From: Halobacteriales archaeon YIM A00013
GTDB taxonomy: Archaea; Halobacteriota; Halobacteria; Halobacteriales; Haloarculaceae
DNA: 64,000 nt
Assembly (NCBI GenBank): GCA_025041195.1
Contig: JAKCFM010000001.1
Span: 1,736,001-1,800,000, forward strand
Direction of reading: 5' to 3'
Shown: positions 1-64,000 of the stretch, one piece after another
Layout of the letters: the number at the start of each line of letters is the position of its first letter
How positions within the stretch are numbered: the first letter of the stretch is position 1
The notes under the pieces: model-generated
Told to the model about the DNA's origin: nothing
The model's input: the letters and a program-made list of their open reading frames with translations, nothing else
Database searches by the model: none
Made by a program: the position numbers and the translations under genes

Positions 1-1
1 G

Positions 2-793
2 TTAACCGGCACGACAGAGTACGAAGGAACGATCGAGCTGTTCGGTGAGCCACCATCGGCCGTCAATTCGCAGCGAATTGGGCTGTTGCCACAGTCGTTT
101 TCACCACCAGAGCGATTGACAGCCAGAGAGCTCATCAGCTACTACGCCGGGCTGTTCGAGAACACACGCCCAGTCGATGTCGTGCTCGAAGATGTTGGCA
201 TGGAAGATGCTGCCGACACCTGGTACGAATCGCTCTCTGGAGGCCAGCAACGACGCGTTTGTGTTGGCACAACGCTGGTGAACGATCCCGAACTGTTGTT
301 ACTCGATGAACCGACAACGGGGATCGATCCAGCCGGCAGACAGGATCTCTGGTCGCTGCTCGACAATCTCGCCGCCGCGGGGACCACCGTTGTGCTGACA
401 ACACATTACATGGAAGAGGCCCAGACGCTGGCCGATCAGGTCGCCCTCCTCGACGACGGGGTGATCGTGGCTGATGGACCACCCGAAAACCTGATCACAG
501 AGTACGGTGGGCCGAGTCGACTCTCGATTGAGTGTGCCGACGGGACGGAGATCGAGACGGCAACGATGGCCGTTGGCGGGCTTGGTGAGGGCGTCGAAAC
601 CAACCACCGTACGGTGACGATCCGCGGCGTCACCCCGCGTGAGATCGACGCCACACTGACAGCACTCGAACGCGCCGATGTCGAATTCGATGGCCTCACC
701 TGGCAGGAGCCGGATCTGGAGACCGTTTATCTCACGCTAACAGGAGATACTAACGATGGTGCCACCCCCAGCCCGGAGGTGACAGCTCCATGA
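2..793 (+). CDS. ABC transporter ATP-binding protein (5' truncated by window edge)
   Basis: ATPase subunit of an ABC-2 type exporter, acting on the cytoplasmic face. The reading frame is open to the first base, so the Walker A part lies outside the window. Visible are the Q-loop (LLPQSF), the signature SLSGGQQRR, Walker B LLLLDEPT, the D-loop GIDPAGR and the switch His in TTHYMEE. About 100 residues after the nucleotide-binding domain form the C-terminal extension usual in drug/Na+ exporter ATPases. An internal TTG near base 86 lies between Walker A and the Q-loop and cannot be the true start. The stop overlaps the permease start by four bases (ATGA), so the two are coupled. The exported substrate cannot be told. 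Confidence 0.93.
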   Translation, partial: LTGTTEYEGTIELFGEPPSAVNSQRIGLLPQSFSPPERLTARELISYYAGLFENTRPVDVVLEDVGMEDAADTWYESLSGGQQRRVCVGTTLVNDPELLLLDEPTTGIDPAGRQDLWSLLDNLAAAGTTVVLTTHYMEEAQTLADQVALLDDGVIVADGPPENLITEYGGPSRLSIECADGTEIETATMAVGGLGEGVETNHRTVTIRGVTPREIDATLTALERADVEFDGLTWQEPDLETVYLTLTGDTNDGATPSPEVTAP

Positions 794-1539
794 CCTCCGT
801 TGCGCGTGTAACCGCCGAGGCAGAGAGCGCCTATCGGTCGTTCGTCCGCCGACGGACGGCCGTCTTTTTCACGTTTTTCTTCCCGGTGATCATCATCCTC
901 ATCTTCGGAGCCCTCGTCCAGACCCAGCCAACCGGTGGCGGGCTGTTCGCAGAGGCACCCGCCTACTACGTCCCGGGATATCTCGCCGTGGTCGTTCTGT
1001 TCACGCCGCTGTCGCGCGTCGGCTCGACCGTGGCTCGCCATCGAGACGGCAATCGATTCGAAAAACTGGCCACCACGCCGCTTACCAGGGTTGAGTGGTT
1101 GCTTGCCCACACGCTCGTCAACGTAGCCATTATCGGCGTCGCGAGCTGTATCATCCTCGGACTCGTGGTCGTCACCACCGGCGCAACGATCGTCTTCTCC
1201 TGGTGGCTGGTCCCGTTCATTGGCTTTGGCGTCGCCCTGTTCTGTGGGCTCGGCGCATTGCTCGGACGGATCGCAGACTCACAGGATGGCGTCATCGCCG
1301 CCAGCAACTCCATTGCGCTCCCGCTGTTGTTCCTCTCAGAAACGTTCATCACGCCGGCGCTGTTGCCCGACTGGTTCCGGCCGGCGCTCAATCTGTCGCC
1401 GTTAACCTACTTTGCCCGCGGCGTTCGCTCGGCGACGATGCCACCAGGTGGAGATCCAGCACGAGACTGTCTCGTACTCGCGCTCCTCGCAGTTGTGTTT
1501 GTGATCGCGGGCGCGTACGCGCTCCCACAAACCGACTGA
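790..1539 (+). CDS. ABC-2 type transporter permease
   Basis: Membrane subunit paired with the ATPase just upstream (4-base overlap). The 249-residue protein has about six hydrophobic helices: one after a short polar N-terminus (res 25-45), one near 60-80, then closely spaced helices from 105 to the end, with a polar stretch VGSTVARHRDGNRFEKLATT between helices 2 and 3. This is the ABC-2 membrane topology. Family function is export of a drug, lipid or ion. The substrate is unknown. Confidence 0.88.
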   Translation: MTSVARVTAEAESAYRSFVRRRTAVFFTFFFPVIIILIFGALVQTQPTGGGLFAEAPAYYVPGYLAVVVLFTPLSRVGSTVARHRDGNRFEKLATTPLTRVEWLLAHTLVNVAIIGVASCIILGLVVVTTGATIVFSWWLVPFIGFGVALFCGLGALLGRIADSQDGVIAASNSIALPLLFLSETFITPALLPDWFRPALNLSPLTYFARGVRSATMPPGGDPARDCLVLALLAVVFVIAGAYALPQTD

Positions 1540-1543
1540 CTGC

Positions 1544-2152
1544 TCAGCGGGGCGCCCAGCTGTAGAGGTGATTCAGCATGAAATACGTCAGCACCCCCAG
1601 CGCCAGGCTTACTGACCAGGCAACAACTGCGATACGGCCGACGCGCGCGTGAATCGTTTCGGTCAGCTCCGCTGGCGTGTGCGAAAGCCCGAGAACGATC
1701 GCATACAGCACGACCGGCACCGCGACCACGGACAGCAATATGTGAATCGCCAGCATGAGTAGATAGAGGGGTCGCACGATCGACCGGTATTCGTAGAGGA
1801 ACTGCCCCGGTTCGATCAGAATCGATTTCTCGAATCCACCGCCCACCTTCCAGAGGTATAACACCAGAAACAGGCAGATGAGCCCGAACGCGGTGACCAT
1901 TGCAACACGGTGGAGACGAACCCTATCACGTCGAATGAGATACCAGCCAATCAGCAGCGCTGACAACGCCAGGGAGTTGACGACCGCGATGAGATCCGAG
2001 AACAACAACACGGTGGATTCAGAAAGTGAGGGAAACAGTGGGAGTACCCCAGCAAACGCACCGATAACGAGTGCGTAGCCAACCACCGACAACAGCACGG
2101 TGACGACTTTCGCGTGGGGTTTAACCGACGACAATCGGGGGGAGCTGGCCAT
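1544..2152 (-). CDS. DUF420-type membrane protein (CtaM/YozB-like)
   Basis: Integral membrane protein of about 202 residues with five to six helices. Conserved His residues lie in helices (RLHRVAMVTAFG, LAIHILLSV), as in the DUF420 family, members of which act in cytochrome c oxidase assembly in bacteria. The start at 2152 (MASSPRLSS) is preferred over the upstream in-frame ATG at 2209, which would add a basic, non-conserved leader overlapping the divergent promoter region. No oxidase genes are visible nearby, so a role in haem-copper oxidase biogenesis is inference from the family. Confidence 0.75.
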   Translation of the reverse strand: MASSPRLSSVKPHAKVVTVLLSVVGYALVIGAFAGVLPLFPSLSESTVLLFSDLIAVVNSLALSALLIGWYLIRRDRVRLHRVAMVTAFGLICLFLVLYLWKVGGGFEKSILIEPGQFLYEYRSIVRPLYLLMLAIHILLSVVAVPVVLYAIVLGLSHTPAELTETIHARVGRIAVVAWSVSLALGVLTYFMLNHLYSWAPR

Positions 2153-2247
2153 ACAAACCGTTTGGCTACCCACCTTTTCTCGGCTTCGTTTCCGTGCGCT
2201 CCGAACCAACCCCCAAATATGTTGGTATTGCGTGTTGAGGCCGAAAC

Positions 2248-2255
2248 TATAAAAT
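2248..2255 (+). promoter_or_regulatory. TATA box of the lipoprotein gene
   Basis: TATAAAAT preceded by a purine-rich CCGAAAC (BRE-like) lies about 33 bases before the ATG at 2285. That is the spacing of a haloarchaeal leaderless or very short-leader transcript, and it supports 2285 over the ATG at 2114. Confidence 0.6.
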
Positions 2256-2284
2256 TACTTTACTATGTCTCGTCTTGTCGCCCC

Positions 2285-3103
2285 ATGGAACGACGGCGGT
2301 TCATACAGGCGACAACAGGCGCTATTGCACTCCTTTCAGGATGCACGACAGAGCAAAACATCAACTCAGAGAACAATAATACGAAGCGAACGATCAACAA
2401 AACGCTGGACGTGGCAGACAGTGCGGTGCTGGGAATCAACAATCCGAACGGCGAAGTGACGATCGACGGCGTTGATGGGTCGACCGCAACGATCGACGGA
2501 ACGATCACTGGACCCACACAGCAATCGGTCGATGCGGTTACGGTGAACGCATCGAAAACAGACGGCGATATCACGGTACGATCCGAGTATCCAGACACTC
2601 GCACGAAGCGAGCGACCGTCTCGCTTCGCATACGCTACCCTTCGACGGCGTCAGTTGGTCACGTTCAAACGAATCACGGCGCGATCACGCTCCGGGATAC
2701 TGGTGGTTCGCCACAGCTCCGATCCAATGACGGGTCGATCACTGCCCGCCGTGTCGATGGGACTGTCACCGCGCGCACTGACAATGGAGCGATTCTTGTG
2801 CGCGATCCTGGTGCGATCGGGCAGCTTCGCACGCAAAATGGAAACATCGAAACCGACGTTCCAGCGGTCACCAGCAATGTAACGGTGCAAACGACGAACG
2901 GGCCGATCGACGCGTCGCTTTCTCCATCACTCGATGTGGATATCAACGCAACGACGACGCACAGTCCAATCAATACGCATGGGCTCAGGTTGGAGAATTC
3001 CAGCACAGCGACTGACGTCTCCGGAACGATCGGATCGGCGAACCACCGGCTCGAATTTCGTACAACAAACGGCTCAATTTCGCTCCACGTGCTTACCGCG
3101 TGA
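2285..3103 (+). CDS. Tat-exported lipoprotein with DUF4097-like beta-repeat domain
   Basis: Exported, lipid-anchored surface protein of 272 residues. The N-terminus MERRRFIQ is a twin-arginine signal followed by the lipobox LLSGC with Cys20. After a polar Asn/Thr linker, the protein consists of repeated short strands around N/D-G-x-I motifs (NPNGEVTI, TNHGAITL, SNDGSITA, TDNGAILV, TQNGNIET, TTNGPIDA, TTNGSISL). This is the pattern of the DUF4097 right-handed beta-structure. No catalytic residues are evident. The start is set by the signal peptide and a TATA box 33 bases upstream. Function is unknown. Confidence 0.8.
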   Translation: MERRRFIQATTGAIALLSGCTTEQNINSENNNTKRTINKTLDVADSAVLGINNPNGEVTIDGVDGSTATIDGTITGPTQQSVDAVTVNASKTDGDITVRSEYPDTRTKRATVSLRIRYPSTASVGHVQTNHGAITLRDTGGSPQLRSNDGSITARRVDGTVTARTDNGAILVRDPGAIGQLRTQNGNIETDVPAVTSNVTVQTTNGPIDASLSPSLDVDINATTTHSPINTHGLRLENSSTATDVSGTIGSANHRLEFRTTNGSISLHVLTA

Positions 3104-3124
3104 CGTGGACGAACCAGTGGGGCT

Positions 3125-3988
3125 ATGGTCCACACGGCAGTACTTGCCGCCATGATCCCACCAATCGCCAGTCGATTCGTGGCTGGGGAGACGGAGGCCG
3201 AGGCACTCGAACACGCAAGAGCGCTTCGTAACGACGATATCTACACGATATTGAACCTGCTCGGAGAGCATTATCACGAGCCAGCACCGGCCGCGACTGA
3301 TACGCAGACGTACCGCCAGCTCTGTGCAGACCTGGACAACACTGGGCTCGGCGCATGCGTTTCGGTCAAACCGACGCAGATCGGGTTGGGTGTTGGTGAG
3401 GAAACGTTCGAGGAGAATCTCGGAACGATCGTCGACCGCGCCGAGGAAACCGGGCAGTTCGTCTGGATCGACATGGAAGACAGAACGACAACCGACGCGA
3501 CGCTGTCTGCGTTCGAACGGTTCGTGCAGGAGTATCCACGGTTGGGCGTCTGTGTGCAGGCAAATCTCAAGCGGACGGCAGCCGATCTTGAGCGGTTGGT
3601 CGAGCTCCCAGGGAAGATCCGGCTGGTGAAAGGAGCGTACGATGAGCCCGAGCAGGTCGCATTCACGGATCGGGATAGTGTGAACGCACGCTATCGTGAG
3701 CTACTTGAACTGTTGTTTACCGAAAAAAGCGCTGGCAGCGTTGCGGTTGGCAGCCACGATCCAGCAATGATCGACTACGCGATCGATCTCCACGACGCCT
3801 ACGGAACGTCGTTCGAGATCCAGATGCTAATGGGCGTTCGAGAGGACGCACAGCGGGAACTTGCCGCAGAGTACGACCTCTATCAGTACGTTCCATATGG
3901 CGGCCGCTGGTTCTCCTATTTCTATCGCCGCGTGATGGAGCGTCGAGAAAACCTAACGTTCGCGCTCAGAGCGGTTCTGAATCGTTAG
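3125..3988 (+). CDS. Proline dehydrogenase
   Basis: FAD-dependent oxidation of L-proline to pyrroline-5-carboxylate, the first step of proline catabolism, with electrons passed to the quinone pool. At 287 residues it matches monofunctional enzymes. Family motifs are visible: RLVKGAYDEPE, SFEIQMLMGVR, and the C-terminal YVPYGGRWFSYFYRRVMERREN that binds FAD and proline. The ATG at 3125 is the first after an in-frame stop; a second Met ten residues in (MIPPIASRF) is an equally plausible start. A P5C dehydrogenase partner is not in this window. Its last four bases overlap the stop of the convergent MATE gene. Confidence 0.93.
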   Translation: MVHTAVLAAMIPPIASRFVAGETEAEALEHARALRNDDIYTILNLLGEHYHEPAPAATDTQTYRQLCADLDNTGLGACVSVKPTQIGLGVGEETFEENLGTIVDRAEETGQFVWIDMEDRTTTDATLSAFERFVQEYPRLGVCVQANLKRTAADLERLVELPGKIRLVKGAYDEPEQVAFTDRDSVNARYRELLELLFTEKSAGSVAVGSHDPAMIDYAIDLHDAYGTSFEIQMLMGVREDAQRELAAEYDLYQYVPYGGRWFSYFYRRVMERRENLTFALRAVLNR

Positions 3989-5418
3989 TCGTCGTTGGCC
4001 ACAGCGGAGTGACCGAGTTCGTCATCGCTTGTTCTGACATCAGCGTTTTGCCAGCTTCCACGGATGAACCACAGATACGCGATGATGCCACCGAGCACGT
4101 TCGAGATCGCGAACGCGATCCAGATCCCAGACTGGCCGAACTGCAACATGGTGGTTCCGAGCCACGCTGCGGGGAGTCGAATGAATCCCAGCGTCGCAAT
4201 CGTGATTGCGGCCGCAATGATGGTGTAGCCAGTGCCACGGAACCCCCCGGTGTACGCCCGCATCACGCCGATGAAGCCGAACGTTGGCGCAACATAGCGC
4301 AGGAATTCGGTGCTCACAGCAATGACCTCTGGGTCATTGGAAAACACCGTGGCGATCTGTGGTGCGCCAAGCCAGACGATCGCGGCGACCGCCGAGAGCA
4401 ATCCAAACAACGCGAGTGCAGTAATATGATTCACCCGTTCGGCACGCCCCTCTTTGCCGGCACCGACGTTCTGGCCGGTCATCGTCTCGACGCCCTGTGA
4501 GACGGCAATTGCCGGGAGAAAGATAACCGAGAAGACACGGGTACCGATCCCGTAGCCGGCCACGACGGACGTCGAGAAGGTGCCAACGATCACGAGCAGG
4601 AAGTTCACCGAGAGTGCGCGTCCTGCGCCTTCGAGTGATGCTGGCGCGCCAAGCGAGACGAGCTTTTTCGCATACGTCAGGTTTGGCGTCATCTTCGAGA
4701 GGCTAATGTGCACACCGCGGGTGCCACGGAGCATGATCCACAGCCCAACGATTGCAGCGCCGGCCCGACAGACCACGGTCGCCACGGCGGCGCCCTGGAT
4801 TCCCATCTCCGGAAAGACGGACCAGCCGTTGATGAGAAACGGATCGAGGATGATGTTCAACACGACCGAGCCGAACATCACCATCATCGGCGTCACGGTA
4901 TCACCGTAGCCACGCATCAGCGACATGAAGACGAAAAAGCCGAACATGAAGACGATACCGACGGTGATCACCTCCATATACGCTGTCGCCCCGGCGTGAA
5001 CCGCAGGAGACGCACCAAGCAGCGCCAGGATGTCGTCAACGAACGGATAGCCGATCGCGCTCAGTAACAGCGATCCGAGCGTGGCTATTGAGACGGTCTG
5101 TGAGGCGGCGTACTCTGCGCGCTCTGATTCGCCCGCGCCAACGTGTTGTGCCACGAGCACCGATCCGGCCACCGAGAGACCCGTTCCGAGCGAGATCAGC
5201 AAGAACACCACTGGAAATGCGAAGCTGATCGCCGCCAGCGCGTTCGTGCTGTACTGCCCGAGCCAGTACGTGTCGGCCAGGTTGTACGCCGTCTGGAACA
5301 GATTCGTGACGACGATCGGCAACGAGAGATAAAACATTGGCCGCGCGATCGAGCCACTGGTGAGATCGAACTCGTCCCGGTCTTTGAACAGCCGGTTGAA
5401 CAACGAGCGAAGGCTCAC
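3985..5418 (-). CDS. MATE family multidrug/cation efflux transporter
   Basis: 477-residue integral membrane protein with about twelve helices in two homologous halves, typical of MATE (DinF/NorM-like) antiporters that export drugs using a Na+ or H+ gradient. Seen: the N-terminal Pro-rich helix start (ARPMFYLSLPIVVTNLFQ), the AYNLADTYWLG motif of MATE helix 1-2, and GQNVGAGKEGRA in the loop starting the second half. Its start overlaps the stop of the upstream TetR gene by four bases, so the pair is an operon and the pump is probably controlled by that repressor. Confidence 0.93.
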   Translation of the reverse strand: MSLRSLFNRLFKDRDEFDLTSGSIARPMFYLSLPIVVTNLFQTAYNLADTYWLGQYSTNALAAISFAFPVVFLLISLGTGLSVAGSVLVAQHVGAGESERAEYAASQTVSIATLGSLLLSAIGYPFVDDILALLGASPAVHAGATAYMEVITVGIVFMFGFFVFMSLMRGYGDTVTPMMVMFGSVVLNIILDPFLINGWSVFPEMGIQGAAVATVVCRAGAAIVGLWIMLRGTRGVHISLSKMTPNLTYAKKLVSLGAPASLEGAGRALSVNFLLVIVGTFSTSVVAGYGIGTRVFSVIFLPAIAVSQGVETMTGQNVGAGKEGRAERVNHITALALFGLLSAVAAIVWLGAPQIATVFSNDPEVIAVSTEFLRYVAPTFGFIGVMRAYTGGFRGTGYTIIAAAITIATLGFIRLPAAWLGTTMLQFGQSGIWIAFAISNVLGGIIAYLWFIRGSWQNADVRTSDDELGHSAVANDD

Positions 5419-6023
5419 TCACTATCACCCATCACGTCGTCGGTGAACAGCTGTTGGTCCATGAACGAGCGTAGCTGTTTACGCGAACACGTTGTCGGTC
5501 GCCCGGTCGAAATCTGTCGGACGTCCGCACCACCGACGTAGGTGTAGATAAACTGTGCAGTCTTTTCGGGCGAGACGTCCTCGCGCACTGATCCGTCATC
5601 GATTCCCGCTTCGATGAGTCGCCGGATCTCACCGACGATCAGCTCCTCAAACTCGATCAGCTCCTCACGAAACGTTTCGTTGTACGGCGCTTCTGCCTTC
5701 AGTTCGAGCATCGCCGTTCGGAACTCCGTTTCTGGGGACTCCTCCGATGATTTCATCTTGCCCTCGACGACCTCTAAAAGCGTCGCCGCGGGGTCCTCAC
5801 GACCGGACGCAACCTCGTTTTCGAGGCGCTGTTCCATCCGGTCGTAGAGAAACTCCAGAAACGACCGCAGCAGCTCCTCTTTGCTGTCGAAGTGGTAGTG
5901 GAGCGCGGCCTTCGATTTGCTCGATTCGTCTGCGATGTCTTGCATTCGCAGCGACGCATACCCCTGTTTGCACAGGGCGCGATACGTCGCCTCCATTAAC
6001 TCGTCTATCGTATCTTCTGACAT
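5415..6023 (-). CDS. TetR/AcrR family transcriptional regulator
   Basis: 202-residue repressor. The N-terminal 50 residues form the TetR helix-turn-helix (MQDIADESSKSKAALHYHF, with the family K-xx-LYYHF-type recognition helix). The rest is the helical ligand-binding and dimerisation domain. It is the first gene of a two-gene operon with the MATE pump (4-base overlap). Two palindromes lie immediately upstream at 6046-6079 and are its likely operator, which would make it autoregulated. The inducer is unknown, probably a substrate of the pump. Confidence 0.93.
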   Translation of the reverse strand: MSEDTIDELMEATYRALCKQGYASLRMQDIADESSKSKAALHYHFDSKEELLRSFLEFLYDRMEQRLENEVASGREDPAATLLEVVEGKMKSSEESPETEFRTAMLELKAEAPYNETFREELIEFEELIVGEIRRLIEAGIDDGSVREDVSPEKTAQFIYTYVGGADVRQISTGRPTTCSRKQLRSFMDQQLFTDDVMGDSE

Positions 6024-6045
6024 GGTAGGGTAGTAACTGAACGGT

Positions 6046-6079
6046 CAGTCAGTTCGTGTACTAACTGACTGGCCAGTCA
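6046..6079. promoter_or_regulatory. Inverted repeats, probable TetR operator
   Basis: CAGTCAGTT (6046-6054) and AACTGACTG (6063-6071) form a perfect 9-base inverted repeat with an 8-base spacer. The right arm overlaps a second, perfect 14-base palindrome TGACTGGCCAGTCA (6066-6079). The block starts 23 bases before the TetR start codon and lies between that gene and the divergent cupin gene. Location and symmetry fit an operator bound by the TetR protein. Binding is inferred. Confidence 0.7.
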
Positions 6080-6208
6080 ACTAAAGGGCTTTTGGTGTCA
6101 ATAGATTGTGACGAATACTACCATGGGGTAGGATATCATTGCGGGTGGTTTGAGCGCCCGTGTATGGCCACCAGCAGGACTTTCGGCGGCGGCGACAGGG
6201 TTCAGTTC

Positions 6209-6613
6209 ATGGATCACGCAGTCGTCCATACCGATGCCGTCCCGCGGGTGGACATGAGTGAGACGTTCGACGGACTGTTTGACCCGGACGTTCGTCGCGT
6301 ACAGGCAGCCCTCGGAACCGAACAGCTCGTCACCAATCTCTGGTATTTCGAGGCGGATGAAACGATGGTTCATCACAGTCACGAGCAGCAAGAGGAGCTG
6401 TTCTACGTCCTCGAAGGGGAGTTTGCGGTGAAGTTCGGAGCTGTGGGTGCGACCCAAACCGAACGCGTTGGGGTCGGTGGGTTCTTTGCTGCAGGACCTG
6501 GCGTCAAACACGGTCACGCCTGTGTGAGCGATACCGGCGTGCTCCTCGCGGTTGGTGCGCCAAACGAGCCGGACATTCAGCCGGCTAGCTACACCGATTT
6601 CGAGGACGCCTGA
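6209..6613 (+). CDS. Cupin-domain protein
   Basis: 134-residue single-domain cupin, a small beta-barrel that often binds a metal. Motif 1 is HHSHEQQEELFYVLEGEF, with the His-x-His and Glu metal ligands; motif 2 is AAGPGVKHGHAC, with the fourth ligand His. The start at 6209 (MDHAVVHTD) is chosen because the upstream in-frame extension to 6092 is Cys/Gly/His-rich and unlike the family; 6164 is a second option. Enzymatic role is unknown. It is divergent from the TetR-MATE operon and may share its operator. Confidence 0.82.
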   Translation: MDHAVVHTDAVPRVDMSETFDGLFDPDVRRVQAALGTEQLVTNLWYFEADETMVHHSHEQQEELFYVLEGEFAVKFGAVGATQTERVGVGGFFAAGPGVKHGHACVSDTGVLLAVGAPNEPDIQPASYTDFEDA

Positions 6614-6678
6614 TTCGGGCACCATCACGGTTGGTGACGCCGGTACGGAGAAGTGATTCCAGCACTGCGACCCAACGA

Positions 6679-6948
6679 ATGCTGTCACAGCGCTCGTTCG
6701 AACCGACCCGCGCCAGTTTATTTGTGCTGACCGTGATGACGGGAGCTGGTATTACGTTCCTGCTTGCCCATTCTTCGGTCGGTCTGGGGGCGACCGTCTT
6801 CTACGGTGCGCTCGGGGGGCTTCTCGTATCGGCGTGGGCATCTTCCGCCAGAAATGAGCAGCCCCAGCGACTATCGACGGCCTGGTTTCTTTTTGGGAGA
6901 GTTCTCGATGGCTTCGCGCTGCTAGCAGTGGTCTGGGTGACAGTCTGA
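6679..6948 (+). CDS. Small membrane protein, unknown function
   Basis: 89 residues with two clear helices (res 13-32 and 37-53) and a third near the C-terminus (res 70-88); a polar loop with basic and Gln residues precedes the last helix. ATG 6679 is chosen so that the protein begins with a short polar segment; an in-frame start at 6631 is possible. I do not recognise a family. Confidence 0.55.
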   Translation: MLSQRSFEPTRASLFVLTVMTGAGITFLLAHSSVGLGATVFYGALGGLLVSAWASSARNEQPQRLSTAWFLFGRVLDGFALLAVVWVTV

Positions 6949-7155
6949 AGGGGGTTTCTGCCGATGTTCAATTGTATGCGTCGAGCGCGCTGCGTTCGAT
7001 CAGGTGGTGATTCACGAAGCGGTAGGAGTGTGATCAATTCACACAATCCACCAGTAGGAATGTATAATTTTCCAAAAGTAACAATGCAGAAGTTTGAATT
7101 GCCGTAGAGTAAACACCAGCATCATGTAGGTTGGGGCTGTTGCCATCATTCGCAG

Positions 7156-7455
7156 ATGGCAGACGAGAACGACGTAGTACGACAAGAAACCGCCTACAAG
7201 GATGGGATGGTCCGGTCAATCACAATGCGACCGACCGATTCAGATACCTACCCTTGTGGTTGGAAATATCGTCTGCACTTTGGCGACACTGATGGCAACA
7301 CCGTTCTACGATATGATAACTCGCACGAGCTCGAAAAAGGCCATGAATGCCACACTCCGGATGGCGTTGAAATCATCGACTTCCCCGGAATGATGACCCT
7401 TTACAACCGATTCCTCCGGGAGGTTGATCAGTGGTGGGAGCGAAATGAAGAGTGA
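7156..7455 (+). CDS. TumE-like (DUF6516) putative toxin
   Basis: 99-residue soluble protein resembling the DUF6516/TumE toxin family of haloarchaea. The core pattern GWKYRLHFGDTDGNTVLRY, then DNSHELEKGHE, then a C-terminal amphipathic FLREVDQWWE is characteristic. The gene following on the same strand is the winged-helix partner this family usually has, so the pair looks like a type II toxin-antitoxin module. The molecular activity of the toxin is not evident. It opens the accessory block that runs to 11.2 kb. Confidence 0.75.
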   Translation: MADENDVVRQETAYKDGMVRSITMRPTDSDTYPCGWKYRLHFGDTDGNTVLRYDNSHELEKGHECHTPDGVEIIDFPGMMTLYNRFLREVDQWWERNEE

Positions 7456-7531
7456 CAGACTAACGTCGATTCAATCATCTGCACGTGCATCGAACACAAA
7501 TCAACGCGGTGCAACAACAGCGGTAGCAACC

Positions 7532-7933
7532 ATGACAGACACACTGATCGTTCGAATCGGAGAGGATGATCGAACACGACAGGAGACCCGTGAATGGATC
7601 GCAGCAGCAGAACGAGGAGAAGATATCGAACCAAATCGAGTCCTCAATATCGAGCGTGAGGAAGATGTTGCACGCATTCTCAGTGCGGTAAATCTCGAAC
7701 TGCTCCGAACGATCGCAAGAAAGGAACCGGCAAGCATCCGCGAGACGGCTGAACTCGTCGACCGCGACGTTACGGACGTTCACGGTAATCTAACGAAGCT
7801 CGAAACACTCGGTCTGATCGAGTTCGAACAGGATGGCCGAGCGAAGCGCCCAGTTGTCCCCTACGACGATATTCAGCTTGATATTGATCTCTCCGGCGAT
7901 AATGACGGAAATCACAGGCATGCAGTTGCGTGA
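7532..7933 (+). CDS. HVO_A0114-type winged-helix DNA-binding protein (putative antitoxin)
   Basis: 133 residues. A C-terminal winged HTH (NLELLRTIARKEPASIRE, TELVDRDVTDVHGNLTKLE, LGLIEFEQDG) follows an N-terminal segment MTDTLIVRIGEDDRTRQET typical of the HVO_A0114 family. Likely represses its own operon and neutralises the TumE-like protein upstream. The start at 7532 gives the conserved N-terminus. ATG 7445, overlapping the toxin stop, would give a longer protein and cannot be excluded. Confidence 0.78.
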   Translation: MTDTLIVRIGEDDRTRQETREWIAAAERGEDIEPNRVLNIEREEDVARILSAVNLELLRTIARKEPASIRETAELVDRDVTDVHGNLTKLETLGLIEFEQDGRAKRPVVPYDDIQLDIDLSGDNDGNHRHAVA

Positions 7934-8071
7934 TTACTGGTTCCACACGCTACCAGTACTTCTCAAATTAATCACTCTCCCTCCTGACCCGCTCCATCCG
8001 ATGCTGATCCGGATGCTACGGAGAGGAAATTATTACTACAGATCTGCTGGGGAATCACGATAGGGTTTGAT

Positions 8072-8458
8072 TTATTCATTCCCCGCCAGTGGTATACGAC
8101 TCGCAAGCCTATCCTCAATGTCTTGCTCAGTGATCGTTCCAGGATGATATTTCGCAGGGAGTATCCTATTGGGTATTATAAATAGTAATGATATGGATAA
8201 GAAGGCGCATAAAGCTATCAATCCATCCTCAAAGAGGATGCGTATTATAATAAAGTGGAATAGGATACCAACAAAGACCGTCGCCCCTAGTGTAAATGGT
8301 CCAAGACCACCGGATCGGCGTTCAAACCCATCACTTGATTGTAAAGTAAGAAAAGGAGCCACATCTAGCAATACAGGATGTAAAATGAAAATATAAAATA
8401 ATATCGAAGCCACAACAACGATTCCTAATTGTATATATGTGCTTGGTTTTTCTTCCAT
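8072..8458 (-). CDS. Small membrane protein, paralogue B (candidate immunity protein)
   Basis: 128 residues with three to four helices: res 10-27, 55-75 and a long hydrophobic stretch 78-100. It is a clear paralogue of the product of 8687-9076: shared are P-x-LLDVAP, QSxDGFxRRxGGLG and the C-terminal QDIEDxLASRIPLAGxE. It starts two bases after the stop codon of the orphan tip gene, so it is the last gene of a compact minus-strand operon. The coding DNA is strikingly A+T-rich (19 G/C in the 60 bases 8161-8220). I know no characterised homologue. An immunity role is inferred from the gene order only. Confidence 0.8.
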   Translation of the reverse strand: MEEKPSTYIQLGIVVVASILFYIFILHPVLLDVAPFLTLQSSDGFERRSGGLGPFTLGATVFVGILFHFIIIRILFEDGLIALCAFLSISLLFIIPNRILPAKYHPGTITEQDIEDRLASRIPLAGNE

Positions 8459-8459
8459 T

Positions 8460-8690
8460 TTAGTTCACCCACGAATTGGTTTGCGGTTTTGTGAATTTAT
8501 TCAATGATTTGTTACTACTGGTTTCGTTATCTAATGGCGATATCTGAATTGTTCGACAGAAACCCTCAGATTTCCATTTTTCATCTACGTTATCTTGACT
8601 TTGCCAATTGCAATAGTTGATCGCAACAACATATGCATTACCACCTGTGACGGTCAGACCACCCCAAATGTGATCAATTCTGTCGCTCAC
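8460..8690 (-). CDS. Orphan copy of the C-terminal tip of the 690-residue exported protein
   Basis: 76 residues with no signal peptide. The core TGGNAYVVAINYCNWQ, then VDEKWKSE, C-R-TIQISPLD matches the end of the upstream large protein (TGGEAYTIANNYCNWQ, VDKSWKAE, C-Q-TIQMSPLD), including both Cys. The first 12 residues and the Asn/Ser/Lys-rich last 20 are unlike it. The GTG start overlaps the stop of the preceding gene by four bases and the next gene starts two bases after its stop, so it is probably translated. A displaced tip module without the secretion and carrier domains is what polymorphic toxin loci call an orphan cassette. Confidence 0.72.
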   Translation of the reverse strand: MSDRIDHIWGGLTVTGGNAYVVAINYCNWQSQDNVDEKWKSEGFCRTIQISPLDNETSSNKSLNKFTKPQTNSWVN

Positions 8691-9076
8691 TCACTCCCCG
8701 CCAGGGGGATACGACTCGCAAGCCAGTCCTCAATGTCTTGCTGGCCAATAGTACCAGGATAATATTTTTCTGGAAGCATTTTGTTTGGTATGATAATCAA
8801 TAATATTAATAACATGAACGCAGTGAAAGATAGTAAGCCATCTTCTATGATTGAAATAATCGCGATATAATAGATATAAACACCAATCACGAGTGTGGCG
8901 AGATACGATAAGAGTCCTAGACCTCCCGTTCGCCGATCAAATCCGTCGCCCGACTGGAAGGCGAGAATTGGGGCAACGTCCAATAGTATTGGATTTACTA
9001 TATATATGAATATGACAGTCATCACTACGAAGATCGCTATCCGTTCGACGTATTCCTTGAATGTTGTAGTAGTCAT
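8687..9076 (-). CDS. Small membrane protein, paralogue A (candidate immunity protein)
   Basis: 129 residues with hydrophobic helices at res 12-33, 57-76 and 82-98, a conserved central polar loop QSGDGFDRRTGGLG and a soluble C-terminal tail ending in ASRIPLAGSE. It begins 20 bases after the stop of the large exported protein and overlaps the next gene by four bases. Its product and the product of 8072-8458 are paralogues over their whole length. A membrane-embedded partner encoded directly after an exported protein with a variable tip suggests immunity or tip binding. No biochemical family is recognised. Confidence 0.8.
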   Translation of the reverse strand: MTTTTFKEYVERIAIFVVMTVIFIYIVNPILLDVAPILAFQSGDGFDRRTGGLGLLSYLATLVIGVYIYYIAIISIIEDGLLSFTAFMLLILLIIIPNKMLPEKYYPGTIGQQDIEDWLASRIPLAGSE

Positions 9077-9096
9077 TTTGAATCAGTAATTATCAT

Positions 9097-11169
9097 TTAA
9101 CTATGTGCGATTTTTGAATTACTTTCATCTAGAGGAGACATTTGAATAGTTTGACAAAGGCTTTCAGCCTTCCAACTCTTATCAACGCTTGACTGGCGCT
9201 GCCAATTGCAGTAATTATTCGCGATAGTATAAGCCTCGCCACCAGTGACACCTACATCTACCACAAATTTCCTGCTATTTTTAGCCCTAAACATTCTCTT
9301 AATATATTTTGGTTTAATATCCATATCCACTGCCCACTTCACATTTTCAAGATCATTGCCTTTTTTGGCATAGTATTTGATGTCATCAACTGGCACGTCA
9401 TCCGTAGCGAGCTCGCCCGCAAGACCCAGATCAGCGTTCTTCCGATTGAGCAACAGCACATCGTCCGACGTTGCTCCCTCTTTCGCAAGTGGCATTGCCG
9501 TTTCGGGATCGATCCCTTTCTGTGTGAGTGTCAGGACTGCATCGCCACTGAAGCCCTCCTTTACGAGTGGCTTTGCCTCCTTGAGATCGATGCCAGCATC
9601 GATGAGCGCCTGTTGTTGCTTCCCTGAGACTCCATGTTTGACCATGCTATTCACGAACTGTTCCTCATATCCTCTGTTCACGATGTCTGTGTACTGGTCG
9701 TTTGTGATCTTGGCGGTGTTAGGTGGACGCTTCGAAAGGATCTCTGCATTTTTCTTTAGGGTCCCTTTCATCGAGTATTCGATGATCTCACTCATCGACT
9801 CACCACGATTTAACAATACAGTCGCACCGCCATCGCTGACCAAATCCAGCCCAACCCGTATTTGCACCCTTGAGGCGCTGTTCGCGAGGAAAGTGGCCAT
9901 CGTCTTGACCACAACTGGTGAGCGTCCAAAATTCTTAATCCAACTGGCGGTAACCGAGGCGACTTTTGGCGCATCCCCAAGTCCAAACGCACCGAGACTA
10001 CCTGCAATTCCGATTGCATCGAGTGTCGCCTCCCCAAACTCACCCACATCCAACTCTGTTATAGCACTGTAACTGTTCTGAATAAAATCGCGGGTATCAG
10101 CGACTACGCCAACGTACGGCGTTGACGCAAGTCCCAGCATTCCAAGGAGATAAAACGGCGACTCAGACTGGGTGACTTCCGCCAAACCCTTTGGCATCCC
10201 CATCTCACCCAACACACTTCCCAGGGCGAAGGATCTGGCCTGCTCAGGATTCTCGTGCGCCCAGACGCCGATCCCCACTCCCGGAATTCCTCCCAGGATC
10301 ATAGCTTTGAGCGCGGGATGTTTTTCCAGGAAATCGATTACCGCACCAATGTCATTGTTGAATTTTTGAATGTATTCGTTTGCCTTTTCTAAAGGTGATT
10401 TGACCACCTCCGAAACTTCATTGGTGACCTGCTGAACGTCATCCTCCTCGTTACCGTCGAGATCGATCGCTCCATCGTCGGTGAAGAGCCGATCTTTGGC
10501 ATCGTCATCGAGACACGTCAGTCCGCAGTCTCTTTTTTGTTCGTCGCCCGAATCCCCGCCAGACGATCCCTGTGCGGATTGATCGGAATCCTGTACCGGA
10601 GGTACTGATTCGGACGAGTCCGATCCATCGGAATCAGGTGCCCGTGCACCCGAAACATCAGAATCAGCGTTGACCGTGAGATCGGTCTGAAGCTTCTCTA
10701 CGTTCGTATTGGTCGTATCGATTGAAAATCCTACACCAACGGACTGTCCTGGATCGAGCTTGACAGCGTTTCGTTTCTTCTCAAGCGGGGTGGATCCATT
10801 GTAAAATCTGATGTTCGGTTCGGTATCCTGTAGCCAGACAGAGACTGGACTGGTCCCCTGATTGGTAATCGTGAAAACGTTGTCCAGCTGCATTTGACCG
10901 TTTGCGTTCACACCCGCTCCCAGCTGAGAGCCGCCGTCACCGACGCTATCGAGCGAAAGCTCCAGTTCTCCGGCTTTCGTATAAGAAACATACTCGCCGT
11001 TGTCCCCACTCGCAGGGTGCAGCCCGAGATAGCCCCCCGCATCGTCGGCCACCTGTACGTTGGCGTTCCGTTGGGCAGTGAACGAGTCGAACGCCCCAGT
11101 GACGTAGATTGCACTCGTCACCAACCCAACGGCAATCAGAACGATCGCAAGACGACGGACCCTCCTCAT
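9097..11169 (-). CDS. Exported multidomain protein with DUF1102-like N-terminus and variable C-terminal tip (candidate polymorphic toxin)
   Basis: 690 residues. Res 1-28: basic start plus one hydrophobic helix (signal or anchor). Res 30-165: DUF1102-like beta domain (VQVADDAGGYLGL, LDNVFTITNQGTSPVSVWL). Res 170-215: Ser/Asp/Gly linker. Res 215-220: CGLTC. Res 285-420: hydrophobic Gly-rich region (TPYVGVVADTRDFIQ, GEATLDAIGIAGSLGAFGLG) resembling the pre-toxin region of bacterial polymorphic toxins. Res 505-625: helical repeats of about 26 residues (LIDAGIDLKEAKPLVKEG, LTQKGIDPETAMPLAKEG). Res 636-690: short tip with two Cys. The DNA encoding the tip is poorer in G+C (23/60 at 9121-9180) than the body (33/60 at 9541-9600). 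It is the first gene of a four-gene operon. The toxin role is inferred. Confidence 0.7.
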   Translation of the reverse strand: MRRVRRLAIVLIAVGLVTSAIYVTGAFDSFTAQRNANVQVADDAGGYLGLHPASGDNGEYVSYTKAGELELSLDSVGDGGSQLGAGVNANGQMQLDNVFTITNQGTSPVSVWLQDTEPNIRFYNGSTPLEKKRNAVKLDPGQSVGVGFSIDTTNTNVEKLQTDLTVNADSDVSGARAPDSDGSDSSESVPPVQDSDQSAQGSSGGDSGDEQKRDCGLTCLDDDAKDRLFTDDGAIDLDGNEEDDVQQVTNEVSEVVKSPLEKANEYIQKFNNDIGAVIDFLEKHPALKAMILGGIPGVGIGVWAHENPEQARSFALGSVLGEMGMPKGLAEVTQSESPFYLLGMLGLASTPYVGVVADTRDFIQNSYSAITELDVGEFGEATLDAIGIAGSLGAFGLGDAPKVASVTASWIKNFGRSPVVVKTMATFLANSASRVQIRVGLDLVSDGGATVLLNRGESMSEIIEYSMKGTLKKNAEILSKRPPNTAKITNDQYTDIVNRGYEEQFVNSMVKHGVSGKQQQALIDAGIDLKEAKPLVKEGFSGDAVLTLTQKGIDPETAMPLAKEGATSDDVLLLNRKNADLGLAGELATDDVPVDDIKYYAKKGNDLENVKWAVDMDIKPKYIKRMFRAKNSRKFVVDVGVTGGEAYTIANNYCNWQRQSSVDKSWKAESLCQTIQMSPLDESNSKIAHS

Positions 11170-11190
11170 GGAATCTTTATCTACGAATTT

Positions 11191-11200
11191 GACTATAAAT
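11191..11200 (-). promoter_or_regulatory. TATA box of the candidate toxin operon
   Basis: On the minus strand ATTTATAGTC is centred about 27 bases before the ATG at 11169, the spacing expected for a leaderless haloarchaeal transcript. It is the only promoter-like element seen before the four-gene block 11169-8072, whose internal gaps are 20 bases or less. Confidence 0.55.
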
Positions 11201-11375
11201 CTGCATTATGATAAATGCCTCGTTGTAGTGACTAATCCATGAGTCCGTATGGTTTGGGGAACTATATGGATGTGGAACTTTTAATACTCTCTCTACATCG
11301 AAGAAGATGGACCTACCAATCAACAAACCGAGTCAATCGTCGCACTCACACCAAAAACAACGCCGATCCTCCCAC

Positions 11376-11960
11376 TCACTCGGAAAGCTGCGCCATAACG
11401 ATGGCACCGGCGACGAGCGCAAGCAATCCAAGCACCACTCGTGAGCCACCGTCAACAGCAATCGATGAGAACGCAAGCGAGATCGCTATCACACCGAAAA
11501 CAACCGCCGGGAGTGTCTGTTGAATGGAAGCTTGCACACCCCTGGGCTGTCCGTGAACCACCGGGGCGGAGGATCCGCCGTTCGTTCGCTGGGTGCGCGT
11601 CGACGCGAGCGATGAATCGACGTTCACCGCGGTGTTCGACGGTGACGCTGGCTGTGCATCAATTCGGACCAGTCGCTTTTCGCTCCCGTACGCAGTCGCG
11701 ACCGTCAGCTGGCCCTCCTGTGGGACCGTTACACTCATCGGAATGGTAATCGAAACGGACTCTCCCGATTCGATGTAGTAGTTCGTCGCATCAAGCTGGG
11801 CGATCTCCGAAAGCGTCGAATCGAGATTGAGATACACGTGGGTAGACTCACCGTGATTCCGGAGTTCAACGGTGAAACTGCCGTCCGTTGCGAACGACTC
11901 CGGAACGTCGAGGGTGTGCATGCCGTCCGGGTTCACATCGACGGTGAGTGTTCCCTGCAC
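11376..11960 (-). CDS. Conserved haloarchaeal protein with C-terminal membrane anchor
   Basis: 194 residues from a GTG start. Res 1-105 are a predicted beta-sandwich (TLDVPESFATDGSFTVELRN, YYIESGESVSITIPM) resembling CARDB or archaellin-like extracellular folds. A Ser/Thr linker follows, then two hydrophobic helices (res 148-163 and 170-190). There is no classical signal peptide, so the orientation of the sandwich is uncertain. It resembles a haloarchaea-specific uncharacterised family; no function can be assigned. Confidence 0.65.
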   Translation of the reverse strand: MQGTLTVDVNPDGMHTLDVPESFATDGSFTVELRNHGESTHVYLNLDSTLSEIAQLDATNYYIESGESVSITIPMSVTVPQEGQLTVATAYGSEKRLVRIDAQPASPSNTAVNVDSSLASTRTQRTNGGSSAPVVHGQPRGVQASIQQTLPAVVFGVIAISLAFSSIAVDGGSRVVLGLLALVAGAIVMAQLSE

Positions 11961-12007
11961 GGATTACTTAAATGAGTGTGACCCTAAAAAAAGTACGTGT
12001 TCGGGGG

Positions 12008-12202
12008 TCACTCCCTCATGTCAGGCGGAAGTAGATTTGGGATGCCGTCTTCGATGGGATACACCGTTCCACACTCGGTACAGGTGAGCTCACCGGCGAG
12101 AACCTCCGTATCGTCGTCATTCGACTCCGTGTCTGTCGCCGACAGGTTGAGCGGTTCTTTGTCGAGCGGACAGGCGAGAATGTCCATCAGCGACTCCTTC
12201 AT
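12008..12202 (-). CDS. Trm112-like methyltransferase activator protein
   Basis: 64-residue zinc-ribbon-type protein. The N-terminus MDILACPLDKEPL and the later LTCTECGTVYPIEDGIPNLLPPDMR are the Trm112/UPF0434 signature. The first Cys is followed by PLDK instead of PxC, so the N-terminal metal site is incomplete while the C-terminal CTEC is intact. Archaeal Trm112 partners with rRNA and tRNA methyltransferases. It lies 39 bases downstream of purA and is probably co-transcribed with it. Confidence 0.85.
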   Translation of the reverse strand: MKESLMDILACPLDKEPLNLSATDTESNDDDTEVLAGELTCTECGTVYPIEDGIPNLLPPDMRE

Positions 12203-12241
12203 ACCCCGTAATCGGAGGACCGACGCAAAAAGCGTGCCGGG

Positions 12242-13600
12242 TCAGTCCGACAGTTCGAACGGATTCTCCAGAACGATGGTCTCCGAGCGGCCGGGACCAA
12301 TGCCCACAGCGTAGAGTGGGACATCCAGTTCGTCGCTGATGTACGCAAGATAGGTGCGCGCGTTCTCGGGGAGCGCCGAAATGCCCTCGTCTGCGACCGA
12401 TGGATCGAACGACTCCCAGCCGTCGAATGTCTTTTCGATGGCCGAACACTCGCCCCAGCGCTCGGTCGTCGGTGGCATCGTCTCGATCGTCTCACCATCG
12501 AGTTCGTACGCGTGTCCAACGATGACAGAATCGAGACCGGCGAGCACGTCGAGATGGTTGATTGCCAGGCCAGTGAAGCCGTTAACTCGCGTTGCGTGGC
12601 GCAACATCGGCATGTCGAGCCAGCCAACGCGGCGGGGACGACCCGTAACGGTCCCGTACTCTCCGCCCTCATCGCGGATCCACGTCGCAAGCTCTGCGTG
12701 TTCTGGGCTGCCACCATCCGGTGGCGTCTGACCGTCAACGCTGCCGAGTTCCGTTGGCAGCGGGCCGGTGCCAACACGGGAGAGATACGCCTTGACAATG
12801 CCGACGATCTCACCGTCACCGATCACCGACGGTGCAAGTCCGGTGCCTGCAGGCGCACCAGTCGCCGTCGTGTTCGATGAGGTGACGTAGGGGTAGATGC
12901 CGTGATCGATGTCGATTGCGGTGCCCTGCGCCCCCTCGAACAACAGCGATTTCCCAGCAGCCCGCTGTTTTGCGAGGAATTCGCCACAGTTGACGACCAT
13001 CTCCTCACGGCGGAGGCGATCGGCAAACGCCTGATAGCGCTCGAATAGCGCCTCGACTTCGAACGCGTCGCCGGGCTCGATTCCGTAGACTTCCTCTGCA
13101 ACCGTTCGGTGGTGCTCGACCGCATACTCAAGCCGGGTTCGAAACACCGATGGATCAATGAGATCGCCGACGCGAATTCCTCGACGGCCGGCCTTGTCCT
13201 CGTAGGTTGGACCGATTCCACGCCCGGTCGTCCCAGCAGCCAGATCTTCCTTGGCCGACTCCTCTCCACCGTCGAGAACGCGGTGGTACGGGAGGATCAC
13301 GTGAGCGCGAGCACTGACACGCACGTCCGGGTCAAGCCCACGCTCTGTGAGCGCGTCAATCTCCTCGAACAGCGTGGACGGATTGACCACACACCCATTG
13401 CCCAACACGCCCGTTCGGCCCCGAACAACGCCGCTGGGAACCAGCGAAAGCTTATACTCTTCACCCTGGTGGACGACCGTGTGTCCCGCGTTGTCTCCGC
13501 CCTGATACCGAACGACAACATCGGCCCCGTCACCATACAGATCTACAATGCCGCCCTTGCCCTCGTCGCCCAACTGCGAGCCGACGATGGTTACAGTCAT
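12242..13600 (-). CDS. purA: Adenylosuccinate synthetase
   Basis: 452 residues. GTP-dependent ligation of IMP and aspartate to adenylosuccinate, the committed step to AMP. Seen: the N-terminal P-loop-like GSQLGDEGKGGIVD with the catalytic Asp, GDNAGHT, TTGRGIGPTYEDK with the switch region, and EGAQGTAIDIDHGIYPYVTS. The start MTVTIVGSQLGDEGK at 13600 is the conserved N-terminus; the in-frame extension to 13672 is rejected. About 20 residues around 345 (SVDGQTPPDGGSPEHAE) are more hydrophilic than in bacterial enzymes, which is common in haloarchaea. Confidence 0.97.
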   Translation of the reverse strand: MTVTIVGSQLGDEGKGGIVDLYGDGADVVVRYQGGDNAGHTVVHQGEEYKLSLVPSGVVRGRTGVLGNGCVVNPSTLFEEIDALTERGLDPDVRVSARAHVILPYHRVLDGGEESAKEDLAAGTTGRGIGPTYEDKAGRRGIRVGDLIDPSVFRTRLEYAVEHHRTVAEEVYGIEPGDAFEVEALFERYQAFADRLRREEMVVNCGEFLAKQRAAGKSLLFEGAQGTAIDIDHGIYPYVTSSNTTATGAPAGTGLAPSVIGDGEIVGIVKAYLSRVGTGPLPTELGSVDGQTPPDGGSPEHAELATWIRDEGGEYGTVTGRPRRVGWLDMPMLRHATRVNGFTGLAINHLDVLAGLDSVIVGHAYELDGETIETMPPTTERWGECSAIEKTFDGWESFDPSVADEGISALPENARTYLAYISDELDVPLYAVGIGPGRSETIVLENPFELSD

Positions 13601-13840
13601 GAGTGAACCTTCCTGCCACCACGCTAAACCGATTTCGATAGCCCAACACGGCCACCGTTCATGCCAAAACAACGTGGTACACGTTTAGCAAAATTGAGAA
13701 ACGAACAGGCAGCAGCAGACACCCGACCACTCACCCCAGTGAATTTGGCCTCCTTAGCCCAAACAACCGCCATTCCACAAGTGTTAAGCCATGGCAACAA
13801 TTACCGCCAGATAGCTAGCTTATTCGAGAAGACAGCAAGG

Positions 13841-13846
13841 TTTAAA
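13841..13846 (+). promoter_or_regulatory. TATA box of the winged-helix regulator gene
   Basis: TTTAAA preceded by GCAAGG lies 28 to 33 bases before the ATG at 13874, giving a leaderless transcript. It supports the short 101-residue gene over the longer frame opening at 13661. Confidence 0.55.
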
Positions 13847-13873
13847 CCCGTCAAACACAAGTTAACAAGTGCC

Positions 13874-14179
13874 ATGATAGACAGACTTGAGAAAGAGGTT
13901 GATATGCTCGAACGGCACCTTCAGGTGCTGAAAATGGTGATCGAGAACGAACCGATCGGAATTGTGAAGATGTCGAACGAGACGGGATACCCACACCACA
14001 AGGTTCGATACTCGCTTCGCGTGCTCGAAGAGGAAGATCTCATCGAGCCATCGAGCCAGGGTGCAATCACGACCGATCGGACGGCAGAGTTCGTCAACGA
14101 TCTCGGTGGCAAGCTCACGGAGATTGGCGACAAGCTCGATGGAATGAAGATTGACGAGACGGTCGAAGTCGAAGGCTAA
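13874..14179 (+). CDS. Winged-helix transcriptional regulator (haloarchaeal)
   Basis: 101 residues. An N-terminal coiled helix (IDRLEKEVDMLERHLQVLK) leads into a winged HTH: VIENEPIGIVKMSNETG, HHKVRYSLRVLEEEDLIEPS, then a wing QGAITTDR. A C-terminal helix may mediate dimerisation. This short regulator type is widespread in haloarchaea. Target genes are unknown. It is divergent from purA with a 273-base gap that holds its promoter. Confidence 0.78.
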   Translation: MIDRLEKEVDMLERHLQVLKMVIENEPIGIVKMSNETGYPHHKVRYSLRVLEEEDLIEPSSQGAITTDRTAEFVNDLGGKLTEIGDKLDGMKIDETVEVEG

Positions 14180-14180
14180 C

Positions 14181-15689
14181 TTACAGATCTGGTACTGCAA
14201 CGTGGAACTGTCGCTGTCGAGCTTCTACCATACTGAGGTGGAACCCACGCTTTCTCGACAGCCTGATGTAACTCGCACGATTCGAGCCACCGAACAGCCC
14301 GCCGCTTCCGCCGGTTGCGTCTTCGGCGACGGCAAGCGCGTTCGGTTCGAAGTAGCTGGTCGAGACCAGAAACGCACTCGTTACTGGCCACTGGCTGGCT
14401 GCCACACTGGCATCGTCGAGTAGATTTTCGAGATGCGCATCGGTGGTCGGATCGGTGGAGTCGTGGATATTGACAACGAGTAGCGGATCGCCTCGCTTAT
14501 CGAAACACACGACATCGAAGTAGATTGACGTGCCATCCACCGTGTTTCTGGCATGCAGCGCCGCCCGGTCAATATCCGGGAGATAATCGTACAGATCCGC
14601 AAGTTCGTTTTCATAGCCCGCGTTGTAGATCACATAGAGGAGATCACGGACGAGCCAGGAGACCACGTCAAATTCGATCGAATTCGAGAGAAACTCCTCA
14701 TACGGCGTTCCGTCAACAACGGTCGACTCGGGGTCGAAGCTCGTGTGGTGTTCGAGCATGAGGTTGTCGTTTACCTCTTCGGGCGTTGCCTCGCCGTGGT
14801 AGGCGTCGGTGAGCGTCGCTCGATTCTGGGTGTGATAGCGAACGAACAGTGACGTCCCCGCAAGCGCCTTCTCTGGCGTTAGCTCTGTCAGGTTTTTGCT
14901 GTGCTGTGAAGAGACCGACCCGCCACTGGATTCGAGATCGTGAATTCGGTCCTGAAGGCGACTAATTTTGGAGTTGAGATACTCGCGCTCTTCAAGGAGA
15001 TTGTCTCGTTCGGCTTTCAGCGTGTCGCGTTCGTGCTCAAGCGCGGTGATCTGCCGACGAAGCTCCTGGATCGACTCGTTCGACCCATCAGTCGCAAGCG
15101 GTTCCGTCTCACCAGGCAGCGCGCTCGGCGACCGGACGCTAGAGCCACGCGAATCAGCAACCGGTGAGGGCTCAACCGGAACGATTGAGACGGTGTACTC
15201 GCCGGTGATTGTCTGTCCCACGGTATCTGCCTGTTCGTTCGTAAGCAGGCGATTTTCGCCGCTGACGAACGCGATCGACGTGGAGCCGGTCTGATCGTAC
15301 ACGGTGTAATATTCATCACCACCGCCTCTGAGCTCAAGATAGCCGATGAACTCCTGGTTACCGTTCCAGTTGTCGAACGCGTTTACTTGATTATCGATCG
15401 GGACTCGTGCTGTGTGGTGTGTCGAGCTCCGAACGGGCTCCTGTTCGAGCATCGAGAAAAGGACTGGCAGAATAGGATCAGGACTGATATAGATGGTACC
15501 CCGGTCGGTGATATCGTCTACGGCCCCATCGAACACCCCCACACTGTCGCCATCACGCATGAGAATCCACGTTCCAGCGTGCACCGCACCGCTGAAACCA
15601 GCGCTTGACAGATCTGAGAGTCCGACATCAGATCGGAGAAACTGCCGTGATGGCCATTGTTCAATTCGTTCGACCGTGCGCCTCTGCAT
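14181..15689 (-). CDS. Conserved haloarchaeal coiled-coil protein
   Basis: 502 residues. An N-terminal domain (res 1-170) begins with VERIEQWPSRQFLRSDVG and contains WILMRDGDSVGVFDG and YTVYDQTGS. A Ser/Pro/Thr linker leads to a long coiled coil (res 205-252, NESIQELRRQITALEHERD). The C-terminal alpha/beta domain (res 270-500) contains SIYFDVVCFDKRGDPLLVV, a pattern reminiscent of restriction-endonuclease-like folds without a clear PD-ExK triad. It is haloarchaea-specific as far as I recognise. It ends two bases from the stop of the convergent regulator. Confidence 0.65.
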   Translation of the reverse strand: MQRRTVERIEQWPSRQFLRSDVGLSDLSSAGFSGAVHAGTWILMRDGDSVGVFDGAVDDITDRGTIYISPDPILPVLFSMLEQEPVRSSTHHTARVPIDNQVNAFDNWNGNQEFIGYLELRGGGDEYYTVYDQTGSTSIAFVSGENRLLTNEQADTVGQTITGEYTVSIVPVEPSPVADSRGSSVRSPSALPGETEPLATDGSNESIQELRRQITALEHERDTLKAERDNLLEEREYLNSKISRLQDRIHDLESSGGSVSSQHSKNLTELTPEKALAGTSLFVRYHTQNRATLTDAYHGEATPEEVNDNLMLEHHTSFDPESTVVDGTPYEEFLSNSIEFDVVSWLVRDLLYVIYNAGYENELADLYDYLPDIDRAALHARNTVDGTSIYFDVVCFDKRGDPLLVVNIHDSTDPTTDAHLENLLDDASVAASQWPVTSAFLVSTSYFEPNALAVAEDATGGSGGLFGGSNRASYIRLSRKRGFHLSMVEARQRQFHVAVPDL

Positions 15690-15741
15690 ACGATTGGATT
15701 ATCGGCCAGGAACAAATACTTTGTAAAAGCGCTCGCACCCG

Positions 15742-16182
15742 TTACGAGCGGGTTTCGATGTAAGCAGACGGTCGACAGCGGTAGGTCAACTCCCGGTCAA
15801 TCGGCTCCGGGAGGCCACCCCAGAGTGCCTGGGTCGCGAGCTCTTCTTCACCCACGGCGACGACCCACTCAGTGATCGGCGTCCGTCGTCCCTCAATCAA
15901 CAGCGGATACTCCTCAATACGAATCACGCGGTCAACAGGAAACTGCCGAAAGCCGTTGCCCACGTCGATTTGTACCGGCCCCGTGGTGAACGCTGGTCGG
16001 AGATCCTGTGGGGTATCGACGAGAATGTGATAACAGTAGAGCTGGTGCATCGATCCGTCGGCAAACACCGACGCCGTATCCCGACCAAGCTCGATAATTC
16101 GATGCGTCTCGGCGGCCAGCTGGAGGCGTTTTCTCTGTGTGGTGGGTTCGTCGGCTGGCGTCGATGGCATGGGTGAACTCAT
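15742..16182 (-). CDS. Conserved hypothetical protein (haloarchaeal)
   Basis: 146 residues, soluble and acidic. The body reads as an all-beta domain (YCYHILVDTPQDLRPAF, GPVQIDVGNGFRQFPVDRVIRIEEYPLLI, ITEWVVAVGEEELA). No motif is recognised. Met5 (start at 16170) is an alternative. It lies about 100 bases downstream of the cytochrome bc operon on the same strand. Confidence 0.6.
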   Translation of the reverse strand: MSSPMPSTPADEPTTQRKRLQLAAETHRIIELGRDTASVFADGSMHQLYCYHILVDTPQDLRPAFTTGPVQIDVGNGFRQFPVDRVIRIEEYPLLIEGRRTPITEWVVAVGEEELATQALWGGLPEPIDRELTYRCRPSAYIETRS

Positions 16183-16281
16183 TCAAACGTCACCGGCAAC
16201 ACACGACTCGTGTGTACTTTACGGATCCACTATTAGTCTATCGGATACGCCAGTAACGTGTCTGTAACGGGAACAGTCGGG

Positions 16282-17052
16282 TTATTTCGGCGGCCTGAGT
16301 CGGTAGTACCGACGGTTCAGTTCGAACATATATCCTTCACGCATCGTTTTGAGCACCGCATACGTGAGACAGCCCCCAACGATCGGCATCAGAAACGTCA
16401 GATCGAACAGGAGATGCGGTGGCATCAGGGGCGGGAAGAGATTTTTGACCGAGAGTGCAGCGATAGTGATCGAGAAGATCACGCCACTCATCCCAATGGC
16501 AGCCCAGAACGGCTCTTCGACTGGCCGTCGCGCCGATCCCTTGTTCAAGAACGGGACGACCGCAATCGCGCCGACGATGACGAGATTAGCAAGCACCCCG
16601 TACGTTCGGTCAGCCATCAGCTTTTGCCCACCAAGGATGGAGAGCTCAGGGTTGAGCGGGCCGAGCTTTAGCAGTCCGAACGACCAGTACAGATACCAGT
16701 CAGGCAGAATCACGGCCGGCGTGGTTGAGGAGTCGGCTGGGGCCTCGATGTGTGGCGGCATCGTTGCTGACAGGAAGATGATCATCCCGATGAAAAACGA
16801 GGCGATTGCTAGATTACGAATTGTTTCGTGTGGCCAGGCCGGAAACCCAAGCACATCTCGCTCGATGTAGCTGGATTCGGTTCGAAGATCCTGGTCTTCA
16901 CGACGAGCGCGTTCGAAGTACTCGTACGTGAGCCGTGAGAGCCCCTGCGTTCGAGCCTTCCGATCGCTCCACGTGGGCGTTTGATCGTCCGGCGCAACGA
17001 TCCCCGAACCGTCTGTCCGGGGCTGTTCGCCGGTGGTGTCGCTCTCGGTCAT
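16282..17052 (-). CDS. Cytochrome bc complex subunit IV-type (C-terminal half of cytochrome b)
   Basis: 256-residue membrane subunit equivalent to PetD or the C-terminal part of cytochrome b. Res 1-70 are soluble. Four hydrophobic helices follow (res 75-95, 150-168, 185-205, 215-235). The Qo-site motif PEWY appears as LPDWYLYWSFG, directly followed by KLGPLNPEL. It provides part of the quinol oxidation site and pairs with the b-haem subunit encoded just upstream (86-base gap). Last gene of the bc operon. Confidence 0.85.
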   Translation of the reverse strand: MTESDTTGEQPRTDGSGIVAPDDQTPTWSDRKARTQGLSRLTYEYFERARREDQDLRTESSYIERDVLGFPAWPHETIRNLAIASFFIGMIIFLSATMPPHIEAPADSSTTPAVILPDWYLYWSFGLLKLGPLNPELSILGGQKLMADRTYGVLANLVIVGAIAVVPFLNKGSARRPVEEPFWAAIGMSGVIFSITIAALSVKNLFPPLMPPHLLFDLTFLMPIVGGCLTYAVLKTMREGYMFELNRRYYRLRPPK

Positions 17053-17138
17053 TTGTGGCTATCAAGAGTTACCAGTGAGCTACCTTCAACCCTGCGGAAC
17101 TGGCGCAACAAGAGAGTCGTCGATCGGAATGCAACCGA

Positions 17139-17945
17139 TCAGTGGGGCTCGGCGATGCCCTGCATCCAGACGATACCGATGTGAATCGCGATCAGCGCCG
17201 TCACGATGAACGGCAAGAGGAACACGTGCATCAGATACATCCGTTGTATCGTCGCTGCACTGGGTGTGAAACCACCGAACACCAGCTGTGCGGCCCACTC
17301 ACCCAGTAGTGGTATCGAAAGGGCCATCTCCACACCAATCTGGCTGGCCCAGAACGCGAGCTGATCGAACGTCAGCAAATAGCCGGAGTAGCCAAACACC
17401 AGCGTCAGCGAGATCAGCACGATCCCGAGCAGCCAGTTGAGCTCTCGTGGCTCTTTGTACGCACCGGTGAAATACACACGCAGCATGTGTAAGAACACTG
17501 CGGCGGTCATCACCTGCGCCGACCACCGATGGATCGAGCGCAGCATATAGCCGAAGTTGAGATCCGTCATGATGAACGTGATCTGCTGGTAGGCAGCCGA
17601 CGGATCACCCGTCGCACCACCGGCGGCTCCGGGAACGTAGTAAAAGCCAAGCAGTGCGCCACTGAACGCGGCCACAATGTACGCCAGCAGCGAGAAAAAG
17701 CCAAGCGAGTAGAGCGGATACCAGTACCAGAACTTGTTGTCCAGATTGTACTGCTCCGTGTGGCTCTTTGGCATCTGGAGATTGATCTTATAGTAGAGAT
17801 TCTCCAGCAACTCCATGTAGTCCACAATGCGGAATCGCTTATCGATCCACATCAGCGTCGAGAGATAGCCCTTCTCGACGGGAGAGAGATCTTTCTCCTG
17901 GAGCCAGCCGTTGTGGTCGTGATCGTCTTTGGGTTCGAGGCTCAT
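17139..17945 (-). CDS. Cytochrome b (b6-type, haem-binding subunit)
   Basis: 268 residues with about four to five helices. Haem ligand His residues lie in MLRSIHRWSAQVMTAAVFLHMLRVYFTG and in the last helices (LMHVFLLPFIVTALIAIHIG), spaced as in cytochrome b6. It transfers electrons across the membrane in the Q-cycle. The start ATG is adjacent to the Rieske stop (two-base gap). The soluble N-terminus of about 65 residues is longer than in b6. Confidence 0.92.
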   Translation of the reverse strand: MSLEPKDDHDHNGWLQEKDLSPVEKGYLSTLMWIDKRFRIVDYMELLENLYYKINLQMPKSHTEQYNLDNKFWYWYPLYSLGFFSLLAYIVAAFSGALLGFYYVPGAAGGATGDPSAAYQQITFIMTDLNFGYMLRSIHRWSAQVMTAAVFLHMLRVYFTGAYKEPRELNWLLGIVLISLTLVFGYSGYLLTFDQLAFWASQIGVEMALSIPLLGEWAAQLVFGGFTPSAATIQRMYLMHVFLLPFIVTALIAIHIGIVWMQGIAEPH

Positions 17946-17947
17946 TC

Positions 17948-18841
17948 TCAGTGTCCCCCACCGGAATCGCTGCCCGAATCGCTGCTTCCGCCCGAATCCC
18001 CTGCTGGCCGTGGAAGCGCCGTAAACGTCTTATCGATGATGCTGAACGGATCGTACGACGACTGGTGGCACTGACAGTACACCTGGTCTTCTGCGGCGAA
18101 CTTCTCACTGCCGGGGAACGCCTTGAATCCCGGCACACAGCAAAAGTGCGTACACTTATCCAACCATGCGATAAAGCCCTGCGACGTGGTTGCCTCAAGC
18201 CACGGGTCGTTCTGGGCCATCTCTTCGATGCGTGTGCTCCGAAGCAGTTGAATCGGAATCGTGTTGTCGGTGTCCTCCGAGCGCCAGGTTGCCATGGCGG
18301 GCTTTCCGAGGCCGCTTTGGCCGATATCGTTGCCCCAGTCCTGATAATCGCTGAAGTGATCGACAGTGAGGTTGTCGCCGGCTGAAAGTTCGCTTGATTG
18401 CCATTCGTACGGCGACTCTGGTGCCGATTTGAACTCGTTTGGCTGGTCGGCATCCGGACGAACGCCCTCGTACGTCTGGACGCCACAGTACTGGAACCAC
18501 TCGGTGGAGTAGGTGACACCAGCGATATCCATCTCCGCGACGGTGATCTGCTTTCCGGCCTCCTCGACGGTCTGTGACTCCGGCCAGACGCCTCGAATCG
18601 TCCCATCGTCAGCGATCTCCAGGGGAATCTGGGGCATGCCACGGGGAGCCGGTCCGCCCGTGTTTTCGATCGCTTTGAACTGTGTGACACCACCACCCTC
18701 ACCAGTTGAGGAAGTGAGCGACGACGTACCGATACCGGTGGTGACGCCCACCGTCGACAACGATGCTGCGCCGACGACGCCTTTGACAAAGCGGCGACGG
18801 CCGGACTCGGTCGGATATTTGTCTGAATCGTTTGAACTCAT
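17948..18841 (-). CDS. Rieske iron-sulfur protein of the bc complex
   Basis: 297 residues. A Tat-like start (SGRRRFVKGVVGAASL) anchors or exports the protein. The [2Fe-2S] site is complete: CTHFC (Cys230, His232) and CQCHQSSYDPF (Cys256, His259), with extra Cys for the stabilising disulfide. About 170 residues separate the signal from the cluster-binding fold, longer than in bacterial proteins. The C-terminal 20 residues are Gly/Ser/Asp-rich. It accepts electrons from quinol at the Qo site and probably passes them to the halocyanin of the same operon. Confidence 0.94.
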   Translation of the reverse strand: MSSNDSDKYPTESGRRRFVKGVVGAASLSTVGVTTGIGTSSLTSSTGEGGGVTQFKAIENTGGPAPRGMPQIPLEIADDGTIRGVWPESQTVEEAGKQITVAEMDIAGVTYSTEWFQYCGVQTYEGVRPDADQPNEFKSAPESPYEWQSSELSAGDNLTVDHFSDYQDWGNDIGQSGLGKPAMATWRSEDTDNTIPIQLLRSTRIEEMAQNDPWLEATTSQGFIAWLDKCTHFCCVPGFKAFPGSEKFAAEDQVYCQCHQSSYDPFSIIDKTFTALPRPAGDSGGSSDSGSDSGGGH

Positions 18842-18845
18842 AGAA

Positions 18846-19232
18846 TCACCGTTTGTAGTAGGGATACACTGCGCGCTTGATGGAATCCCAGACGCTCACA
18901 TCGGTCGTCTGTCCCTCGGCATCCTCTTGGCGCACGTAGAGATCCTCCCATTTGCGACGACGCTTTTTCACGACCATCACATCGGGCAAGAACTCCTTGC
19001 GATAGAGCATGAGAATGAACGAGAGATTAACGAACACCAGCGTGAGCAAACCGCCAAGGAACATGTTTCCGAACGGGTCGAGTCCCCAGCCGGTTGCGAT
19101 GCCGTAGGTGAACATCCCGACGAACACCACCTCAAGCACCGTGAGCAGCACGATTGCGATCGCCGCCGCAGTGCTCTCTCGTGGTGGTTCGTAGCGATGG
19201 ATCGCGCCGTAGTCGCTGTCACCCGATGGCAT
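18846..19232 (-). CDS. Small bc-operon membrane protein (DUF7318-like)
   Basis: 128 residues with two helices (res 23-45 and 52-76) and a basic segment KKRRRKWEDLYVR after the second, followed by a soluble tail. It sits between the halocyanin and the Rieske gene with a 1-base overlap and a 4-base gap, so it is probably an accessory or assembly subunit of the bc complex. The DUF number is from memory and should be checked. Confidence 0.72.
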   Translation of the reverse strand: MPSGDSDYGAIHRYEPPRESTAAAIAIVLLTVLEVVFVGMFTYGIATGWGLDPFGNMFLGGLLTLVFVNLSFILMLYRKEFLPDVMVVKKRRRKWEDLYVRQEDAEGQTTDVSVWDSIKRAVYPYYKR

Positions 19233-19882
19233 CAGTTCTGTCCTCCTTTCGTGTGGGCGCTCTCACCGTATTTGAGCTGGTAGAAGGTGAACACCAGCGC
19301 CATAAACATCATGAGAACGGCTCCAAAGCCGACGTAGTGGGGCTGAATGGCAACGCCCATCTCGTGGGGGTCGACTTCCTGTGCCGCAGCGGCTGACTGT
19401 CTGGGGACGTTGGCACCGACCGCAACACCGCCTTTCATCCCGCTTCCTTCGTGGGGGACGCAGTGGTAGTTGAAGATGCCCTCCTCCTCAAACGTATGCT
19501 CGAAGGTCGTTCCTGCGTCACCCGTCGGGCTGCCGCTGTTGAACGCCTCATCGTTTGAGACGACGTTGTGCGCACCGCCCTCGCCAGTCCATTCCCAGAT
19601 CACGGTCGTTCCTGGATCGACGTGGACGGCTGCCGGACCGAACCCCATCCCGTCACTGCCAGCACCGACCTGGATAGTCACTTCGGCGTTGCCAGTCTGG
19701 TCGTCGGCCGAATCGGAATAGCCGTTTGCATCGTCGAGGTAGCCACCGAAGTCGATCGGGCCGCTACCACCGCCACCGCCTCCGGAGCCCTCCTGTGCGG
19801 CGACGGGCCCAGAAGCCGCAGAGGTTGCAGCTGCGGCCCCTGCCGCGCCGCCAGCTGTGCGGAGAAATTCCCGTCTATTCAT
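19232..19882 (-). CDS. Halocyanin-domain protein with C-terminal membrane anchor
   Basis: 216 residues. A Tat signal (MNRREFLRTAGGAAGAAAA) and a Gly/Ser linker precede a type I copper domain: ligands His in GAHNVVSND, then Cys, His and Met in NYHCVPHEGSGMKG. A transmembrane helix (res 185-205) near the C-terminus anchors it. Blue-copper proteins replace soluble cytochrome c in haloarchaea. Placement inside the bc operon suggests that it takes electrons from the Rieske protein. The start at 19882 fits the signal peptide; the upstream frame to 19930 does not. Confidence 0.9.
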   Translation of the reverse strand: MNRREFLRTAGGAAGAAAATSAASGPVAAQEGSGGGGGGSGPIDFGGYLDDANGYSDSADDQTGNAEVTIQVGAGSDGMGFGPAAVHVDPGTTVIWEWTGEGGAHNVVSNDEAFNSGSPTGDAGTTFEHTFEEEGIFNYHCVPHEGSGMKGGVAVGANVPRQSAAAAQEVDPHEMGVAIQPHYVGFGAVLMMFMALVFTFYQLKYGESAHTKGGQN

Positions 19883-19941
19883 ACACACGCTGGATTCAGG
19901 ACCGAATTCGTATAAACCCACCGAAGCCACATACAGCGCCG

Positions 19942-20709
19942 CTACAGCCCGTGTTGTGGCGTCTCGTTCGTTTCGTCAGTTGAATTGTCAGTTTCCAGCT
20001 GTTCGAGTGGGATGGCCGACTCACCATCGCCGCGTCCGACCGCTCGCAAGCGGTCTCGATACTCCGCCGCCCGGAATCGATCGGACAGTCGTGCGTTGGC
20101 GACCATCACGAAGACGAACAGCCCGATCAGCACGAACACACCACCGAACACGCCGCCAAAGAGGCTCCCCTCACCAATCCCAGCGATCGATGCGCCAATC
20201 AGTCCCAGCCCCATCAGTGAAACGGCGCTGCCAACAACCAGCAACATCGTGTGGCCGAGCGAGCCGGTTCCCTCTGCTATCTCGTCTGGGTGTGGAAGCA
20301 CCTCGCCTGCTGGGCGATCGGGTGCGTCGTATGACTCCATCGAACAGAGTGCCACTGAGGGTTCTACGTCCCGGAGAACGGTCCCTTGTCCACTCACCGT
20401 CCCATCCTCGAACACGACGGCGTAGCCCTCATCGGAGACTGCGGCGACGCGATCCGGCGAATCAAGGCGCTCGATCCGCGCAAACACGTCTCGGTCTGCA
20501 ACCCGGTGTTTCAGATCGGCCTCCACACGATCGAGCAGTCGGTGCCCGGTGATCCAGCTGTCCGGGTCGAACACCGCGTCCCACTCTTCGGCCGTCATCT
20601 CCGCCATATCTCGGGGGCCGAAATCGTCGAAGTCGTACTTCGATTCCACCTGCTTGCGAAGCTCCTCAAGCTCGTCGTCCGTCGCAGGGGAGGCCGAATC
20701 GTCGCTCAT
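19942..20709 (-). CDS. bc-operon-associated protein (DUF7319-like)
   Basis: 255 residues. An acidic soluble N-terminal domain of about 155 residues (DPDSWITGHRLLDRVEADL, VFARIERLDSPDRVAAV) is followed by two helices (res 163-182 and 190-212) and a cytosolic tail. It is probably the first gene of the cytochrome bc operon, 59 bases before the halocyanin gene. Start 20709 is chosen over 20790 because the added residues look non-coding. Function is unknown; an assembly role is inferred from linkage. Confidence 0.7.
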   Translation of the reverse strand: MSDDSASPATDDELEELRKQVESKYDFDDFGPRDMAEMTAEEWDAVFDPDSWITGHRLLDRVEADLKHRVADRDVFARIERLDSPDRVAAVSDEGYAVVFEDGTVSGQGTVLRDVEPSVALCSMESYDAPDRPAGEVLPHPDEIAEGTGSLGHTMLLVVGSAVSLMGLGLIGASIAGIGEGSLFGGVFGGVFVLIGLFVFVMVANARLSDRFRAAEYRDRLRAVGRGDGESAIPLEQLETDNSTDETNETPQHGL

Positions 20710-20810
20710 ACGTCGTGTACACGCTCCAAACCCCTTAGCGTGACGATCACTGTTCCGGAGGGGCGCTATTGCCACAATATGATCGACCATTTGGCAAAAG
20801 TATTACAAAA

Positions 20811-20817
20811 TATAAAA
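20811..20817 (+). promoter_or_regulatory. TATA box of the secreted metallopeptidase gene
   Basis: TATAAAA in an A-rich stretch, 17 to 23 bases before the ATG at 20834. The spacing allows a leaderless transcript, or a slightly downstream start at Met11 (20864). Confidence 0.5.
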
Positions 20818-20833
20818 GAAAGTCGTAAGTATT

Positions 20834-22903
20834 ATGGTTAATCGTTTATCAGAATTGTTCGGAATGCGAATCCATGCCATTCTACTGACAGCCATACTGA
20901 TAGTCTCGGCCGGTGCGGTCGGAACCACAGGCGCGATGGTTCCGGCGCAAGCGGCCGACACTGGCGTTGCAGATCGTCCTGCACACCAGCCGACCAATGA
21001 AACGGACGGTCCGATTCCGGTTGAGCCGGCACCTGGCGAACTCGAACAGCCCACCGCGGGCGAGGTGCACGCGGCGGCCAATGCCGTCAGCACTGCAGAC
21101 ACTGAGAGCAGTGCAACCGCTGCCGGCGATGGAATGCTACGCCAGTTCTACACCTCACAGACCGGTGCGTTCACGCAGTTCGAACGCCGCGGTGTGGGTG
21201 ACAATATCGAAATCTGGGTGGCGACGAATCTATCCTGGCCAGCGGACGATCCACGAGCCGATCCATCGGTGAGCGACCGACAGGTCAACCACCTGATCTC
21301 GGAGTTCGATGAGAAGATCTACCCCAACGAGTCGGAGGTGTTTGGCACGCCCGCAGCGCGCGACGGTGTCGACAGTCCGCTTTCTGAGGCTGGGTATTTC
21401 CCGTCGGACTATTACAACACCGCAGATGACGCCGGCAACAAGACGGCGTTGCTCGTGACGAACATCGTCGATGAGAACTACTACAACGCGAGCTATCCGG
21501 TGTACACCGCCGGCTACTACTCGCCGACGACACAGCAGTACTCCGATCGGAACGTCATCACGGTCGATGCAGCCAACTGGGACGACCTCGACGGTGAGAC
21601 CGAATACGTCGGGATCGAGGGCACGCTGGCACACGAGTACCAGCACCTCATCCACGGCGATTACGACAGTGATGAAACGTCCTGGATCAACGAGGGAATG
21701 TCGGACTACGCCGAGAACGTGGTTGGTTATCCAGCACCGGAGAGCCACGTCACGGGCTATGAGCAGAATCCATCGAACTCGCTGATCAACTGGGGCGATC
21801 AAGGAGATATCAACATCCTGGCCGACTACGGCGAGGCATATGCGTTCCAGTTGTATCTCGTCGATCGGTTCGGAGAGGAGTTCGTCTCCGAACTGTTTGC
21901 CAACGAGGCCAACGGGATCGAAAGCGTCGAGCAAACGCTTGATGCCAACGGTATCTCGGCTGATTTCGCCGACGTTTACCAGCAGTTCGCGGTCGCGGCG
22001 GCGCTTGACGGGAAGGTGAAAAATCCCAAGGACGCCTACCAGATCGACGGCATCGATCTGAATCTCAACACGTCGAAGGAATCGCCGACGGCGAGTGCGT
22101 GGGGCACAGCGTATCAAGAGTACGATACGAGCGAGAAGGGACCGATCAAGGACGTTTCTGTCTCGGGCACCGACTATCTCGGAACACAGTGGCAGACAAC
22201 GACCGATCCGGTTGCTGGGGAGGGAGAAGTCCTCTACAGCGGCTCTGGCGATCTGCTGGATCGGTTCGCCATCACGGAAGCCGACCTCTCGAACACGGAT
22301 GACACGACGTTGACGTTCGAGACCAACTACGCTATCGAGCAGAACTGGGATTACGGCTTCGTGCAGGTCTCAACCGACGGCGGTGAAACCTGGACGAGTC
22401 TCTCGAATGAGAACACGGTCTCTGAAACCGCAGATGGTGCCCATCCGCGCGTGCAAGAGAACGTTCCCGGCTTTTCGGGCAGCTCCGACGGCTGGACGAA
22501 ACAGACGTTCGACCTCTCCGCCTACGAGGGCCAAGAGGTCCTGATCGGCTTCAGATACACGACTGACTGGGCAACCCAGGAAGACGGCTGGTATCTCAAG
22601 AACGTCTCGGTCGGTGACAAACGGCTCAGCGGTGATTCGACGGAGCCGTTCATGAGCCTCCGCGAAGCACAGCAAAAGCCGATCGACTACCAGTACTCGA
22701 TCGTCGGCATCAAACACAACGGCAAGGCGAAGGTGAAACATCTCGATCTGAAGAATTTCGAAGCGTCCGATGAACAGGACCTGAAGAAATTCCTGCACAA
22801 CGGCAACTTCGAGAAGGTGATTGTTGCGGCCACGTGGGCTGCCAACACCGGAGAGAGTGGTCGCGTCCCGGTTGGCGTCGATCTCTCGTTCGCCCACGAA
22901 TAA
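20834..22903 (+). CDS. Secreted zinc metallopeptidase, M6/immune-inhibitor-A-like
   Basis: 689 residues. A Sec-type signal (res 10-42, ending APAQAADTG-like) precedes an acidic propeptide-like region and the catalytic domain. The zinc motif HEYQH is at res 267-271, with the third ligand or Glu in SWINEGMSDYAE about 16 residues on, the HExxH...E gluzincin/M6 pattern. Res 430-600 form a beta-sandwich (EVLYSGSGDLLDRFAITEAD, VQVSTDGGETWTSLS) like the accessory domains of immune inhibitor A peptidases. It probably digests extracellular protein. A T-run follows the stop codon. Confidence 0.82.
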   Translation: MVNRLSELFGMRIHAILLTAILIVSAGAVGTTGAMVPAQAADTGVADRPAHQPTNETDGPIPVEPAPGELEQPTAGEVHAAANAVSTADTESSATAAGDGMLRQFYTSQTGAFTQFERRGVGDNIEIWVATNLSWPADDPRADPSVSDRQVNHLISEFDEKIYPNESEVFGTPAARDGVDSPLSEAGYFPSDYYNTADDAGNKTALLVTNIVDENYYNASYPVYTAGYYSPTTQQYSDRNVITVDAANWDDLDGETEYVGIEGTLAHEYQHLIHGDYDSDETSWINEGMSDYAENVVGYPAPESHVTGYEQNPSNSLINWGDQGDINILADYGEAYAFQLYLVDRFGEEFVSELFANEANGIESVEQTLDANGISADFADVYQQFAVAAALDGKVKNPKDAYQIDGIDLNLNTSKESPTASAWGTAYQEYDTSEKGPIKDVSVSGTDYLGTQWQTTTDPVAGEGEVLYSGSGDLLDRFAITEADLSNTDDTTLTFETNYAIEQNWDYGFVQVSTDGGETWTSLSNENTVSETADGAHPRVQENVPGFSGSSDGWTKQTFDLSAYEGQEVLIGFRYTTDWATQEDGWYLKNVSVGDKRLSGDSTEPFMSLREAQQKPIDYQYSIVGIKHNGKAKVKHLDLKNFEASDEQDLKKFLHNGNFEKVIVAATWAANTGESGRVPVGVDLSFAHE

Positions 22904-22916
22904 CCGCGCCGTTCTA

Positions 22917-22924
22917 TATTTTTT
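22917..22924 (+). terminator. T-rich terminator-like run
   Basis: TATTTTTT between the convergent peptidase and CPBP genes, 14 bases past the peptidase stop codon. Archaeal termination often occurs at such runs. Weak evidence. Confidence 0.35.
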
Positions 22925-23715
22925 CACAGCTGCCCGGTTGCCTGGAGATACGCCAACAGAAACTGCGTCGCGTTGAACAGGCCGTGGACGATCGCCGGGA
23001 CGATGAGATCATCAGTCAGTTCATACAACGCACCAAGCGCCAGCGAGAGGACGAACACGACCGAGAGCGCTCCGATCACGCTGAGCGCCGAGCCGTTCAT
23101 GCTGCTGTAATGGATTGACGCGAAAAAGAGGCTGGTCAGCACGATCGCACTGGTTGGTCCCATTGCTCGTCGCATCGACCCCTGGACGACGCCGCGAAAG
23201 AGGAGCTCCTCGCTCGGCCCGACGATGAGCTGAAACCCCAAAAAGAGCCAGATCAGCACTGGCTGTTGTTGGACGTCCTGGATGAATGAGCTTTCAGCCG
23301 TGGGGATCTGCAGAATGTGTTCGATAAGGTACGATATCCCTGCCCAGGTGAGAACCACGAGGAGAAAGCCTGCGATAATCGCCTGTATCGTCCGCCAGGA
23401 CGGCCGTTGCAGATTGAGGAGCGAGAACCGATCAAGCAACGAGAGATACGCCAGGCTCGTTCCGATGAACGCCACCCCTTGCAGCGAAATCGAGCTCAAC
23501 AGCGCCGCCCGTCCGGGATGGCCAGCGATGGCGATGCCAAATCCCGCAAGCAATGACTGCAGGACGACCATGACGATGATTCCGACAAACAGCGCGCTAA
23601 CACCGACGGCGACTGCTCGGAGCACGGTCCGAAACCGCCAGTACGGTTCGTCGACCTCGATCACAGCCACCCACCCATCCAGCAATGATGCATTGGCCGG
23701 ACTATGCCGGGTCAA
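22924..23715 (-). CDS. CPBP family intramembrane metalloprotease (CAAX-like)
   Basis: 263-residue membrane protein with about eight helices. The CPBP/Abi motifs are present: GPSEELLFRGVVQG (motif 1 EExxxR), FFASIHYSS with the His of motif 2, and VHGLFNATQF (motif 3 HxxxN). The family cleaves membrane proteins or prenylated peptides. Some archaeal members are linked to bacteriocin immunity, but nothing here shows a substrate. Start at 23715; codons further in could also serve. Confidence 0.88.
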   Translation of the reverse strand: MTRHSPANASLLDGWVAVIEVDEPYWRFRTVLRAVAVGVSALFVGIIVMVVLQSLLAGFGIAIAGHPGRAALLSSISLQGVAFIGTSLAYLSLLDRFSLLNLQRPSWRTIQAIIAGFLLVVLTWAGISYLIEHILQIPTAESSFIQDVQQQPVLIWLFLGFQLIVGPSEELLFRGVVQGSMRRAMGPTSAIVLTSLFFASIHYSSMNGSALSVIGALSVVFVLSLALGALYELTDDLIVPAIVHGLFNATQFLLAYLQATGQL

Positions 23716-23747
23716 GCCAATAATTTTGGGAAGCGACGACGACCTGT

Positions 23748-25040
23748 TCAGGGTCCCTCGATGGTGAGCGAGCGGGTATCACCGACCGCGTTTGCCTCAG
23801 GAGTATCGTCGCCGCCGAGCAGGCCACGTGCAGCCCGTTTTCCCCACTCAACCGCCGGCTGTGTGAACGTCTCGACTTCTAACAGCTCGCCGGTCATGAT
23901 CGTGGCTGCTTCCATCGAGACGAGGAGCTCACCCAGCGAGTACGCATCGAGGGCATCGATCTCTAGTCGAACGGTTGGCTGATTGGCCGCGGCGAGACTC
24001 GCTTCAGTTGCCTCGAACTCCGCATCGAGCAGTGCTCCGAGGCCGGTGTCTCCCAGATACGATAGCGCATCGATCTCCGTCGATGGGATCGTCAGTTCGG
24101 GCCGTTCTCGTGGACGCACGAGCGTCACGAGCTTATCATGTCTTCCAGCCCGATACAGCTGGAGCTGTGAGTGCTGATCGGTTGCGCCCAGCGCCCGCAC
24201 TGGCGTCTGGCCGAGGCCATCCTTGCCGAGACTTTCTGCCCACAGCTGTGCGAACCACTCCGCAAACGGCTCTAAGCGCTCTGCGTACGGAACAAATGCG
24301 TTGATGTTCGCACCCCGCTGTTCCAGCGCGTACGCCACCGCGGCGTAGGCGTACGCCGGCGTCTCAAAGAGGCTTGCCGACAGTGAGTTTCGGGCCGCAC
24401 GGCCGCCAGCAAGCAGCTGCTCCACATCACAACCCAGAATCGTGGGCGCCACGAGGCTCGTCGTCGACAGTACGGAAAACCGACCAGGCACGCCCGCGGG
24501 CACGCTGAGTGACGGGAGGTCGTGGCGGTCTACGAGCTCTCTAAGCGGGCCGTCCGCACCCGTCGTCACGATCGTCTGTTCGGTCCAATCGACGCCGGCG
24601 TCCGCCATCGCCTCGCGAACGATGAGGAAGTTCGAGAGCGTCTCCGCTGTTGTCCCCGACTGGGAAACGACGTGGACTGCCGTTTGGTCCCACGTCAGTG
24701 ATGATAGCTGCGAGGAGAGCTGCTGTGGATCGACATTATCGCAGACGGGATTGTTCTCGCCAACACCGAGTGCGCTGGTCACCGTAGCACTGCCGAGCGC
24801 ACTGCCGCCAATACCGACGGTGAGAACCGTCTCACAATCCGCAAGCGGTTCGACGGCGTTCGCAATACGGTCCGGGTCCGTCTCCGAACCGAGTGCGAGC
24901 GACCGGTAGCCAAATCCCTCGGTTGTAATTTCTTGCTCAATATGCTCGTGGATAGCAGCGACCCGTTCGTCGAGTCGTTCGAGTGCGGCGCGGGAGAGTC
25001 CCGGCTGTGAATCGAGGACGCTGCCGATATCGACGTACAT
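23748..25040 (-). CDS. pgi: Glucose-6-phosphate isomerase
   Basis: 430 residues. Interconverts glucose-6-phosphate and fructose-6-phosphate in glycolysis and gluconeogenesis. SIS folds are seen with VGIGGSALGSATV (phosphate loop), VVSQSGTTAETLSN, the catalytic Glu region VPYAERLEPFAEWFAQLWAESLGKDG and the His region ATDQHSQLQLYRAGRHDK. The start MYVDIGSVLDSQPG at 25040 fits the haloarchaeal enzyme; the frame upstream to 25112 would overlap the divergent gene's leader. Confidence 0.95.
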   Translation of the reverse strand: MYVDIGSVLDSQPGLSRAALERLDERVAAIHEHIEQEITTEGFGYRSLALGSETDPDRIANAVEPLADCETVLTVGIGGSALGSATVTSALGVGENNPVCDNVDPQQLSSQLSSLTWDQTAVHVVSQSGTTAETLSNFLIVREAMADAGVDWTEQTIVTTGADGPLRELVDRHDLPSLSVPAGVPGRFSVLSTTSLVAPTILGCDVEQLLAGGRAARNSLSASLFETPAYAYAAVAYALEQRGANINAFVPYAERLEPFAEWFAQLWAESLGKDGLGQTPVRALGATDQHSQLQLYRAGRHDKLVTLVRPRERPELTIPSTEIDALSYLGDTGLGALLDAEFEATEASLAAANQPTVRLEIDALDAYSLGELLVSMEAATIMTGELLEVETFTQPAVEWGKRAARGLLGGDDTPEANAVGDTRSLTIEGP

Positions 25041-25123
25041 GAGAGCATGATGGGCAACTGGTGGTATAAGCTGGGCGAAGCCGATCGGGGAATTAATCCC
25101 AGAGCGACCCATTTACTCGTCTA

Positions 25124-25669
25124 ATGACCGCTGCAGGCGACACTCGATCGTACGGCGGCCTGCTGACGGCGCTCCCGTTCGCGTTCCGACGGTCAAACTC
25201 CACGGTGTTTCGGGTGTATCTGCTACTCGGTGGATTCGTGGGACTGTTCGTGACGCTTATTTTTGGCCTGGGGACGCTCGTCCTGCTGGATTCGATGGCC
25301 GGCGTCGCAGCGGGTGTCATCACGTTCACACCCGCGCTCTATCTGCTTATCTGGCTAGCGATCGTTGCGCCGCTGCTCACACCACCGCTGCTCGTCGCCA
25401 GACGCCACCGACTCGGCAATCCGAGCCGGCGGTATGACTGCTGGATCGCCGTGGCTGGCTTTTGCTTCGTGGGGCTGCTCTACTGCGGCGCGGTAATCGC
25501 GTTACCATCCACACAGCAGCCACCGATTCAGCCCGGTCCGTTTGCAGGACTGCTTCGCCAGTTCTACGCCTGGGCACAACCGATTGGTGTCGTGCCACCG
25601 CTGATTGGTGTCGGGGCCATCATCGCCACGCATTGGCTGTTCCGTGACGACGAGCGAACGCTGGAGTGA
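25124..25669 (+). CDS. Conserved haloarchaeal membrane protein
   Basis: 181 residues with four helices (res 28-50, 55-80, 108-128, 153-170) and short loops. No charged residues in the membrane suggest transport. Nothing identifies a function. It is followed after 25 bases by the DUF5812-like gene. Confidence 0.62.
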   Translation: MTAAGDTRSYGGLLTALPFAFRRSNSTVFRVYLLLGGFVGLFVTLIFGLGTLVLLDSMAGVAAGVITFTPALYLLIWLAIVAPLLTPPLLVARRHRLGNPSRRYDCWIAVAGFCFVGLLYCGAVIALPSTQQPPIQPGPFAGLLRQFYAWAQPIGVVPPLIGVGAIIATHWLFRDDERTLE

Positions 25670-25694
25670 AATTCTTCGACGAAGTGAATCCGAT

Positions 25695-26165
25695 ATGGAA
25701 ACTACCACCAGCACGTTTCTCATCACCCATGCCGACGATGACAGTGCGATGGCACGCGACGTGCACAGCGGACAGGTGCATCCACTCGCTGACAACCCTG
25801 GCGTCGAAGCCGGAGATGTTATCGAAGCGACCGTCGCACCCGAGCCCCCGCTTGAGCTCACCTGGCAGGTGATCGAGGTGGATGATCGGCGCAAAATTCC
25901 AATCGAACGCGCAGACGAACCCCCAACGAGCCAGGAGCGCGAGCTCGCGAGCGAACAAGAAGTAGGCGAAATGACACGAATGGAGCGGGCAGGAATTGGC
26001 GAGATCCACGTCATAACTGTTGCTCCGGCCCAGACCGACGCTGCAGTGGCCGACGTGCTCGAAGACGAAGGAACTAGAACACGGGGAGCACGCCTCGGCG
26101 TTAATCGCGTCGAGATCAGGGCTGACGAGGCCAATGGCATCATCAGCGTCCGCTATCTCCCGTGA
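25695..26165 (+). CDS. DUF5812-like conserved haloarchaeal protein
   Basis: 156 residues. Beta-rich N-terminus TSTFLITHADDDSAMARDVHSGQVH, the pattern LELTWQVIEVDDRRKIPIE, and a C-terminal half (MTRMERAGIGEIHVITV, RGARLGVNRVEIR) with predicted alpha/beta structure. It lies between a membrane protein gene and secFD; this neighbourhood may be conserved. The start at 25695 gives the conserved N-terminus; the frame opening at 25605 overlaps the previous gene by 65 bases. Confidence 0.75.
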   Translation: METTTSTFLITHADDDSAMARDVHSGQVHPLADNPGVEAGDVIEATVAPEPPLELTWQVIEVDDRRKIPIERADEPPTSQERELASEQEVGEMTRMERAGIGEIHVITVAPAQTDAAVADVLEDEGTRTRGARLGVNRVEIRADEANGIISVRYLP

Positions 26166-26188
26166 CGAATTCGCGTCGCGGATTGCGA

Positions 26189-26196
26189 TTTATATA
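26189..26196 (+). promoter_or_regulatory. TATA box of the secFD operon
   Basis: TTTATATA about 40 bases before the SecF ATG at 26233, predicting a short leader of roughly 10-15 bases. It separates secFD from the preceding gene as its own transcription unit. Confidence 0.6.
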
Positions 26197-26232
26197 AAAA
26201 CGTTTATCCGATCACCACTCACACGCCTTGGC

Positions 26233-27111
26233 ATGATCGATATCGACGTACCGGATGTTCCGTACAGACGGTACAGCAACCGGCAGCTCGTGGCGATCCC
26301 GGCCGCCGTGTTGCTGGTTGCGCTTCTCATTATTGCTGGCTGGTACGTTACGACGGGAGCACCCGTCACGCCGGGGATCGACTTTACTGGCGGCACCGAA
26401 CTGCAGATTAGCTCGGACCAGTCGGTAGACCAGATTCGATCGACGTTCGAATCTGAGCTGTCGGTTCCAGTTGAGACGGTGACACAGAGCGGAAGTTCGT
26501 ACATTGTCACGTTCCAGGCGACCGATCAATCGGAGATTGATCAGATACAGTCGGTTGCCAGATCGTCTGGCTATGAAATCGAGCAGATACAGACCCGTTC
26601 GGCGACGTTCAGCGGTGATGCACAGCGTCAGTCGCTGATCGGCATTGGCGTTGCGTTCGTAGGAATGAGCGTGTTGGCGTTCGTCTTCTTTCGCACGTTC
26701 GTCCCATCGATTGCGATCGTCCTCAGCGCGTTTTCCGATCTGGTGATTCCGATCGCCGTGATGAACCTCCTGGGGATGCGACTCTCGCTTGGGACGGTCG
26801 CCGCGCTGTTGATGTTGATCGGATACAGCGTGGACTCCGATATTCTGTTGAACAACTCGATACTGCGCCGGAGCGGTGATTTCTACGAATCCACCTACCG
26901 CGCTCGCCGGACTGGTGTGACGATGACGGTCACCTCGATCATCGCCATGATCGTGATGACGATTCTCTCCTCGCGATTCGTATTCGGAATCCCGCTGTTG
27001 CCCCAGGTTGGAATTGTCCTGGTTGTCGGGCTGATCACAGATCTGATGAACACGTATCTGATGAACGTGAGTCTCTTGCGCTACTACGTCTATGAGGGGG
27101 TGGCCAAATGA
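26233..27111 (+). CDS. secF: Protein translocase subunit SecF
   Basis: 292 residues with six helices: one near the N-terminus (res 20-42), a periplasmic-side loop, then five helices from res 140 on. Family motifs include GIDFTGGTELQI, SVDSDILLNNSILRR (helix 4-5 region with the conserved Asp) and RRTGVTMTVTSIIAM. SecDF uses the ion gradient to help pull secreted proteins through SecYEG. The archaeal order secF-secD, with a 4-base overlap, is seen here. Confidence 0.94.
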   Translation: MIDIDVPDVPYRRYSNRQLVAIPAAVLLVALLIIAGWYVTTGAPVTPGIDFTGGTELQISSDQSVDQIRSTFESELSVPVETVTQSGSSYIVTFQATDQSEIDQIQSVARSSGYEIEQIQTRSATFSGDAQRQSLIGIGVAFVGMSVLAFVFFRTFVPSIAIVLSAFSDLVIPIAVMNLLGMRLSLGTVAALLMLIGYSVDSDILLNNSILRRSGDFYESTYRARRTGVTMTVTSIIAMIVMTILSSRFVFGIPLLPQVGIVLVVGLITDLMNTYLMNVSLLRYYVYEGVAK

Positions 27112-28697
27112 GCGGTCGTCTCCGTGAAAACTGGCGAATCATTCTATTGGCCGTGATGGTGCTTCTCAGCACGATCGCGATCTTCGGGCCCGTTGGAGGA
27201 GACCAGACGGTTCCCGGCGCGAACACGGCAAACCAGACCGATGATCCGACGAATCTCCAGTTTGGACTGGATCTCTCCGGTGGCACACGCATTCGTGCGC
27301 CGCTGATCGGCATCACCGCCGAAGATGTTGAACTACAGGATATGGAGAACGAAGAGGTTCGCGCGCTTGAGCGCAATCTCACCACCGAGCTGTCGGTCTC
27401 CACGCAGGAACTCACAGTCCGGACGTCAGCAAACGAGTCCAACACCGTCGAGGTGTTTTCGAACAACATCACGAACGCCCAGCTCAGGCAGGCACTCGAC
27501 GAACAGGGGGTGGGCCACGGCGAGATCCGCGACGGCGTGACCGACCAGACGCTTACGGAAACGGAGCGAACGCTCGACGATAAGATCTCTGGAGCGGGTC
27601 TTTCGGGTGGTGACGCCTACATCTCACGGTCGGCGACCGGCGGCGAGGCGTTCATCGTCGTGGAAGTGCCGAACATGCCGCGCGAGGCGGTCAAAGAGCT
27701 GATCAATGAGCAGGGAACTGTACTCGTCGTGGCGCATTTCCCCCAGAACGGGAGCTATCGAAACGTCCCAATGTTCTCCCAGGAGGGGATCGCCCATGTT
27801 GGCACAATGAAACGGGGGGAGACCGGCGAACCGAACGTACCGGTCGATCTCACACCACGGGCCGGTGACAACTTCACGAACGCGATGAACACGTTCGGAT
27901 TTACCTCCCCGCAGGGGACAACGAACTGCACGTATCAGTCAAATCCGGACGACGCTGGCCACTGTATCTACACCGTCTCGAACGGCAAGGTGGTGAACGA
28001 CACCATCGTCGAGGGGACGATCGTGCAGGGTGCTGGCCTCAACCCGGGGCTTGCGAACACGATTCGAAACGGCGACTTCCAGAACGCGTTCCAGGTCGAA
28101 ACGTCGAATGCCTCTGAAGCACAGCGGTTGGCGCTCAACATGCGCGCCGGTGCGTTGCCGACGAATCTCGATCTCGATGCGGGAACGACCTCCTACATCG
28201 AGCCGAGCTTGGCCCAGCGGTTCAAATCGCTCTCGGTCGTGACGGGGCTGCTCGCCATGCTTTCCGTCGGTGCGGTCGTTGGTTGGCGCTATCGAAAGCC
28301 GAAGATCGCGATTCCGATGGTGCTCACGGCCGCCGCTGAGGTGTATCTCCTGCTGGGATTCGCCTCTATTGTTGGAATGGCGCTGGATCTCTCACACATC
28401 GCCGGCTTCATCGCGGTGATCGGAACTGGGGTCGACGATCTCGTCATCATCGCCGACGAGATTCTCCAACAGGGTGATGTTTCGACCAACAAGGTGTTCC
28501 GTTCGCGATTCCGCAAGGCGTTCTGGGTGATCGGCGCGGCCGCCGCAACGACCGTGATCGCGATGGCACCGCTGGCAGTGCTTTCGCTGGGTGATCTTCA
28601 GGGCTTTGCGATCATCACGATCGTCGGCGTGCTGATCGGCGTGCTCGTCACCCGACCGGCATACGGTGACGTGATCAGAAATCTCGTAATGGATTAG
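27108..28697 (+). CDS. secD: Protein translocase subunit SecD
   Basis: 529 residues. N-terminal helix (res 10-27), a large extracytoplasmic domain beginning with FGLDLSGGTRIRAP, and five C-terminal helices. The conserved AGFIAVIGTGVDDLVIIADEI and FRKAFWVIGAAAATTVIAM motifs carry the Asp and Arg of the proton/Na+ path. A Cys pair in TNCTYQ and HCIYTV may form a disulfide outside the cell. Overlaps the secF stop by four bases and the convergent rnhB stop by four. Confidence 0.95.
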   Translation: MSGRLRENWRIILLAVMVLLSTIAIFGPVGGDQTVPGANTANQTDDPTNLQFGLDLSGGTRIRAPLIGITAEDVELQDMENEEVRALERNLTTELSVSTQELTVRTSANESNTVEVFSNNITNAQLRQALDEQGVGHGEIRDGVTDQTLTETERTLDDKISGAGLSGGDAYISRSATGGEAFIVVEVPNMPREAVKELINEQGTVLVVAHFPQNGSYRNVPMFSQEGIAHVGTMKRGETGEPNVPVDLTPRAGDNFTNAMNTFGFTSPQGTTNCTYQSNPDDAGHCIYTVSNGKVVNDTIVEGTIVQGAGLNPGLANTIRNGDFQNAFQVETSNASEAQRLALNMRAGALPTNLDLDAGTTSYIEPSLAQRFKSLSVVTGLLAMLSVGAVVGWRYRKPKIAIPMVLTAAAEVYLLLGFASIVGMALDLSHIAGFIAVIGTGVDDLVIIADEILQQGDVSTNKVFRSRFRKAFWVIGAAAATTVIAMAPLAVLSLGDLQGFAIITIVGVLIGVLVTRPAYGDVIRNLVMD

Positions 28698-29347
28698 AGC
28701 GAGTCGAGCGTCGTCTGCTCGACGCTCGCAACAATATCCGTGGCGGTTTTCCAGGTCGAACGTGCACAGTCCGGGAGCTCGCCGTGTGTTTCGACGTACG
28801 TTTCAAGAAATGATCGCGTGGTTTGATCGCCGGGATAGCCGCTTCCGACGTCGCCGTACTCCTCGGCGATTGCGGCCACTGCCCTGTCCCGTTCGACCTT
28901 CGCGATGATGCTTGCTGCACTGACGAGAGCATAGCGCTCGTCAGCACCGTGTTCGGCTTCAACAGTGAGTTGTGGATCGACTCTATCGCCCACCCGGCGG
29001 GCGAATCTATCGGCATCGGTGTCAGCACCATCGAGGACGCCAGCCGTTTCGATCCCACCGTCAAGCGCGCTGTCGATCGCGTTTGCGTGCGCAACGACCG
29101 TCAGCGTGTTCATATCTGTGTCGGGATCGTCGATTGTGTCGGTTGCAACGTGTGCGACGCCGACATCGAACGCCGGATCTGACCGAATCGTCGCCGCCAG
29201 GTCCGTGCGCGTCTGGGCAGTGAGCGCCTTCGAGTCGTCGATGCCGTCGGGGAGGTCATCAACCGGTCCACCCACACAGGCGGCGACCATCGGACCGAGA
29301 ACCGGGCCTTTTCCCGCTTCGTCGACGCCAAATTCGAATGCAGTCAT
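28694..29347 (-). CDS. rnhB: Ribonuclease HII
   Basis: 217 residues. Removes RNA from RNA-DNA hybrids and excises single ribonucleotides. The catalytic metal site is visible: Asp and Glu in FGVDEAGKGPVLGPMV, Asp in DDSKALTAQ, later Asp in VEAEHGADERYALVSAASIIAKVERD. The start MTAFEFGVDEAG at 29347 is the conserved N-terminus; 54 upstream in-frame residues are a shadow of pus10. Confidence 0.94.
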   Translation of the reverse strand: MTAFEFGVDEAGKGPVLGPMVAACVGGPVDDLPDGIDDSKALTAQTRTDLAATIRSDPAFDVGVAHVATDTIDDPDTDMNTLTVVAHANAIDSALDGGIETAGVLDGADTDADRFARRVGDRVDPQLTVEAEHGADERYALVSAASIIAKVERDRAVAAIAEEYGDVGSGYPGDQTTRSFLETYVETHGELPDCARSTWKTATDIVASVEQTTLDSL

Positions 29348-29351
29348 CTGC

Positions 29352-30632
29352 TCACCGGAGATACGCAGGATCGGCAAACGGCTCGGATTCACCCTCGACC
29401 GCCAGCACATCGAGCGTGGACACAGTGCTCTCGACGCCAAGCAGTCCAGTGAGACTTGGCTCGGTTCGGCCACCATCGCCCGAGACGAGCTCTTTGACGT
29501 AGAGGCCACCCTCGCCGTGGAGTTCGATCGAGGCGTGGGTCTCGTCGGTCAGTTCGCCCTCGATATCGTACACTGTCCGCGTGCGATCGATATCCGCACG
29601 GCGGTGGTCAACCCGTTCTGGCGTTCGTTGAGTGATCGTTGCGCCCTGTAACTCATCCAGCGCTGTGGCGAGCGCGTCAGCGGTGACTGGTTCGGCGAAC
29701 GTCACTGCCATGCGGTAGGTCTTCGACGCATCCAGGCGTTTGACCCGCTCAACCATTTCGTGGGTGGCAAGCGCCAGCTCACTGACAGCGGCTGCGGGTG
29801 CTTCGTCGTTGATTTCTCGCTCAATCGCCTCGAGATCGACAGTCCGGCGGCGTGGCTCTTCAACCTCGATCACGAACGGGCGGCCAGTGCCAAGCATGAG
29901 CGCATCGACGTCCTCTCGGCCAGCGCCGTGAAAGACCGCACCGCTGCCGTCCATCGCTTGTTGGACGATCGGGGCCGTCTGCTGTTCGACACTGGTGCCG
30001 TAGCGATAGCCGGTTCCCTCACAGGCTTCACACGTTTCTCCTCGGTGGAGTCCGGTCTGTGCACAATCAGAGCACGGCCACTTCGTCTGGGGGACGTCGC
30101 GAGCCTCCTTCCGATAGCGTCCGTAGACGAACGCCGAATGGATGCGGACCTCGACCTCGTCGGTTGCAAGATCGATCAGCACCTGCGTGTCCGGCCGGTC
30201 GAGATCGACATCTGTCTCGGTTTCTTCGCCAATTCGCTTTCCCACCTCCCGATTCAGTTCGCGTTTGAGCGGTGCACCAGCGTCGGTTGCCAACCCAACG
30301 TCCTCTCGAAGGAGCTCGTCGTTCTCGGTGAGCAACGGTGGCACCCGCGTTCCAACCTGATAGCTCTCAAACTCCCAGCCCTCAAGCTTGGCGATTGCCC
30401 GCTGTGCGAACGTTTCGATGCGGTCGCTTTCACCTTCACACACCCAACACCGTTCGTCGTCGGTTGGATCCGAATACGGCTCGTCAGCGTTGAGTGCCTG
30501 TGAGATTCGAAGCGAGCGGCCGCGCTCGGTGTTCGTCAGCCCAAAACTCCGGTCGGCGACAAGCCGGCCGAGACAGGCATCGCAGAGCGGCCCCGTCGCG
30601 GTTGCCTTGCTGGTGAGATCGAGAAGGTCCAT
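29352..30632 (-). CDS. tRNA pseudouridine synthase Pus10
   Basis: 426 residues. Forms pseudouridine 54/55 in the tRNA T-loop in archaea. The N-terminal Zn-binding Cys (LCDACLGR, CWVC) and a THUMP-like domain precede the catalytic domain with GREDVDALMLGTGRPF, where Asp241 is the predicted nucleophile. A second Cys cluster CSDCAQ and CEACEGTGYR lies at res 187-205. Upstream of rnhB by four bases, so the two are co-transcribed. The start MDLLDLTSKATATGPLCDAC is conserved. Confidence 0.93.
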   Translation of the reverse strand: MDLLDLTSKATATGPLCDACLGRLVADRSFGLTNTERGRSLRISQALNADEPYSDPTDDERCWVCEGESDRIETFAQRAIAKLEGWEFESYQVGTRVPPLLTENDELLREDVGLATDAGAPLKRELNREVGKRIGEETETDVDLDRPDTQVLIDLATDEVEVRIHSAFVYGRYRKEARDVPQTKWPCSDCAQTGLHRGETCEACEGTGYRYGTSVEQQTAPIVQQAMDGSGAVFHGAGREDVDALMLGTGRPFVIEVEEPRRRTVDLEAIEREINDEAPAAAVSELALATHEMVERVKRLDASKTYRMAVTFAEPVTADALATALDELQGATITQRTPERVDHRRADIDRTRTVYDIEGELTDETHASIELHGEGGLYVKELVSGDGGRTEPSLTGLLGVESTVSTLDVLAVEGESEPFADPAYLR

Positions 30633-30698
30633 CGTTGGGGCAGGCTACACGGTGGACTGATTTGTCCGTTGTGTGTTCGAGGCCCGGATCACGCAAAA

Positions 30699-30821
30699 CT
30701 AGACGACCGCGTCGTGCACCGTCCGAGCGTGTTCTTTCAGCTCGTCGGCCGTATCGAAAAGCTGTCCACAACTACACCGGTGGCGCGCGTGCACCGGCTC
30801 GTGAACGTCGTTCGTGGCCAT
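30699..30821 (-). CDS. 40-residue C2H2-like zinc-finger microprotein
   Basis: An ATG at 30821 opens a 40-residue frame containing HRCSCGQLFDTADELKEHAR followed by TVH. This fits C-x-C-G-x2-F-x5-L-x2-H-x4-H, a classical zinc-finger pattern with a shortened Cys spacing. Haloarchaea encode many such small zinc-finger proteins, and some affect motility or stress responses. It lies between pus10 and the TrkA gene in a 372-base region with no other gene. A separate transcript is likely because pus10 starts 66 bases further on. Confidence 0.7.
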   Translation of the reverse strand: MATNDVHEPVHARHRCSCGQLFDTADELKEHARTVHDAVV

Positions 30822-30974
30822 ACGGTCTTCTCGGCCCACACCACTATGTACGTTGTGTTTATGCATACCAGATGATGGATTGATAACAGGTTCGACGACA
30901 CAAATTGCTCGCTACGGACACCGAAAACTGGTGATACATCCTCCAGCAGTGTGTACGGTACCGTTGCACGAACG

Positions 30975-30982
30975 TTTTTAGT
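30975..30982 (+). promoter_or_regulatory. TATA box of the TrkA-type gene
   Basis: TTTTAGTA about 26 bases before the ATG at 31005, typical of a leaderless haloarchaeal gene. It argues against the in-frame start at 30951. Confidence 0.5.
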
Positions 30983-31004
30983 ACCAGTTGTTCTTTCCAT
31001 CGGT

Positions 31005-31676
31005 ATGAAGTTCGTACTCGTGGGCTACGGACGGGTTGGTATCCGAACGGCGAACATTCTCAAAGAGGAGGATCATGAGGTCGTCATTGTGGATGCAGAC
31101 CCGGAGAAGGTCGAACTCGCCGAGTCTCGTGGATTTTCGGTGGTCGCTGGAAGTGGCGACGACGACAGCGTGCTCGAAGCGGCCGGCATTGAAACCGCCG
31201 ACGCCGTCGGCGGGCTGACTGGTGATCTAACGGTGAATTTGAGTGCATGCGTGATCGCCGATCGATTCGACTGTCGGACGGTGCTGCGGATCGACGACGA
31301 CTATCACGCAGACATCTACGAAAAGTACGCCGCCGAGGTAGACGCGGTGGTCTATCCAGAGCGACTCGGTGCAGCAGGTGCGAAAACCGCATTGCAGGGC
31401 GGTGACTTCGACGTGCTGGGCGATCTCACCGAAAACCTGTCCGCTGGAACGGTCACTGTGAGCGATGGTTCCGGGATGATTGGTGAGCAAGTCCGGGGTG
31501 TCGATCTACCCGAGGACGTTCTCGTGTATGCCCACGGACGGGCGGGTGAGCCGATGACAATCCCACTGCCACAAACGACGATCGAGGCCGGCGATCAGAT
31601 TGCATTTATGGCTGCGCCCGCGGAGGTAGACGCCGTCCAGCAGCTGTTCGGTGGGACGGAGTCGCCACCAGTCTGA
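31005..31676 (+). CDS. TrkA-type K+ transport regulator (RCK domain)
   Basis: 223 residues. Res 1-120 are a Rossmann TrkA-N domain with GYGRVGIRTANIL and the following acidic strand end VIVDADPEK, so it binds NAD(H) or ATP. Res 145-215 are a TrkA-C domain (VRGVDLPEDVLVYAHGRAGE, IEAGDQIAFMA). It gates a K+ channel or Trk/Ktr transporter from the cytosol; no transporter gene is beside it. The start MKFVLVGYGRVG is conserved. Confidence 0.93.
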   Translation: MKFVLVGYGRVGIRTANILKEEDHEVVIVDADPEKVELAESRGFSVVAGSGDDDSVLEAAGIETADAVGGLTGDLTVNLSACVIADRFDCRTVLRIDDDYHADIYEKYAAEVDAVVYPERLGAAGAKTALQGGDFDVLGDLTENLSAGTVTVSDGSGMIGEQVRGVDLPEDVLVYAHGRAGEPMTIPLPQTTIEAGDQIAFMAAPAEVDAVQQLFGGTESPPV

Positions 31677-31718
31677 GCCGCCGACGGAGGTTTGGCGCTT
31701 GCACGCCAAGGAGTCAGT

Positions 31719-31814
31719 ATGTCGTTGCAATCGCTGTTCGAACGCGCCGATGCGTACGAGGTGACGGTACCGGAGATAACCGATACCCTCCACTCCATTC
31801 GCGATGACCAATAG
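31719..31814 (+). CDS. 31-residue ORF overlapping the PIN-like gene
   Basis: Starts MSLQSLFERADAYEVTVPEI and ends RDDQ, predicted as one or two amphipathic helices. Its last 11 bases overlap the start of the following gene in another frame (ATGACCAATAG), suggesting translational coupling. A short helical peptide ahead of a PIN-like nuclease is the position of a VapB-type antitoxin, but it is too short for a full DNA-binding domain. Coding status is inferred from acidic composition and the overlap. Confidence 0.55.
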   Translation: MSLQSLFERADAYEVTVPEITDTLHSIRDDQ

Positions 31815-32271
31815 CACGACGATCGTGGCCGACAGCGACGTGCTGGTCGCTGATCTGCTCGTTGGGGGGACAGCTCGCACCGCGCTATCGGCCATACGTG
31901 AACACAGCTGGCTGACACTCGTCGCGAGCGAACCGTTGCTTGAGCAGTCCGAAACGGTAATCGAGACGCTCGCAACCGCTGAGCTCGCGGCCGACTGGCG
32001 CGCGCTCATCGAAGACGGCACACAACTGGCCGACCATCGTCCGGGAGACCATCCAGCTCTGGCGGCGGCCTATGACAGTAGCGCAGCACACGTACTCACG
32101 TTCGATGAACAGCTGCTTACTGCCAGCACTGCACGGTCGCTGCAACGGCGGCTCAACTGCTCAGTCAAGCCGCCCGATGGCTTCGTCCACCTGTTTGATC
32201 CGGAGGCGCTCTACGAACACGCGTTCGACGAGTCGTATCCAGGCCCGGACGAGCGCGCAACAGAATGGTAA
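31804..32271 (+). CDS. PIN-like domain protein (haloarchaeal)
   Basis: 155 residues. The first strand carries IVADSDVLVADLLVGG, with the Asp pair typical of PIN nucleases, and the later AHVLTFDEQLLTA supplies another acidic position. Middle helices have conserved acidic residues (LEQSETVIETLATAEL). It may be an RNase. The 31-residue ORF overlapping its start could be a partner. No HTH antitoxin is adjacent, so a toxin role is uncertain. Confidence 0.72.
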   Translation: MTNSTTIVADSDVLVADLLVGGTARTALSAIREHSWLTLVASEPLLEQSETVIETLATAELAADWRALIEDGTQLADHRPGDHPALAAAYDSSAAHVLTFDEQLLTASTARSLQRRLNCSVKPPDGFVHLFDPEALYEHAFDESYPGPDERATEW

Positions 32272-32503
32272 CGTTGTGTTTCAGTTTGTGGAACGGTTTG
32301 GTGTATCGCTTCTCAACGCCCTAACGAAACGTGCTACTGTCGCTCGCGATTCGTTCAGGACCTGATTCCCGAAGAACACATCAATCATCACAATAGACCA
32401 GTGGAAGGTATAAACAGATATGTGTGATTATAAATTATATTTAATGATGTCCAATAAGATAATTACTCCATGATCAATTTTACAACCTGTTGTTGTAGAA
32501 TAT

Positions 32504-34354
32504 ATGAGCAGAGAAAACGACACAACTCGATCAGATTCAGATCTATCGGACGCAGAAGAATCGGCGTCGACCATGCCGATGATCGATCGACGAACGCTAC
32601 TACACGGATTCGCGGTCGCAGGGGGGCTCGCTGCTGGGGGCCCTCATATGTTCGCCGGCACAGCGGATGCCTATGATGGAGGATACGACGACGAGTATGT
32701 ACTCCAGGATCGTCTCGATGCGGCTATTGCCAATCGGCAGGAGACGATTCAGCAGTTGCTCGTCGATCTAACGACGATCGAATCGGAGTATGACAGCACG
32801 TATTTCGATCGGACGAAGCAGATGCACGGAACAGAAATGTATCCATCATTATTCATGAAGGGAATGTCGATGGAGACGAACAGCAACGGTGATCCATATC
32901 CTGAAGGGTTCGTTTCCGTGGGAGCCCACGAGACCGTCATGAGTCCGATTCTTCGGAATCGTGATGAGTATACTGCCATCCCACAGGGAGACGAACGGCG
33001 ATTCATTAGCCCCCAGTCAGTGCATTCGTTCCCAACGGAGGGCATGGATTCATGGTCCGGAACGATGCCTCCCGCACCATCTCCCGACAGCGACCACATG
33101 GCCGGGGAGATGGTCGACCTCTACTGGATGGCAGCCCTTCGTGATCAGCCGTTCGATGCCTACAGTGGGACGCTCGACGGTGCGATTTCGAAGTCGGAGA
33201 TCGATGCCGATATCGCCACCATCGCTGACGCAATACAAACCCCGTGGTGGCACAATACTGAATATCTGTTCGTGGAAGCAGCGACCGACGAACTTGATTA
33301 TGGACCGTACCTCTCTCAGTTTCTCATTCAGGATGTGATGTTCGGTGCCTTCCCGATCAGTCCACAGATCAAGACGTTCCAAGCGGGGCAAGATTATCGT
33401 ACAACCCGCCAGGAGTGGTTACGGCTACTCGCAGGGGAAGGCCAGGGAGCAGAGTCATCACCACCAGCAGGACGGCTGACCGAAGGGCCACGATACATTG
33501 CTACAGGCCGTGACCTCGCGGCGTTGGTGAATTTCGATCCATCGTACCACGTGTATGTCATGGCTGCACTCACGCTCCTGGATCAAGGGATTTCGATAAA
33601 CCCAGAGCTCCAATATATGACAGACGCAGGAAACAAAATTTTCGATTACATCGACGGCGGGCCAGTGGCGCTGTTGGATCTCATTGGTCGAGCTGCACGA
33701 AACGCGCTTCTCACGGCGTGGTATCACAAATGGCGCGTACATCTCCGCCTTCGTCCCGAAACGTTCGCCGGTCGAATTCACTCCCAAGGGTTGGACAGCC
33801 GATATTACGGCATTTCAGATCTCGTTTTCGAATCGAATGCCCTCGCCGAAATCGAGGAAACCACTGGAACTGCTTTTCTCCCGCTGGCGTATAAGGAAGG
33901 CGCGCCGGTCCATCCAGCGTATCCCAGTGGCCACTCAACTATCGCTGGGGCCTGTGGAACCGTACTGAAAACCTTTTTCAAGAATGAGGACTGGCCGGGA
34001 GAGCTGTTCGTTCCGTCCGAGCATGGAGCCAGCCGAACAACCGTGTCTGTCCCTGCGAATCACCAAGGAGTCCATCAGGAGATCGATAAGTTGATGTCGA
34101 ATATGGGCCTCGGACGCATATTCGCTGGCGTTCACTACTACAGTGATCACTACTGGGGAATCAAGCTCGGAGAGCAAACCGCTGTTGCCATGTTACGGGA
34201 CGTCCTCGATCAGGCATACAGCGGCGATCGAGCTGTCACTCCAACGTTTACCGAATATTTCGGAGATTACAGCAATCCACTGGAGATTTCGGTCCAAGAA
34301 TTAGAGAATCTCCGCGAGAGTGCCACACACGGACTCACGTATCCAAAATCGTAG
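32504..34354 (+). CDS. Tat-exported vanadium-dependent haloperoxidase-type protein
   Basis: 616 residues. A long polar leader and twin-arginine signal (MIDRRTLLHGFAVAGG, res 26-41) direct it outside the cell. The C-terminal helical domain contains the vanadate/phosphate pocket of the PAP2/haloperoxidase fold: Lys409 and Arg416 region (HKWRVHLRLRPE), HPAYPSGHSTIAG (Ser475, Gly476, His477), and GRIFAGVHYYSDHYWG (Arg538, His544). Such enzymes oxidise halide with H2O2 to hypohalous acid; some members are acid phosphatases. Flanked by A+T-rich DNA, in an accessory island with the next gene. Confidence 0.85.
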   Translation: MSRENDTTRSDSDLSDAEESASTMPMIDRRTLLHGFAVAGGLAAGGPHMFAGTADAYDGGYDDEYVLQDRLDAAIANRQETIQQLLVDLTTIESEYDSTYFDRTKQMHGTEMYPSLFMKGMSMETNSNGDPYPEGFVSVGAHETVMSPILRNRDEYTAIPQGDERRFISPQSVHSFPTEGMDSWSGTMPPAPSPDSDHMAGEMVDLYWMAALRDQPFDAYSGTLDGAISKSEIDADIATIADAIQTPWWHNTEYLFVEAATDELDYGPYLSQFLIQDVMFGAFPISPQIKTFQAGQDYRTTRQEWLRLLAGEGQGAESSPPAGRLTEGPRYIATGRDLAALVNFDPSYHVYVMAALTLLDQGISINPELQYMTDAGNKIFDYIDGGPVALLDLIGRAARNALLTAWYHKWRVHLRLRPETFAGRIHSQGLDSRYYGISDLVFESNALAEIEETTGTAFLPLAYKEGAPVHPAYPSGHSTIAGACGTVLKTFFKNEDWPGELFVPSEHGASRTTVSVPANHQGVHQEIDKLMSNMGLGRIFAGVHYYSDHYWGIKLGEQTAVAMLRDVLDQAYSGDRAVTPTFTEYFGDYSNPLEISVQELENLRESATHGLTYPKS

Positions 34355-34532
34355 AGACAACCAGTTCCGACAACGGTCGGATTGGTTCGAATCACCCCTC
34401 AGAGGCGTTCTTGTTGGCGCAGTACCGGGTCAGTTATTGATGATCTTAATTATAAATAATACATGAATTTGGAAGACATAAATATAAAATTAATATGGAA
34501 AATTATTAGTAAGTTGTATTTTATGTATCTTT

Positions 34533-35834
34533 ATGGATCGTAGGCAATTCCTCCAACGAACTGGCGTAGCGGCTGTCGGAGTAGCGTCGATCAACGTATT
34601 CAACGGGCGGGTAGCTGGGGCGGTGCAAACGCCCCCGCTGGTTTCGACCTACGATCACTACGATTACCAGCAACCACCGGGGCCGGACCAGGGGTATTAT
34701 CTCACGCTAAAAGATGGATACACAGAAACAGGGTACGACACGATTGGAAATATCCCCAGTCTTGATACGAACTGTCAGGAGGTGGTTGTTTACATCCACG
34801 GATTGGGTGTCGACGATCAACAGGTCGGTGACAGCGCGAGCACAGCACATACCGAGCTTGTGGATGCGGGCTACTCCGGCGGATTTGTGGGGTATTCGTG
34901 GGATTCCGCCACGTGGTCGGTATACCGATCTAACGAGGTTGCAGATCGGAACGGGACGAAGCTCGCGCAGTTTTTGGTCGATCTCAAGCTTGCCTGCCCC
35001 GAACAGTCCGTTCATCTCGTAAGTCACGGTCTCGGCGCTCGGGTCGTTATGAGTTCACTCGCGGTGCTCGATACGCACTCCAACTGGACTACTGAGATGG
35101 AGATCGGATCGGTTCAGTTACTCGGCGCTGCGGTGGACAACACGGAGCCAGCTGTCGCACCGATCGACAGCATCATCGCAGCCCAAACTGGAACGACGAA
35201 AAACTACCACAGTGAACAGGATAGTGCGCTCTCGGATATGGTGTACTACATCGACTCCGTCGACACTGCACTCGGTGAAACTGGCGTTCCAAGCAGTCAG
35301 AGTGCTCCCGAAAACTACACCGATATCGATGTTACAGCAGGGGTTGGTTCCGATCATTCGGCCTACCTGTCCACCGCAAGTGATGCGATCACGAGTGAAT
35401 TCGGTGACGACCCGGTCGAATACAGCTGGCCATTGTACGACCGGGGTGACGAGGGCGAAGCCGTCTACACAATCCAATATTTACTGGGCCACCACGGCCA
35501 CGAGTTGAATGCCCACGATGGAATCTATGGGTCCGAAACGCAAACCACCATAGAAACGTTCCAGAACGACCGCGGGCTCCTGGTCGACGGAATTGTTGGC
35601 CCGAACACGTGGCGTGAGCTGATCGTTCCTGTCCTTCCAGATCAGGCGCCGTGGTGGGCGACATTTGCCACACAGCACAATCTCAAACACGGTCATGGAT
35701 TCGATATCGCCGTTGATGGCGACTACGGACCCGAAACCAGAAGTGCAATTGAGGACTTTCAGCGTGATGCTGGGCTTACCGTTGATGGTCTCGTCGGGAC
35801 AAACACCTGGCAAGCACTCGTCGACCGGCTCTGA
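34533..35834 (+). CDS. Tat-exported alpha/beta-hydrolase-fold protein with two peptidoglycan-binding-like domains
   Basis: 433 residues. Tat signal MDRRQFLQRTGVAAVG. Res 80-295 are an alpha/beta-hydrolase fold (VVVYIHGLGVDD oxyanion strand; DUF900-like). The nucleophile elbow reads LVSHGLGARV, so Gly166 replaces the usual Ser; the catalytic-type His is at GSDHSAYL (His275). Res 300-365 and 373-433 are two PG_binding_1-like domains (DGIYGSETQTTIETFQNDRG, then VDGIVGPNTW; DGDYGPETRSAIEDFQRDAG, then VDGLVGTNTW). Archaea lack murein, so the target may be bacterial walls or another polymer. Separate promoter region from the haloperoxidase (178-base gap). Confidence 0.8.
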   Translation: MDRRQFLQRTGVAAVGVASINVFNGRVAGAVQTPPLVSTYDHYDYQQPPGPDQGYYLTLKDGYTETGYDTIGNIPSLDTNCQEVVVYIHGLGVDDQQVGDSASTAHTELVDAGYSGGFVGYSWDSATWSVYRSNEVADRNGTKLAQFLVDLKLACPEQSVHLVSHGLGARVVMSSLAVLDTHSNWTTEMEIGSVQLLGAAVDNTEPAVAPIDSIIAAQTGTTKNYHSEQDSALSDMVYYIDSVDTALGETGVPSSQSAPENYTDIDVTAGVGSDHSAYLSTASDAITSEFGDDPVEYSWPLYDRGDEGEAVYTIQYLLGHHGHELNAHDGIYGSETQTTIETFQNDRGLLVDGIVGPNTWRELIVPVLPDQAPWWATFATQHNLKHGHGFDIAVDGDYGPETRSAIEDFQRDAGLTVDGLVGTNTWQALVDRL

Positions 35835-35838
35835 AAAT

Positions 35839-36477
35839 TCACCGGGAGTCGAACCACTCTGCGAATTTTGCCAGCGCCCGACCACGGTGTGAGATCGCGT
35901 TTTTCTCCGCCGTTTCCAGTTCTGCGAGCGTTTTGCCGTCGTGCTCAAAGATTGGATCGTAGCCAAAGCCGCCATCTCCGCGCGGTTCGACGATGCGACC
36001 GGGCATCACACCGGTGAACAGTTTCACTGGCAGCCCCGCAGCATCGACCGTCTCGTCCGTCGCTGCAGTTGCCCGGTCTGCAACTGCAAGATCGTCACCG
36101 CGCCGTCCCTGATCAATCGGCTCCGGTGTGGCGTCAAACGACTCCCCGTCACAGTACGCGATCACACACCGGAACGAAGCCCGCGTCGCGTCGGCCCGGC
36201 GGGCGATCTCGCTGACACGCTCGACACCCAGCGTCGATTCGACAAAGGAGGAGTACGGACCTGGAAAGCCATCCAGCCCCTCGATAAACAGCCCGGCGTC
36301 GTCGACGATCACCGGCGCATCGATCGCACGATACGCCGTTCGTGCGCCGTGGGCCCCAATCGGTTCGAGCGTCGATGACTGGAGCTCGGGATAGTCGAAA
36401 TCAACCGCCGTAACGGCATCCAGATAGTCCTCTGCCTCCCGGACCTTCCCAGGATTCGTCGTCACGTAGTTGAGCAT
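35839..36477 (-). CDS. XTP/dITP pyrophosphatase (RdgB/HAM1 family)
   Basis: 212 residues. Hydrolyses non-canonical purine NTPs such as ITP and XTP. Seen: the start YVTTNPGKVREAEDYL, DDAGLFIEGLDGFPGPYSSF (substrate and metal site), FGYDPIFEHDGKTLAEL and the C-terminal ISHRGRALAKF. About 30 hydrophilic residues (DQGRRGDDLAVADRATAATD and onwards, res 125-155) are inserted before the FTGVMPGRI strand; usual members are about 180-190 residues. The cleansing function seems intact. Confidence 0.92.
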   Translation of the reverse strand: MLNYVTTNPGKVREAEDYLDAVTAVDFDYPELQSSTLEPIGAHGARTAYRAIDAPVIVDDAGLFIEGLDGFPGPYSSFVESTLGVERVSEIARRADATRASFRCVIAYCDGESFDATPEPIDQGRRGDDLAVADRATAATDETVDAAGLPVKLFTGVMPGRIVEPRGDGGFGYDPIFEHDGKTLAELETAEKNAISHRGRALAKFAEWFDSR

Positions 36478-36522
36478 GCCACCGATCGGTGGGCGAAGAG
36501 AAAACGTTCGTCGGTTTCGTGA

Positions 36523-36804
36523 TCAGTCAACGATGACTTCGACCGGTTCGTCGGCCGCGTCGCCATTTTCGCTTTCGGCCGCGTCGTCGCCAGCATTATG
36601 CTGATAGTACAACACACCAGCCACTCCAAGCACGACCCACGATCGCCAGTTGGCCAGGTTCAGCGTGTATCCGATCCCAAACGGCTTCTCGACGAGCATC
36701 CCCTCGTCGGGCTGGAAATACGACGAGAGCATGCGACCAATGCTCGGGCGTTCAAAATTGTACGGAACACCGAACAATTCACCCGACTGTGGCTTATCCA
36801 CCAT
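36523..36804 (-). CDS. DUF5808-like small protein
   Basis: 93 residues. The N-terminus KPQSGELFGVPYNFERPSIGRML is typical of DUF5808 proteins, followed by FQPDEGMLVEKPFGIGYTLNLAN, one hydrophobic helix (WVVLGVAGVLYY) and a very acidic tail. The start at 36804 (MVDKPQSG) is preferred over 36843. Function is unknown; probably membrane-associated. Confidence 0.75.
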   Translation of the reverse strand: MVDKPQSGELFGVPYNFERPSIGRMLSSYFQPDEGMLVEKPFGIGYTLNLANWRSWVVLGVAGVLYYQHNAGDDAAESENGDAADEPVEVIVD

Positions 36805-36878
36805 GCACGCAGATATGGCCGGCTCGGTTAAACCATTTGCCACATGCTGCTGCTCAATTTATTCTCGCACAATGAGCG

Positions 36879-38447
36879 TCACTGATACCGGCCACGGCCT
36901 TCGATCTGCTCAAGCTGTTTAAGCACGGCAGGGGTTCCTGACTCGCGATAAGCGGCTTCGAACGCGTCCCTGAGTTGTTCGTGATCGTCTGCCGTCCCGG
37001 CAAGGCTGCGTTCGAAGACGTGACAGTCCATCGCGTGATCTTCGATAGCGTCGGAGTGATAGGCCAGTCCGAAATCGATGAGCCATGTGCGATCACCGAC
37101 GCGAACGTTTCGCGAGGTGGGATCGCCGTGGACGATGTTTGCGTCGTGAATAGTGGCCAGATGGTGACCGACAGTTCGGACGCGGTCGATCGAGAGCTGA
37201 TCGCGAAGATCAGCACGACCGACGCGTTCGAACACGATTGATGGGGCCGATAGATCGATGTCGAAGATCACGGGCGTCGGCACGCCAAGCGTTCGGACGG
37301 CGTGCGTAAGCCGCGCTTCCGAGCGCGTGCGCTCTTGGCGGAGCCGTTTGTCGAGTTGTGGGTGTCGATACGCCTTAGCGATACGCGTTTTCGTGATACG
37401 GTCTCCATCCACCTCGATCGTCGCCTCAGCACCCGTTTGCGGGCCAGCGTCGGGTGATGATACGGGGTACGAGACGTCGTCGGACCGCCAGCTGACAGGC
37501 ACTTCGTCCGGACGGAATTTTGGACGGACCGCAGAGTCATCGATCGCAACCGTATCACCGCTGGCTGCCATCTTCGCGCCGAGCACGGCGATCATGCCGG
37601 CGTTGTCGCGCAACAATCGGTTCTCCGGGGCGTAGAACGTGGCGCCACGCGCCGTACACATCGTCTCAAGCATCGCCTGCAGGCGCTCGTTCTGTCCGAC
37701 GCCACCACCAAGAACGAGTTCGTCGCTTCCGGTGAGTGCCAGCCCACGCTCTGCAACCTCGGTGAGCATCGCAAAGATCGTCTCCTGGAGCGAATAGCTC
37801 ACATCTTCGACGGCGTTGCCCGCATCCACCGCCGCTTTGGCGGCGCTCATAATGCCAGAAAACGAGAAGTCCATCCCTTTGACAACGTACGGAAGGCGCT
37901 GATACGACCCGTCTTTGGCGGCGCGTTCGACTTTCGGACCGCCGGGATGCGACCAGCCGATGTGCCGGGTGAACTTATCGATCGCGTTGCCCACACCCGT
38001 ATCCATCGTCTCACCGAGCATCCGGTAGCGGCCGTTGTGATAGCCAAGTAGATGTGCGTTCGCACCGCTGGCGTTGAGACAGACCGGCGACGTAAAGCCA
38101 GACTGGTGGCGACCGATCTCAAGATGGGCGAGCATGTGGTTGACGCCAACCAGCGGAACGTCCAGCGCGCCAGAAAGCGTCCGCGCCGCAGTCCCGACGA
38201 TTCGAAGACACGGTCCAAGCCCGGGGCCACGTGCGAACGCAACGACATCAATCGGCGCCTCCGCTTCCCGAACGGCATCGATCACCGAGGGAATTGCCGC
38301 TCGCATGTGCTCAGCGGCCTCACGGGGATGAATGCCGCCGCTGTCGGGCTCATACGCGTCTGTAACGATTGAAATCTCTTCAGTATCGGTGTCGAAAATA
38401 GCAGCACTCGCCGCCCACGCCGTTCCTTCAATACCAAGAACACGCAT
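36879..38447 (-). CDS. Bifunctional tRNA threonylcarbamoyladenosine synthase Kae1 / Bud32 kinase
   Basis: 522 residues, the Kae1-Bud32 fusion of euryarchaea (KEOPS complex, t6A37 of tRNA). Res 1-325: Kae1 with the metal motif NHMLAHLEIG (His104, His108), FARGPGLGPCLRI, GGPKVERAAKDG and LGGGVGQNERL. Res 345-522: Bud32 with RIAKAYRHPQLDKRLRQERT, catalytic HGDPTSRNVRV and the metal-binding DFGLAYHSD. Located 21 bases after rps24e on the same strand. Start MRVLGIEGTAWAASAAIFD. Confidence 0.96.
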   Translation of the reverse strand: MRVLGIEGTAWAASAAIFDTDTEEISIVTDAYEPDSGGIHPREAAEHMRAAIPSVIDAVREAEAPIDVVAFARGPGLGPCLRIVGTAARTLSGALDVPLVGVNHMLAHLEIGRHQSGFTSPVCLNASGANAHLLGYHNGRYRMLGETMDTGVGNAIDKFTRHIGWSHPGGPKVERAAKDGSYQRLPYVVKGMDFSFSGIMSAAKAAVDAGNAVEDVSYSLQETIFAMLTEVAERGLALTGSDELVLGGGVGQNERLQAMLETMCTARGATFYAPENRLLRDNAGMIAVLGAKMAASGDTVAIDDSAVRPKFRPDEVPVSWRSDDVSYPVSSPDAGPQTGAEATIEVDGDRITKTRIAKAYRHPQLDKRLRQERTRSEARLTHAVRTLGVPTPVIFDIDLSAPSIVFERVGRADLRDQLSIDRVRTVGHHLATIHDANIVHGDPTSRNVRVGDRTWLIDFGLAYHSDAIEDHAMDCHVFERSLAGTADDHEQLRDAFEAAYRESGTPAVLKQLEQIEGRGRYQ

Positions 38448-38468
38448 ACTGGGGCGGCGGAGACTCCT

Positions 38469-38783
38469 TCAGGCCTCTTCTGGCTCGGCGTCAGCCTCTG
38501 CGTCGACGCCGATTTTGTTGCGCTCTAGCATGTAGGTCTGCTCGATTTCACGGGCCTGATCGGCGGTTTCGTACACTTTCGCGTAGCCGATCGTCTTTCG
38601 CATCCCGTATTTCGTATCGAGCTTGTGAACGACGACTTCGTCGGCGTCCTTGTTCAACATCGCCGCGAGGCTGTCCCGAACCGACAGCCGTGATGGGGTT
38701 GCCTCCTCGTGAACGATCCGAAATCGCACGTCAGACCGGTGCAACATCGGATTATCGGATTCGTCGATGATTTCGATGTCCAT
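38469..38783 (-). CDS. 30S ribosomal protein S24e
   Basis: 104 residues. Typical pattern MDIEIIDESDNPMLHRSDV, FRIVHEEATPSRLSVRD, VVVHKLDTKYGMRKTIGYAKVYET with an acidic C-terminal tail. The start at 38783 is the conserved MDIEI; the longer frame to 38927 overlaps the redoxin gene. A TATA-like TTTTAG (minus strand, about 38810-38816) precedes it. In many archaea S27ae follows directly; here kae1 follows. Confidence 0.95.
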   Translation of the reverse strand: MDIEIIDESDNPMLHRSDVRFRIVHEEATPSRLSVRDSLAAMLNKDADEVVVHKLDTKYGMRKTIGYAKVYETADQAREIEQTYMLERNKIGVDAEADAEPEEA

Positions 38784-38844
38784 GTTACCGTTACTTGCCC
38801 CTGAAACGGCTAAAAGGATTTCGAACCGCTGAATCACCCTGCGA

Positions 38845-39417
38845 TTATTCCGCACGCCACTTGATCGAGCAGCCACGCGACGGCCGGAACGCCGTGTCGG
38901 GTTCGTTACCAGCCAGTACGTCGTCAATCACCGCCCGAATCTCAAAGCCAGGTTCGCCCGATGGCGTTGCATCAGGACTCATTGCGTCGTCGAGTCGACC
39001 GTGGTAGACGAGCTCGAACTCTCCATCGCGGTTGGCAAAGAAAAATGGATCCGGCGTGCACGTCGCCCCATACGCCTGTGCGATCTCCTGGGTCTCATCA
39101 CGCAGATACGCGTCGTACGCAACCGTCCCATCGGCCACGAGTTCGCCCATTCGTTCGAGCGAATCGTCGGGATACTCCGTGGCGTCGTTTGGATTGATTC
39201 CAACGGTGGCGATCTCGTCGTAGTCGGCTGCGATGGCATTCAGCGCCTCGAATTTCGCCTGAGCGTACGGACAGTGATTACAGGTGAAGACGATGAGCAG
39301 TCCGCGTTTCTCCGCAAAATCCGCAAGACGATACTCCGTGCCGTCCGGCGCGGGGAGTGAAAACGGCGGTGGAGAGTCGCCAGCGACAAGCTCCTGGCTG
39401 GATTCTTCGAGTGCCAT
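38845..39417 (-). CDS. Thioredoxin-fold (AhpC/TSA-type redoxin) protein
   Basis: 190 residues. Redoxin domain with GDSPPPFSLPAPDGTEYRLADF at the start and the redox motif FTCNHCPYAQAKF, a CxxC in the thioredoxin position, then YGATCTPDPFFFANRDGEF with the cis-Pro loop. Likely a cytosolic thiol oxidoreductase or peroxiredoxin-like protein of the common haloarchaeal type. A Cys near the C-terminus (RGCSIKW) may act as a resolving residue; this is inference. Confidence 0.9.
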   Translation of the reverse strand: MALEESSQELVAGDSPPPFSLPAPDGTEYRLADFAEKRGLLIVFTCNHCPYAQAKFEALNAIAADYDEIATVGINPNDATEYPDDSLERMGELVADGTVAYDAYLRDETQEIAQAYGATCTPDPFFFANRDGEFELVYHGRLDDAMSPDATPSGEPGFEIRAVIDDVLAGNEPDTAFRPSRGCSIKWRAE

Positions 39418-39476
39418 ACGTCACTCTCTCTATTCGAGGACCATGTGTGTTTCCCGCCCAGAAATTGCGGTCGGAC

Positions 39477-39659
39477 TCAGTCGCTTGCGACCGCGGGCTG
39501 GCCACGAGTTCTCCGGTCATCTCCAAGCGTGATGCCTCGGCGCCGGCAGTGACCAGCAAACGCCTCGGGCGCGAGCCCCGCGTACGCTGCAGCCTGCTCG
39601 AGCGTCAACGTTTCGCCCTCGTACAACGAAATCGCACCTCGAACCGCGTGGTGAGTCAT
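39477..39659 (-). CDS. Small HTH protein (DUF7317-like)
   Basis: 60 residues. HAVRGAISLYEGETLTLEQA then AAYAGLAPEAF forms a helix-turn-helix of the MerR/UPF0175-like short type, with a basic tail (CRRRGITLGDD). Start at the second Met (39659) gives MTHHAVRG; 39665 is also open. Possibly a DNA-binding partner or an antitoxin-like remnant, but no toxin lies beside it. The family name is from memory. Confidence 0.65.
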   Translation of the reverse strand: MTHHAVRGAISLYEGETLTLEQAAAYAGLAPEAFAGHCRRRGITLGDDRRTRGQPAVASD

Positions 39660-39774
39660 ACACACGTGTGGATCCTAAGACCCTATAAGTATATCGTGAG
39701 ATTAATTCTCATTATATGTCTTTAGCGTTCGTTGTGTAGCAAGGCTTTTTACCGGTCTACTGTGGGGAAGAGAT

Positions 39775-40263
39775 ATGGACGCACGCACCGAACTCCTGGG
39801 GTTGCTCCGGGAGAACGCTCGATATACGATCAGTGATCTCGCCCGGTTGACCGACCTCCCAGAAGCGACGATCGAGGCGACGATCGCAGACCTCGAGGAT
39901 GAGGGCGTGCTACGTGGCTATCAGGCAGTCGTAGACTGGGGACAGTACGACTCCGAACCAGTGCGCGCAAACGTCGAGCTGAACGTGACGCTCGATCATG
40001 AAACGGGCTACGACGACATTGCGACGAGACTCGCCAAGTTCGATGAGATACGGGCATTGCGACTCGTTAGTGGTGACTACGACTTCGAGCTTGAGGTCGA
40101 AGCCGACTCGATGAGCGCGGTCTCCCGGTTCATCAGCGAGCAGGTCGCCCCGGTTCCGGAGGTGACCCAGACGGTGACCCATTACGTGATGGAGAGCTAC
40201 AAGGAAAACGGCGTGGTGTTCGACGACGGCCACGACGACGATCGCCTCTCAGTGACACCATGA
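39775..40263 (+). CDS. Lrp/AsnC family transcriptional regulator
   Basis: 162 residues. N-terminal HTH (ARTELLGLLRENARYTISDL, TDLPEATIEATIADLEDEGV) and C-terminal RAM/AsnC ligand domain (LRLVSGDYDFELEVEADSM). The stop overlaps the start of the aminotransferase by four bases, a common pairing in which the regulator senses an amino acid handled by its neighbour. Probably autoregulated. Confidence 0.94.
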   Translation: MDARTELLGLLRENARYTISDLARLTDLPEATIEATIADLEDEGVLRGYQAVVDWGQYDSEPVRANVELNVTLDHETGYDDIATRLAKFDEIRALRLVSGDYDFELEVEADSMSAVSRFISEQVAPVPEVTQTVTHYVMESYKENGVVFDDGHDDDRLSVTP

Positions 40264-41405
40264 CGAGTGATCGACTCGCAAACCGAGTGCAGGGCGTGCC
40301 GCCCTCTGGGATTCGTCGGTTTTTCGAACTGGCCGAAGAGATGGACGACGTAATCTCACTGGGCGTTGGCGAACCGGATTTCACCGCGCCGTCGCGAGCG
40401 CGAGCGGCTGCAATCGAATCGCTCGAACTGGGACGCACGTCGTACACAGCAAATCGTGGGATGCGTCGACTCAGGGCCGAGATCGCCGACTACGTCCAAA
40501 AATGGGAGCTATCGTACGATCCTGACGACGAGCTGCTGATCACGACCGGCGCAAGCGAGGGGCTCGATCTGGCCTTTCGCGCGCTCGTCGATCCGGGTGA
40601 CGTGGTCGCCGTCGTCCAGCCTTCGTACGTTTCCTACGCTCCGGGCGTTCAGTTTGCCGGTGGTGAGGTGCTCGAAGTGCAGACGCGTCCGGAGGACGAC
40701 TTTGCGCTCACGCCTGCCGTTCTTGCGGCGTCGGGTGCCGATCGCGCCGATCTGCTCGTCTGTTGTTATCCGAACAATCCGACCGGCGCCACTATGACAG
40801 CGACAGAGATCGAGGCGGTGGTGGAGTTCATCAAAGAGCACGACATCTTCGTCCTTTCCGATGAGATCTATGCGGAGTTGACCTACGATGGGAGTCACAC
40901 TTCGTTTGCCTCATTCGATGGGATGGCCGATCGAACGGTCGTGTTGAACGGCTTTTCGAAGGCGTATGCGATGACGGGACTCCGGCTGGGATACGCGATG
41001 GGGCCGGCCGACGTGATCGGTGCGATGAATCGCATCCATCAGTACACCATGCTGTCGGCACCAACCACTCCGCAGTACGCCGCCATTGAGGCGATAACAG
41101 AGTGTGACGATGCCGTCGAACGGATGCGGACGCAGTACAATCGTCGCCGGAACTTCGTGCTCTCTCGGTTCGAAGAGATGGGCATGGACTGTTTCGAGGC
41201 GACCGGCGCGTTCTATGCGTTCCCGAAGGCCCCGATCGAGGACGACACCGCATTTGCGGAAAACCTACTGGAGGCAGAGCGGGTCGCGATGGTACCCGGA
41301 AGCGTCTTCGGCGAGGGAGGAGCCGGCCATCTCCGTGTCTCGTATGCGACCGGGCTGGATGACCTCCGTGTGGCGATGGATCGGCTTGAGTCGTACCTCA
41401 GCTGA
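40260..41405 (+). CDS. Class I/II pyridoxal-phosphate aminotransferase
   Basis: 381 residues. Fold type I aminotransferase: LGVGEPDFTAPSRARAAAI, YTANRGMRRLR, ITTGASEGLDLAFRAL, CCYPNNPTGATM (substrate-binding Asn), the PLP Lys in LNGFSKAYAMTGLRLGYA and the C-terminal Arg in HLRVSYATGLDDLRVAMDRL. Related haloarchaeal enzymes use aspartate or aromatic amino acids; the substrate cannot be fixed by eye. In an operon with the Lrp regulator. Confidence 0.94.
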   Translation: MTSDRLANRVQGVPPSGIRRFFELAEEMDDVISLGVGEPDFTAPSRARAAAIESLELGRTSYTANRGMRRLRAEIADYVQKWELSYDPDDELLITTGASEGLDLAFRALVDPGDVVAVVQPSYVSYAPGVQFAGGEVLEVQTRPEDDFALTPAVLAASGADRADLLVCCYPNNPTGATMTATEIEAVVEFIKEHDIFVLSDEIYAELTYDGSHTSFASFDGMADRTVVLNGFSKAYAMTGLRLGYAMGPADVIGAMNRIHQYTMLSAPTTPQYAAIEAITECDDAVERMRTQYNRRRNFVLSRFEEMGMDCFEATGAFYAFPKAPIEDDTAFAENLLEAERVAMVPGSVFGEGGAGHLRVSYATGLDDLRVAMDRLESYLS

Positions 41406-41521
41406 ATTGACAGTCATCCAACCCATCAGATCAACTCCTCGTATTCTTTTGGTGAATATAAGGTGTATGCAGCCCTTACAGGGTTTAATTGAAGGGGCTG
41501 GTTATCGAACTGCGGGTTGTT

Positions 41522-41647
41522 ATGACACAACACACACTTTCGGACGTTTCTCACACTCCACCAGCCGGCGATTCCGTCGAACGGGTCTGGACGCGAGGGA
41601 CGGAGACGGCCGAAGACGGTGGATCGCAGGAGTCGCGCTCCGAGTGA
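41522..41647 (+). CDS. 41-residue acidic microprotein
   Basis: ATG 41522 opens a 41-residue frame: MTQHTLSDVSHTPPAGDSVE, then RVWTRGTETAEDGG and an acidic Ser-rich end. Composition is that of a haloarchaeal protein, and a TATA-like TTTAAT lies about 35 bases upstream (near 41484). It precedes a small membrane protein gene by 35 bases. No family recognised; coding status is moderately supported. Confidence 0.45.
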   Translation: MTQHTLSDVSHTPPAGDSVERVWTRGTETAEDGGSQESRSE

Positions 41648-41682
41648 GGAAGCTCAAGTACTGTCGGCCCGGAGCATACTCC

Positions 41683-41961
41683 ATGGGCGATCGAACCAAC
41701 GAGTCTCGAGACGTGGAGGTTCCACTCGGGGTGTATAAGATCGTCACGGTGTTTTCAACGCTGTTTGCAGCAGTGGCCGTGGTTGGCGGATTTATGCTGT
41801 TAGATACGGCGACGAATCAGGCGACGGCGTCGCTTGAGACGGTGAACGTTGCGCTTGCCATTCTGGGAATTGCCATCATTCTGGCTGGCGCGGCGTTGTA
41901 CGTCTTTTCCACACGATTCCGAACGGCTGAAATGGGAAACCCTAAAGACGATCCTGACTAA
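41683..41961 (+). CDS. Small two-helix membrane protein (DUF7315-like)
   Basis: 92 residues. Two helices (res 18-42 and 53-77) with a short loop DTATNQATASLETVN and an acidic tail. It is followed after nine bases by another small membrane protein, so they form a two-gene unit. Start ATG 41683 gives MGDRTNESRDVEVPLGVYKI. The DUF number is recalled, not checked. Possibly linked to membrane energetics. Confidence 0.7.
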   Translation: MGDRTNESRDVEVPLGVYKIVTVFSTLFAAVAVVGGFMLLDTATNQATASLETVNVALAILGIAIILAGAALYVFSTRFRTAEMGNPKDDPD

Positions 41962-41970
41962 TCACCGATA

Positions 41971-42234
41971 ATGGCCGACGAATTCATCAAGGGGTTCGGC
42001 ATTCTGACGAGCGGCATGCTCGGCTGGATGGTCATCGCAGGCTGGTACAACACGACTGGCTTTGAGGAGGCCCAACTTTCTCAGCCAGCACCGGATAACC
42101 TGGTGCTGCTCGATCACCTGGCACTGTCGCTTAAAACTGGTCTCGTCACGTTCGCCCTGCTTGGCGCACTCACCTTCTGGGTTCTCATTCCGGCGGGGCG
42201 CGAACTCCGCAAGGCAATGGCCGCCGAGCAGTAA
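41971..42234 (+). CDS. Small two-helix membrane protein (DUF7314-like)
   Basis: 87 residues: KGFGILTSGMLGWMVIAGWY (helix 1), a loop NTTGFEEAQLSQPAPDNLVL, helix 2 TGLVTFALLGALTFWVLIP, then a basic end. Same unit as the preceding gene. Sequence is conserved-looking with no catalytic residues; unknown function. Confidence 0.7.
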   Translation: MADEFIKGFGILTSGMLGWMVIAGWYNTTGFEEAQLSQPAPDNLVLLDHLALSLKTGLVTFALLGALTFWVLIPAGRELRKAMAAEQ

Positions 42235-42365
42235 TTTCTGTACTTGACGCGCTTGCTTTTTGTTTGATTCTCTGAAGCGTGCGCAAAATCACCAGCAGTG
42301 TGTCGTTCCATTTTGGAGCGGATCGCTCTTGACGCTGAGTACACAGAAGCTGAAAGTCCAGTCGT

Positions 42366-42803
42366 TCAGACGATCTGCGACCAGAACGGTTCGATGACGA
42401 AAAAGACGCTGAGAAAGCCCGCATAGAGGACAACCAGCAGCGAGGCGACCATCGCGCCTTTTGGTCGTTCGATCGGGAATCCCTGTCTGGCTTCGACTTT
42501 CCGTGCCTCAAACTCGAAGAAGTCCGTGAGCACCATCCCCAGGACGAGCGTTGAGATGACGATCCCGGCGTGGTAATGGTGGGTCGTGTAGTAGAACGCA
42601 CCGAGCACGAGCAGCATGTTCGACCCTTCGAGCAGCGGATGTCGTTTCATTGCCTCTACACCGTCTTCGGCCTGAGCGACCGTCGATCGATGCGCCAGCG
42701 CACGGGCGACGAGGTTCACCAGGGCGAGCGCAAAAAGGACGTGCTCGATCTGGTCACTCAGGACCGCATCGATCGGACCGAACATCGAAGCCGCAAGTAC
42801 CAT
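42366..42803 (-). CDS. Membrane protein (DUF7313-like)
   Basis: 145 residues with four helices (res 20-37, 58-73, 78-95 and 118-138). His pairs occur in AFYYTTHHYHAGIV between helices 2 and 3, a candidate metal or haem site. It is convergent to the two small membrane genes at 41683-42234, which may belong to the same process. Function unknown. Confidence 0.68.
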   Translation of the reverse strand: MVLAASMFGPIDAVLSDQIEHVLFALALVNLVARALAHRSTVAQAEDGVEAMKRHPLLEGSNMLLVLGAFYYTTHHYHAGIVISTLVLGMVLTDFFEFEARKVEARQGFPIERPKGAMVASLLVVLYAGFLSVFFVIEPFWSQIV

Positions 42804-42827
42804 ACGTACAACGCGGTGGTGGACCCA

Positions 42828-43601
42828 TTAGAGCCTTTCCAATCCCCCCTGGATACCAATCGTTTCGATCGTGTCCACCGTGCTCAGCGTGACGGTCTCG
42901 GTCGCCGGCACTGTTCCCGCGAGCGTGCCATCGACCAACAGCTCAACGGCCGGCTCGTCCCGGTCGACGGTGAGCGAAATCGTCGACTGGTCAACGACCC
43001 AGTGCTCTGGTGCCGTCGAGAACGGCCCGATGGGGACGATCGAGACGACGTTCGTTTCGCGACCCAACAGCGGTCCGCCAGCGTCGTGTGCGTAGCCGTG
43101 ACTCCCAACTGGCGTTGCGACGACGATGCCGTCGGCGCGAATACTCGCAATCTGTCGGCCCGAACTGCCATCGCCGGCAACGACCGTGAACTCAGAAATA
43201 CGAGCCGGCTCACCGGCAATAAGCGTCACATCACCCAGCGCGTGGGCCAGACAGTCGCCACACGTTGCCCTGAGTACTGGCTGCGTGACGGTGAGCTGTG
43301 ACGCCGTCAGCGTTGTCGATCCCGAGGCGCTGTCAGCGCCAAATGCAGCACTAAGCGTTGGAAGGATGCTCGGGATGGCATCGACAGGTGGGGATTCGAG
43401 CCCACGCCAGTCGACGCCAACCGGGAGAACCGGCGACGCTATCGAGGGGAGCACGGAGCGAATGCCAGCCTCCCCAACGGCGATCGTAAACGCAACCGAC
43501 TGGTCGCCCGCACCCACAACCGGCGTCGCGCCGGCAGCTTCGACTGCCGATTCGACGGAGTCGGTCGGCGCACCAACGATACCGACGCGCGTGTCGGACA
43601 T
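42828..43601 (-). CDS. NAD kinase-like protein with degenerate active site
   Basis: 257 residues. The C-terminal half matches the ATP-NAD kinase fold: RADGIVVATPVGSHGYAHDA, GGPLLGRET, VSIVPIGPF. In the N-terminal half, where NAD kinases have GGDGT, this protein reads AVGEAGIRS, and the NE motif appears as AGEPARISEF. It is therefore probably a non-canonical paralogue of NAD kinase, perhaps regulatory. Start at Met 43601 (MSDTRVGIVGAP); 43613 is four codons longer. Confidence 0.7.
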   Translation of the reverse strand: MSDTRVGIVGAPTDSVESAVEAAGATPVVGAGDQSVAFTIAVGEAGIRSVLPSIASPVLPVGVDWRGLESPPVDAIPSILPTLSAAFGADSASGSTTLTASQLTVTQPVLRATCGDCLAHALGDVTLIAGEPARISEFTVVAGDGSSGRQIASIRADGIVVATPVGSHGYAHDAGGPLLGRETNVVSIVPIGPFSTAPEHWVVDQSTISLTVDRDEPAVELLVDGTLAGTVPATETVTLSTVDTIETIGIQGGLERL

Positions 43602-43647
43602 TAGTTCCGTCATTGGCCCGGTTTGCTAAACGACTTTCGAGCCGAAG

Positions 43648-44949
43648 TTAGTCGAGATCACCTATCAGTCGCATGCCCGCTGCCAGGTTCTCGTTCTCAA
43701 GTGCGTCGATGATCTCCGATCGCGGCCGAGGTGTCAGCGTCGTCGAATCACTGGCAAGCTCGACGACCAGCTCGGTGGTGATGATCGCACTCTCACGGAG
43801 CGTTCGAGATTCGAGTTTGTCAATCGTATCCGCGTGGGTGTGCGCCCATCCGCGTCCCCGGCCATCGGTTTCTGACATGAGGTGGAGTCCTGGCACGCCG
43901 CCGGCGAGCACGAACGGCCAGTGGTCGCTGTGGGGGCCCATTTGCGGCGTCGTCGAAATCGGGTGATCGAATCGCTCTGCCACCGTCTCGACGGCGTGTT
44001 CTATTCCAGCAAAATCGTGCGTATGCGCTCGGATTGTTCGCCCACGGCCAATCCCATCATTGTTGACAATTGCATCGATTTGGTCCAGGTCCATCCGCTC
44101 GGCAGCGTACTCAGACCCACACAGTCCGACCTCCTCGGCGCCGAAGGGGGCGATATGCACCCGGCGATCCAGGTCTGCCTCCCGTCGGGCAAGCGCAGCC
44201 GCAACCTCAACTACCAGTGCGGTTCCCATGCCGTTGTCCAGCGCCCCCTCAGAGATGTCATGGGCGTCGAGATGGCTGGTCAGGAGGATTTCGGTATCCG
44301 TATCGGGGCCAAGCTCGGCGTGCACGTTCTGGCTCGTCGTTTGTTCGATCTCGGCAGAGACCTCGACGGTGACTGTTTCGCCAGTTGCGCGCCGGCGGAG
44401 CCGCGCACCCACCTCTTTGCCGACGCCAACCGCGGGGATTTCGCCGATCGGTTCCTCTGCAGTCCCCACGCTTCCAGTCGGTGGGAGACAGCCTTCGACG
44501 TGGTTCGCGAAGATGAATCCGGCTGCACCGGCTCGAACCGCCCGGTAGTATTTTTCTCGCCGGTGGATGAACCGGTCGTACCATTCGGGAACCGTACTTG
44601 AGACGAGGACGATCGAACCCGAAAGGTCGGTATCGAAATCCTCCGGCAGTCCGTGGCCGAGATCGACGAGTTCGCCGGTAACGCTTTTCGATGGCGACCG
44701 TGGAAGCCCGATCGATTCGTGCGTCCGATCAGCTGTCTCGACTGAACTCGATCCGCGCTTCCATCCCTGAATCGGAAACTCCTCGAGATGGGCGTTCCGT
44801 GCGCCAACCGCGTCGAGATGATCGCGCGTTAGCTCTGCGGCCCGACGCTCGCCAGCAGTTCCAGCCAGTCGATTCGGAATGTCGACTAGCCGTTCGAGAT
44901 GGTCCCATCCGACATCGCTCGTGAACGTCGCACCGATCCAGTCGGTCAT
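43648..44949 (-). CDS. M28 family zinc aminopeptidase-like protein
   Basis: 433 residues. The di-zinc site is visible: LTSHLDAHDISEGALDNGMG (His, Asp), FGAEEVGLCGSEY (catalytic Glu), IVNNDGIGRG (Asp) and SDHWPFVLAGGVPGLHL (His). A PA-domain-like insert lies between res 110 and 190 (PEWYDRFIHRREKYYRAVRA, AAGFIFANHVEG). No signal peptide, so it probably acts on cytosolic peptides. Last core gene before the 45-50 kb island. Confidence 0.9.
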   Translation of the reverse strand: MTDWIGATFTSDVGWDHLERLVDIPNRLAGTAGERRAAELTRDHLDAVGARNAHLEEFPIQGWKRGSSSVETADRTHESIGLPRSPSKSVTGELVDLGHGLPEDFDTDLSGSIVLVSSTVPEWYDRFIHRREKYYRAVRAGAAGFIFANHVEGCLPPTGSVGTAEEPIGEIPAVGVGKEVGARLRRRATGETVTVEVSAEIEQTTSQNVHAELGPDTDTEILLTSHLDAHDISEGALDNGMGTALVVEVAAALARREADLDRRVHIAPFGAEEVGLCGSEYAAERMDLDQIDAIVNNDGIGRGRTIRAHTHDFAGIEHAVETVAERFDHPISTTPQMGPHSDHWPFVLAGGVPGLHLMSETDGRGRGWAHTHADTIDKLESRTLRESAIITTELVVELASDSTTLTPRPRSEIIDALENENLAAGMRLIGDLD

Positions 44950-45111
44950 ACGCGTCGATCATCAGGCCGGCGAAATAGCAATTGTGAATGCTCGATCGGA
45001 TTGGGTCTCGTCACCGTCGGCCACTCCTTCGCACTCGTGCGCGATACACTCCCAGTCCGAATAATTTCAGGAACGTGAATATATAATATCGTGTGCAAGC
45101 GACGTTGGGTC

Positions 45112-45798
45112 ATGGATGAGCGATCGTCGGAGTCCGCTCCAGCACGCGACGCCCATGCGGATGCGACAGACGCCAGCGCAGAAGAGAGTGACGGCCACCA
45201 GATGAGTGACGAGGCGTCCCTTGAGATCGCAATCCAGGAGGCCAACGATACATTTCAATCGATTTCCAATCTCGACAGCATCTGTGACACCTCGATCGTC
45301 GGGATTACGTTCTTGTTGACCGCGATCGTTGGCTGGGCCGCGTTTGCACTCCCTCGGCTTCCCGCTCGCTCGCTTTCCTGGCTGGGTGTTGCCGGAACGG
45401 CGGTTCTTGGTGCGCTCGCAATTTTCATCAGCAGTGTGTACATCGTGAAATCCCTGATTCCGCGCGCGTTCTACACTGACAGCGTCGGTGCCGTGCTCAT
45501 CGACAAGCCGTTGGTTCCCGGATCCACCGATCCAACGACGGCGATCGAGGCGACAGAGCAAGCAACCGGCGAACACTCATCGAAAGCGGCGTTCGATCAC
45601 TGGCTCTCCCAGTATGGTAACGACGAACGGATCACCAGTGCGGCGACGTTTCAGTACGCCAGGCTGTTCCATTACAAAACCGTCGCACAGCTGAAAGCGA
45701 CGGCGACGACGCACGCAATCGTCTGGTTCAGGGTGGCGGTGGGGTGGGTCGTCGTCTCGATTTTGGTTGGGACGGTAGGGCTGCTAGAGGCAGGATAG
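45112..45798 (+). CDS. Membrane protein resembling the Pycsar effector PycTM (DUF5706-like)
   Basis: 228 residues. An acidic low-complexity start, an amphipathic helix (LEIAIQEANDTFQSISNLDS), then helix 1 beginning DTSIVGITFLLTAIVGWAAF, helix 2 (LGVAGTAVLGALAIFISSVY) followed by KSLIPRAFYTDSVG, a soluble helical stretch of about 70 residues with QYARLFHYKTVAQLKATAT, and a final helix. The DTxxG start of helix 1, PR after helix 2 and the KYxxLxxA-like helix recall PycTM proteins that respond to cyclic nucleotides. The resemblance is by pattern only. A nucleotide-cyclase gene lies 2.9 kb downstream on the other strand. Confidence 0.55.
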   Translation: MDERSSESAPARDAHADATDASAEESDGHQMSDEASLEIAIQEANDTFQSISNLDSICDTSIVGITFLLTAIVGWAAFALPRLPARSLSWLGVAGTAVLGALAIFISSVYIVKSLIPRAFYTDSVGAVLIDKPLVPGSTDPTTAIEATEQATGEHSSKAAFDHWLSQYGNDERITSAATFQYARLFHYKTVAQLKATATTHAIVWFRVAVGWVVVSILVGTVGLLEAG

Positions 45799-45813
45799 AG
45801 CAGATCCAGTAGA

Positions 45814-46359
45814 TTAGTCAGATATTTGTTGTGCATAATAGACTGTATCGACTCCTGGCCCCCGATCATCAGGTATCCGGGTAACAAGGGAGAATCCCAA
45901 CTCCTTCAGGAGGGTAATGTGTGCGTCGTTTTCTGCCCAGGTTCGTGTGGTTACGTACGGAAGTGCAAATTCGCTTGGCAAGTCTTCCAGCAACGATTGA
46001 TACATCGACCGAGCTATTCCCTGTCGACGGTAGTCCGGATGAACGATCATCGAGGCAGCGTAGTTTGATGGAGAATACTCCTTGATTTGGTCTGTAGCGT
46101 ATCCATGTCGAAATGAGAGATACCCTACGACGGTGTCAGAGTCATATGCGAGCACAAACTGCTGTGAGCAAAGCTTCTCGACATACGCAGATAGGGATGA
46201 TTCAGAACCGGCTTCGTCTTCGAGGTCCTCGGTTTTGGACGACCTACCCCAGCTTCCAAGTGGCGGAACGAATTCCGTTGCGCAGAGTTCGACGAGTTGT
46301 TCGATGGTATGGCGTTCATCTGACCCAATTCCTCCGAAGAGGAGTTTGATCTGGGTCAT
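45814..46359 (-). CDS. GNAT family N-acetyltransferase
   Basis: 181 residues. GNAT core: FVLAYDSDTVVGYLSF (strand), acetyl-CoA loop AASMIVHPDYRRQGIARSMY (RxxGxA), then TRTWAENDAHITLLKELGFS with the motif-B Asn. Substrate unknown. Sequence composition is poorer in G+C than the core. Convergent with the PycTM-like gene. Confidence 0.86.
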   Translation of the reverse strand: MTQIKLLFGGIGSDERHTIEQLVELCATEFVPPLGSWGRSSKTEDLEDEAGSESSLSAYVEKLCSQQFVLAYDSDTVVGYLSFRHGYATDQIKEYSPSNYAASMIVHPDYRRQGIARSMYQSLLEDLPSEFALPYVTTRTWAENDAHITLLKELGFSLVTRIPDDRGPGVDTVYYAQQISD

Positions 46360-46725
46360 TCTGAACTGACCAACTCTGCTCCAATGGTGAGGTAACCAGA
46401 ATAGCCGCCAGTATTATTTCCGACACTCCGAGCGCATCGATATCCTAACACACGACAATTCATGTCGCCGCATAACTGTTTATTCTACAAAAGAATGTCT
46501 TTTTGAAAATGAAGTTGGGTTAATGCTTATTTGGATAGTCTACAGTAGGTGCTTCCCTGAGAGAGCTCATTTATAGTCGACATTCGGCGTAACCGATGAG
46601 AAAGACCGTGGTTAGACGCCCTTTACCTCGCGGCTTCTGGAGTTTATTGAATAGGACACGCTCGAACGCAAGGTCGGTTGAGAGCCGAGCCTGCTACCAC
46701 ACTGAACACATCGATAGGGGTGTGA

Positions 46726-46751
46726 GGGGGAGGGGGAGTCGGAGTGTAAAT
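46726..46751 (-). repeat. ORB-like repeat 1 (inverted relative to the others)
   Basis: Read on the minus strand: TTTACACTCCGACTCCCCCT then CCCCC. Shares TACACTC-x-GA and the C-run with the copies at 47055 and 48538. Opposite orientation to the copies nearer orc1, as in origins where ORBs flank the unwinding element. Confidence 0.65.
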
Positions 46752-47054
46752 CGAGAGATTGAGGTGGTGGTAAGGAATCCGTACCTATCCGGTGGTATAT
46801 AAAATATCTAATTCAACAATCAGAAAAACAGAGGTATCTGAGTTATTTCGTAGATAGATGTATGCTTAGTTCGAATTCGAACCACCCCTTACTTACTAAC
46901 GTAACGTAAATAGAAAGCTTTATAATAATATTGATAAGGAAACGAGTCATCCAATAGAAGAGCTTGTATGGTCCTTCCTTTAGATACCTACAGTAGACCT
47001 GTTATCGGCTGTTACAATTACCACTGCCCCCACTGACGTGGAGATAATGTGAGG

Positions 47055-47081
47055 GAATACACTCCGATCCCCCCTCCCCCC
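47055..47081 (+). repeat. ORB-like repeat 2
   Basis: GAATACACTCCGATCCCCCC followed by TCCCCCC. Near-identical core to repeat 1 read on the opposite strand. Confidence 0.65.
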
Positions 47082-47135
47082 GAGTAGATGAACTCCCATT
47101 GGCCCGACCATCTCCCTAGCCAGTAATATGTATAC

Positions 47136-47160
47136 ATTTACACTCTATTTACCCCTCCCG
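47136..47160 (+). repeat. ORB-like repeat 3 (weaker)
   Basis: ATTTACACTCTATTTACCCC followed by TCCCG. Keeps TTTACACTC and the C-rich end but diverges in the middle. Confidence 0.5.
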
Positions 47161-47164
47161 TTAC

Positions 47165-47191
47165 TCTCTTCACTCTTTTCACTCTCTTCAC
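47165..47191 (+). repeat. Tandem 9-base repeat, three units
   Basis: TCTCTTCAC, TCTTTTCAC, TCTCTTCAC in direct tandem, one mismatch in the middle unit. It lies immediately upstream of the orc1 TATA box, so it may be an iteron-like initiator site or a promoter operator. Confidence 0.6.
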
Positions 47192-47200
47192 TCCCATTGA

Positions 47201-47208
47201 TTTATAAT
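47201..47208 (+). promoter_or_regulatory. TATA box of the orc1/cdc6 gene
   Basis: TTTATAAT, 27 to 34 bases before the ATG at 47235. The spacing fits a leaderless transcript and makes the TTG at 47220 an unlikely start. Its closeness to the repeats suggests autoregulation by Orc1. Confidence 0.55.
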
Positions 47209-47234
47209 GCCACGGGTTATTGGGTCCCGTAATC

Positions 47235-48488
47235 ATGGAATCCTTCGGCGGAGAACAGAAGATATATAAAAATATTGATATTCTCGATCCTGAACCTGAC
47301 ACGTATAAGCCGACTGAACTCCCGGAACGCGAGGACGAGATTTCGAGAATTCATTCGGCATTGCGGCCAATTACGCTTGGTGGTTCCCCGCGGAACATTC
47401 TCGTGTATGGGCCAACGGGACAAGGAAAGACAGTTGGGGTGAACCTCAAAACTGAGCAACTTCAGGAGTGGGCAGAAGGCGAGGATGAGATCGATCTCAC
47501 AGTACTGCGTGTTAGCTGTAAGGGAGCAGGCAAATCATGGAATGTGCTCGCTGAGCTCGTTAAAGTAGCGAGAGAGGTTCGGTACAACAAAACCGTTGAG
47601 AAGCCGCGTGGTCCCACCAAGGTCGAACTCTTCGAGATGCTCACGGAGGACCTTGAGGTAATTGGAGGCACAATTATAATTGTTCTTGACGAGATCGACG
47701 GGATCCAAGTAGACAACTACGTCCTCTATGAACTCCCACGAGCATCGATAGAGGGCGTGTCTGTTGGAGTAATAGGAATAACAAATGATTATCAATTTCA
47801 TGAGAATCTCGACGCTGATATCAGATCCTCACTCGGGAGTCGGGAGGTAGTGTTCAGCCCATACGATGCGAACCAACTCCGAGATATACTTGCACGACGA
47901 GCTGCCCAAGCACTCCGGAATACGTATTTTGAGGATGGGATTAAGGATTCACAATATCTTCGCAGTGAGGTGCTTTCTGGAGATGTTATTCCACTTTGCG
48001 CCGCTCTCGCTGGGCAGGACACGGGCGATGCCAGACAAGCTATTCATCTATTATCGACAGCATGCGATCTAGCCCTGGATGACCGAAGTGAAACTGTTGA
48101 GGAGTCCCACGTACGGAACGCTCGTGAAGAGATACAGGAAGAAACGATCGGAAAAGGAATTAGCGGTGAGACTACGCAACGAAAGATAGCGCTGCTAACA
48201 GTTCTCGAAGCGAATTTGGCTGGAGAAACACCCGAAGGAACGACGCAGCTCTATCGTCGATACAAACGATTGACGAACCTAATCGGGACAGAAACGTATC
48301 AACAAGGTACGTTCAGGGAAAAGCTCAATGACTTGGTGCATGGAAATATCCTCGAAGGAGACCGTCATGGTCGTGGCCGAGGACGCGGTATGACGAATCT
48401 GTACGGGCTCGCAGTTGATCCCTCCCTCGTGATTGATAAAATCGGAGAGGACGCCCGACTCAGTGATATTACTGAAAAATATGAATAA
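47235..48488 (+). CDS. Orc1/Cdc6 family replication initiator
   Basis: 417 residues. Res 10-45 carry the family entry YKPTELPEREDEISRIHSAL. Walker A is YGPTGQGKT (res 58-66), Walker B IIIVLDEID (146-154), sensor 1 GITND, and sensor 2/Arg in GDARQAIHLL (264-273). A winged-helix DNA-binding domain follows (res 310-400) with a basic Gly-rich wing (DRHGRGRGRGMTNLY). It binds ORB repeats and loads MCM. The flanking repeats indicate a cognate origin. Composition is less G+C-rich than the core, as for accessory orc genes. Confidence 0.92.
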   Translation: MESFGGEQKIYKNIDILDPEPDTYKPTELPEREDEISRIHSALRPITLGGSPRNILVYGPTGQGKTVGVNLKTEQLQEWAEGEDEIDLTVLRVSCKGAGKSWNVLAELVKVAREVRYNKTVEKPRGPTKVELFEMLTEDLEVIGGTIIIVLDEIDGIQVDNYVLYELPRASIEGVSVGVIGITNDYQFHENLDADIRSSLGSREVVFSPYDANQLRDILARRAAQALRNTYFEDGIKDSQYLRSEVLSGDVIPLCAALAGQDTGDARQAIHLLSTACDLALDDRSETVEESHVRNAREEIQEETIGKGISGETTQRKIALLTVLEANLAGETPEGTTQLYRRYKRLTNLIGTETYQQGTFREKLNDLVHGNILEGDRHGRGRGRGMTNLYGLAVDPSLVIDKIGEDARLSDITEKYE

Positions 48489-48537
48489 GAACGTCACCGT
48501 CTAACTTGCATCCGCTCGCACCGACAATACATGTTCA

Positions 48538-48563
48538 ATGTTACACTCTGATTCCCCCTCCCC
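48538..48563 (+). repeat. ORB-like repeat 4, downstream of orc1
   Basis: ATGTTACACTCTGATTCCCC then CTCCCC region; core TTACACTCTGATTCCCCCTC at 48541-48560. Same orientation as repeats 2 and 3, on the other side of the gene. Confidence 0.6.
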
Positions 48564-48652
48564 GGCATTTCCAAAAGAATACATTTGGATCCCAATTTAA
48601 TCATTTAGATCACTACACCGTTCAATAGCTGATTTTTCCCACCCAATATTTC

Positions 48653-50203
48653 TTAGGGAATGAATGCGGTGAAATATATCCGCCTCACGGTTATATCATC
48701 TGGATCAAGTTCCTGGTTGGCAAGGAGTTTGAATTGATCTCGAAACACCTCACGCTGTGCGTTATTTTCCAACCGCTCCAGATATCGGATCAGGCTGGCC
48801 TCAGTGAAATCCTCGATAATAGTTTCGAGTGCACTTTCTTCTAGGATTTTAAATTGAGAGATTTCGAAGCCACACCTACTCAGTAGCGCTTTCATTTCGT
48901 CTTCGGTATGATATGTGAATCCCAACGGGATATCCAACGGATCGAAATAATGTTCCCAGTTGTAGCGGTTGATCAGCTCCAGAACCACTTCATGCAACTC
49001 CTGGTAGGTTCCATTGGCGCCTTGATGGACAGCGAGTACCCCATCCGTAGAGAGGAGCTTGTGAATAGTGGTGTATGCCTCAATTTGATTCTCGATTAGA
49101 TGGAGCGTGGAGTTGGAGAATATGAGATCATACGTATTGTAATCATCTTCTGGAGCGTATCTATCAATAGATGCTTTGACATACTCGATATGGGGATCGT
49201 CCCCCTGATGTTTCGCACGGGCCTTGTTTATGTTCTCCATCGAGTGATCAATCGCCGTTATATGTGCATTTGGGAGTAGACGGTTCTTCAAAACTTTTTC
49301 AGTTACATTTCCAGTCAAACATCCAACATCTAGCACGTTTTTTGGTTGGAATCCCAGCGCACCAATTTCTTCGGATACAATTTCTTGAAGTGTATATGAC
49401 TGCTGAACAACTGTATTGGAATGTTTCTCGAAGCGGTCCGGATCCCAGAAAAGGTCCCGTTTATTTCTGAGTTTTGCTAAGCACTTATTCGTGAACTCGT
49501 TCAGCAGCACTTGATCATTATACCGTTCATGCCGGGTGTACGCCTCTGTGAATTCTGAGAGTGCGCTTTCGTAGTTCTGGTTCAGGAACTTCGATAACCC
49601 ACGATTAAACGTCTCAGTGTAATATTTACTCAACCGATTATTATCGCATAGGTTGTAAACAATCTCATTTTTATTGATCCCCTGAAGACTCTGATTTGGG
49701 ATTTTACGCACGTTATACGAATCGGGAAGGGAATCTTGCTGTATCTCTCTGTATGTAATTTGGTCTATGAGGATAGAAAGGCCATACTTCTTGCATAATC
49801 CTTCAAGGCGGGCAGCAAGATTTACTGGCCGGCCCAGTACAGTGGACTCTATGTCAGCCAAATTCGTCCGGAACACTTCCCCCGTAGCAATCCCAATTCC
49901 AATATCTATCGAACCCAATTCTTCCGTTGCTTCAGTCTCTGGGACTGCTTCTTGGTGAATTGCAACTGCTGCAGTTACTGCGGATTCGCTCGGTTTCGCT
50001 CCGTCAAAGACCGCTAACAAACAATCCCCGAGAATTTTATCTATTTCTCCGTTATTGGCTTCGATACATTTCTGGGACTTCCGAAATAGCGTATCCAGAA
50101 TTCGGCTTACTCGCTCCCCATCGAAATTATCGATGAATACCGTAGAATTTCGAATATCAAAGAATAGGACTGAAACGTCTGCCCGGCTCCCTTCTCCCGT
50201 CAC
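48653..50203 (-). CDS. Class III nucleotide cyclase - TPR-like - SAM methyltransferase fusion protein
   Basis: 516 residues from a GTG start. Res 8-150: class III cyclase domain with metal Asp16 (VLFFDIRNST) and Asp60 (KILGDCLLAVF), Lys56 and Thr121 at the purine-specificity positions, Asn128 and Arg132 (VNLAARL) of the transition-state pair, so it looks catalytically complete. Res 195-245: one or two TPR-like helix pairs (YESALSEFTEAYTRH). Res 270-450: class I methyltransferase with motif I VLDVGCLTGN, acidic ITAIDHSMENINKAR, and YDLIFSNSTLHLI. Cytosolic. I know no characterised protein with this order. Lies in the low-G+C 45-50 kb island. Confidence 0.85.
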   Translation of the reverse strand: MTGEGSRADVSVLFFDIRNSTVFIDNFDGERVSRILDTLFRKSQKCIEANNGEIDKILGDCLLAVFDGAKPSESAVTAAVAIHQEAVPETEATEELGSIDIGIGIATGEVFRTNLADIESTVLGRPVNLAARLEGLCKKYGLSILIDQITYREIQQDSLPDSYNVRKIPNQSLQGINKNEIVYNLCDNNRLSKYYTETFNRGLSKFLNQNYESALSEFTEAYTRHERYNDQVLLNEFTNKCLAKLRNKRDLFWDPDRFEKHSNTVVQQSYTLQEIVSEEIGALGFQPKNVLDVGCLTGNVTEKVLKNRLLPNAHITAIDHSMENINKARAKHQGDDPHIEYVKASIDRYAPEDDYNTYDLIFSNSTLHLIENQIEAYTTIHKLLSTDGVLAVHQGANGTYQELHEVVLELINRYNWEHYFDPLDIPLGFTYHTEDEMKALLSRCGFEISQFKILEESALETIIEDFTEASLIRYLERLENNAQREVFRDQFKLLANQELDPDDITVRRIYFTAFIP

Positions 50204-50415
50204 AGATGTGTGTAGAATGTATTTTTTGGAAAGTATTAACCATTCCGATATTAATCATATTCGTATTTGGCGCACTTACAGGTGAATAACTAGCCACTCT
50301 ATCTTTCGAGTGTCCTAGTAACCTTGGTCGCTGCTGTGATATGCAGTATCACCATGAGCCAACCAGCACCAGCTACCGGGATGCGTACGATGATGGAATG
50401 GATACAACCGCTGCT

Positions 50416-50979
50416 CTACCCGTCGCCTTCTTCATCCACGATAACGACTTCACCGTCCTGCACGTCGACGTTGATGAGCGTCTTGACATCGCGGGTTTTC
50501 ATCTTGTTTTCGCCACCGACCTTTTTGATGACGGCAACCACGTCGGAAACGTCCGCACCGATCTCCTCAAGCGCGGACGTGATCGAATGGAGCGTGCCAC
50601 CGGTTGAGAGCACATCGTCCAGCAAGAGCACGCGATCATCCGGCTCAACGTCGTTGAGATACATCTCGTTCTCGGAGTAGCCCGTCACCTGCGCGAGCGA
50701 CACCTCTCCGTCCAGTCCGTACTGGCGCTTGCGAATGACCACCAGCGGAATGTCCGTCATCAACGAAACGGCCGTCGAAATGTGAATCCCCATTGCGGCC
50801 GGCGTCACAATCTTATCGACGCCATCAAGCTCTGCCTTTCTGATGATGCCGATCACGATCTCACGGAGCAGTTCCGGTTCTAACATCGGAACGCCATCGC
50901 TGATCGGATGGACAAAATATTCGTAATCCCCCTTCTGAATTATCGGCGCGTCTCGAAGCGACTGAGAGAGCCGTTCCAT
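50416..50979 (-). CDS. Hypoxanthine/guanine-type purine phosphoribosyltransferase
   Basis: 187 residues. Salvages purine bases with PRPP. The PRPP loop is [18 protein letters not shown], and the N-terminus [33 protein letters not shown] matches archaeal Hpt. The start at 50979 is this conserved Met; a longer frame to 51045 exists. First core gene after the island. Confidence 0.92.
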
Positions 50980-51127
50980 GTTGCGCGTACTCAGCGGAGA
51001 CGTAAAAGCACGGCTGTGTGTCCCGTCTTCGACAGATATTATCATACAGCCAACAACATGTGCCGTGTTCGACCTGTCTCGAAAGCTTTAGCAGGGCGTC
51101 CGCCGCAGGGGTTGTGTACAGGTGCCT

Positions 51128-51967
51128 ATGAGAACCACAAATCCACTCGACCGGCCACGTACGCGACGCAGCGTTCTCGGCGCGACGGGAGTTGCGATTG
51201 CGAGTTCGATCGCAGGATGCACCAACATCGTCGGCTCCGATTCAGGCGACGCCAATGCGGGTGGCGATAACGGAGGGTCGTCAGGCACGCCGCAAGCTGC
51301 CACTACTCCCGCAGGCGAACTGCCGTTTATGCACACGGCAACCGGAACGACCGAGTACGGGGTGCCACTCGATGGATCGCCCGTAATGGGTGCCGACGAC
51401 GCGCCCGTCGATATCTACTACTGGAGCGATTATCTCTGCACCTACTGTTCGTCGTTCGCGTTGCAGGTCCATCCACAGCTCCTCGAAGAGGACGTGCAAG
51501 CTGGAAGAGTCCGGATGGTGTTCCTCGAACTGCCGTTCAAAGGCGAGAACTCCGTCCCGGCTGCTGTGCTCGCAAAATGCGTCTGGGAACAGTTCGCCAA
51601 AGACGATCCAAACGCGTACTGGGAATGGCACCAAGCGATCTACCAAAACCAGGGCGATGTCGACAGCGGCTGGGCCGATCGTGAGAAACTGCTCGCAATA
51701 ACCAGCGATCTCGGTATCGATACGGGTCCAATAAAAGACTGTATCAACAGCTCCGAATCCGAAAAACGCGAGGAGATTCAAACTGAGATCGATCTCGCAG
51801 ACCGCGCCGCACTCAAAGGAACACCCGCGTTCGTGCTCGTCAACAAAGCAGCGTACGACGGATCGGACACCGTCGGTGATGATGGAAATGTGGTGAAGAA
51901 AGTCGAAGGCTCACATCCGTACGAGCTGTTTTCGAAGGAGATTCAATCCGTGTTGAACGCGGAGTAG
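51128..51967 (+). CDS. Tat-exported DsbA-like thiol oxidoreductase lipoprotein
   Basis: 279 residues. Tat signal with lipobox (RTRRSVLGATGVAIASSIAG then Cys), a Gly/Asp linker, and a thioredoxin fold of the DsbA type: YYWSDYLCTYCSSFALQ with CxxC, a helical insert rich in Trp and Asn, and cis-Pro loop GTPAFVLVN. Probably forms or repairs disulfides in exported proteins. The start Met precedes RTTNPLDRPRTRR; Met two codons earlier is also open. Confidence 0.9.
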   Translation: MRTTNPLDRPRTRRSVLGATGVAIASSIAGCTNIVGSDSGDANAGGDNGGSSGTPQAATTPAGELPFMHTATGTTEYGVPLDGSPVMGADDAPVDIYYWSDYLCTYCSSFALQVHPQLLEEDVQAGRVRMVFLELPFKGENSVPAAVLAKCVWEQFAKDDPNAYWEWHQAIYQNQGDVDSGWADREKLLAITSDLGIDTGPIKDCINSSESEKREEIQTEIDLADRAALKGTPAFVLVNKAAYDGSDTVGDDGNVVKKVEGSHPYELFSKEIQSVLNAE

Positions 51968-51996
51968 TTCGTTTTCAACGGCGAATTCCGCCGTGC

Positions 51997-52428
51997 TCAC
52001 TGCAAGGCAGTCTGTGTGAGCGTCACCGACTGATCGGTCGTCTGTGACTCCCAGATAACAGAAACGGTCTCAGCATTCGCTGCGTTGCCGGCGTAGAGCT
52101 GTTCACCCGCCGTGTACTGTTCATCCGCGCCAGCTGGTGATAGCGCGCTCGACTCGACGGCAGTGCCATCGATAACGACCTGGACGCTTGCTGCAGAGAG
52201 CGAATCACCGCTGTCGTGTGCGATCACAAGGGTCTCTCCGGACACGGCAACGTCAATCCGCGTCGACGGTGGGGGATCGTGATGCGCACCCATCGTGAAG
52301 ACGAACGAGCCGATCACTGCGGCGAGAATTACGGTTATCGCCACCATCAAAATCACACCAATGACGGGCGAAACCCCGCGCTCATCGACTCGAAGGCGAC
52401 CGACGGGGAGCTCACACACGGCGCTCAC
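51997..52428 (-). CDS. Type IV pilin / archaellin-like protein
   Basis: About 143 residues from GTG 52428 (GTG 52419 is equally possible). The class III signal peptide is seen: DERGVSPVIGVILMVAITVI, with cleavage by prepilin peptidase before the hydrophobic helix, as in haloarchaeal PilA-type pilins. The rest is a beta-rich head (RIDVAVSGETLVIAHDSGDS). Surface filament subunit or pseudopilin; no assembly genes (pilB/pilC) are nearby. An in-frame extension to 52695 would put 88 residues before the signal and is not credible. Confidence 0.8.
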   Translation of the reverse strand: MSAVCELPVGRLRVDERGVSPVIGVILMVAITVILAAVIGSFVFTMGAHHDPPPSTRIDVAVSGETLVIAHDSGDSLSAASVQVVIDGTAVESSALSPAGADEQYTAGEQLYAGNAANAETVSVIWESQTTDQSVTLTQTALQ

Positions 52429-52832
52429 CCCGTCGATCGCAGGGGAAAACTCTGAGCGTGTACCACGAGCGATGATGAACGACCTGGGTATCGGACACGC
52501 CGTGGAGCTGGAATGACGATCGTCCAGCACGATGCCTCTGTTCCCTACAGATGACTGCACATGCGACCCCGCAGCGTCGCGTTCGACACGGCGTGTGAGC
52601 GTCGGCCGGGACCGCAGGGCGGAGCTGGCGACACCGACGCGACCGCCAGGGGTGGCGATCAACATCGCTATCACCGGATCGATACCCAGTGACACCGTCG
52701 GGGGCAGGGGAATTCCTGTGCATGTGCACGTCCTGGTGGTCCCATTATCGCTTATAACGGTTTGCGTAGATTCTCACGTTTTTTCATGTCTCAATCGCTA
52801 CTAGACTTCAATACTGTTAAGGCTGGACTGTC
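52429..52832. other. 404-base divergent promoter region
   Basis: Between the pilin and the Mrp operon. Short frames on both strands are G+C-rich and lack recognisable motifs. The Mrp-proximal part (52750-52832) is A+T-richer, with TTATAACGG at 52752-52760 and a T-run near 52779, likely promoter DNA. No gene called. Confidence 0.5.
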
Positions 52833-55279
<2,447 letters not shown>

Positions 55280-55283
<4 letters not shown>

Positions 55284-55792
55284 GTTCGAGCAATCAGACG
55301 ACGGTAATCGTCCGCACGGTCGTCCGGTCGGTCGTTCCGATCATCATACTGGTCGCCATTGGTCTCCTCTTGCAGGGACACAACTTCCCTGGCGGCGGAT
55401 TCATTGGTGGCGTCCTCACAGTCACGGCGTTCGCGCTGGTGTATATCACCTACGGCGCAGAGTATCTCTCGCAGTACCTGCTCGGGCTTACCGACGGCAG
55501 TGTGGCTCGGCGCGAGACACAGGATGTGCTCGACCCAGACACGGCGTTCTTTTCAGGGACCGTGGGTCGATACTCCGCGGTGTTCGGGATAGGACTGGCG
55601 CTTGCTGTGGGTGGTGGACTCGGCGCCGTCGCGTTTGGCGAGCCGTTTCTGTCACAGGCCGTCCTCTATTTCGATCACATCCCGGTGTTTGGCGTGATAG
55701 AACTGGCGAGCGCACTGGTCTTCGATCTCGGCGTCTACTTCGTCGTCGTCGGGTCGCTACTGACAATTCTCGCGGTGGTGGGTAACGAATGA
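55280..55792 (+). CDS. Mrp-type Na+/H+ antiporter subunit B (MnhB domain)
   Basis: 170 residues, four helices. Typical MnhB: VVRSVVPIIILVAIGLLLQG then HNFPGGGFIGGVLTVTAFAL, and VFGVIELASALVFDLGVYFVV. A longer polar loop (res 70-100, DGSVARRETQDVLDPDTAFF) than in bacterial MrpB. ATGA overlap with mrpA. Confidence 0.94.
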
Positions 55793-56139
55793 CTGAAGTC
55801 GTTCTCGCCATCGTGCTCGGTGCGCTGTACGCCCTTGGGACGTTTCTCGTCCTCAGACGCGACGTCGTTCGTGTCGTCTGGGGAGTGACGATCATCAGTC
55901 AGGCTACGAACGTCTATCTGGTGACGATGGGCGGTATCCACGGCTCGATCCCGATCGTGAGCCATGGCGGTGGCGGTCACCATGCCGTGACTGACCCACT
56001 GGTGCAGGCACTCGTCCTCACGGCGATCGTGATCGGCTTTGGAACGACCGCGCTCGCACTGGTGTTGACGTATCGACTGTATCAAGAGCACGGCACCCTG
56101 GATCTCCAGGAACTTGCCACCACGGAGGACTCACAATGA
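55789..56139 (+). CDS. Mrp-type Na+/H+ antiporter subunit C (NuoK-like)
   Basis: 116 residues, three helices as in NuoK/MnhC: VLGALYALGTFLVLRRD, VVWGVTIISQATNVYLVTMG, DPLVQALVLTAIVIGFGTTA. Loop HGGGGHH is His-rich. Four-base overlaps on both sides. Confidence 0.94.
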   Translation: MTEVVLAIVLGALYALGTFLVLRRDVVRVVWGVTIISQATNVYLVTMGGIHGSIPIVSHGGGGHHAVTDPLVQALVLTAIVIGFGTTALALVLTYRLYQEHGTLDLQELATTEDSQ

Positions 56140-57749
56140 GTGCGATTGTCGCAGCACCGTTGCTCGTTGCCCTCGCTGGTGCCATCGGCTGTTTGCTACT
56201 GCGCTCACGGCCGCGATTGCTCCGAGGCGTGAGTCTGCTTGCCGGCGTCGGCTATCTCCTTGCGACGGTCGCGCTCGCACGGGCAGTGTACGCCGACGGC
56301 GATGCCATTCTCGTCTATTATCTGTCTGGCTGGCAGGCACCGTACGGAATCACGCTCGTTGCCGACCGCCTGTCAGTTATCTTCATCGGATTGACGGCGA
56401 TCGTCTCGCTGGCAGCGCTGTGGGTGTCGATCAAGACGATCGACGCCAGCGGACAGCGCATCTCCTACCACGCGCTCTATCAGTTCATGGTCGTCGGCAT
56501 CACCGGCTCGTTCCTCACGGCGGATATCTTCAACCTCTTCGTCTGGTTCGAGGTGATGTTGATGGCGAGCTACGTGCTGGTCGTTTTCCACAGTGGTCCG
56601 GAACAGACGCGTGCAGGAATGCAGTATGTGGTGCTGAACCTGCTCGGCAGCGCCGTGATGTTGCTCGCCATTGGTGGCCTCTACGCCACGACGGGCACGC
56701 TCAACATGGCGGATATCGCTCGACGGCTCGCAGAACCAGCCGCCTACGGGATTGCGCCGGGGCCGGTCCTCGGACTCACCGGGCTATTGCTCTGTGTGTT
56801 CGCGCTGAAGGCAGGGCTGGTTCCGTTCCAGTTCTGGGTGCCCGGAGCATATCAGGCCGCACCCCCACCGGTGACGGCAATGCTCGCCGGTGTCGTCAAG
56901 AAAGTCGGCATCTACGCGATAATACGACTGTATTTTTCGGTCTTTGCAGTGGCTTCGATCCCCGACGCTGGCGGGCTCGCTGTCGTCGCCGGCAAGCCGT
57001 TTCTGGTCGTGTTCGGGGGCGTCATTCTCGTGATGGCGCTGTTGTCCATCCTGCTGGGTGGAATCGGCGCCGCAGGCCGGAACAATCTCGACGCGCTGTT
57101 GGCGTACTCCTCGATCAGCCAGGTTGGATTCATCGTCCTGCCACTGGCTGTGGCGGCAACCACACTGCCGGGCGATTCACTGTTCCGCGCGGGTGTGCTC
57201 GCCACGATCGTCTACGCAATCATCCACGGATTTGCGAAAGGCGTGCTCTTTCTTGTGAGCGGTGCGATCGAGGATCACGTTGGGACGCTTGAGTTTTCCC
57301 AGCTCGGGGGGATTTCCGAGCAGGCACCCGTGCTCTCGGGCGCCTTCTTCGTTGGGGGGCTCACGCTGATCGGCATCCCACCGCTGTTTGGTTTCTTCGG
57401 AAAGCTGCTCGTCTTCAAGGTGGGAGTAGACGCACAGAACACGATCGGCTGGATTGCCGTGGGCGCAACGCTCATTGGTGCAATCCTGACGATAACGTAC
57501 GTCACGCGCGCCTGGGAGCGAGCGTTCTGGGGACCACCAAACGAGTTCGTCGAAGAGCTCACCGCCAGTCCCTCCGTGGTGGCCGTGATCGCCGGGTTGG
57601 CCATCATCATTATCGCACTCGGCATCGGCTTCCAGCCGGTGTATGAGCTGGCCAACGGCGCAACGTCCGCCGTCATCGACACTGACGCGTACGTTCGGGC
57701 CGTCCTTGGGCCTGAAAGCGCCCACGCCATCGGGGGTGGGCTCCGATGA
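56136..57749 (+). CDS. Mrp-type Na+/H+ antiporter subunit D (NuoN/L-like)
   Basis: 537 residues, about 14 helices. Conserved NuoM/N-type motifs: DIFNLFVWFEVMLMASYVLV (key Glu), VPFQFWVPGAYQAAPPPVTA, LLAYSSISQVGFIVLPLAV, GIPPLFGFFGKLLVFK. Second proton-translocating subunit of the Mrp complex. Four-base overlaps with mrpC and mrpE. Confidence 0.95.
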   Translation: MSAIVAAPLLVALAGAIGCLLLRSRPRLLRGVSLLAGVGYLLATVALARAVYADGDAILVYYLSGWQAPYGITLVADRLSVIFIGLTAIVSLAALWVSIKTIDASGQRISYHALYQFMVVGITGSFLTADIFNLFVWFEVMLMASYVLVVFHSGPEQTRAGMQYVVLNLLGSAVMLLAIGGLYATTGTLNMADIARRLAEPAAYGIAPGPVLGLTGLLLCVFALKAGLVPFQFWVPGAYQAAPPPVTAMLAGVVKKVGIYAIIRLYFSVFAVASIPDAGGLAVVAGKPFLVVFGGVILVMALLSILLGGIGAAGRNNLDALLAYSSISQVGFIVLPLAVAATTLPGDSLFRAGVLATIVYAIIHGFAKGVLFLVSGAIEDHVGTLEFSQLGGISEQAPVLSGAFFVGGLTLIGIPPLFGFFGKLLVFKVGVDAQNTIGWIAVGATLIGAILTITYVTRAWERAFWGPPNEFVEELTASPSVVAVIAGLAIIIIALGIGFQPVYELANGATSAVIDTDAYVRAVLGPESAHAIGGGLR

Positions 57750-58324
57750 CGACCGTCAGAAAGTGGCCGGTGATCGGCTTCGTGCTCGCAATCATCTGGC
57801 TGTTCGTCAGGGGAATCTCCTACGAACCGATGCGGTTTGTCGCCACCATGCTCGTTGGGCTACCCGTTGGACTCGCAATCGCGTATCTTACGCGCGATCT
57901 CTACGGGGAGTCGATCGATCTCTGGGCGACGCTGTCGGGCATGCCAGCCGCCATACGCTATCTGGGCAGATTCCTCTGGGAGCTGCTCACGGCGAATATC
58001 GACGTGGCCTACCGCGTGCTCGCGCCGTCGTTGCCGATCGATCCTGATGTCGTCGCCGTCCCGTTGCGCGTCGAATCCGACGGGGCAATCACGACGATTG
58101 CTAACAGCATCACACTCACACCGGGGACACTAACCATGGAGTACGACGACGCCACAAACACGCTGTTCGTCCACGCAATCACTGGTAACAACGATGTGGA
58201 GGGCGTCCTCGCGCCAATCCGAGCGTGGGAGGATCTCGCGCTCGTGATCTTCGACGAGGAGGCCGATCCAGCTGATCCGGCCCCGGAGTGGCCACCCAAT
58301 GGAGGTGATGACGATGGCGAGTGA
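57746..58324 (+). CDS. Mrp-type Na+/H+ antiporter subunit E
   Basis: 192 residues. Two N-terminal helices (VIGFVLAIIWLFVRGISY, FVATMLVGLPVGLAIAYL), then the MnhE domain with NIDVAYRVLAPSLPIDPDVV and IANSITLTPGTLTMEYDDA. The acidic C-terminal tail (DEEADPADPAPEWPPNGGDD) overlaps the start of mrpF and encodes its Shine-Dalgarno sequence. Confidence 0.93.
   Translation: MTTVRKWPVIGFVLAIIWLFVRGISYEPMRFVATMLVGLPVGLAIAYLTRDLYGESIDLWATLSGMPAAIRYLGRFLWELLTANIDVAYRVLAPSLPIDPDVVAVPLRVESDGAITTIANSITLTPGTLTMEYDDATNTLFVHAITGNNDVEGVLAPIRAWEDLALVIFDEEADPADPAPEWPPNGGDDDGE
58301..58308 (+). promoter_or_regulatory. Strong Shine-Dalgarno site for mrpF
   Basis: GGAGGTGA, a full match to the archaeal 16S rRNA 3' end, inside the end of mrpE and five bases before ATG 58314. 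It decides the start among three close ATG codons (58299, 58308, 58314). Confidence 0.65.
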
Positions 58325-58604
58325 AACCACGGCCCTGTTCGACTGGATCGTTACTGGTGGGTTGCTCGTCTCGGCAATCGTCACGCTACTGTCAGCCTAT
58401 CGCGTCATCAAGGGCCCGACAGTCCCCGACCGAGTGGTTGCCCTCGATGTGATTTCGACGAACGTCGTCGCAATTGCCGTCTTGTTCGCCATCCAGTCGG
58501 ACAAGGGCGCGTTGGTAGAGGTCGGACTGGTGCTCGCCATCATTGGCTTTATCAGTACGGTCGCGGTCGCACGCTACGTGATTGAAGGAGACATTATCGA
58601 GTGA
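58314..58604 (+). CDS. Mrp-type Na+/H+ antiporter subunit F
   Basis: 96 residues with three helices: WIVTGGLLVSAIVTLLSAYR, the MrpF motif KGPTVPDRVVALDVISTNVV, and VGLVLAIIGFISTVAVARYV. Overlaps the mrpE end by 11 bases. The start is set by the Shine-Dalgarno site at 58301. Confidence 0.93.
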   Translation: MASETTALFDWIVTGGLLVSAIVTLLSAYRVIKGPTVPDRVVALDVISTNVVAIAVLFAIQSDKGALVEVGLVLAIIGFISTVAVARYVIEGDIIE

Positions 58605-58609
58605 TATCC

Positions 58610-58975
58610 ATGGAGCTACACACCATTCAAATAGCGATTGTCGCCGCGTTGATCGTCGTGGGCAGTGCGTTTCTGCTCGTTGGCACGATCGGACTGCTTC
58701 GGCTGCCAGACGTCTATAACCGAATGCACGCAACGTCGAAGGCCACCACGCTCGGCGCGGCCTCGATCTTTCTGGCTGGCTTCGTGCATTTCGACGCACA
58801 GGCAGAGGGGCTCAGCTCGCTCGTGGGGATTCTCTTTCTCTTCGTGACCGCACCGACGGGTGCGCATATGATCTCCAGGTCGGCCAGAAAGATGGGCGTC
58901 GAGTTTGGCCTCGGCGAGCAGTGGCCAACGCAGCCGGCAGACGATGACACGGCTGCAGACGCCGACACAGACTGA
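58610..58975 (+). CDS. Mrp-type Na+/H+ antiporter subunit G
   Basis: 121 residues with three helices: VAALIVVGSAFLLVGTIGLL, RLPDVYNRMHATSKATTLG (MnhG signature), SLVGILFLFVTAPTGAHMIS. Acidic tail. A GTG at 58601 overlapping the mrpF stop is an alternative start three codons upstream. Last antiporter gene. Confidence 0.93.
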   Translation: MELHTIQIAIVAALIVVGSAFLLVGTIGLLRLPDVYNRMHATSKATTLGAASIFLAGFVHFDAQAEGLSSLVGILFLFVTAPTGAHMISRSARKMGVEFGLGEQWPTQPADDDTAADADTD

Positions 58976-58982
58976 AATTGAT

Positions 58983-59480
58983 ATGACCCTGGCGAGACGA
59001 CTCTCAGCCGGTTTGTACGCGGGGCTGCTCATCTGTGGCGTCGGGGCTATTGCCTGGGTGAGCGGAAAACCGTTCGTCTTTCCCAGTCTTGGACCAACTG
59101 CGTTCGTCCTGGCCACCCAGATCGATGACCGACCATTGGACCAGACGATCGTTGGCAGTCACACCATCGGCGTCCTCGCTGGCAGTCTGGCGTGGCTCGT
59201 TTTCGCTCAGGGAATGACGATTTACACCGTTGGTGGCGCGGGTTCGATCGCAAGTAGCGGATTCGTCGTCGGAGCGATCGTCTCAGTAATGGTGACCACG
59301 TCCGGAATGCACGCAGTATCAATGGTCCATCCGCCGGCCTGTGCGACGACACTCATCGTCTCGCTCGGGCTATTGACGGCACCAGATGAGCTTGCCATCG
59401 TCGTAGTGAGCGTCGTCGTGCTCGTCGGAACGGACCGACTCCTCAGGCAAGCAGTTCGGAAAGCCGGTCTGCGATGGTGA
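58983..59480 (+). CDS. HPP family membrane protein
   Basis: 165 residues with four to five helices. Carries PFVFPSLGPTAFVLA and the family signature SMVHPPACATTL. HPP proteins in plastids and cyanobacteria transport nitrite, but the substrate here is unknown. Seven bases after mrpG, so possibly co-transcribed with the antiporter operon. Its last 38 bases overlap the convergent coaBC gene. Confidence 0.86.
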   Translation: MTLARRLSAGLYAGLLICGVGAIAWVSGKPFVFPSLGPTAFVLATQIDDRPLDQTIVGSHTIGVLAGSLAWLVFAQGMTIYTVGGAGSIASSGFVVGAIVSVMVTTSGMHAVSMVHPPACATTLIVSLGLLTAPDELAIVVVSVVVLVGTDRLLRQAVRKAGLRW

Positions 59481-60651
59481 GTCCGAGCCCGGTTTTCGAC
59501 CCTTCGTACTCTCTGCTGTCGGTTTCGGTGACGAGTAACGCCCGTGACTGATCGTCGCCAAGCACGGACGCATCGTTCGCCACGACGAACGAAAGCCCTG
59601 CCCGCGCAAGCGTCTCGCGTGCGGCTGCTATCAACTGAGCGTCGTCGCCACCCGGTTCAAGCTTGTGTCCAACGATTGGGAGTGACGGGTGTTCCTCTCG
59701 TATCGTATCGATCAGTTTTGGGGTCGGCTCAAGTTCGAGCGTTCGAGACGTACCAGAGCGAAGTTTTTCGGTTGCTGTCTCGGTCGTGTAATCGGAGATC
59801 GCGGCGGCCGAGACGAGCGCATCCGCTGCTGGCGCGGTGTCTTCGACGGCAGCGAGCATTTCTGCCGCGGTCTCGACGGCCCGAACGTCGGCGTACGGAA
59901 CCGCCGATCCGTCGTGAACCAGCGTGACCGACGCACCGCGAACGTAACACGCCCGGGCGATCGCGCGTCCCGTCCGCCCGGAGGCCCGATTCGTGATCGT
60001 TCGCACCGGATCGATTCGCTCGGCCGTTGCCCCGCTCGTCACGATAATATGCGTGCCCGCAAGCGGTGTGTGCCCGGCCGTTCGGGCGACCGTCAGCGCG
60101 ATTGCATCGTTTGTGGCGATTTTTGCCTTGTCCTCTTCGATGCGCGGCGAAACGAACGGCACACCCCAGGATTCGACCCGTTCGATCGCCTCCAGCACGC
60201 CCGGATGGTTGTACATTGGCTCGTGCATCGCTGGCGCGACGACGACCGGCGTTTGTGCACCAAGCGCGGTCGTCGCACACGTCGTCACAGGGGTATCATC
60301 GATCGCCGCGGCGATCTTCCCGACCGTGTTGGCTGTGGTGGGCGCAAGCAACAACACGTCCGCCCAGCCATCCGTGCCACAGAGTTCGACGTGTTCGACG
60401 CGGCCGGTGAGTTCGGTGACGACCGGATTGTCCGTGGCAAACGCGACGGCTGCGGGGGTGATGATCCCGCGTGCGCTCTCGGACAGCACCGCACGAACGC
60501 TCGCACCACGGCGTCTGAGTTCGTGTGCCAGTTCAACGGTTCTGACGGCCGCGATCGAGCCAGTCACGCCCAGCGCGATCTGCACGCCATCGAGCGTGCG
60601 GCTGTCGCCACCGGTGGTGAACGCGTCTGCAGGCGGAGATGAGTCACCCAT
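59443..60651 (-). CDS. coaBC: Bifunctional phosphopantothenoylcysteine decarboxylase / phosphopantothenate-cysteine ligase
   Basis: 402 residues. Coenzyme A synthesis: ligates cysteine to phosphopantothenate and decarboxylates the product. N-terminal flavoprotein domain (LGVTGSIAAVRTVELAHEL, VLLLAPTTANTVGKIA, PAMHEPMYNHPG). C-terminal CoaB with ITSGATAERIDPVRTITNRA, SGRTGRAIA, AAAISDYTTETA and GHKLEPG. Typical length. The start is followed by an acidic, poorly conserved 20 residues; a later start is possible. Confidence 0.94.
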   Translation of the reverse strand: MGDSSPPADAFTTGGDSRTLDGVQIALGVTGSIAAVRTVELAHELRRRGASVRAVLSESARGIITPAAVAFATDNPVVTELTGRVEHVELCGTDGWADVLLLAPTTANTVGKIAAAIDDTPVTTCATTALGAQTPVVVAPAMHEPMYNHPGVLEAIERVESWGVPFVSPRIEEDKAKIATNDAIALTVARTAGHTPLAGTHIIVTSGATAERIDPVRTITNRASGRTGRAIARACYVRGASVTLVHDGSAVPYADVRAVETAAEMLAAVEDTAPAADALVSAAAISDYTTETATEKLRSGTSRTLELEPTPKLIDTIREEHPSLPIVGHKLEPGGDDAQLIAAARETLARAGLSFVVANDASVLGDDQSRALLVTETDSREYEGSKTGLGLTIADRLSELLA

Positions 60652-60745
60652 TGGCTACGAACGGCTACGCCGGTTGGGCTCAAAAACGCCGCGTTGTTCG
60701 CCGTTCAATACCACACTCTTATGCGCTGGCATCCAAAGAGTCCGT

Positions 60746-61267
60746 GTGAACGCCGTCGAAGCGAGCACTGTCGTCTACGTGCCCCCCACCGAGGTGTATG
60801 CATTCCTCGAAGATTTCACTGGGTACGCCGGCTATTCGGAGTACATTCAGGAGATTCACGCCGACGGTGATGGTGGCCCGGGGACGACGTACGACATCAC
60901 GTTTGCGTGGTGGAAACTCAGCTACACCGCGCGATCGACCGTAACCGACATCGAACCACCAGAACGCATCGACTGGAAAATTTCGAAAGATATCGATGCC
61001 CGTGGTCACTGGCAGATCACACCCGCACCAGAGGAGGCCCCAAAGGACCACGACCACGCCTCACGCGTCGTGTTGGAGATCGGGTTCGATCCATCATCGG
61101 CGAACGCCAACGCGATCGATCTCCCACCACTCGTTGGGCTTGACTGGGTGATTGGGAAAGTGAAACCAAAGATCGAACGAGAGGCAACGCGTGTCGTCGA
61201 GCGCATCGTTGCCGATCTGGAGGGAGAACAACGGCCGGTGACTGTCGATATCGAAACCCGCTCGTAA
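60746..61267 (+). CDS. SRPBCC (START-like) domain protein
   Basis: 173 residues from GTG 60746. Polyketide-cyclase/START-like lipid-binding fold: VEASTVVYVPPTEVYAFLED, YSEYIQEIHADGDGGPGTTY, long C-terminal helix VKPKIEREATRVVERIVADL. Common in haloarchaea; ligand unknown. An open frame runs further upstream but is a shadow of coaBC. Confidence 0.88.
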   Translation: MNAVEASTVVYVPPTEVYAFLEDFTGYAGYSEYIQEIHADGDGGPGTTYDITFAWWKLSYTARSTVTDIEPPERIDWKISKDIDARGHWQITPAPEEAPKDHDHASRVVLEIGFDPSSANANAIDLPPLVGLDWVIGKVKPKIEREATRVVERIVADLEGEQRPVTVDIETRS

Positions 61268-61273
61268 ACCGCG

Positions 61274-62020
61274 CTACTGCTCGTAATCGCCGCCGTAGCG
61301 CAAGAAGAAGTACGCAAGCCCGAGCGTCGAGGCCATTGTGGCAAAGGTGGCGACACCGAGATTTTTCGTCCCCTTTGTGACCGCCGGGGGCTGTGGCGTC
61401 GTGGGCTCTTTTCTGGGAACCTCACCGACCGCAACGGAGGCGATCATGCCGCTTCCCTCGTGTGGGACGCAGTGGTAGTTGTAGATTCCTGCCTCCTCGA
61501 ACGTATGTTCGAAGGTGACCCCAGAGCCAGCTTCAGCACTTCCACTGTCGAAGGCGTCATCGTTCGAGACGACGTTGTGGGCTTTTGATCCAACCCATTC
61601 CCAGATAACTTTCGTTCCAGGATCAATGTGAACAGCCGCGGGACTGAATCCCATCTCCTCTGAGCCAGTTCCCACTTCGATTTTCACTTCCTTGGTCCCA
61701 GTTTTGTCGGTAGCCGACCCGGAGTAGCCGTTTGCGCTGTCGAGAAAGCCACCGAAATCGATCGGCCCGGTCGCGCCACCACCCGATGATGACTCGTCGG
61801 TGCCGTTTCCAGCGGACTCAGTACCCGATTCCGTGCCTGCAGACTCCGTACCGCCCGATTCCGTCCCGCTGGAGTCAGTGCCCTCGGATTCGGTGCCGGT
61901 GTCCGTACTGTCAGTCTCCTGTGCGGCTGCCGAGCCGGTTGTTACACTCACACCGATAGCCCCAAAGAATCCAGTTTTGCGAAGGAAATCCCGGCGATCC
62001 ATCCGCTCGTCCGTACTCAT
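61274..62020 (-). CDS. Halocyanin-domain protein with repetitive Ser/Thr/Glu/Gly linker
   Basis: 248 residues. Tat signal (MDRRDFLRKTGFFGAIG), then about 45 residues of near-repeats of GTES and GTDS, then a type I copper domain with KAHNVVSND (His), NYHCVPHEGSGMIA (Cys, His, Met), and a C-terminal helix (NLGVATFATMASTLGLAYFF). Close paralogue of the halocyanin in the bc operon (shared GPIDFGG and GPIDFGGxLDxANGYS-like entry). Acts outside the membrane as an electron carrier; a partner is not evident here. Confidence 0.9.
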   Translation of the reverse strand: MSTDERMDRRDFLRKTGFFGAIGVSVTTGSAAAQETDSTDTGTESEGTDSSGTESGGTESAGTESGTESAGNGTDESSSGGGATGPIDFGGFLDSANGYSGSATDKTGTKEVKIEVGTGSEEMGFSPAAVHIDPGTKVIWEWVGSKAHNVVSNDDAFDSGSAEAGSGVTFEHTFEEAGIYNYHCVPHEGSGMIASVAVGEVPRKEPTTPQPPAVTKGTKNLGVATFATMASTLGLAYFFLRYGGDYEQ

Positions 62021-62072
62021 ATGGCGGGCTACGGAATCCGCTGTAGTGAATACTTTGATTTCCTGTCCAGAA

Positions 62073-63134
62073 CTACAGTGTGTAGTCGAACTCGCCCGTC
62101 TCAGTCTCGAGAAACGCCCCCAATAATGCAATCGTCCGCTCGATATCGTCGAAATGTGCGCTTTCGGTGACGGTGTGGAGATAGCGAGTCGGAACGCTGA
62201 TCGCTCCGGCTGGCGTGGCGCCGTTCGCGCGCTGGAGACGAGCGGTATCGGTGCGTCCCGCCGGAAGGATCTCGTGCTGGAACTCGATATTTTCCGTTTC
62301 GGCTACCGATCTGAGTCGGCGATTGACCTTCTGGTTGGTGATCACCCCTGAGTCTTTCAGTTTGATCGCCGTTCCCGCACCCAGTTCGGTGACGTGATCG
62401 GCAGCCTCGTGACCCGGAATGTCATTTGCAACCGTCGTGTCGAGCGCGATCGCCAGATCCGGATCGAGATCGACGCCGATCGTGCTCGCCCCACGGAGCC
62501 CAACTTCTTCCTGTGTCGTCGCCACGAAATGGATCGTCACGGACGGCTCCGTGAGCTGGCGAGCGGCTTCGAGCATTGCAGCAACGCTGACGCGATTGTC
62601 GATCGACTTGCCGGTGACGAGCTCGCCGACTGCACGCGTCGTCTGCTCCATCGTTACCAGGTCACCAATAGCCACGCGCGATTCGACCGTCTCGCTGTCG
62701 AGTCCGAGATCGATCCGGACGTCGGAAACCTCCTGTGTTCCCTCCGGGTCGTCTTCAGTGTGTGGCGGCACCGAGCCGATGATTCCTGCCAGCGCGCCGT
62801 CGTCGGTGTGGACGCGCACGCGTTGTGCGCGGAGGACGCGCGGATCCCAGCCACCCAGCGGATCGACCGCAAGAAAGCCATCATCGTCGATATGGCGGAC
62901 CATAAAGCCGATCTCGTCCATATGCGTCGCCACGAGAACGCTGTACTCGCTGTCACCCTCGATCGTTCCGATCAGGTTTCCCATGGCATCCGATTCGACC
63001 GCATCCGTCGAGCGCTCAAGCTCTCTGCGAACAATCTCGCGCACCGGATCCTCATAGCCGGGCACGCCACTCGCTTCGGTCAGTTCAGTCAACAGCTCCG
63101 TGTCAAACGACACTGACGATGGAAAATCCGACAT
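62073..63134 (-). CDS. M42 family aminopeptidase (TET/glucanase-like)
   Basis: 353 residues. Di-metal centre: VATHMDEIGFMVRHIDDDGF (His, Asp), the catalytic Glu pair in ATTQEEVGLRGASTI, IALDTTVANDIPG (Asp), and VSVPTRYLHTVTESAHFDDI with the last His. Family members form dodecameric tetrahedra that trim peptides released by the proteasome. Typical length. Cytosolic. Confidence 0.94.
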   Translation of the reverse strand: MSDFPSSVSFDTELLTELTEASGVPGYEDPVREIVRRELERSTDAVESDAMGNLIGTIEGDSEYSVLVATHMDEIGFMVRHIDDDGFLAVDPLGGWDPRVLRAQRVRVHTDDGALAGIIGSVPPHTEDDPEGTQEVSDVRIDLGLDSETVESRVAIGDLVTMEQTTRAVGELVTGKSIDNRVSVAAMLEAARQLTEPSVTIHFVATTQEEVGLRGASTIGVDLDPDLAIALDTTVANDIPGHEAADHVTELGAGTAIKLKDSGVITNQKVNRRLRSVAETENIEFQHEILPAGRTDTARLQRANGATPAGAISVPTRYLHTVTESAHFDDIERTIALLGAFLETETGEFDYTL

Positions 63135-63199
63135 GCAGTAGGCTCGGTGGGCGGTTCACATGAGCAATGCGTTCTGGAGATGGCTACGCAGTTCGACAG

Positions 63200-64000
63200 T
63201 TACGCTGTTCGGTCGAGCACATAGCGAGTGAATTCCGCGAGCTGTGATTCGATCTCTGGGTCGAGATCCAGTGCTGCGAGCCCCTCTCGCGACTGTTCTG
63301 CGAGCGACTCTGCGAATTCTCTGGCGTAGTCGATGCTATCCGTTTCCTGGAGCAGGTTGACGACGAACTCGATTGCCTCTGGATCGTTCGTTTCATCCCA
63401 GAGAATTCGTTCCATGCGCGCAACGGCCTCTGGATCGCCGGTTCTGGCCGCGTGAATCACCATCAGCGTCTTTTTCCCCTCTAGAATGTCGTTGCCGGCC
63501 TCCTTGCCGAACGCGCCGCCGTTTTCCAGACTTGTCTCAATGTCAAGGATGTCATCTGCGATCTGGAAGGAAATGCTCATCAGTTCGGCGAATTCGGCCG
63601 CCGTCTCACACGTCGATTCATCCTCCCCAGAGACGATCGCCGCCAATTTCGCAAGGATTCGCCCGAGACAGCCGGTTTTACACGCACACATTTCGAGATA
63701 CTGTGCTTCTGTGCTATCGATCGACTCGGTGTTGTGCCACTGGATATCCATCCCCTGGCCAATATGTGTGCGATTCAGCTCGGCCATCAGCATCTCGTAG
63801 GCACGCAGTCGGCGCTCTGGAGAAAGCCCGGCTGGATTGTTGGTGATGATCTTCAGCGGCAGAAAGTACAGTGCGTTGCCAGCGTTGAGCGCCGTATCAA
63901 TGCCGACAACGCGATGCAGCGCCGGTTCACCCCGCCGCATTGTGGCTCCGTCTTCCACGTCGTCGACGATGATCGTCCCGTTGTGGAGGACCTCTGGAAT
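63200..64000 (-). CDS. Polyprenyl (geranylgeranyl-type) diphosphate synthase, 5' part outside the window
   Basis: At least 266 residues are in the window, and the frame stays open to base 64000, so the true N-terminus lies beyond. First Asp-rich motif TIIVDDVEDGATMRRGEPAL, then CxxKTG-like MCACKTGCLGR, and the second motif QIADDILDIETS with GKKTL. Builds C15-C25 isoprenoid chains for archaeal lipids. ATG 63958 lies after the first Asp-rich motif and cannot be the start. Confidence 0.93.
   Translation of the reverse strand: MPEVLHNGTIIVDDVEDGATMRRGEPALHRVVGIDTALNAGNALYFLPLKIITNNPAGLSPERRLRAYEMLMAELNRTHIGQGMDIQWHNTESIDSTEAQYLEMCACKTGCLGRILAKLAAIVSGEDESTCETAAEFAELMSISFQIADDILDIETSLENGGAFGKEAGNDILEGKKTLMVIHAARTGDPEAVARMERILWDETNDPEAIEFVVNLLQETDSIDYAREFAESLAEQSREGLAALDLDPEIESQLAEFTRYVLDRTA

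What the first reader, a model, noticed from the sequence alone, without database searches (positions are those of the whole stretch)
8072..11169. Candidate haloarchaeal polymorphic toxin locus: carrier, tip, immunity, orphan tip, second immunity
Seen: a four-gene minus-strand operon of a 690-residue exported protein with linker, hydrophobic Gly-rich and helical-repeat regions and a short C-terminal tip; a 129-residue membrane protein; a 76-residue orphan protein matching the tip; and a 128-residue paralogue of the membrane protein. Gaps are 20 bases or less, or overlaps. Known: bacterial polymorphic toxins (Rhs, CDI, MuF types) carry a variable C-terminal tip followed by an immunity gene, often with orphan tip/immunity cassettes downstream. 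Inference: this is an archaeal equivalent using a DUF1102-like exported carrier, with membrane-embedded immunity suggesting a membrane-active tip. I know of no description of such a system in haloarchaea.
Basis: partly seen in the sequence, partly recalled or inferred. Interest (0 to 1): 0.88.

Follow-up and report, generated by a model that had tools for sequence, protein, structure and literature searches.

The report
Archaeal pilin-based polymorphic toxin island
A salt-loving archaeon carries a small genomic island whose main gene fuses a pilus-type surface protein to an exchangeable toxin-like tip, followed by the membrane protein that probably protects the maker; relatives show that such tips and protectors are swapped as cassettes, as in bacterial warfare systems.

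Summary
The window lies in Halocatena. The 690-residue protein has an exported pilin-type domain (closest solved relative: Natrinema 'Tafi pilus'), a linker, a conserved helical pre-tip region, a 13-residue-repeat solenoid and a short tip. I found 26 further carriers with this N-terminal domain in six Halocatena genomes and three of another family. Two syntenic orthologues have near-identical bodies (~395 residues) but wholly different tips and downstream genes: a cassette swap. Eight carriers end in nuclease-type tips (some weakly matching CdiA/PBECR/EndoU nucleases) with matching soluble downstream genes. All 18 short-tip carriers have a homologous small membrane protein beside the tip; none of the eight nuclease-tip carriers does. 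Tip and membrane-protein similarity covary. One nuclease tip/immunity pair also sits on an unrelated surface protein in a distant haloarchaeon. The sister species lacks the whole 4.7-kb island. Best reading: a polymorphic toxin system with a Taf/TasA-like pilin domain as carrier. Toxicity, display on pili and the short tip's membrane target are inferred, not shown. New variant of a known kind.

The parts
6609..11343 (.). Genomic island holding the locus; the sister species G039 has 134 bp here instead, with flanks about 93% identical; G044 also lacks it at this site
9097..11169 (-). Carrier, 690 aa
11092..11169 (-). Signal/transmembrane helix (res 1-26), conserved YxTGAF motif
   Evidence: invariant columns
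10663..11064 (-). Pilin-type beta-sandwich domain (res 36-169), DUF1102/Taf-like
   Evidence: Pfam DUF1102 E=9e-5; TafE/TafF E~1e-6, below cut-off; profile hit to 9p0a E=1.5e-11; weak Foldseek matches to 7ueg, 7pnb, 9p0a, FimA
10438..10641 (-). Disordered acidic/Ser linker (res 177-244)
   Evidence: pLDDT below 50
9835..10437 (-). Conserved helical, Gly/hydrophobic pre-tip region (res 245-445), also found on other N-termini in other haloarchaea
9277..9795 (-). Solenoid of 13-residue single-helix repeats (res 459-631)
   Evidence: pLDDT ~90
9100..9264 (-). Short C-terminal tip (res 636-690), two Cys
   Evidence: AT-rich, 41% GC against 55% for the N-domain
8687..9076 (-). Putative immunity protein 1, 129 aa, three predicted TM segments
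8460..8690 (-). Orphan tip, 76 aa, no carrier body and no signal helix
8072..8458 (-). Putative immunity protein 2, 128 aa, paralogue of immunity protein 1

Best explanation
This is a polymorphic toxin locus. The carrier is exported and held on the cell surface through its Taf/TasA-like pilin domain, perhaps by joining a donor-strand pilus; the linker, pre-tip region and helical solenoid present the short C-terminal tip to neighbouring cells. The tip is the toxin, probably acting at the target's cytoplasmic membrane, because its partner is a small integral membrane protein. The 129-residue protein is the cognate immunity protein. The orphan tip and second membrane protein are an older or spare tip/immunity cassette. 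Shown by comparison: carrier family, tip and immunity exchange, tip-membrane protein pairing, selection on the genes, island absent in the sister species. Inferred: toxicity, contact delivery, display on a pilus (about 0.4-0.5), membrane target of the short tip (about 0.55).
For: Tip swap: L023 and L062 are syntenic, near-identical to about residue 395 and then unrelated, tip and downstream genes together, with synteny resuming beyond; L023 keeps a broken gene of the L062-type downstream family. Four nuclease-type tip families, each keeping its own soluble downstream gene family in two genomes; tip profile best PDB hit is toxin CdiA 7m5f (E=0.0021), Pfam PBECR1, PBECR2, EndoU. Membrane protein beside 18/18 short tips (6/6 for loci not used as seeds), 0/8 nuclease tips; the family is in 9/392 genomes, eight with carriers. 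Tip and membrane-protein similarity covary (Mantel p=0.0003; p=0.003 given body; tip against N-domain r=0.04). Orphan immunity-like genes. Island absent in sister species. Purifying selection. GC falls from N-domain to tip in every carrier. Same pre-tip region, tip type and downstream gene on an unrelated surface protein in G160.
Against: No experiment. The window's own tip matches no known toxin. Nuclease-tip matches are weak (below Pfam cut-offs), and the AlphaFold model of such a tip is poor (pLDDT 48) with no significant fold match. In the pair window/H. marina the tip is hardly more variable than the body. In 12 of 18 short-tip loci the membrane gene is convergent rather than in the same operon. 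The window locus itself has no pilus genes beside it. Several carriers are frameshifted.
Confidence: 0.83

Rival explanations
1. Variable adhesin or kin-recognition system: the carriers are surface or pilus proteins whose variable tips bind a matching membrane protein in the same or a neighbouring cell (recognition or anchoring), without killing.
For: Pilin-type N-domain; tip/membrane-protein covariation; Taf-like pilin genes next to some carriers; no toxin homology for the short tips.
Against: Sibling carriers with the same N-domain and pre-tip region end in nuclease-type tips with soluble partner genes, which does not fit adhesion; orphan partner genes without carriers are typical of immunity.
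Confidence: 0.1
2. The short tips are not toxins by themselves; the membrane protein is a dedicated export, folding or anchoring partner of the tip, and only the nuclease-tip carriers are toxins.
For: Membrane protein family always next to short tips; the orphan tip lacks a signal peptide.
Against: The membrane genes are multiplied in arrays and persist without carriers, and most are convergent to the carrier; nuclease-tip carriers with the same N-domain do without them.
Confidence: 0.07

Closest known systems
Bacterial polymorphic toxin systems (Zhang et al. 2012, PMC3482391)
   Same: Secreted multidomain carrier, exchangeable C-terminal tip, adjacent immunity gene, orphan tip/immunity cassettes
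   Different: Carrier is a Taf/TasA-like pilin domain; the paper describes such systems as rare in archaea and names PVC-type delivery in haloarchaea
Contact-dependent growth inhibition (CdiA/CdiI)
   Same: Toxin on a long surface stick with swapped tip/immunity modules; sibling tips weakly resemble CdiA toxin 7m5f
   Different: No two-partner-secretion or filamentous haemagglutinin domain in the carrier
Haloarchaeal contractile injection / T6SS toxins of Halogeometricum borinquense (PMC11566945)
   Same: Haloarchaeal toxin-immunity pairs, contact-dependent antagonism
   Different: Carrier has its own export signal and a pilin domain; no contractile-system domain found in it
Taf/TasA-like donor-strand pilins (Natrinema Tafi pilus 9p0a, P. 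calidifontis bundling pilus 7ueg, S. acidocaldarius thread 7pnb)
   Same: Related N-terminal domain; SipW-like signal peptidase and TafE-like genes beside some carriers
   Different: 500 further residues with pre-tip region, solenoid and tip; TafE/TafF scores far below the family cut-offs
VARTIG of Thermococcales (PMC8416519)
   Same: Archaeal gene module with hypervariable C-terminus and subfamily-specific membrane proteins downstream
   Different: Ig-domain proteins, restricted to Thermococcales, no toxin domain

Membership tests
Polymorphic toxin system | Conserved exported N-terminal part | tested here: met
   27 carriers share res 1-170 or most of it
Polymorphic toxin system | C-terminal tip exchanged on a conserved body | tested here: met
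   L023/L062
Polymorphic toxin system | Specific immunity-like gene next to each tip type | tested here: met
Polymorphic toxin system | Orphan tip and immunity cassettes | tested here: met
   window 8460-8690, L077 orphan tip, orphan immunity-like genes
Polymorphic toxin system | Tip homologous to a known toxin (window tip; not obligatory) | tested here: not met
   No match; sibling tips match weakly
Polymorphic toxin system | Toxicity neutralised by the neighbour gene | not testable with these tools
   needs an expression experiment
Taf/TasA-like pilin | Homologous pilin domain behind a signal helix | tested here: met
   9p0a E=1.5e-11
Taf/TasA-like pilin | Reaches the TafE or TafF family cut-off | tested here: not met
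   28.8 against 155 bits, 27.1 against 420 bits; so not TafE or TafF itself
Taf/TasA-like pilin | Assembles into a filament | not testable with these tools
   needs microscopy
CDI (CdiA) | Two-partner secretion / filamentous haemagglutinin domains | tested here: not met
   No such Pfam match
Contractile-system (PVC/T6SS) effector | DUF4157-type peptidase or spike/PAAR adaptor domain in the carrier | tested here: not met
   No such Pfam match; presence of a contractile system elsewhere in the genome not searched

The most novel reading that the evidence does not exclude
Haloarchaea use donor-strand (Taf/TasA-like) pili as the delivery stick for polymorphic toxins: pilin-domain carriers place exchangeable tips, either nucleases or a new class of about 45-residue membrane-targeting peptides, on the pilus, each guarded by its own immunity protein.
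Probability: 0.4. Interest if true: 0.88.

Novelty: new variant of a known kind. Interest (0 to 1): 0.74.

Why it matters
Toxin exchange systems are well described in bacteria but in archaea mostly predicted. This family gives a clear natural tip-swap pair, four nuclease-type tip/immunity families and a new short-tip/membrane-immunity class in one genus that includes cultured species, so contact-dependent antagonism through a surface filament can be tested directly in haloarchaea. It also suggests a role for DUF1102-type pilin domains fused to long C-termini.

Tried and rejected
PADLOC gave nothing. A single-query scan of genome contigs found only H. marina. AlphaFold of a nuclease-type tip was too poor to use and its fold search non-significant. 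Phages: no match. Most haloarchaeal proteins found by the N-domain alone (274 of 392 genomes matched) looked like ordinary pilin- or adhesin-like proteins in the loci read and were not counted as carriers. I first thought many short-tip loci had no immunity gene; scanning the opposite strand showed convergent membrane genes. No convincing repeats at the island ends, so the mode of insertion or loss is unknown. The 2019 mBio survey of archaeal polymorphic toxins is not held, so overlap with it could not be checked.

Full report
Observation. The four minus-strand genes exist as described. Coding constraint is strong: for tip, orphan tip and both membrane genes synonymous sites are saturated (pS 0.76-0.89) while pN is 0.20-0.27. 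The window lies at 1,736,001-1,800,000 of the main contig of its genome; the closest named relative is Halocatena marina DFN5, and six genomes of the genus were compared.

Carrier. Residues 1-170 match Pfam DUF1102 (E=9e-5) and, far below cut-off, NCBIfam TafE and TafF fimbrial proteins. A seven-sequence profile finds one convincing solved relative, 9p0a (E=1.5e-11), described as the Natrinema sp. J7-2 Tafi pilus; weak Foldseek matches include other archaeal pilins and FimA (none below E=0.001). The model (mean pLDDT 67) shows a signal/TM helix, a beta-sandwich, a disordered linker, a helical region, a confident solenoid of 13-residue single-helix repeats and a low-confidence helical tip.

Family. 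Search of 392 genomes of the order with the carrier body gives extended matches only in six Halocatena genomes and in another family (G194, G208, and a truncated one in G222). Listing every N-domain match in those nine genomes and reading the loci gives 27 carriers including the window's: 18 with short tips, eight with nuclease-type tips, one cut short (L079). The own genome has seven, two of them broken by frameshifts (L022, L027).

Tip exchange. L023 (own genome) and L062 (sister species G039) are syntenic with about 94% DNA identity up to codon ~405, then share nothing through tip and downstream genes, then align again. Their proteins are near-identical up to the motif LVADGG and unrelated after it. 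L023 still keeps a broken gene homologous to the L062 downstream gene (E=4e-31). In other close pairs the last 50 residues are less conserved than the body: L077/L078 64 against 98%, L073/L075 38 against 79%, L024/L061 66 against 87%.

Nuclease-type tips. L023/L069, L062/L072, L063 and L026/L066 form four tip groups (the first three are distantly related to each other), and each keeps its own downstream soluble gene family (L063's partner recurs in L069 and in G160; all E at or below 1e-13); extra copies of non-cognate families follow at L069 and L067. Pfam matches to BECR-type nucleases are weak (PBECR1 0.001 for L063, EndoU 0.004 for L069, PBECR2 3.5e-4 for L067); the tip profile's best PDB hit is toxin CdiA 7m5f (E=0.0021). 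The L026/L066 tip looks like a PD-(D/E)xK nuclease by eye only. The L063 tip and its downstream gene also occur together in G160, family f16, behind the same pre-tip region but on a different repeat-rich surface protein. The pre-tip region also occurs on plasmid pHmuk01 of Halomicrobium mukohataei, with DTDGDG repeats at the N-terminus and three paralogous genes downstream. So tip, immunity and pre-tip modules travel between carriers.

Short tips. All 18 short-tip carriers have a member of one small membrane protein family at the 3' side of the tip, six co-directional (115-141 aa, two or three predicted TM, the window type) and twelve convergent (about 80-94 aa, two TM); none of the eight nuclease-tip loci has one. 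The profile was built from 13 sequences of 12 of these loci, but the six short-tip loci not used as seeds all score too. In 16 of 18 the gene lies within about 170 bp of the tip; in L022 and L027 it is 0.9-1.5 kb away. Over 392 genomes the family is in nine, eight of which have carriers. Similarity of tip and of membrane protein covary (Spearman 0.38, Mantel p=0.0003; p=0.003 controlling for body; p=0.04-0.05 in a reduced set of 11), whereas tip and N-domain do not (r=0.04). Orphan copies without carriers exist, one array of three beside a 72-residue carrier remnant. This is what immunity genes look like.

Mobility. The sister species has 134 bp in place of window 6609-11343, with flanks about 93% identical. 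GC falls from N-domain to tip in every carrier (window 54.7, 51.0, 41.1%).

Delivery. TafE-like pilin genes lie directly upstream of carriers in L029, L064 and L077, with SipW-like signal peptidase genes in L027/L029 and L064. This suggests, but does not show, that carriers join a donor-strand pilus. Nothing of the kind is next to the window locus.

Comparison. Polymorphic toxins were predicted in some haloarchaea (PMC3482391; PMC8416519) and toxin-immunity pairs of a contractile system were shown (PMC11566945). Among the papers returned by the searches I saw none with a pilin-domain carrier; the 2019 mBio survey is not held. I file it as a polymorphic toxin system, new variant.

Noticed in passing
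window 7156-7933: TumE / HVO_A0114 toxin-antitoxin-like pair inside the same island (Pfam TumE 1.9e-11, HVO_A0114 5e-31); similar DNA is in G043 and partly in G044 at other sites.
   Followed up: partly
L025 10532-11080, L022 6586-7134, L023 9626-10165, L027 6650-7282, L062: A ~180-residue protein without Pfam match (MTLPLFLFRDEDRNCVNLSTVDSR...) recurs next to several carriers.
   Followed up: no
L023/L062 junction: The tip swap begins right after a conserved LVxDGG motif; similar motifs are near the pre-tip/tip border of L063 and L026.
   Followed up: no
L110 5623-9834: H. mukohataei pHmuk01: separate polymorphic-toxin-like locus with DTDGDG-repeat N-terminus and three paralogous downstream genes (WP_012807523, WP_012807521, WP_012807520).
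   Followed up: partly
L121: G160: large surface protein with the same pre-tip region, a BECR-like tip and a homologue of the L063 downstream gene directly after it.
   Followed up: yes
L022, L027, L066: Carriers broken by frameshifts; an intact relative of L027 is L029 in the sister species.
   Followed up: partly
L100-L107: Orphan copies of the small membrane protein without a full carrier.
   Followed up: partly

Follow-up and report, generated by a model that had tools for sequence, protein, structure and literature searches.

The genes at positions 8072-11169 of the window probably make up a polymorphic toxin-like system of Halocatena that is followed by an orphan tip/immunity cassette, and the nearly identical tails of its two membrane proteins probably mark a tract of gene conversion or crossover. 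The window, that is, the entire 64,000-nucleotide stretch of DNA that was analysed, corresponds to G000:C1:1736001-1800000 in a 3.73-Mb haloarchaeal genome, with Halocatena marina DFN5 being the nearest named relative among the genomes compared. Four genes follow one another on the minus strand, in the order: a gene for a protein of 690 amino acids (aa), M1, T2 and M2. The features of the locus are as follows:

9097-11169, minus strand: 690-aa modular surface toxin-like protein (open reading frame; DUF1102, TafE and Tafi pilin matches; solenoid model; stem paralogues)
9277-9399, minus strand: pre-tip stem motif (DVPVDDIKYYAKKGNDLENVKWA...), the site at which the tip changes in related genes (alignment of 10 toxins; HMM score 57.1)
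9097-9282, minus strand: tip 1 (TGGEAY...NYCNWQ...VDKSWKAE..C.TIQMSPLD), the C-terminus of the 690-aa protein (tip HMM)
8687-9076, minus strand: M1, a 129-aa predicted membrane protein, the proposed immunity protein (guard) for tip 1 (open reading frame; low-confidence model)
8460-8690, minus strand: T2, a 76-aa orphan tip that lacks a stem (open reading frame; tip HMM; pN below pS)
8072-8458, minus strand: M2, a 128-aa predicted membrane protein, the second proposed immunity protein (open reading frame; alignment)
8696-8742, minus strand: near-identical tail stretch of M1 (43 of 47 bases; excess of identical codons)
8081-8127, minus strand: near-identical tail stretch of M2 (43 of 47 bases; excess of identical codons)

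On the other strand, beyond M2, there are a gene for a TumE-like toxin (7156-7455) and a gene for an HVO_A0114-type antitoxin-like regulator (7424-7933), which are treated here as a module separate from the tip/guard locus.

The 690-aa protein consists of an N-terminal hydrophobic helix with a Tafi pilin-like/DUF1102 domain (about residues 1-175), a linker, a conserved middle part (~263-475), a helical solenoid of 13-residue repeats (~485-635) and the C-terminal tip. DUF1102 is the sole Pfam family that scores above its cut-off (E = 8.8e-5), and the TafE model of NCBIfam matches with E = 9.2e-7, under its curated cut-off; the scores for TafE and TafF are 28.8 and 27.1 bits, compared with curated cut-offs of 155 and 420 bits, respectively, and the resemblance is that of a domain, not membership among the pilus subunits. 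The TafE model also matches all 8 other toxin-like proteins tested, with every score below the curated cut-off. Residues 11-151 are similar to the Tafi pilin of Natrinema J7-2 (PDB 9p0a), with E-values of 2.9e-7 for a profile and 0.0019 for the single sequence. The Tafi pilus is also found by fold comparison (Z 6.2), in a tie with many unrelated immunoglobulin-like folds; because most of the N-terminal fold matches have a Z close to that of the Tafi pilus and belong to immunoglobulin-like or PapD/MSP folds of a general kind, it is the sequence and not the fold rank that links this domain to pilins. The full model of the protein is poor overall (pLDDT 47.7) with a confident solenoid (pLDDT 82-87), for which the top match obtained via fold comparison, a designed nanocage (Z 8.1, rmsd 7.8), was taken as a generic repeat match and not as a relative; Foldseek with the full-length model returned nothing at E <= 0.001. 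A search for the TafA pilin found none in six Halocatena genomes and was blank in the control genomes as well; given this result, the tied fold match and the poor overall model, the mounting of the protein on a real pilus is a guess.

With the whole 690-aa protein as the query, matches were found in 83 of 145 genomes, the strongest of these within the genus. The window genome contains seven matches to the N-terminal part, mostly long frames with differing C-termini and small neighbours. A small gene lies beside the tip in the window and in L015, L016, L017, L019, L101, L102, L105, L106, L107 and L109, being convergent, not co-directional, in four of these loci (L102, L105, L107 and L109). The family combines a constant N-terminal part and variable tips with a small gene for each tip and with standalone tip cassettes, which is the pattern of polymorphic toxins. 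The guards are narrow in distribution and the tips narrower still: in a sample of 391 genomes from the class, the guard family is represented in 8, from 2 of 86 genera, and the tip family is strongly matched in four (G000, G002, G134 and G299), not counting 31 weak matches (best E 0.013-0.98) among the 35 genomes listed by the tip search. A fifth tip is present in G005, outside this sample, and a search of genome contigs with the pair of tips yielded one locus, in H. marina DFN5. The viral contigs searched with the guard alignment gave 58 pattern matches, with none confirmed, and a search of the PLSDB plasmids with M1 gave no match, so that an origin from viruses or plasmids has no support within these collections.

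The same genes could encode a variable surface fibre or proteins for adhesion or kin recognition that are not toxins, the small membrane proteins being anchors or assembly partners. The Tafi pilin-like N-terminal domain is compatible with such a role, as are the membrane nature of the partners and the lack of a recognised toxin domain, but the variable C-termini with variable small neighbours, the multiplied guards and the orphan modules conform to the toxin/immunity pattern (PMC3150448), and the window-genome paralogues L103 and L106 have long tips next to soluble-looking neighbours that anchors would not explain. On balance, a role of this kind is unlikely.

The tips consist of ~40-60 residues with two conserved cysteines. 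Tip 1 is the C-terminus of the 690-aa protein, whereas T2 is a separate 76-aa frame that starts at a GTG overlapping the stop codon of M1. All four motifs that an earlier note on this DNA had listed for both copies, TGGxAY, NYCNWQ, VDxxWKxE and TIQxSPLD, are indeed present in each, and the tip HMM scores 85.6 bits for tip 1 (9133-9282) and 78.9 bits for T2, with a best reversed-sequence score of 0.4. In the comparison of tip 1 with T2, pN (0.27) is well below pS (0.85); T2 has been under purifying selection, although this ratio averages the whole history and is no proof of present function. Pfam and NCBIfam detect no known toxin or immunity domain in the tips and guards, and PADLOC reports nothing for the proteins of the locus; the absence of a recognised toxin family is compatible with a new toxin.

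The exchange of cassettes is directly apparent in relatives of the locus. G134 and G299 are two sister species from a genus different from that of the window genome. Their stems are identical at 56-60 of 60 positions per block over L017:5457-6476, the identity drops to 36-42 of 60 at the tip, G134 carries one extra immunity gene compared with G299 (L017:6728-7075), and from L017:7197 to 8096 the identity is again 56-60 of 60, with the guard, orphan tip and flanks past the exchanged cassette being shared. A comparison of relatives for tip exchange, as the earlier note had suggested for related strains, reveals two loci that differ by one cassette between shared stem and flanks. In the window genome, the paralogues L102 and L105 keep 57-60 of 60 positions identical in each block of L102:7393-8349 (57/57 where one block is gapped), followed by an abrupt fall at the pre-tip motif to 23/35, 27/56, 27/47 and 23/57 in a region that includes the tip and the immunity gene. 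Both breakpoints are located at the pre-tip stem motif. These two independent comparisons demonstrate that relatives exchange tip/immunity cassettes and bear out the earlier idea that a tip and its membrane protein move as a unit. The clean cases come from another genus and from other paralogues; at the window's own locus, no tip exchange was seen.

Orphan tips are a recurrent feature of these loci. Among the five distinct loci with a window-type tip, a downstream orphan tip is present in three (window, G134 and G299) and absent in two (G005 and H. marina); the three guard genes of H. marina, with no such tip behind them, weigh against the spare-cassette view. The orphans of G134 and G299 lie downstream of the immunity gene and retain the end of the stem (SPETINAVWKWGSR); the G299 copy has lost the first conserved cysteine, and in the G134 frame the stem remnant is not preceded by any ATG, GTG or TTG, the first such codon being a GTG within it. 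Standalone tips are T2, L017:7595-7759, L101:5683-5850 and L119:3573-3755. The last of these, at ~2.385 Mb of the window genome, is located between two membrane protein genes, with no full-length gene, and scores 13.8 bits, compared with 0.4 for the reversed sequence. It is preceded, in another frame, by a weak stem-like remnant that the stem HMM did not report and whose sole support is a pairwise score equalled by 1 of 2000 shuffles.

This arrangement resembles the bacterial orphan modules cdiA-CT/cdiI and rhs-CT/rhsI, in which a tip fragment and an immunity gene sit directly behind the main pair, may or may not retain stem sequence as far as the boundary motif, and are exchanged between strains; for contact-dependent inhibition (CDI), Poole et al. 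describe short, often start-less fragments behind the immunity gene, with varying remains of the stem (PMC3150448). Alternatively, T2 might be a small protein translated in its own right, with the GTGA overlap coupling it to M1, and might function as a secreted peptide or as a decoy beside M2. Its intact frame, with its own start codon overlapping the stop of M1, is unlike a dead cassette, a point against the spare-cassette view, and the low pN relative to pS agrees with a translated protein. However, no signal helix precedes the T2 tip, the pN/pS value reflects the past as a whole, and the orphans of G134 and G299 are degraded or devoid of a start before the stem remnant, as expected of left-over cassettes. 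Independent function of T2 is, then, improbable.

The two guard genes show a different kind of exchange. The near-identity of the DNA for the two C-termini to which the earlier note had drawn attention was confirmed, with 43 of 47 bases identical between 8081-8127 and 8696-8742 (ungapped, offset 615), and lies within a direct repeat of 160 nt and 72% identity (8076-8235/8691-8850). M1 and M2 align over 123 residues with 54% identity, and the divergence is uneven, as had been claimed: 15 of 19 residues are identical from residue 111 on, compared with 17 of 45 at residues 56-100. A low-confidence model of M1 (pLDDT 61) has three long helices (4-34, 54-79 and 81-100) and a tail helix (112-122). 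Because amino acid conservation alone can make DNA alike, codons were compared only at the residues that are identical in M1 and M2, excluding M and W. In the tail, 11 of 15 such residues have the same codon in both genes, versus 15 of 52 outside it (Fisher p=0.0028, with the tail boundary chosen after the earlier note had pointed to the tail). A scan with no preset boundary finds identical codons to be most clustered in alignment columns 113-127 (permutation p=0.024, uncorrected; among ten pairs, M1/M2 alone is below 0.05). The pS estimated by NG86 is 0.84 in the body (68.4/81.0) and 0.35 in the tail (4.0/11.3), so that selection on the protein alone is insufficient; the tail comprises 17-23 codons, and all statistics on it are of small numbers. 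The codon-level signal is therefore moderate, the excess of tail identity is greater than protein conservation gives, and a short gene conversion or crossover tract between M1 and M2 is the most likely cause.

Conservation of the tail for a function of the RNA or DNA can be discarded, given that only 3 of 9 tail codons are kept between M1 and H. marina I3, and 3 of 9 between M2 and I3, and that M1 is the only strong partner of the M2 3' end in its own genome. H. marina I1/I3, the sole pair in that species with an amino acid-conserved tail, has 14 of 18 residues alike and only 4 of 14 codons, compared with 12 of 19 codons in the window. In two other arrays, conservation is lowest in the tail: 5 of 20 residues versus 79 of 105 (75%) in the body for H. 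marina I1/I2, and 2 of 15 versus 65 of 96 (68%) for G134 immA/immB. These pairs contradict strong selection on the tail, which the earlier note had considered, as a family-wide rule. The tail of H. marina I2 is of a different type (PENMNDLQDLEDRY) that resembles the tail of the G005 guard (PENINDLQELEDRY), making I2 a mosaic, in itself a sign of exchange.

H. marina I3 shares 60% identity with M1 and 59% with M2, so that both are nearer to it than to each other. For the tips, pS is 0.85 for tip 1/T2, 0.81 for tip 1/H. marina and 0.80 for T2/H. marina, with pN of 0.27-0.28 in all three cases. In the tree, M2 groups with the H. marina copies (support 80/90), and forcing M1 and M2 together costs 4.55 log units and is not rejected (AU p=0.089). 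Because synonymous sites in the M1/M2 body are saturated, the three tips are equidistant and the guards are nearer to I3, the units are old, with an age about that of the divergence from H. marina or greater, and the tail is younger. A recent tandem duplication was rejected on account of the saturated body, and the tandem duplication named in the earlier note is not supported as a simple recent event. Plain tandem duplication of one tip/membrane protein unit within the lineage, after which the membrane segments diverged rapidly and the tail protein sequence was held by strong purifying selection, would account for the head-to-tail order, the 615-nt spacing, the tree result and the well kept tail residues relative to H. 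marina I3 (9/14 and 9/13), but it is contradicted by the distances of tips and guards to H. marina, by the contrast of body and tail pS and by the poorly conserved tails of the two other arrays, and is quite improbable. The earlier note had suggested ongoing recombination between cassettes as one of two explanations; recombination is supported by G134/G299, L102/L105 and the codon-level identity of the tails, but not its ongoing nature at the window locus, where the tails already differ at 4.0 of 11.3 synonymous sites. As a whole, that interpretation is partly supported.

Under the polymorphic toxin-like reading, the 690-aa protein would be exported, with the pilin-like N-terminal domain keeping it outside the cell, and the helical stem would end in the short two-cysteine tip that acts on a contacted neighbour, while the small membrane protein M1 would protect the producer and its kin. 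T2 and M2 would be a spare cassette, a stemless and presumably silent orphan tip with its own membrane guard. Recombination at the pre-tip stem motif would bring in new tips, and the displaced tip/immunity unit would remain, so that the cell retains its former immunity together with a store of tips. Whichever the direction of transfer, T2-M2 may be a left-over or an incoming cassette; protection against older kin may still be provided by M2, and the stem could acquire T2 by a swap. The tails would be the trace of conversion or crossover between two old, otherwise diverged guard genes. By analogy with colicin-type systems, the membrane nature of the guard suggests that the tip acts on a target in the membrane. 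A more specific version, in which the locus is a cassette-swapping weapon on a pilin-like (donor-strand-type, Tafi-like) scaffold, with interchangeable two-cysteine, membrane-attacking tips and arrayed membrane immunity proteins, and in which the stem motif, aided by the tail of the immunity gene, is the crossover site for orphan tips, is possible but tentative.

CDI proper is characterised by a two-partner secretion protein with filamentous haemagglutinin (FHA) repeats and a VENN boundary; at the archaeal locus, no CdiB partner and no FHA or RHS match were found, and the translated 690-aa protein contains no VENN. The boundary here is IPxxDIxYYVxxGxSLxxV, the tips are short and the guards are membrane proteins. 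The locus shares several features with the archaeal polymorphic toxin systems as characterised in PMC8416519: a long surface protein with a variable C-terminus, arrays of C-terminus homologues and adjoining immunity genes. The contractile injection system of Halogeometricum borinquense, in which toxins are silenced by a downstream gene (PMC11566945), would share with the window locus antagonism among haloarchaea and the pairing of a toxin with a downstream gene, whose role here would be analogous; in contrast, no contractile machine was seen at the window locus, and the tips are carried by a pilin-like protein. The Tafi pilus of Natrinema sp. J7-2 is related to the N-terminal 150 residues in sequence and probably in fold, but the window protein extends for 500 more residues with stem and tip and remains far under the TafE/TafF cut-offs. 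A literature search found no paper on a Tafi pilin-linked toxin, which is weak evidence of novelty as most subscription papers were outside its reach.

The exchange of toxin/immunity cassettes is well described in bacteria, and experimental examples in archaea are few. The family described here is a compact and testable case, in which the tips are short and have one guard gene each, the boundary motif is defined, genome pairs naturally capture the states before and after exchange, and orphan cassettes are available. If the pilin-like domain indeed puts the tips on surface filaments, this would be a mode of delivery for contact antagonism in archaea that is absent from the literature examined.

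The toxin-like paralogues in the genome that contains the window do not all end in the same way. The C-termini of two of them (L103:5285-7646 and L106:5413-7836) are long and enzyme-like, with no Pfam family found for either, and have soluble-looking small neighbours, in contrast to the short tips that have membrane partners. Two others (L102:6433-8592 and L107:7142-9111) are each broken into two reading frames in the present assembly. At L018, L102, L104, L105, L107 and L109, the candidate immunity gene does not follow the toxin-like gene on the same strand but converges with it. In the genome collection searched, G002 and G006 share one identical contig of 3,915,224 bases, with matches at identical coordinates.

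Many toxin-like loci lie close to a gene for a protein of ~180-210 aa (MTLPLFLFRDEDRNCVNLSTVDSR...GTWCRPCQSTGCPHAT...), and stand-alone genes for TafE-like pilins are located directly upstream of some toxin-like genes.

L102:5586-6134, ~180-210 aa family
L103:8626-9165, same family
L105:8532-9080, same family
L107:5650-6282, same family
L108:4741-5373, same family
L118:3199-3738, same family; Pfam search without a match
L107:9254-9865, TafE-like pilin
L018:9370-9948, TafE-like pilin

Directly downstream of M2, the second proposed immunity protein, an overlapping gene pair was identified with Pfam.

7156-7933 of the window, strand opposite to M2, TumE-like toxin gene (E-value 2e-11) overlapping an HVO_A0114-type wHTH regulator gene (2.7e-32)

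A stand-alone orphan cassette is present in the same genome at ~2.385 Mb, with no full-length toxin gene nearby.

L119:3077-4121, two membrane-protein genes enclosing first a stem-like remnant, which lies in a different frame, and then a tip

The tip of this cassette carries the motif YCSWQ...C.

Follow-up and report, generated by a model that had tools for sequence, protein, structure and literature searches.

Organization of the cyclase-methyltransferase locus

The window (the entire 64,000-nucleotide stretch analysed) carries on its reverse strand a single open reading frame of 516 codons with a GTG start and no internal stops. Its product joins a class III nucleotide cyclase domain, a helical linker, and a class I methyltransferase domain (Table 1). 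In Pfam, residues 8–175 match Guanylate_cyc (PF00211, E = 9.7e-12) and residues 288–399 match Methyltransf_31 (E = 8e-15), the best of the class I methyltransferase models, and both matches are above the gathering scores. The original prediction of a cyclase and a methyltransferase in one archaeal protein is thus borne out by the two Pfam domains and by the frame, which remains open across all 516 codons, with no stop or frameshift between the domains. Since 11 homologous fusion genes with open frames are present in 10 genomes, the fusion is not an assembly join, and a chimeric assembly is ruled out as its origin. The gene lies in a lower-G+C island (44.6%, against 57.2% for the window), as had been noted from the sequence.

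The AlphaFold2 model of the fusion, which was built on 11 homologues, has a mean pLDDT of 80.8 and a low-confidence hinge at residues 247–262 after the linker; the modelled methyltransferase spans residues 263–514. The helices between the two domains had been described as TPR-like; in the model they amount to no more than a three-helix linker, and no TPR family matched the fusion.

The fusion gene belongs to an inserted cassette, which also encodes a membrane protein, a GNAT acetyltransferase, and an Orc1/Cdc6 protein, and is flanked by a peptidase-like gene (PEP) and a phosphoribosyltransferase gene (PRT). A second low-G+C stretch of the window at 7001–11200 (41–50% in 7001–10000) contains a 690-aa reading frame (9097–11169, reverse strand) that starts with a signal-like segment.

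Table 1 Features of the cassette and of the fusion protein, with positions in the window
Feature	Position	Strand	Evidence
Inserted cassette, ~5.4 kb	44950..50415		Between PEP (43648-44949) and PRT (50416-51045)
Membrane protein, 235 aa, candidate receptor/effector	45091..45798	+	Same 10/391 genomes as fusion; AlphaFold2
GNAT acetyltransferase, 181 aa, EFVPPL motif	45814..46359	-	Acetyltransf_1, E 1.6e-11 (Pfam)
Three ORB-like repeats beside orc1	46726-46751 (inverted), 47058-47080, 47136-47160		Repeat search
Orc1/Cdc6 replication initiator, 422 aa	47220..48488	+	TIGR02928, 300.8 bits (cut-off 181.3)
Fourth ORB-like repeat	48541-48563		Repeat search
Cyclase-linker-methyltransferase fusion, 516 aa	48653..50203	-	ORF, Pfam, homologue alignment, AlphaFold2
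Class I SAM-dependent methyltransferase domain, residues 263-516, BioC/Tam/JHAMT-like	48656..49417	-	Pfam, NCBIfam, Foldseek
Three-helix TPR-like linker, residues 193-249	49457..49627	-	AlphaFold2 model
Class III nucleotide cyclase domain, residues 6-187	49643..50188	-	PF00211, OaPAC sequence match, Foldseek

Catalytic residues of the cyclase and methyltransferase domains

The residue set of a class III cyclase is complete in one chain and agrees with the earlier assignment: the two metal Asp residues (Asp16 and Asp60), the base-pair residues Lys56 and Thr121, and the transition-state residues Asn128 and Arg132 are all present in the window fusion and invariant across the 11 aligned homologues. 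By sequence, the nearest relative of the cyclase domain is the photoactivated adenylyl cyclase OaPAC (E = 4e-13), with which Lys56/Thr121 and Asn128/Arg132 align, and Foldseek searches with the cyclase part of the model returned the adenylyl cyclases CyaB (3r5g), OaPAC, and CyaC (1wc1). Since the Lys/Thr pair aligns with that of OaPAC, ATP is by analogy the predicted substrate of the fusion cyclase and cAMP its most likely product.

For the methyltransferase part of the model, Foldseek returned JHAMT, BioC, and 3ccf, and the nearest solved relatives are small-molecule O- and N-methyltransferases including JHAMT, BioC, and Tam. Motif I of this domain is DVGCGTG in most relatives, DVGCLTG in the window copy, and EVGCEEG in G094. 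As judged from these motifs, the window copy may bind SAM less well, and some members of the family (window and G094) may have reduced methyl transfer or none.

Distribution and mobility of the cassette

Full-length relatives of the fusion are present in 10 of 391 Halobacteria genomes (11 genes in six genera), and the hosts include Halobellus limi, Halobellus rarus, Halomicroarcula sp. SYNS111, and Natrarchaeobius chitinivorans. The gene of Halobellus limi is located on a plasmid and annotated only as "methyltransferase". A first scan of the genome contigs with the single fusion sequence gave no match, and no fusion was found outside Halobacteria in a 246-genome phylum sample, in which Halobacteria are included. 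A viral origin was considered and rejected: scans of viral contigs with the single sequence and with the alignment returned only distant methyltransferases, the fusion and the membrane protein being absent. Phage records contained distant cyclases only.

At a threshold of E = 1e-5, class III cyclases are encoded by 18 genes in 16 of the 391 genomes, consistent with the expectation that they are uncommon in archaea. Eleven of the genes are the fusion. The seven others are located at six loci, each of which combines a PycC-like cyclase with a PycTM-family protein.

These six loci (L057–L062, in G339, G087, G267, G236, G225, and G360) are canonical Pycsar loci with a PycC-like protein of ~250 aa and a PycTM of ~162 aa. 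In G339 and G267 these genes have two further neighbours, a second divergent cyclase (319–325 aa, in which Asp replaces Lys56) and an additional small membrane protein, and the PycC frame of G267 is apparently broken.

In three same-genus genomes (G361, G338, and G277), PEP adjoins PRT at a distance of about 65 to 280 bp, as measured between tblastn ends. Since the two genes are adjacent there, the segment between them in the window is an insertion. YIM 93972 (G183, Halocatena), which is assigned to the same genus as the window genome, carries at the same site a shorter cassette with the membrane protein and the fusion only. Between the window and YIM 93972, its closest relative here, the identity is 93% for PEP, 98.6% for PRT, and 88% for the membrane protein, and 35% for the fusion. 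The closest relative of the window fusion is in Halomicroarcula (48%), and those of the YIM 93972 copy are in G033 and Natrarchaeobius. The G+C content is 59% in the membrane protein gene and 44–50% in the block of GNAT, orc1, and fusion. These values are most simply read as a probable replacement of the cyclase block, with the membrane protein kept. Since one membrane protein is retained beside fusion alleles that are only 35% identical, the link between the two is more likely to be a diffusible signal shared by both alleles than a specifically fitted contact between proteins.

The Orc1/Cdc6 gene is absent from the other homologous loci in tblastn searches; it was rejected as a conserved partner and is regarded as a passenger between GNAT and the fusion. 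At 46726–48563, orc1 is flanked by four ORB-like repeats of 22–26 nt in both orientations, which make this region a candidate replication origin, missing from the related cassettes.

A co-inherited membrane protein and a phosphoesterase of relatives

The genome set of the membrane protein family (~200–235 aa) is exactly that of the fusion. The two genes are near each other in seven genomes and ~50 kb apart on the same replicon in three Halobellus genomes. The hypergeometric probability of this co-occurrence is 5e-20 when kinship is ignored and about 2e-9 at the genus level (six genera), and the shared distribution rules out that the fusion is a lone enzyme. AlphaFold2 predicts, with modest confidence (pLDDT 65), three long helices at residues 33–89, 95–121, and 184–234. 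Matches to PycTM are weak in the family (best PADLOC value 0.0096, in two of seven members; Pfam 0.57, in one member), and neither PADLOC nor Pfam gave a match for the window copy. Direct homology to PycTM is unsupported by hhalign, by PDB sequence search, and by Foldseek against the PDB and viral models. We read the general layout as that of PycTM, with a long helix containing a membrane stretch, a second membrane helix, a soluble part, and a long C-terminal helix. Homology of this candidate effector to PycTM is putative, the sequence matches lying at noise level. No cyclic-nucleotide-binding domain was recognised.

A metallophosphoesterase gene is present at eight of the ten fusion loci and is missing from both Halocatena cassettes and genomes (the window and G183); in G183, the search gave only a weak match of 81 residues. 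The motifs D-x-H, GD, GNHD, HH, and GHxH are complete in the seven aligned members. The protein belongs to the superfamily of the cyclic-nucleotide phosphodiesterases CpdA, SpdA, and GpdQ and scores under every equivalog cut-off (22–33 bits for the NCBIfam CpdA equivalog, cut-off 225). Full-scoring members of this subfamily were found with the fusion only, and weaker paralogues in other genomes were dismissed as partners, their neighbourhoods being unrelated. In G333 (L015:10356-11076), the metallophosphoesterase gene is split by a frame change; it is intact in the near relative G295.

Exchange of modules around the methyltransferase

A GNAT homologue lies close to the fusion in eight of the ten genomes, G183 and G094 being the exceptions. 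A Clostridiales protein of 716 aa detected by the genome scan has a KAP NTPase (E = 1e-36) where the fusion has its cyclase, followed by the same methyltransferase; the 3' end of its gene is overlapped by that of the GNAT homologue. A second KAP-methyltransferase of 738 aa, with an adjacent GNAT, is encoded in another Clostridia genome. The Clostridial KAP module is QatA/PifA-like. The KAP NTPase-methyltransferase and overlapping GNAT genes at L067:8645-11345 and L099:5909-8729 constitute a candidate two-gene system. On this sequence evidence, the methyltransferase-GNAT pair is a portable unit to which various input modules can be coupled.

In two relatives, in G033 and G094, the cyclase is preceded by an N-terminal TFIIB-repeat domain (PF00382, E = 5.5e-12 and 1.9e-7). 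In these proteins (L022:11283-13523 and L023:8512-10779), which combine the TFIIB repeat with cyclase and methyltransferase, the nucleotide cyclase has an input that resembles a transcription factor. Fusions with and without the TFIIB repeat occur within 7 kb in G033, and two ADP-ribosylglycohydrolase-like genes (L022:9436-10497 and 15432-16340) lie near this double locus. Among the scanned neighbours of the fusion, neither a MADS nor a Qat gene set could be recognised; a single HerA-like ATPase occurs near one homologue, and a consistent defence-island neighbourhood was not found.

Possible function of the cassette

We tentatively consider that the cassette may be a mobile, Pycsar-like cyclic-nucleotide alarm of haloarchaea, and give this reading not quite an even chance. 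It is put forward because the fusion and the membrane protein share their distribution, the other class III cyclases lie in PycTM loci, the best PADLOC model of the fusion is PycC (5.5e-19, a domain also common to ordinary class III cyclases), empty sites and an allele swap are found, the phosphoesterase forms a subfamily of its own, and the Clostridial module resembles QatA/PifA. From the distribution, mobility, and resemblance we infer an antiviral function. The trigger, most likely viral infection, would be received by the linker and methyltransferase part of the protein, a task that may fall to the TFIIB part in some members. The cyclase would then dimerise and produce a 3',5'-cyclic nucleotide (judging by its residue set, most likely cAMP), which would act on the co-inherited three-helix membrane protein to permeabilise or depolarise the membrane and stop growth. 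In most members, a phosphodiesterase-like enzyme would clear the signal; the window copy is without this enzyme. The methyltransferase and GNAT would form a portable pair with a common target, which other input modules could drive, as the KAP NTPase may do in Clostridia. It is somewhat doubtful that the cassette belongs to an archaeal immune system using cAMP instead of a cyclic pyrimidine, with a methyltransferase-acetyltransferase core on interchangeable inputs (cyclase, TFIIB-cyclase, or KAP NTPase), an effector in the membrane, and an enzyme dedicated to switching the signal off.

Kill switches do not usually have a phosphodiesterase of their own, and its presence counts against the alarm reading, being compatible with reversible signalling as well. 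The alarm reading is also weakened by the poor PycTM matches of the membrane protein, by the lack of a recognised cyclic-nucleotide-binding domain and of a consistent defence-island neighbourhood, and by the missing phosphoesterase in the window and YIM 93972. The phosphoesterase at eight of ten loci, the adenylyl-cyclase residue set, and the cAMP reported in haloarchaea (PMC1906763, PMC6741144) favour a reversible cAMP unit that would serve physiology (stress, envelope, or morphology) rather than defence, in which the cyclase would make and the phosphoesterase degrade the nucleotide and the membrane protein would be a regulated channel or transducer. This seems unlikely in view of the very patchy distribution, the empty sites in same-genus genomes, and the lack of the phosphoesterase in the two Halocatena cassettes and genomes; moreover, swapped alleles and exchanged modules are what conflict systems more typically show. 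The sharing of the methyltransferase-GNAT pair with Clostridia under a changed input module would also suit a system in which the pair is the output and modifies a host or viral molecule, with the cyclase, like KAP, as a nucleotide-driven switch and the membrane protein as a regulator or anchor. However, the fusion is always accompanied by the membrane protein, GNAT is missing in two of the ten genomes, and the window copy and G094 have a degenerate motif I, which leaves such an output role improbable.

The presence of both enzymes in one chain had led to the proposal that a methylated second messenger arises by action of the methyltransferase on the cyclase product. This proposal found no support and is very improbable. 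In Clostridia, the same methyltransferase occurs with GNAT on a KAP NTPase where no cyclase is present, which argues against its being reserved for the product of the cyclase; in addition, its small-molecule methyltransferase relatives act mainly on carboxylates and amines, and the central glycine is missing from motif I of the window copy.

Small cyclic nucleotides are known in haloarchaea (PMC1906763, PMC6741144), and a phosphodiesterase was not found in Halobacterium (PMC1906763). Few of their makers, receptors, and roles are known, and the cassette combines a compact predicted maker with a candidate receptor and a candidate degrader in hosts related to genetically tractable haloarchaea. 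The membrane protein, GNAT, the phosphoesterase of relatives, the empty site, and the Pycsar link make the locus a system, not one isolated unusual protein. The gene set is small and mobile, and no earlier description of it, or of any cyclase-methyltransferase fusion, was found in the open-access papers searched. If the alarm reading is true, Pycsar-like immunity would be extended to a purine signal, and the canonical haloarchaeal Pycsar loci offer a built-in comparison.

Comparison with known systems

The fusion cyclase has its fold and catalytic residues in common with OaPAC, CyaB, and CyaC; unlike these enzymes, it is without a light or other known sensor and carries a methyltransferase. 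The methyltransferase fold is likewise common to BioC, trans-aconitate methyltransferase (Tam), and JHAMT, but the fusion scores far under the NCBIfam equivalog cut-offs (62.8 against 184.95 bits for BioC and 62.1 against 297 bits for Tam) and has the family motifs HQGxxGxYxxLH and DTxxxDFxxA of its own. MADS is a multi-gene mad set around mad2, and the Mad2 model matches the methyltransferase half of the fusion. The likeness to the KAP proteins of Qat and PifA concerns the Clostridial partner module, not the fusion.

Pycsar consists of the class III cyclase PycC and a PycTM or PycTIR effector, produces a pyrimidine cyclic nucleotide, cCMP or cUMP, and restricts phage through abortive infection. 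The cassette likewise pairs its class III cyclase with a membrane protein that is small and has several helices, and its occurrence is patchy and mobile too. The fusion, however, has the adenylyl-type Lys/Thr and Asn/Arg residues, whereas haloarchaeal PycC proteins have Lys or Asp at position 56 and Lys/Glu in place of Arg132, and clade D PycC uses the bulky F60/K104/F109 for UTP (PMC11224242). Furthermore, the cyclase is fused to a methyltransferase, the membrane protein is not detectably PycTM, and GNAT and the phosphoesterase are extra. Our best reading is that the system works like Pycsar, and we do not file it as a Pycsar member.
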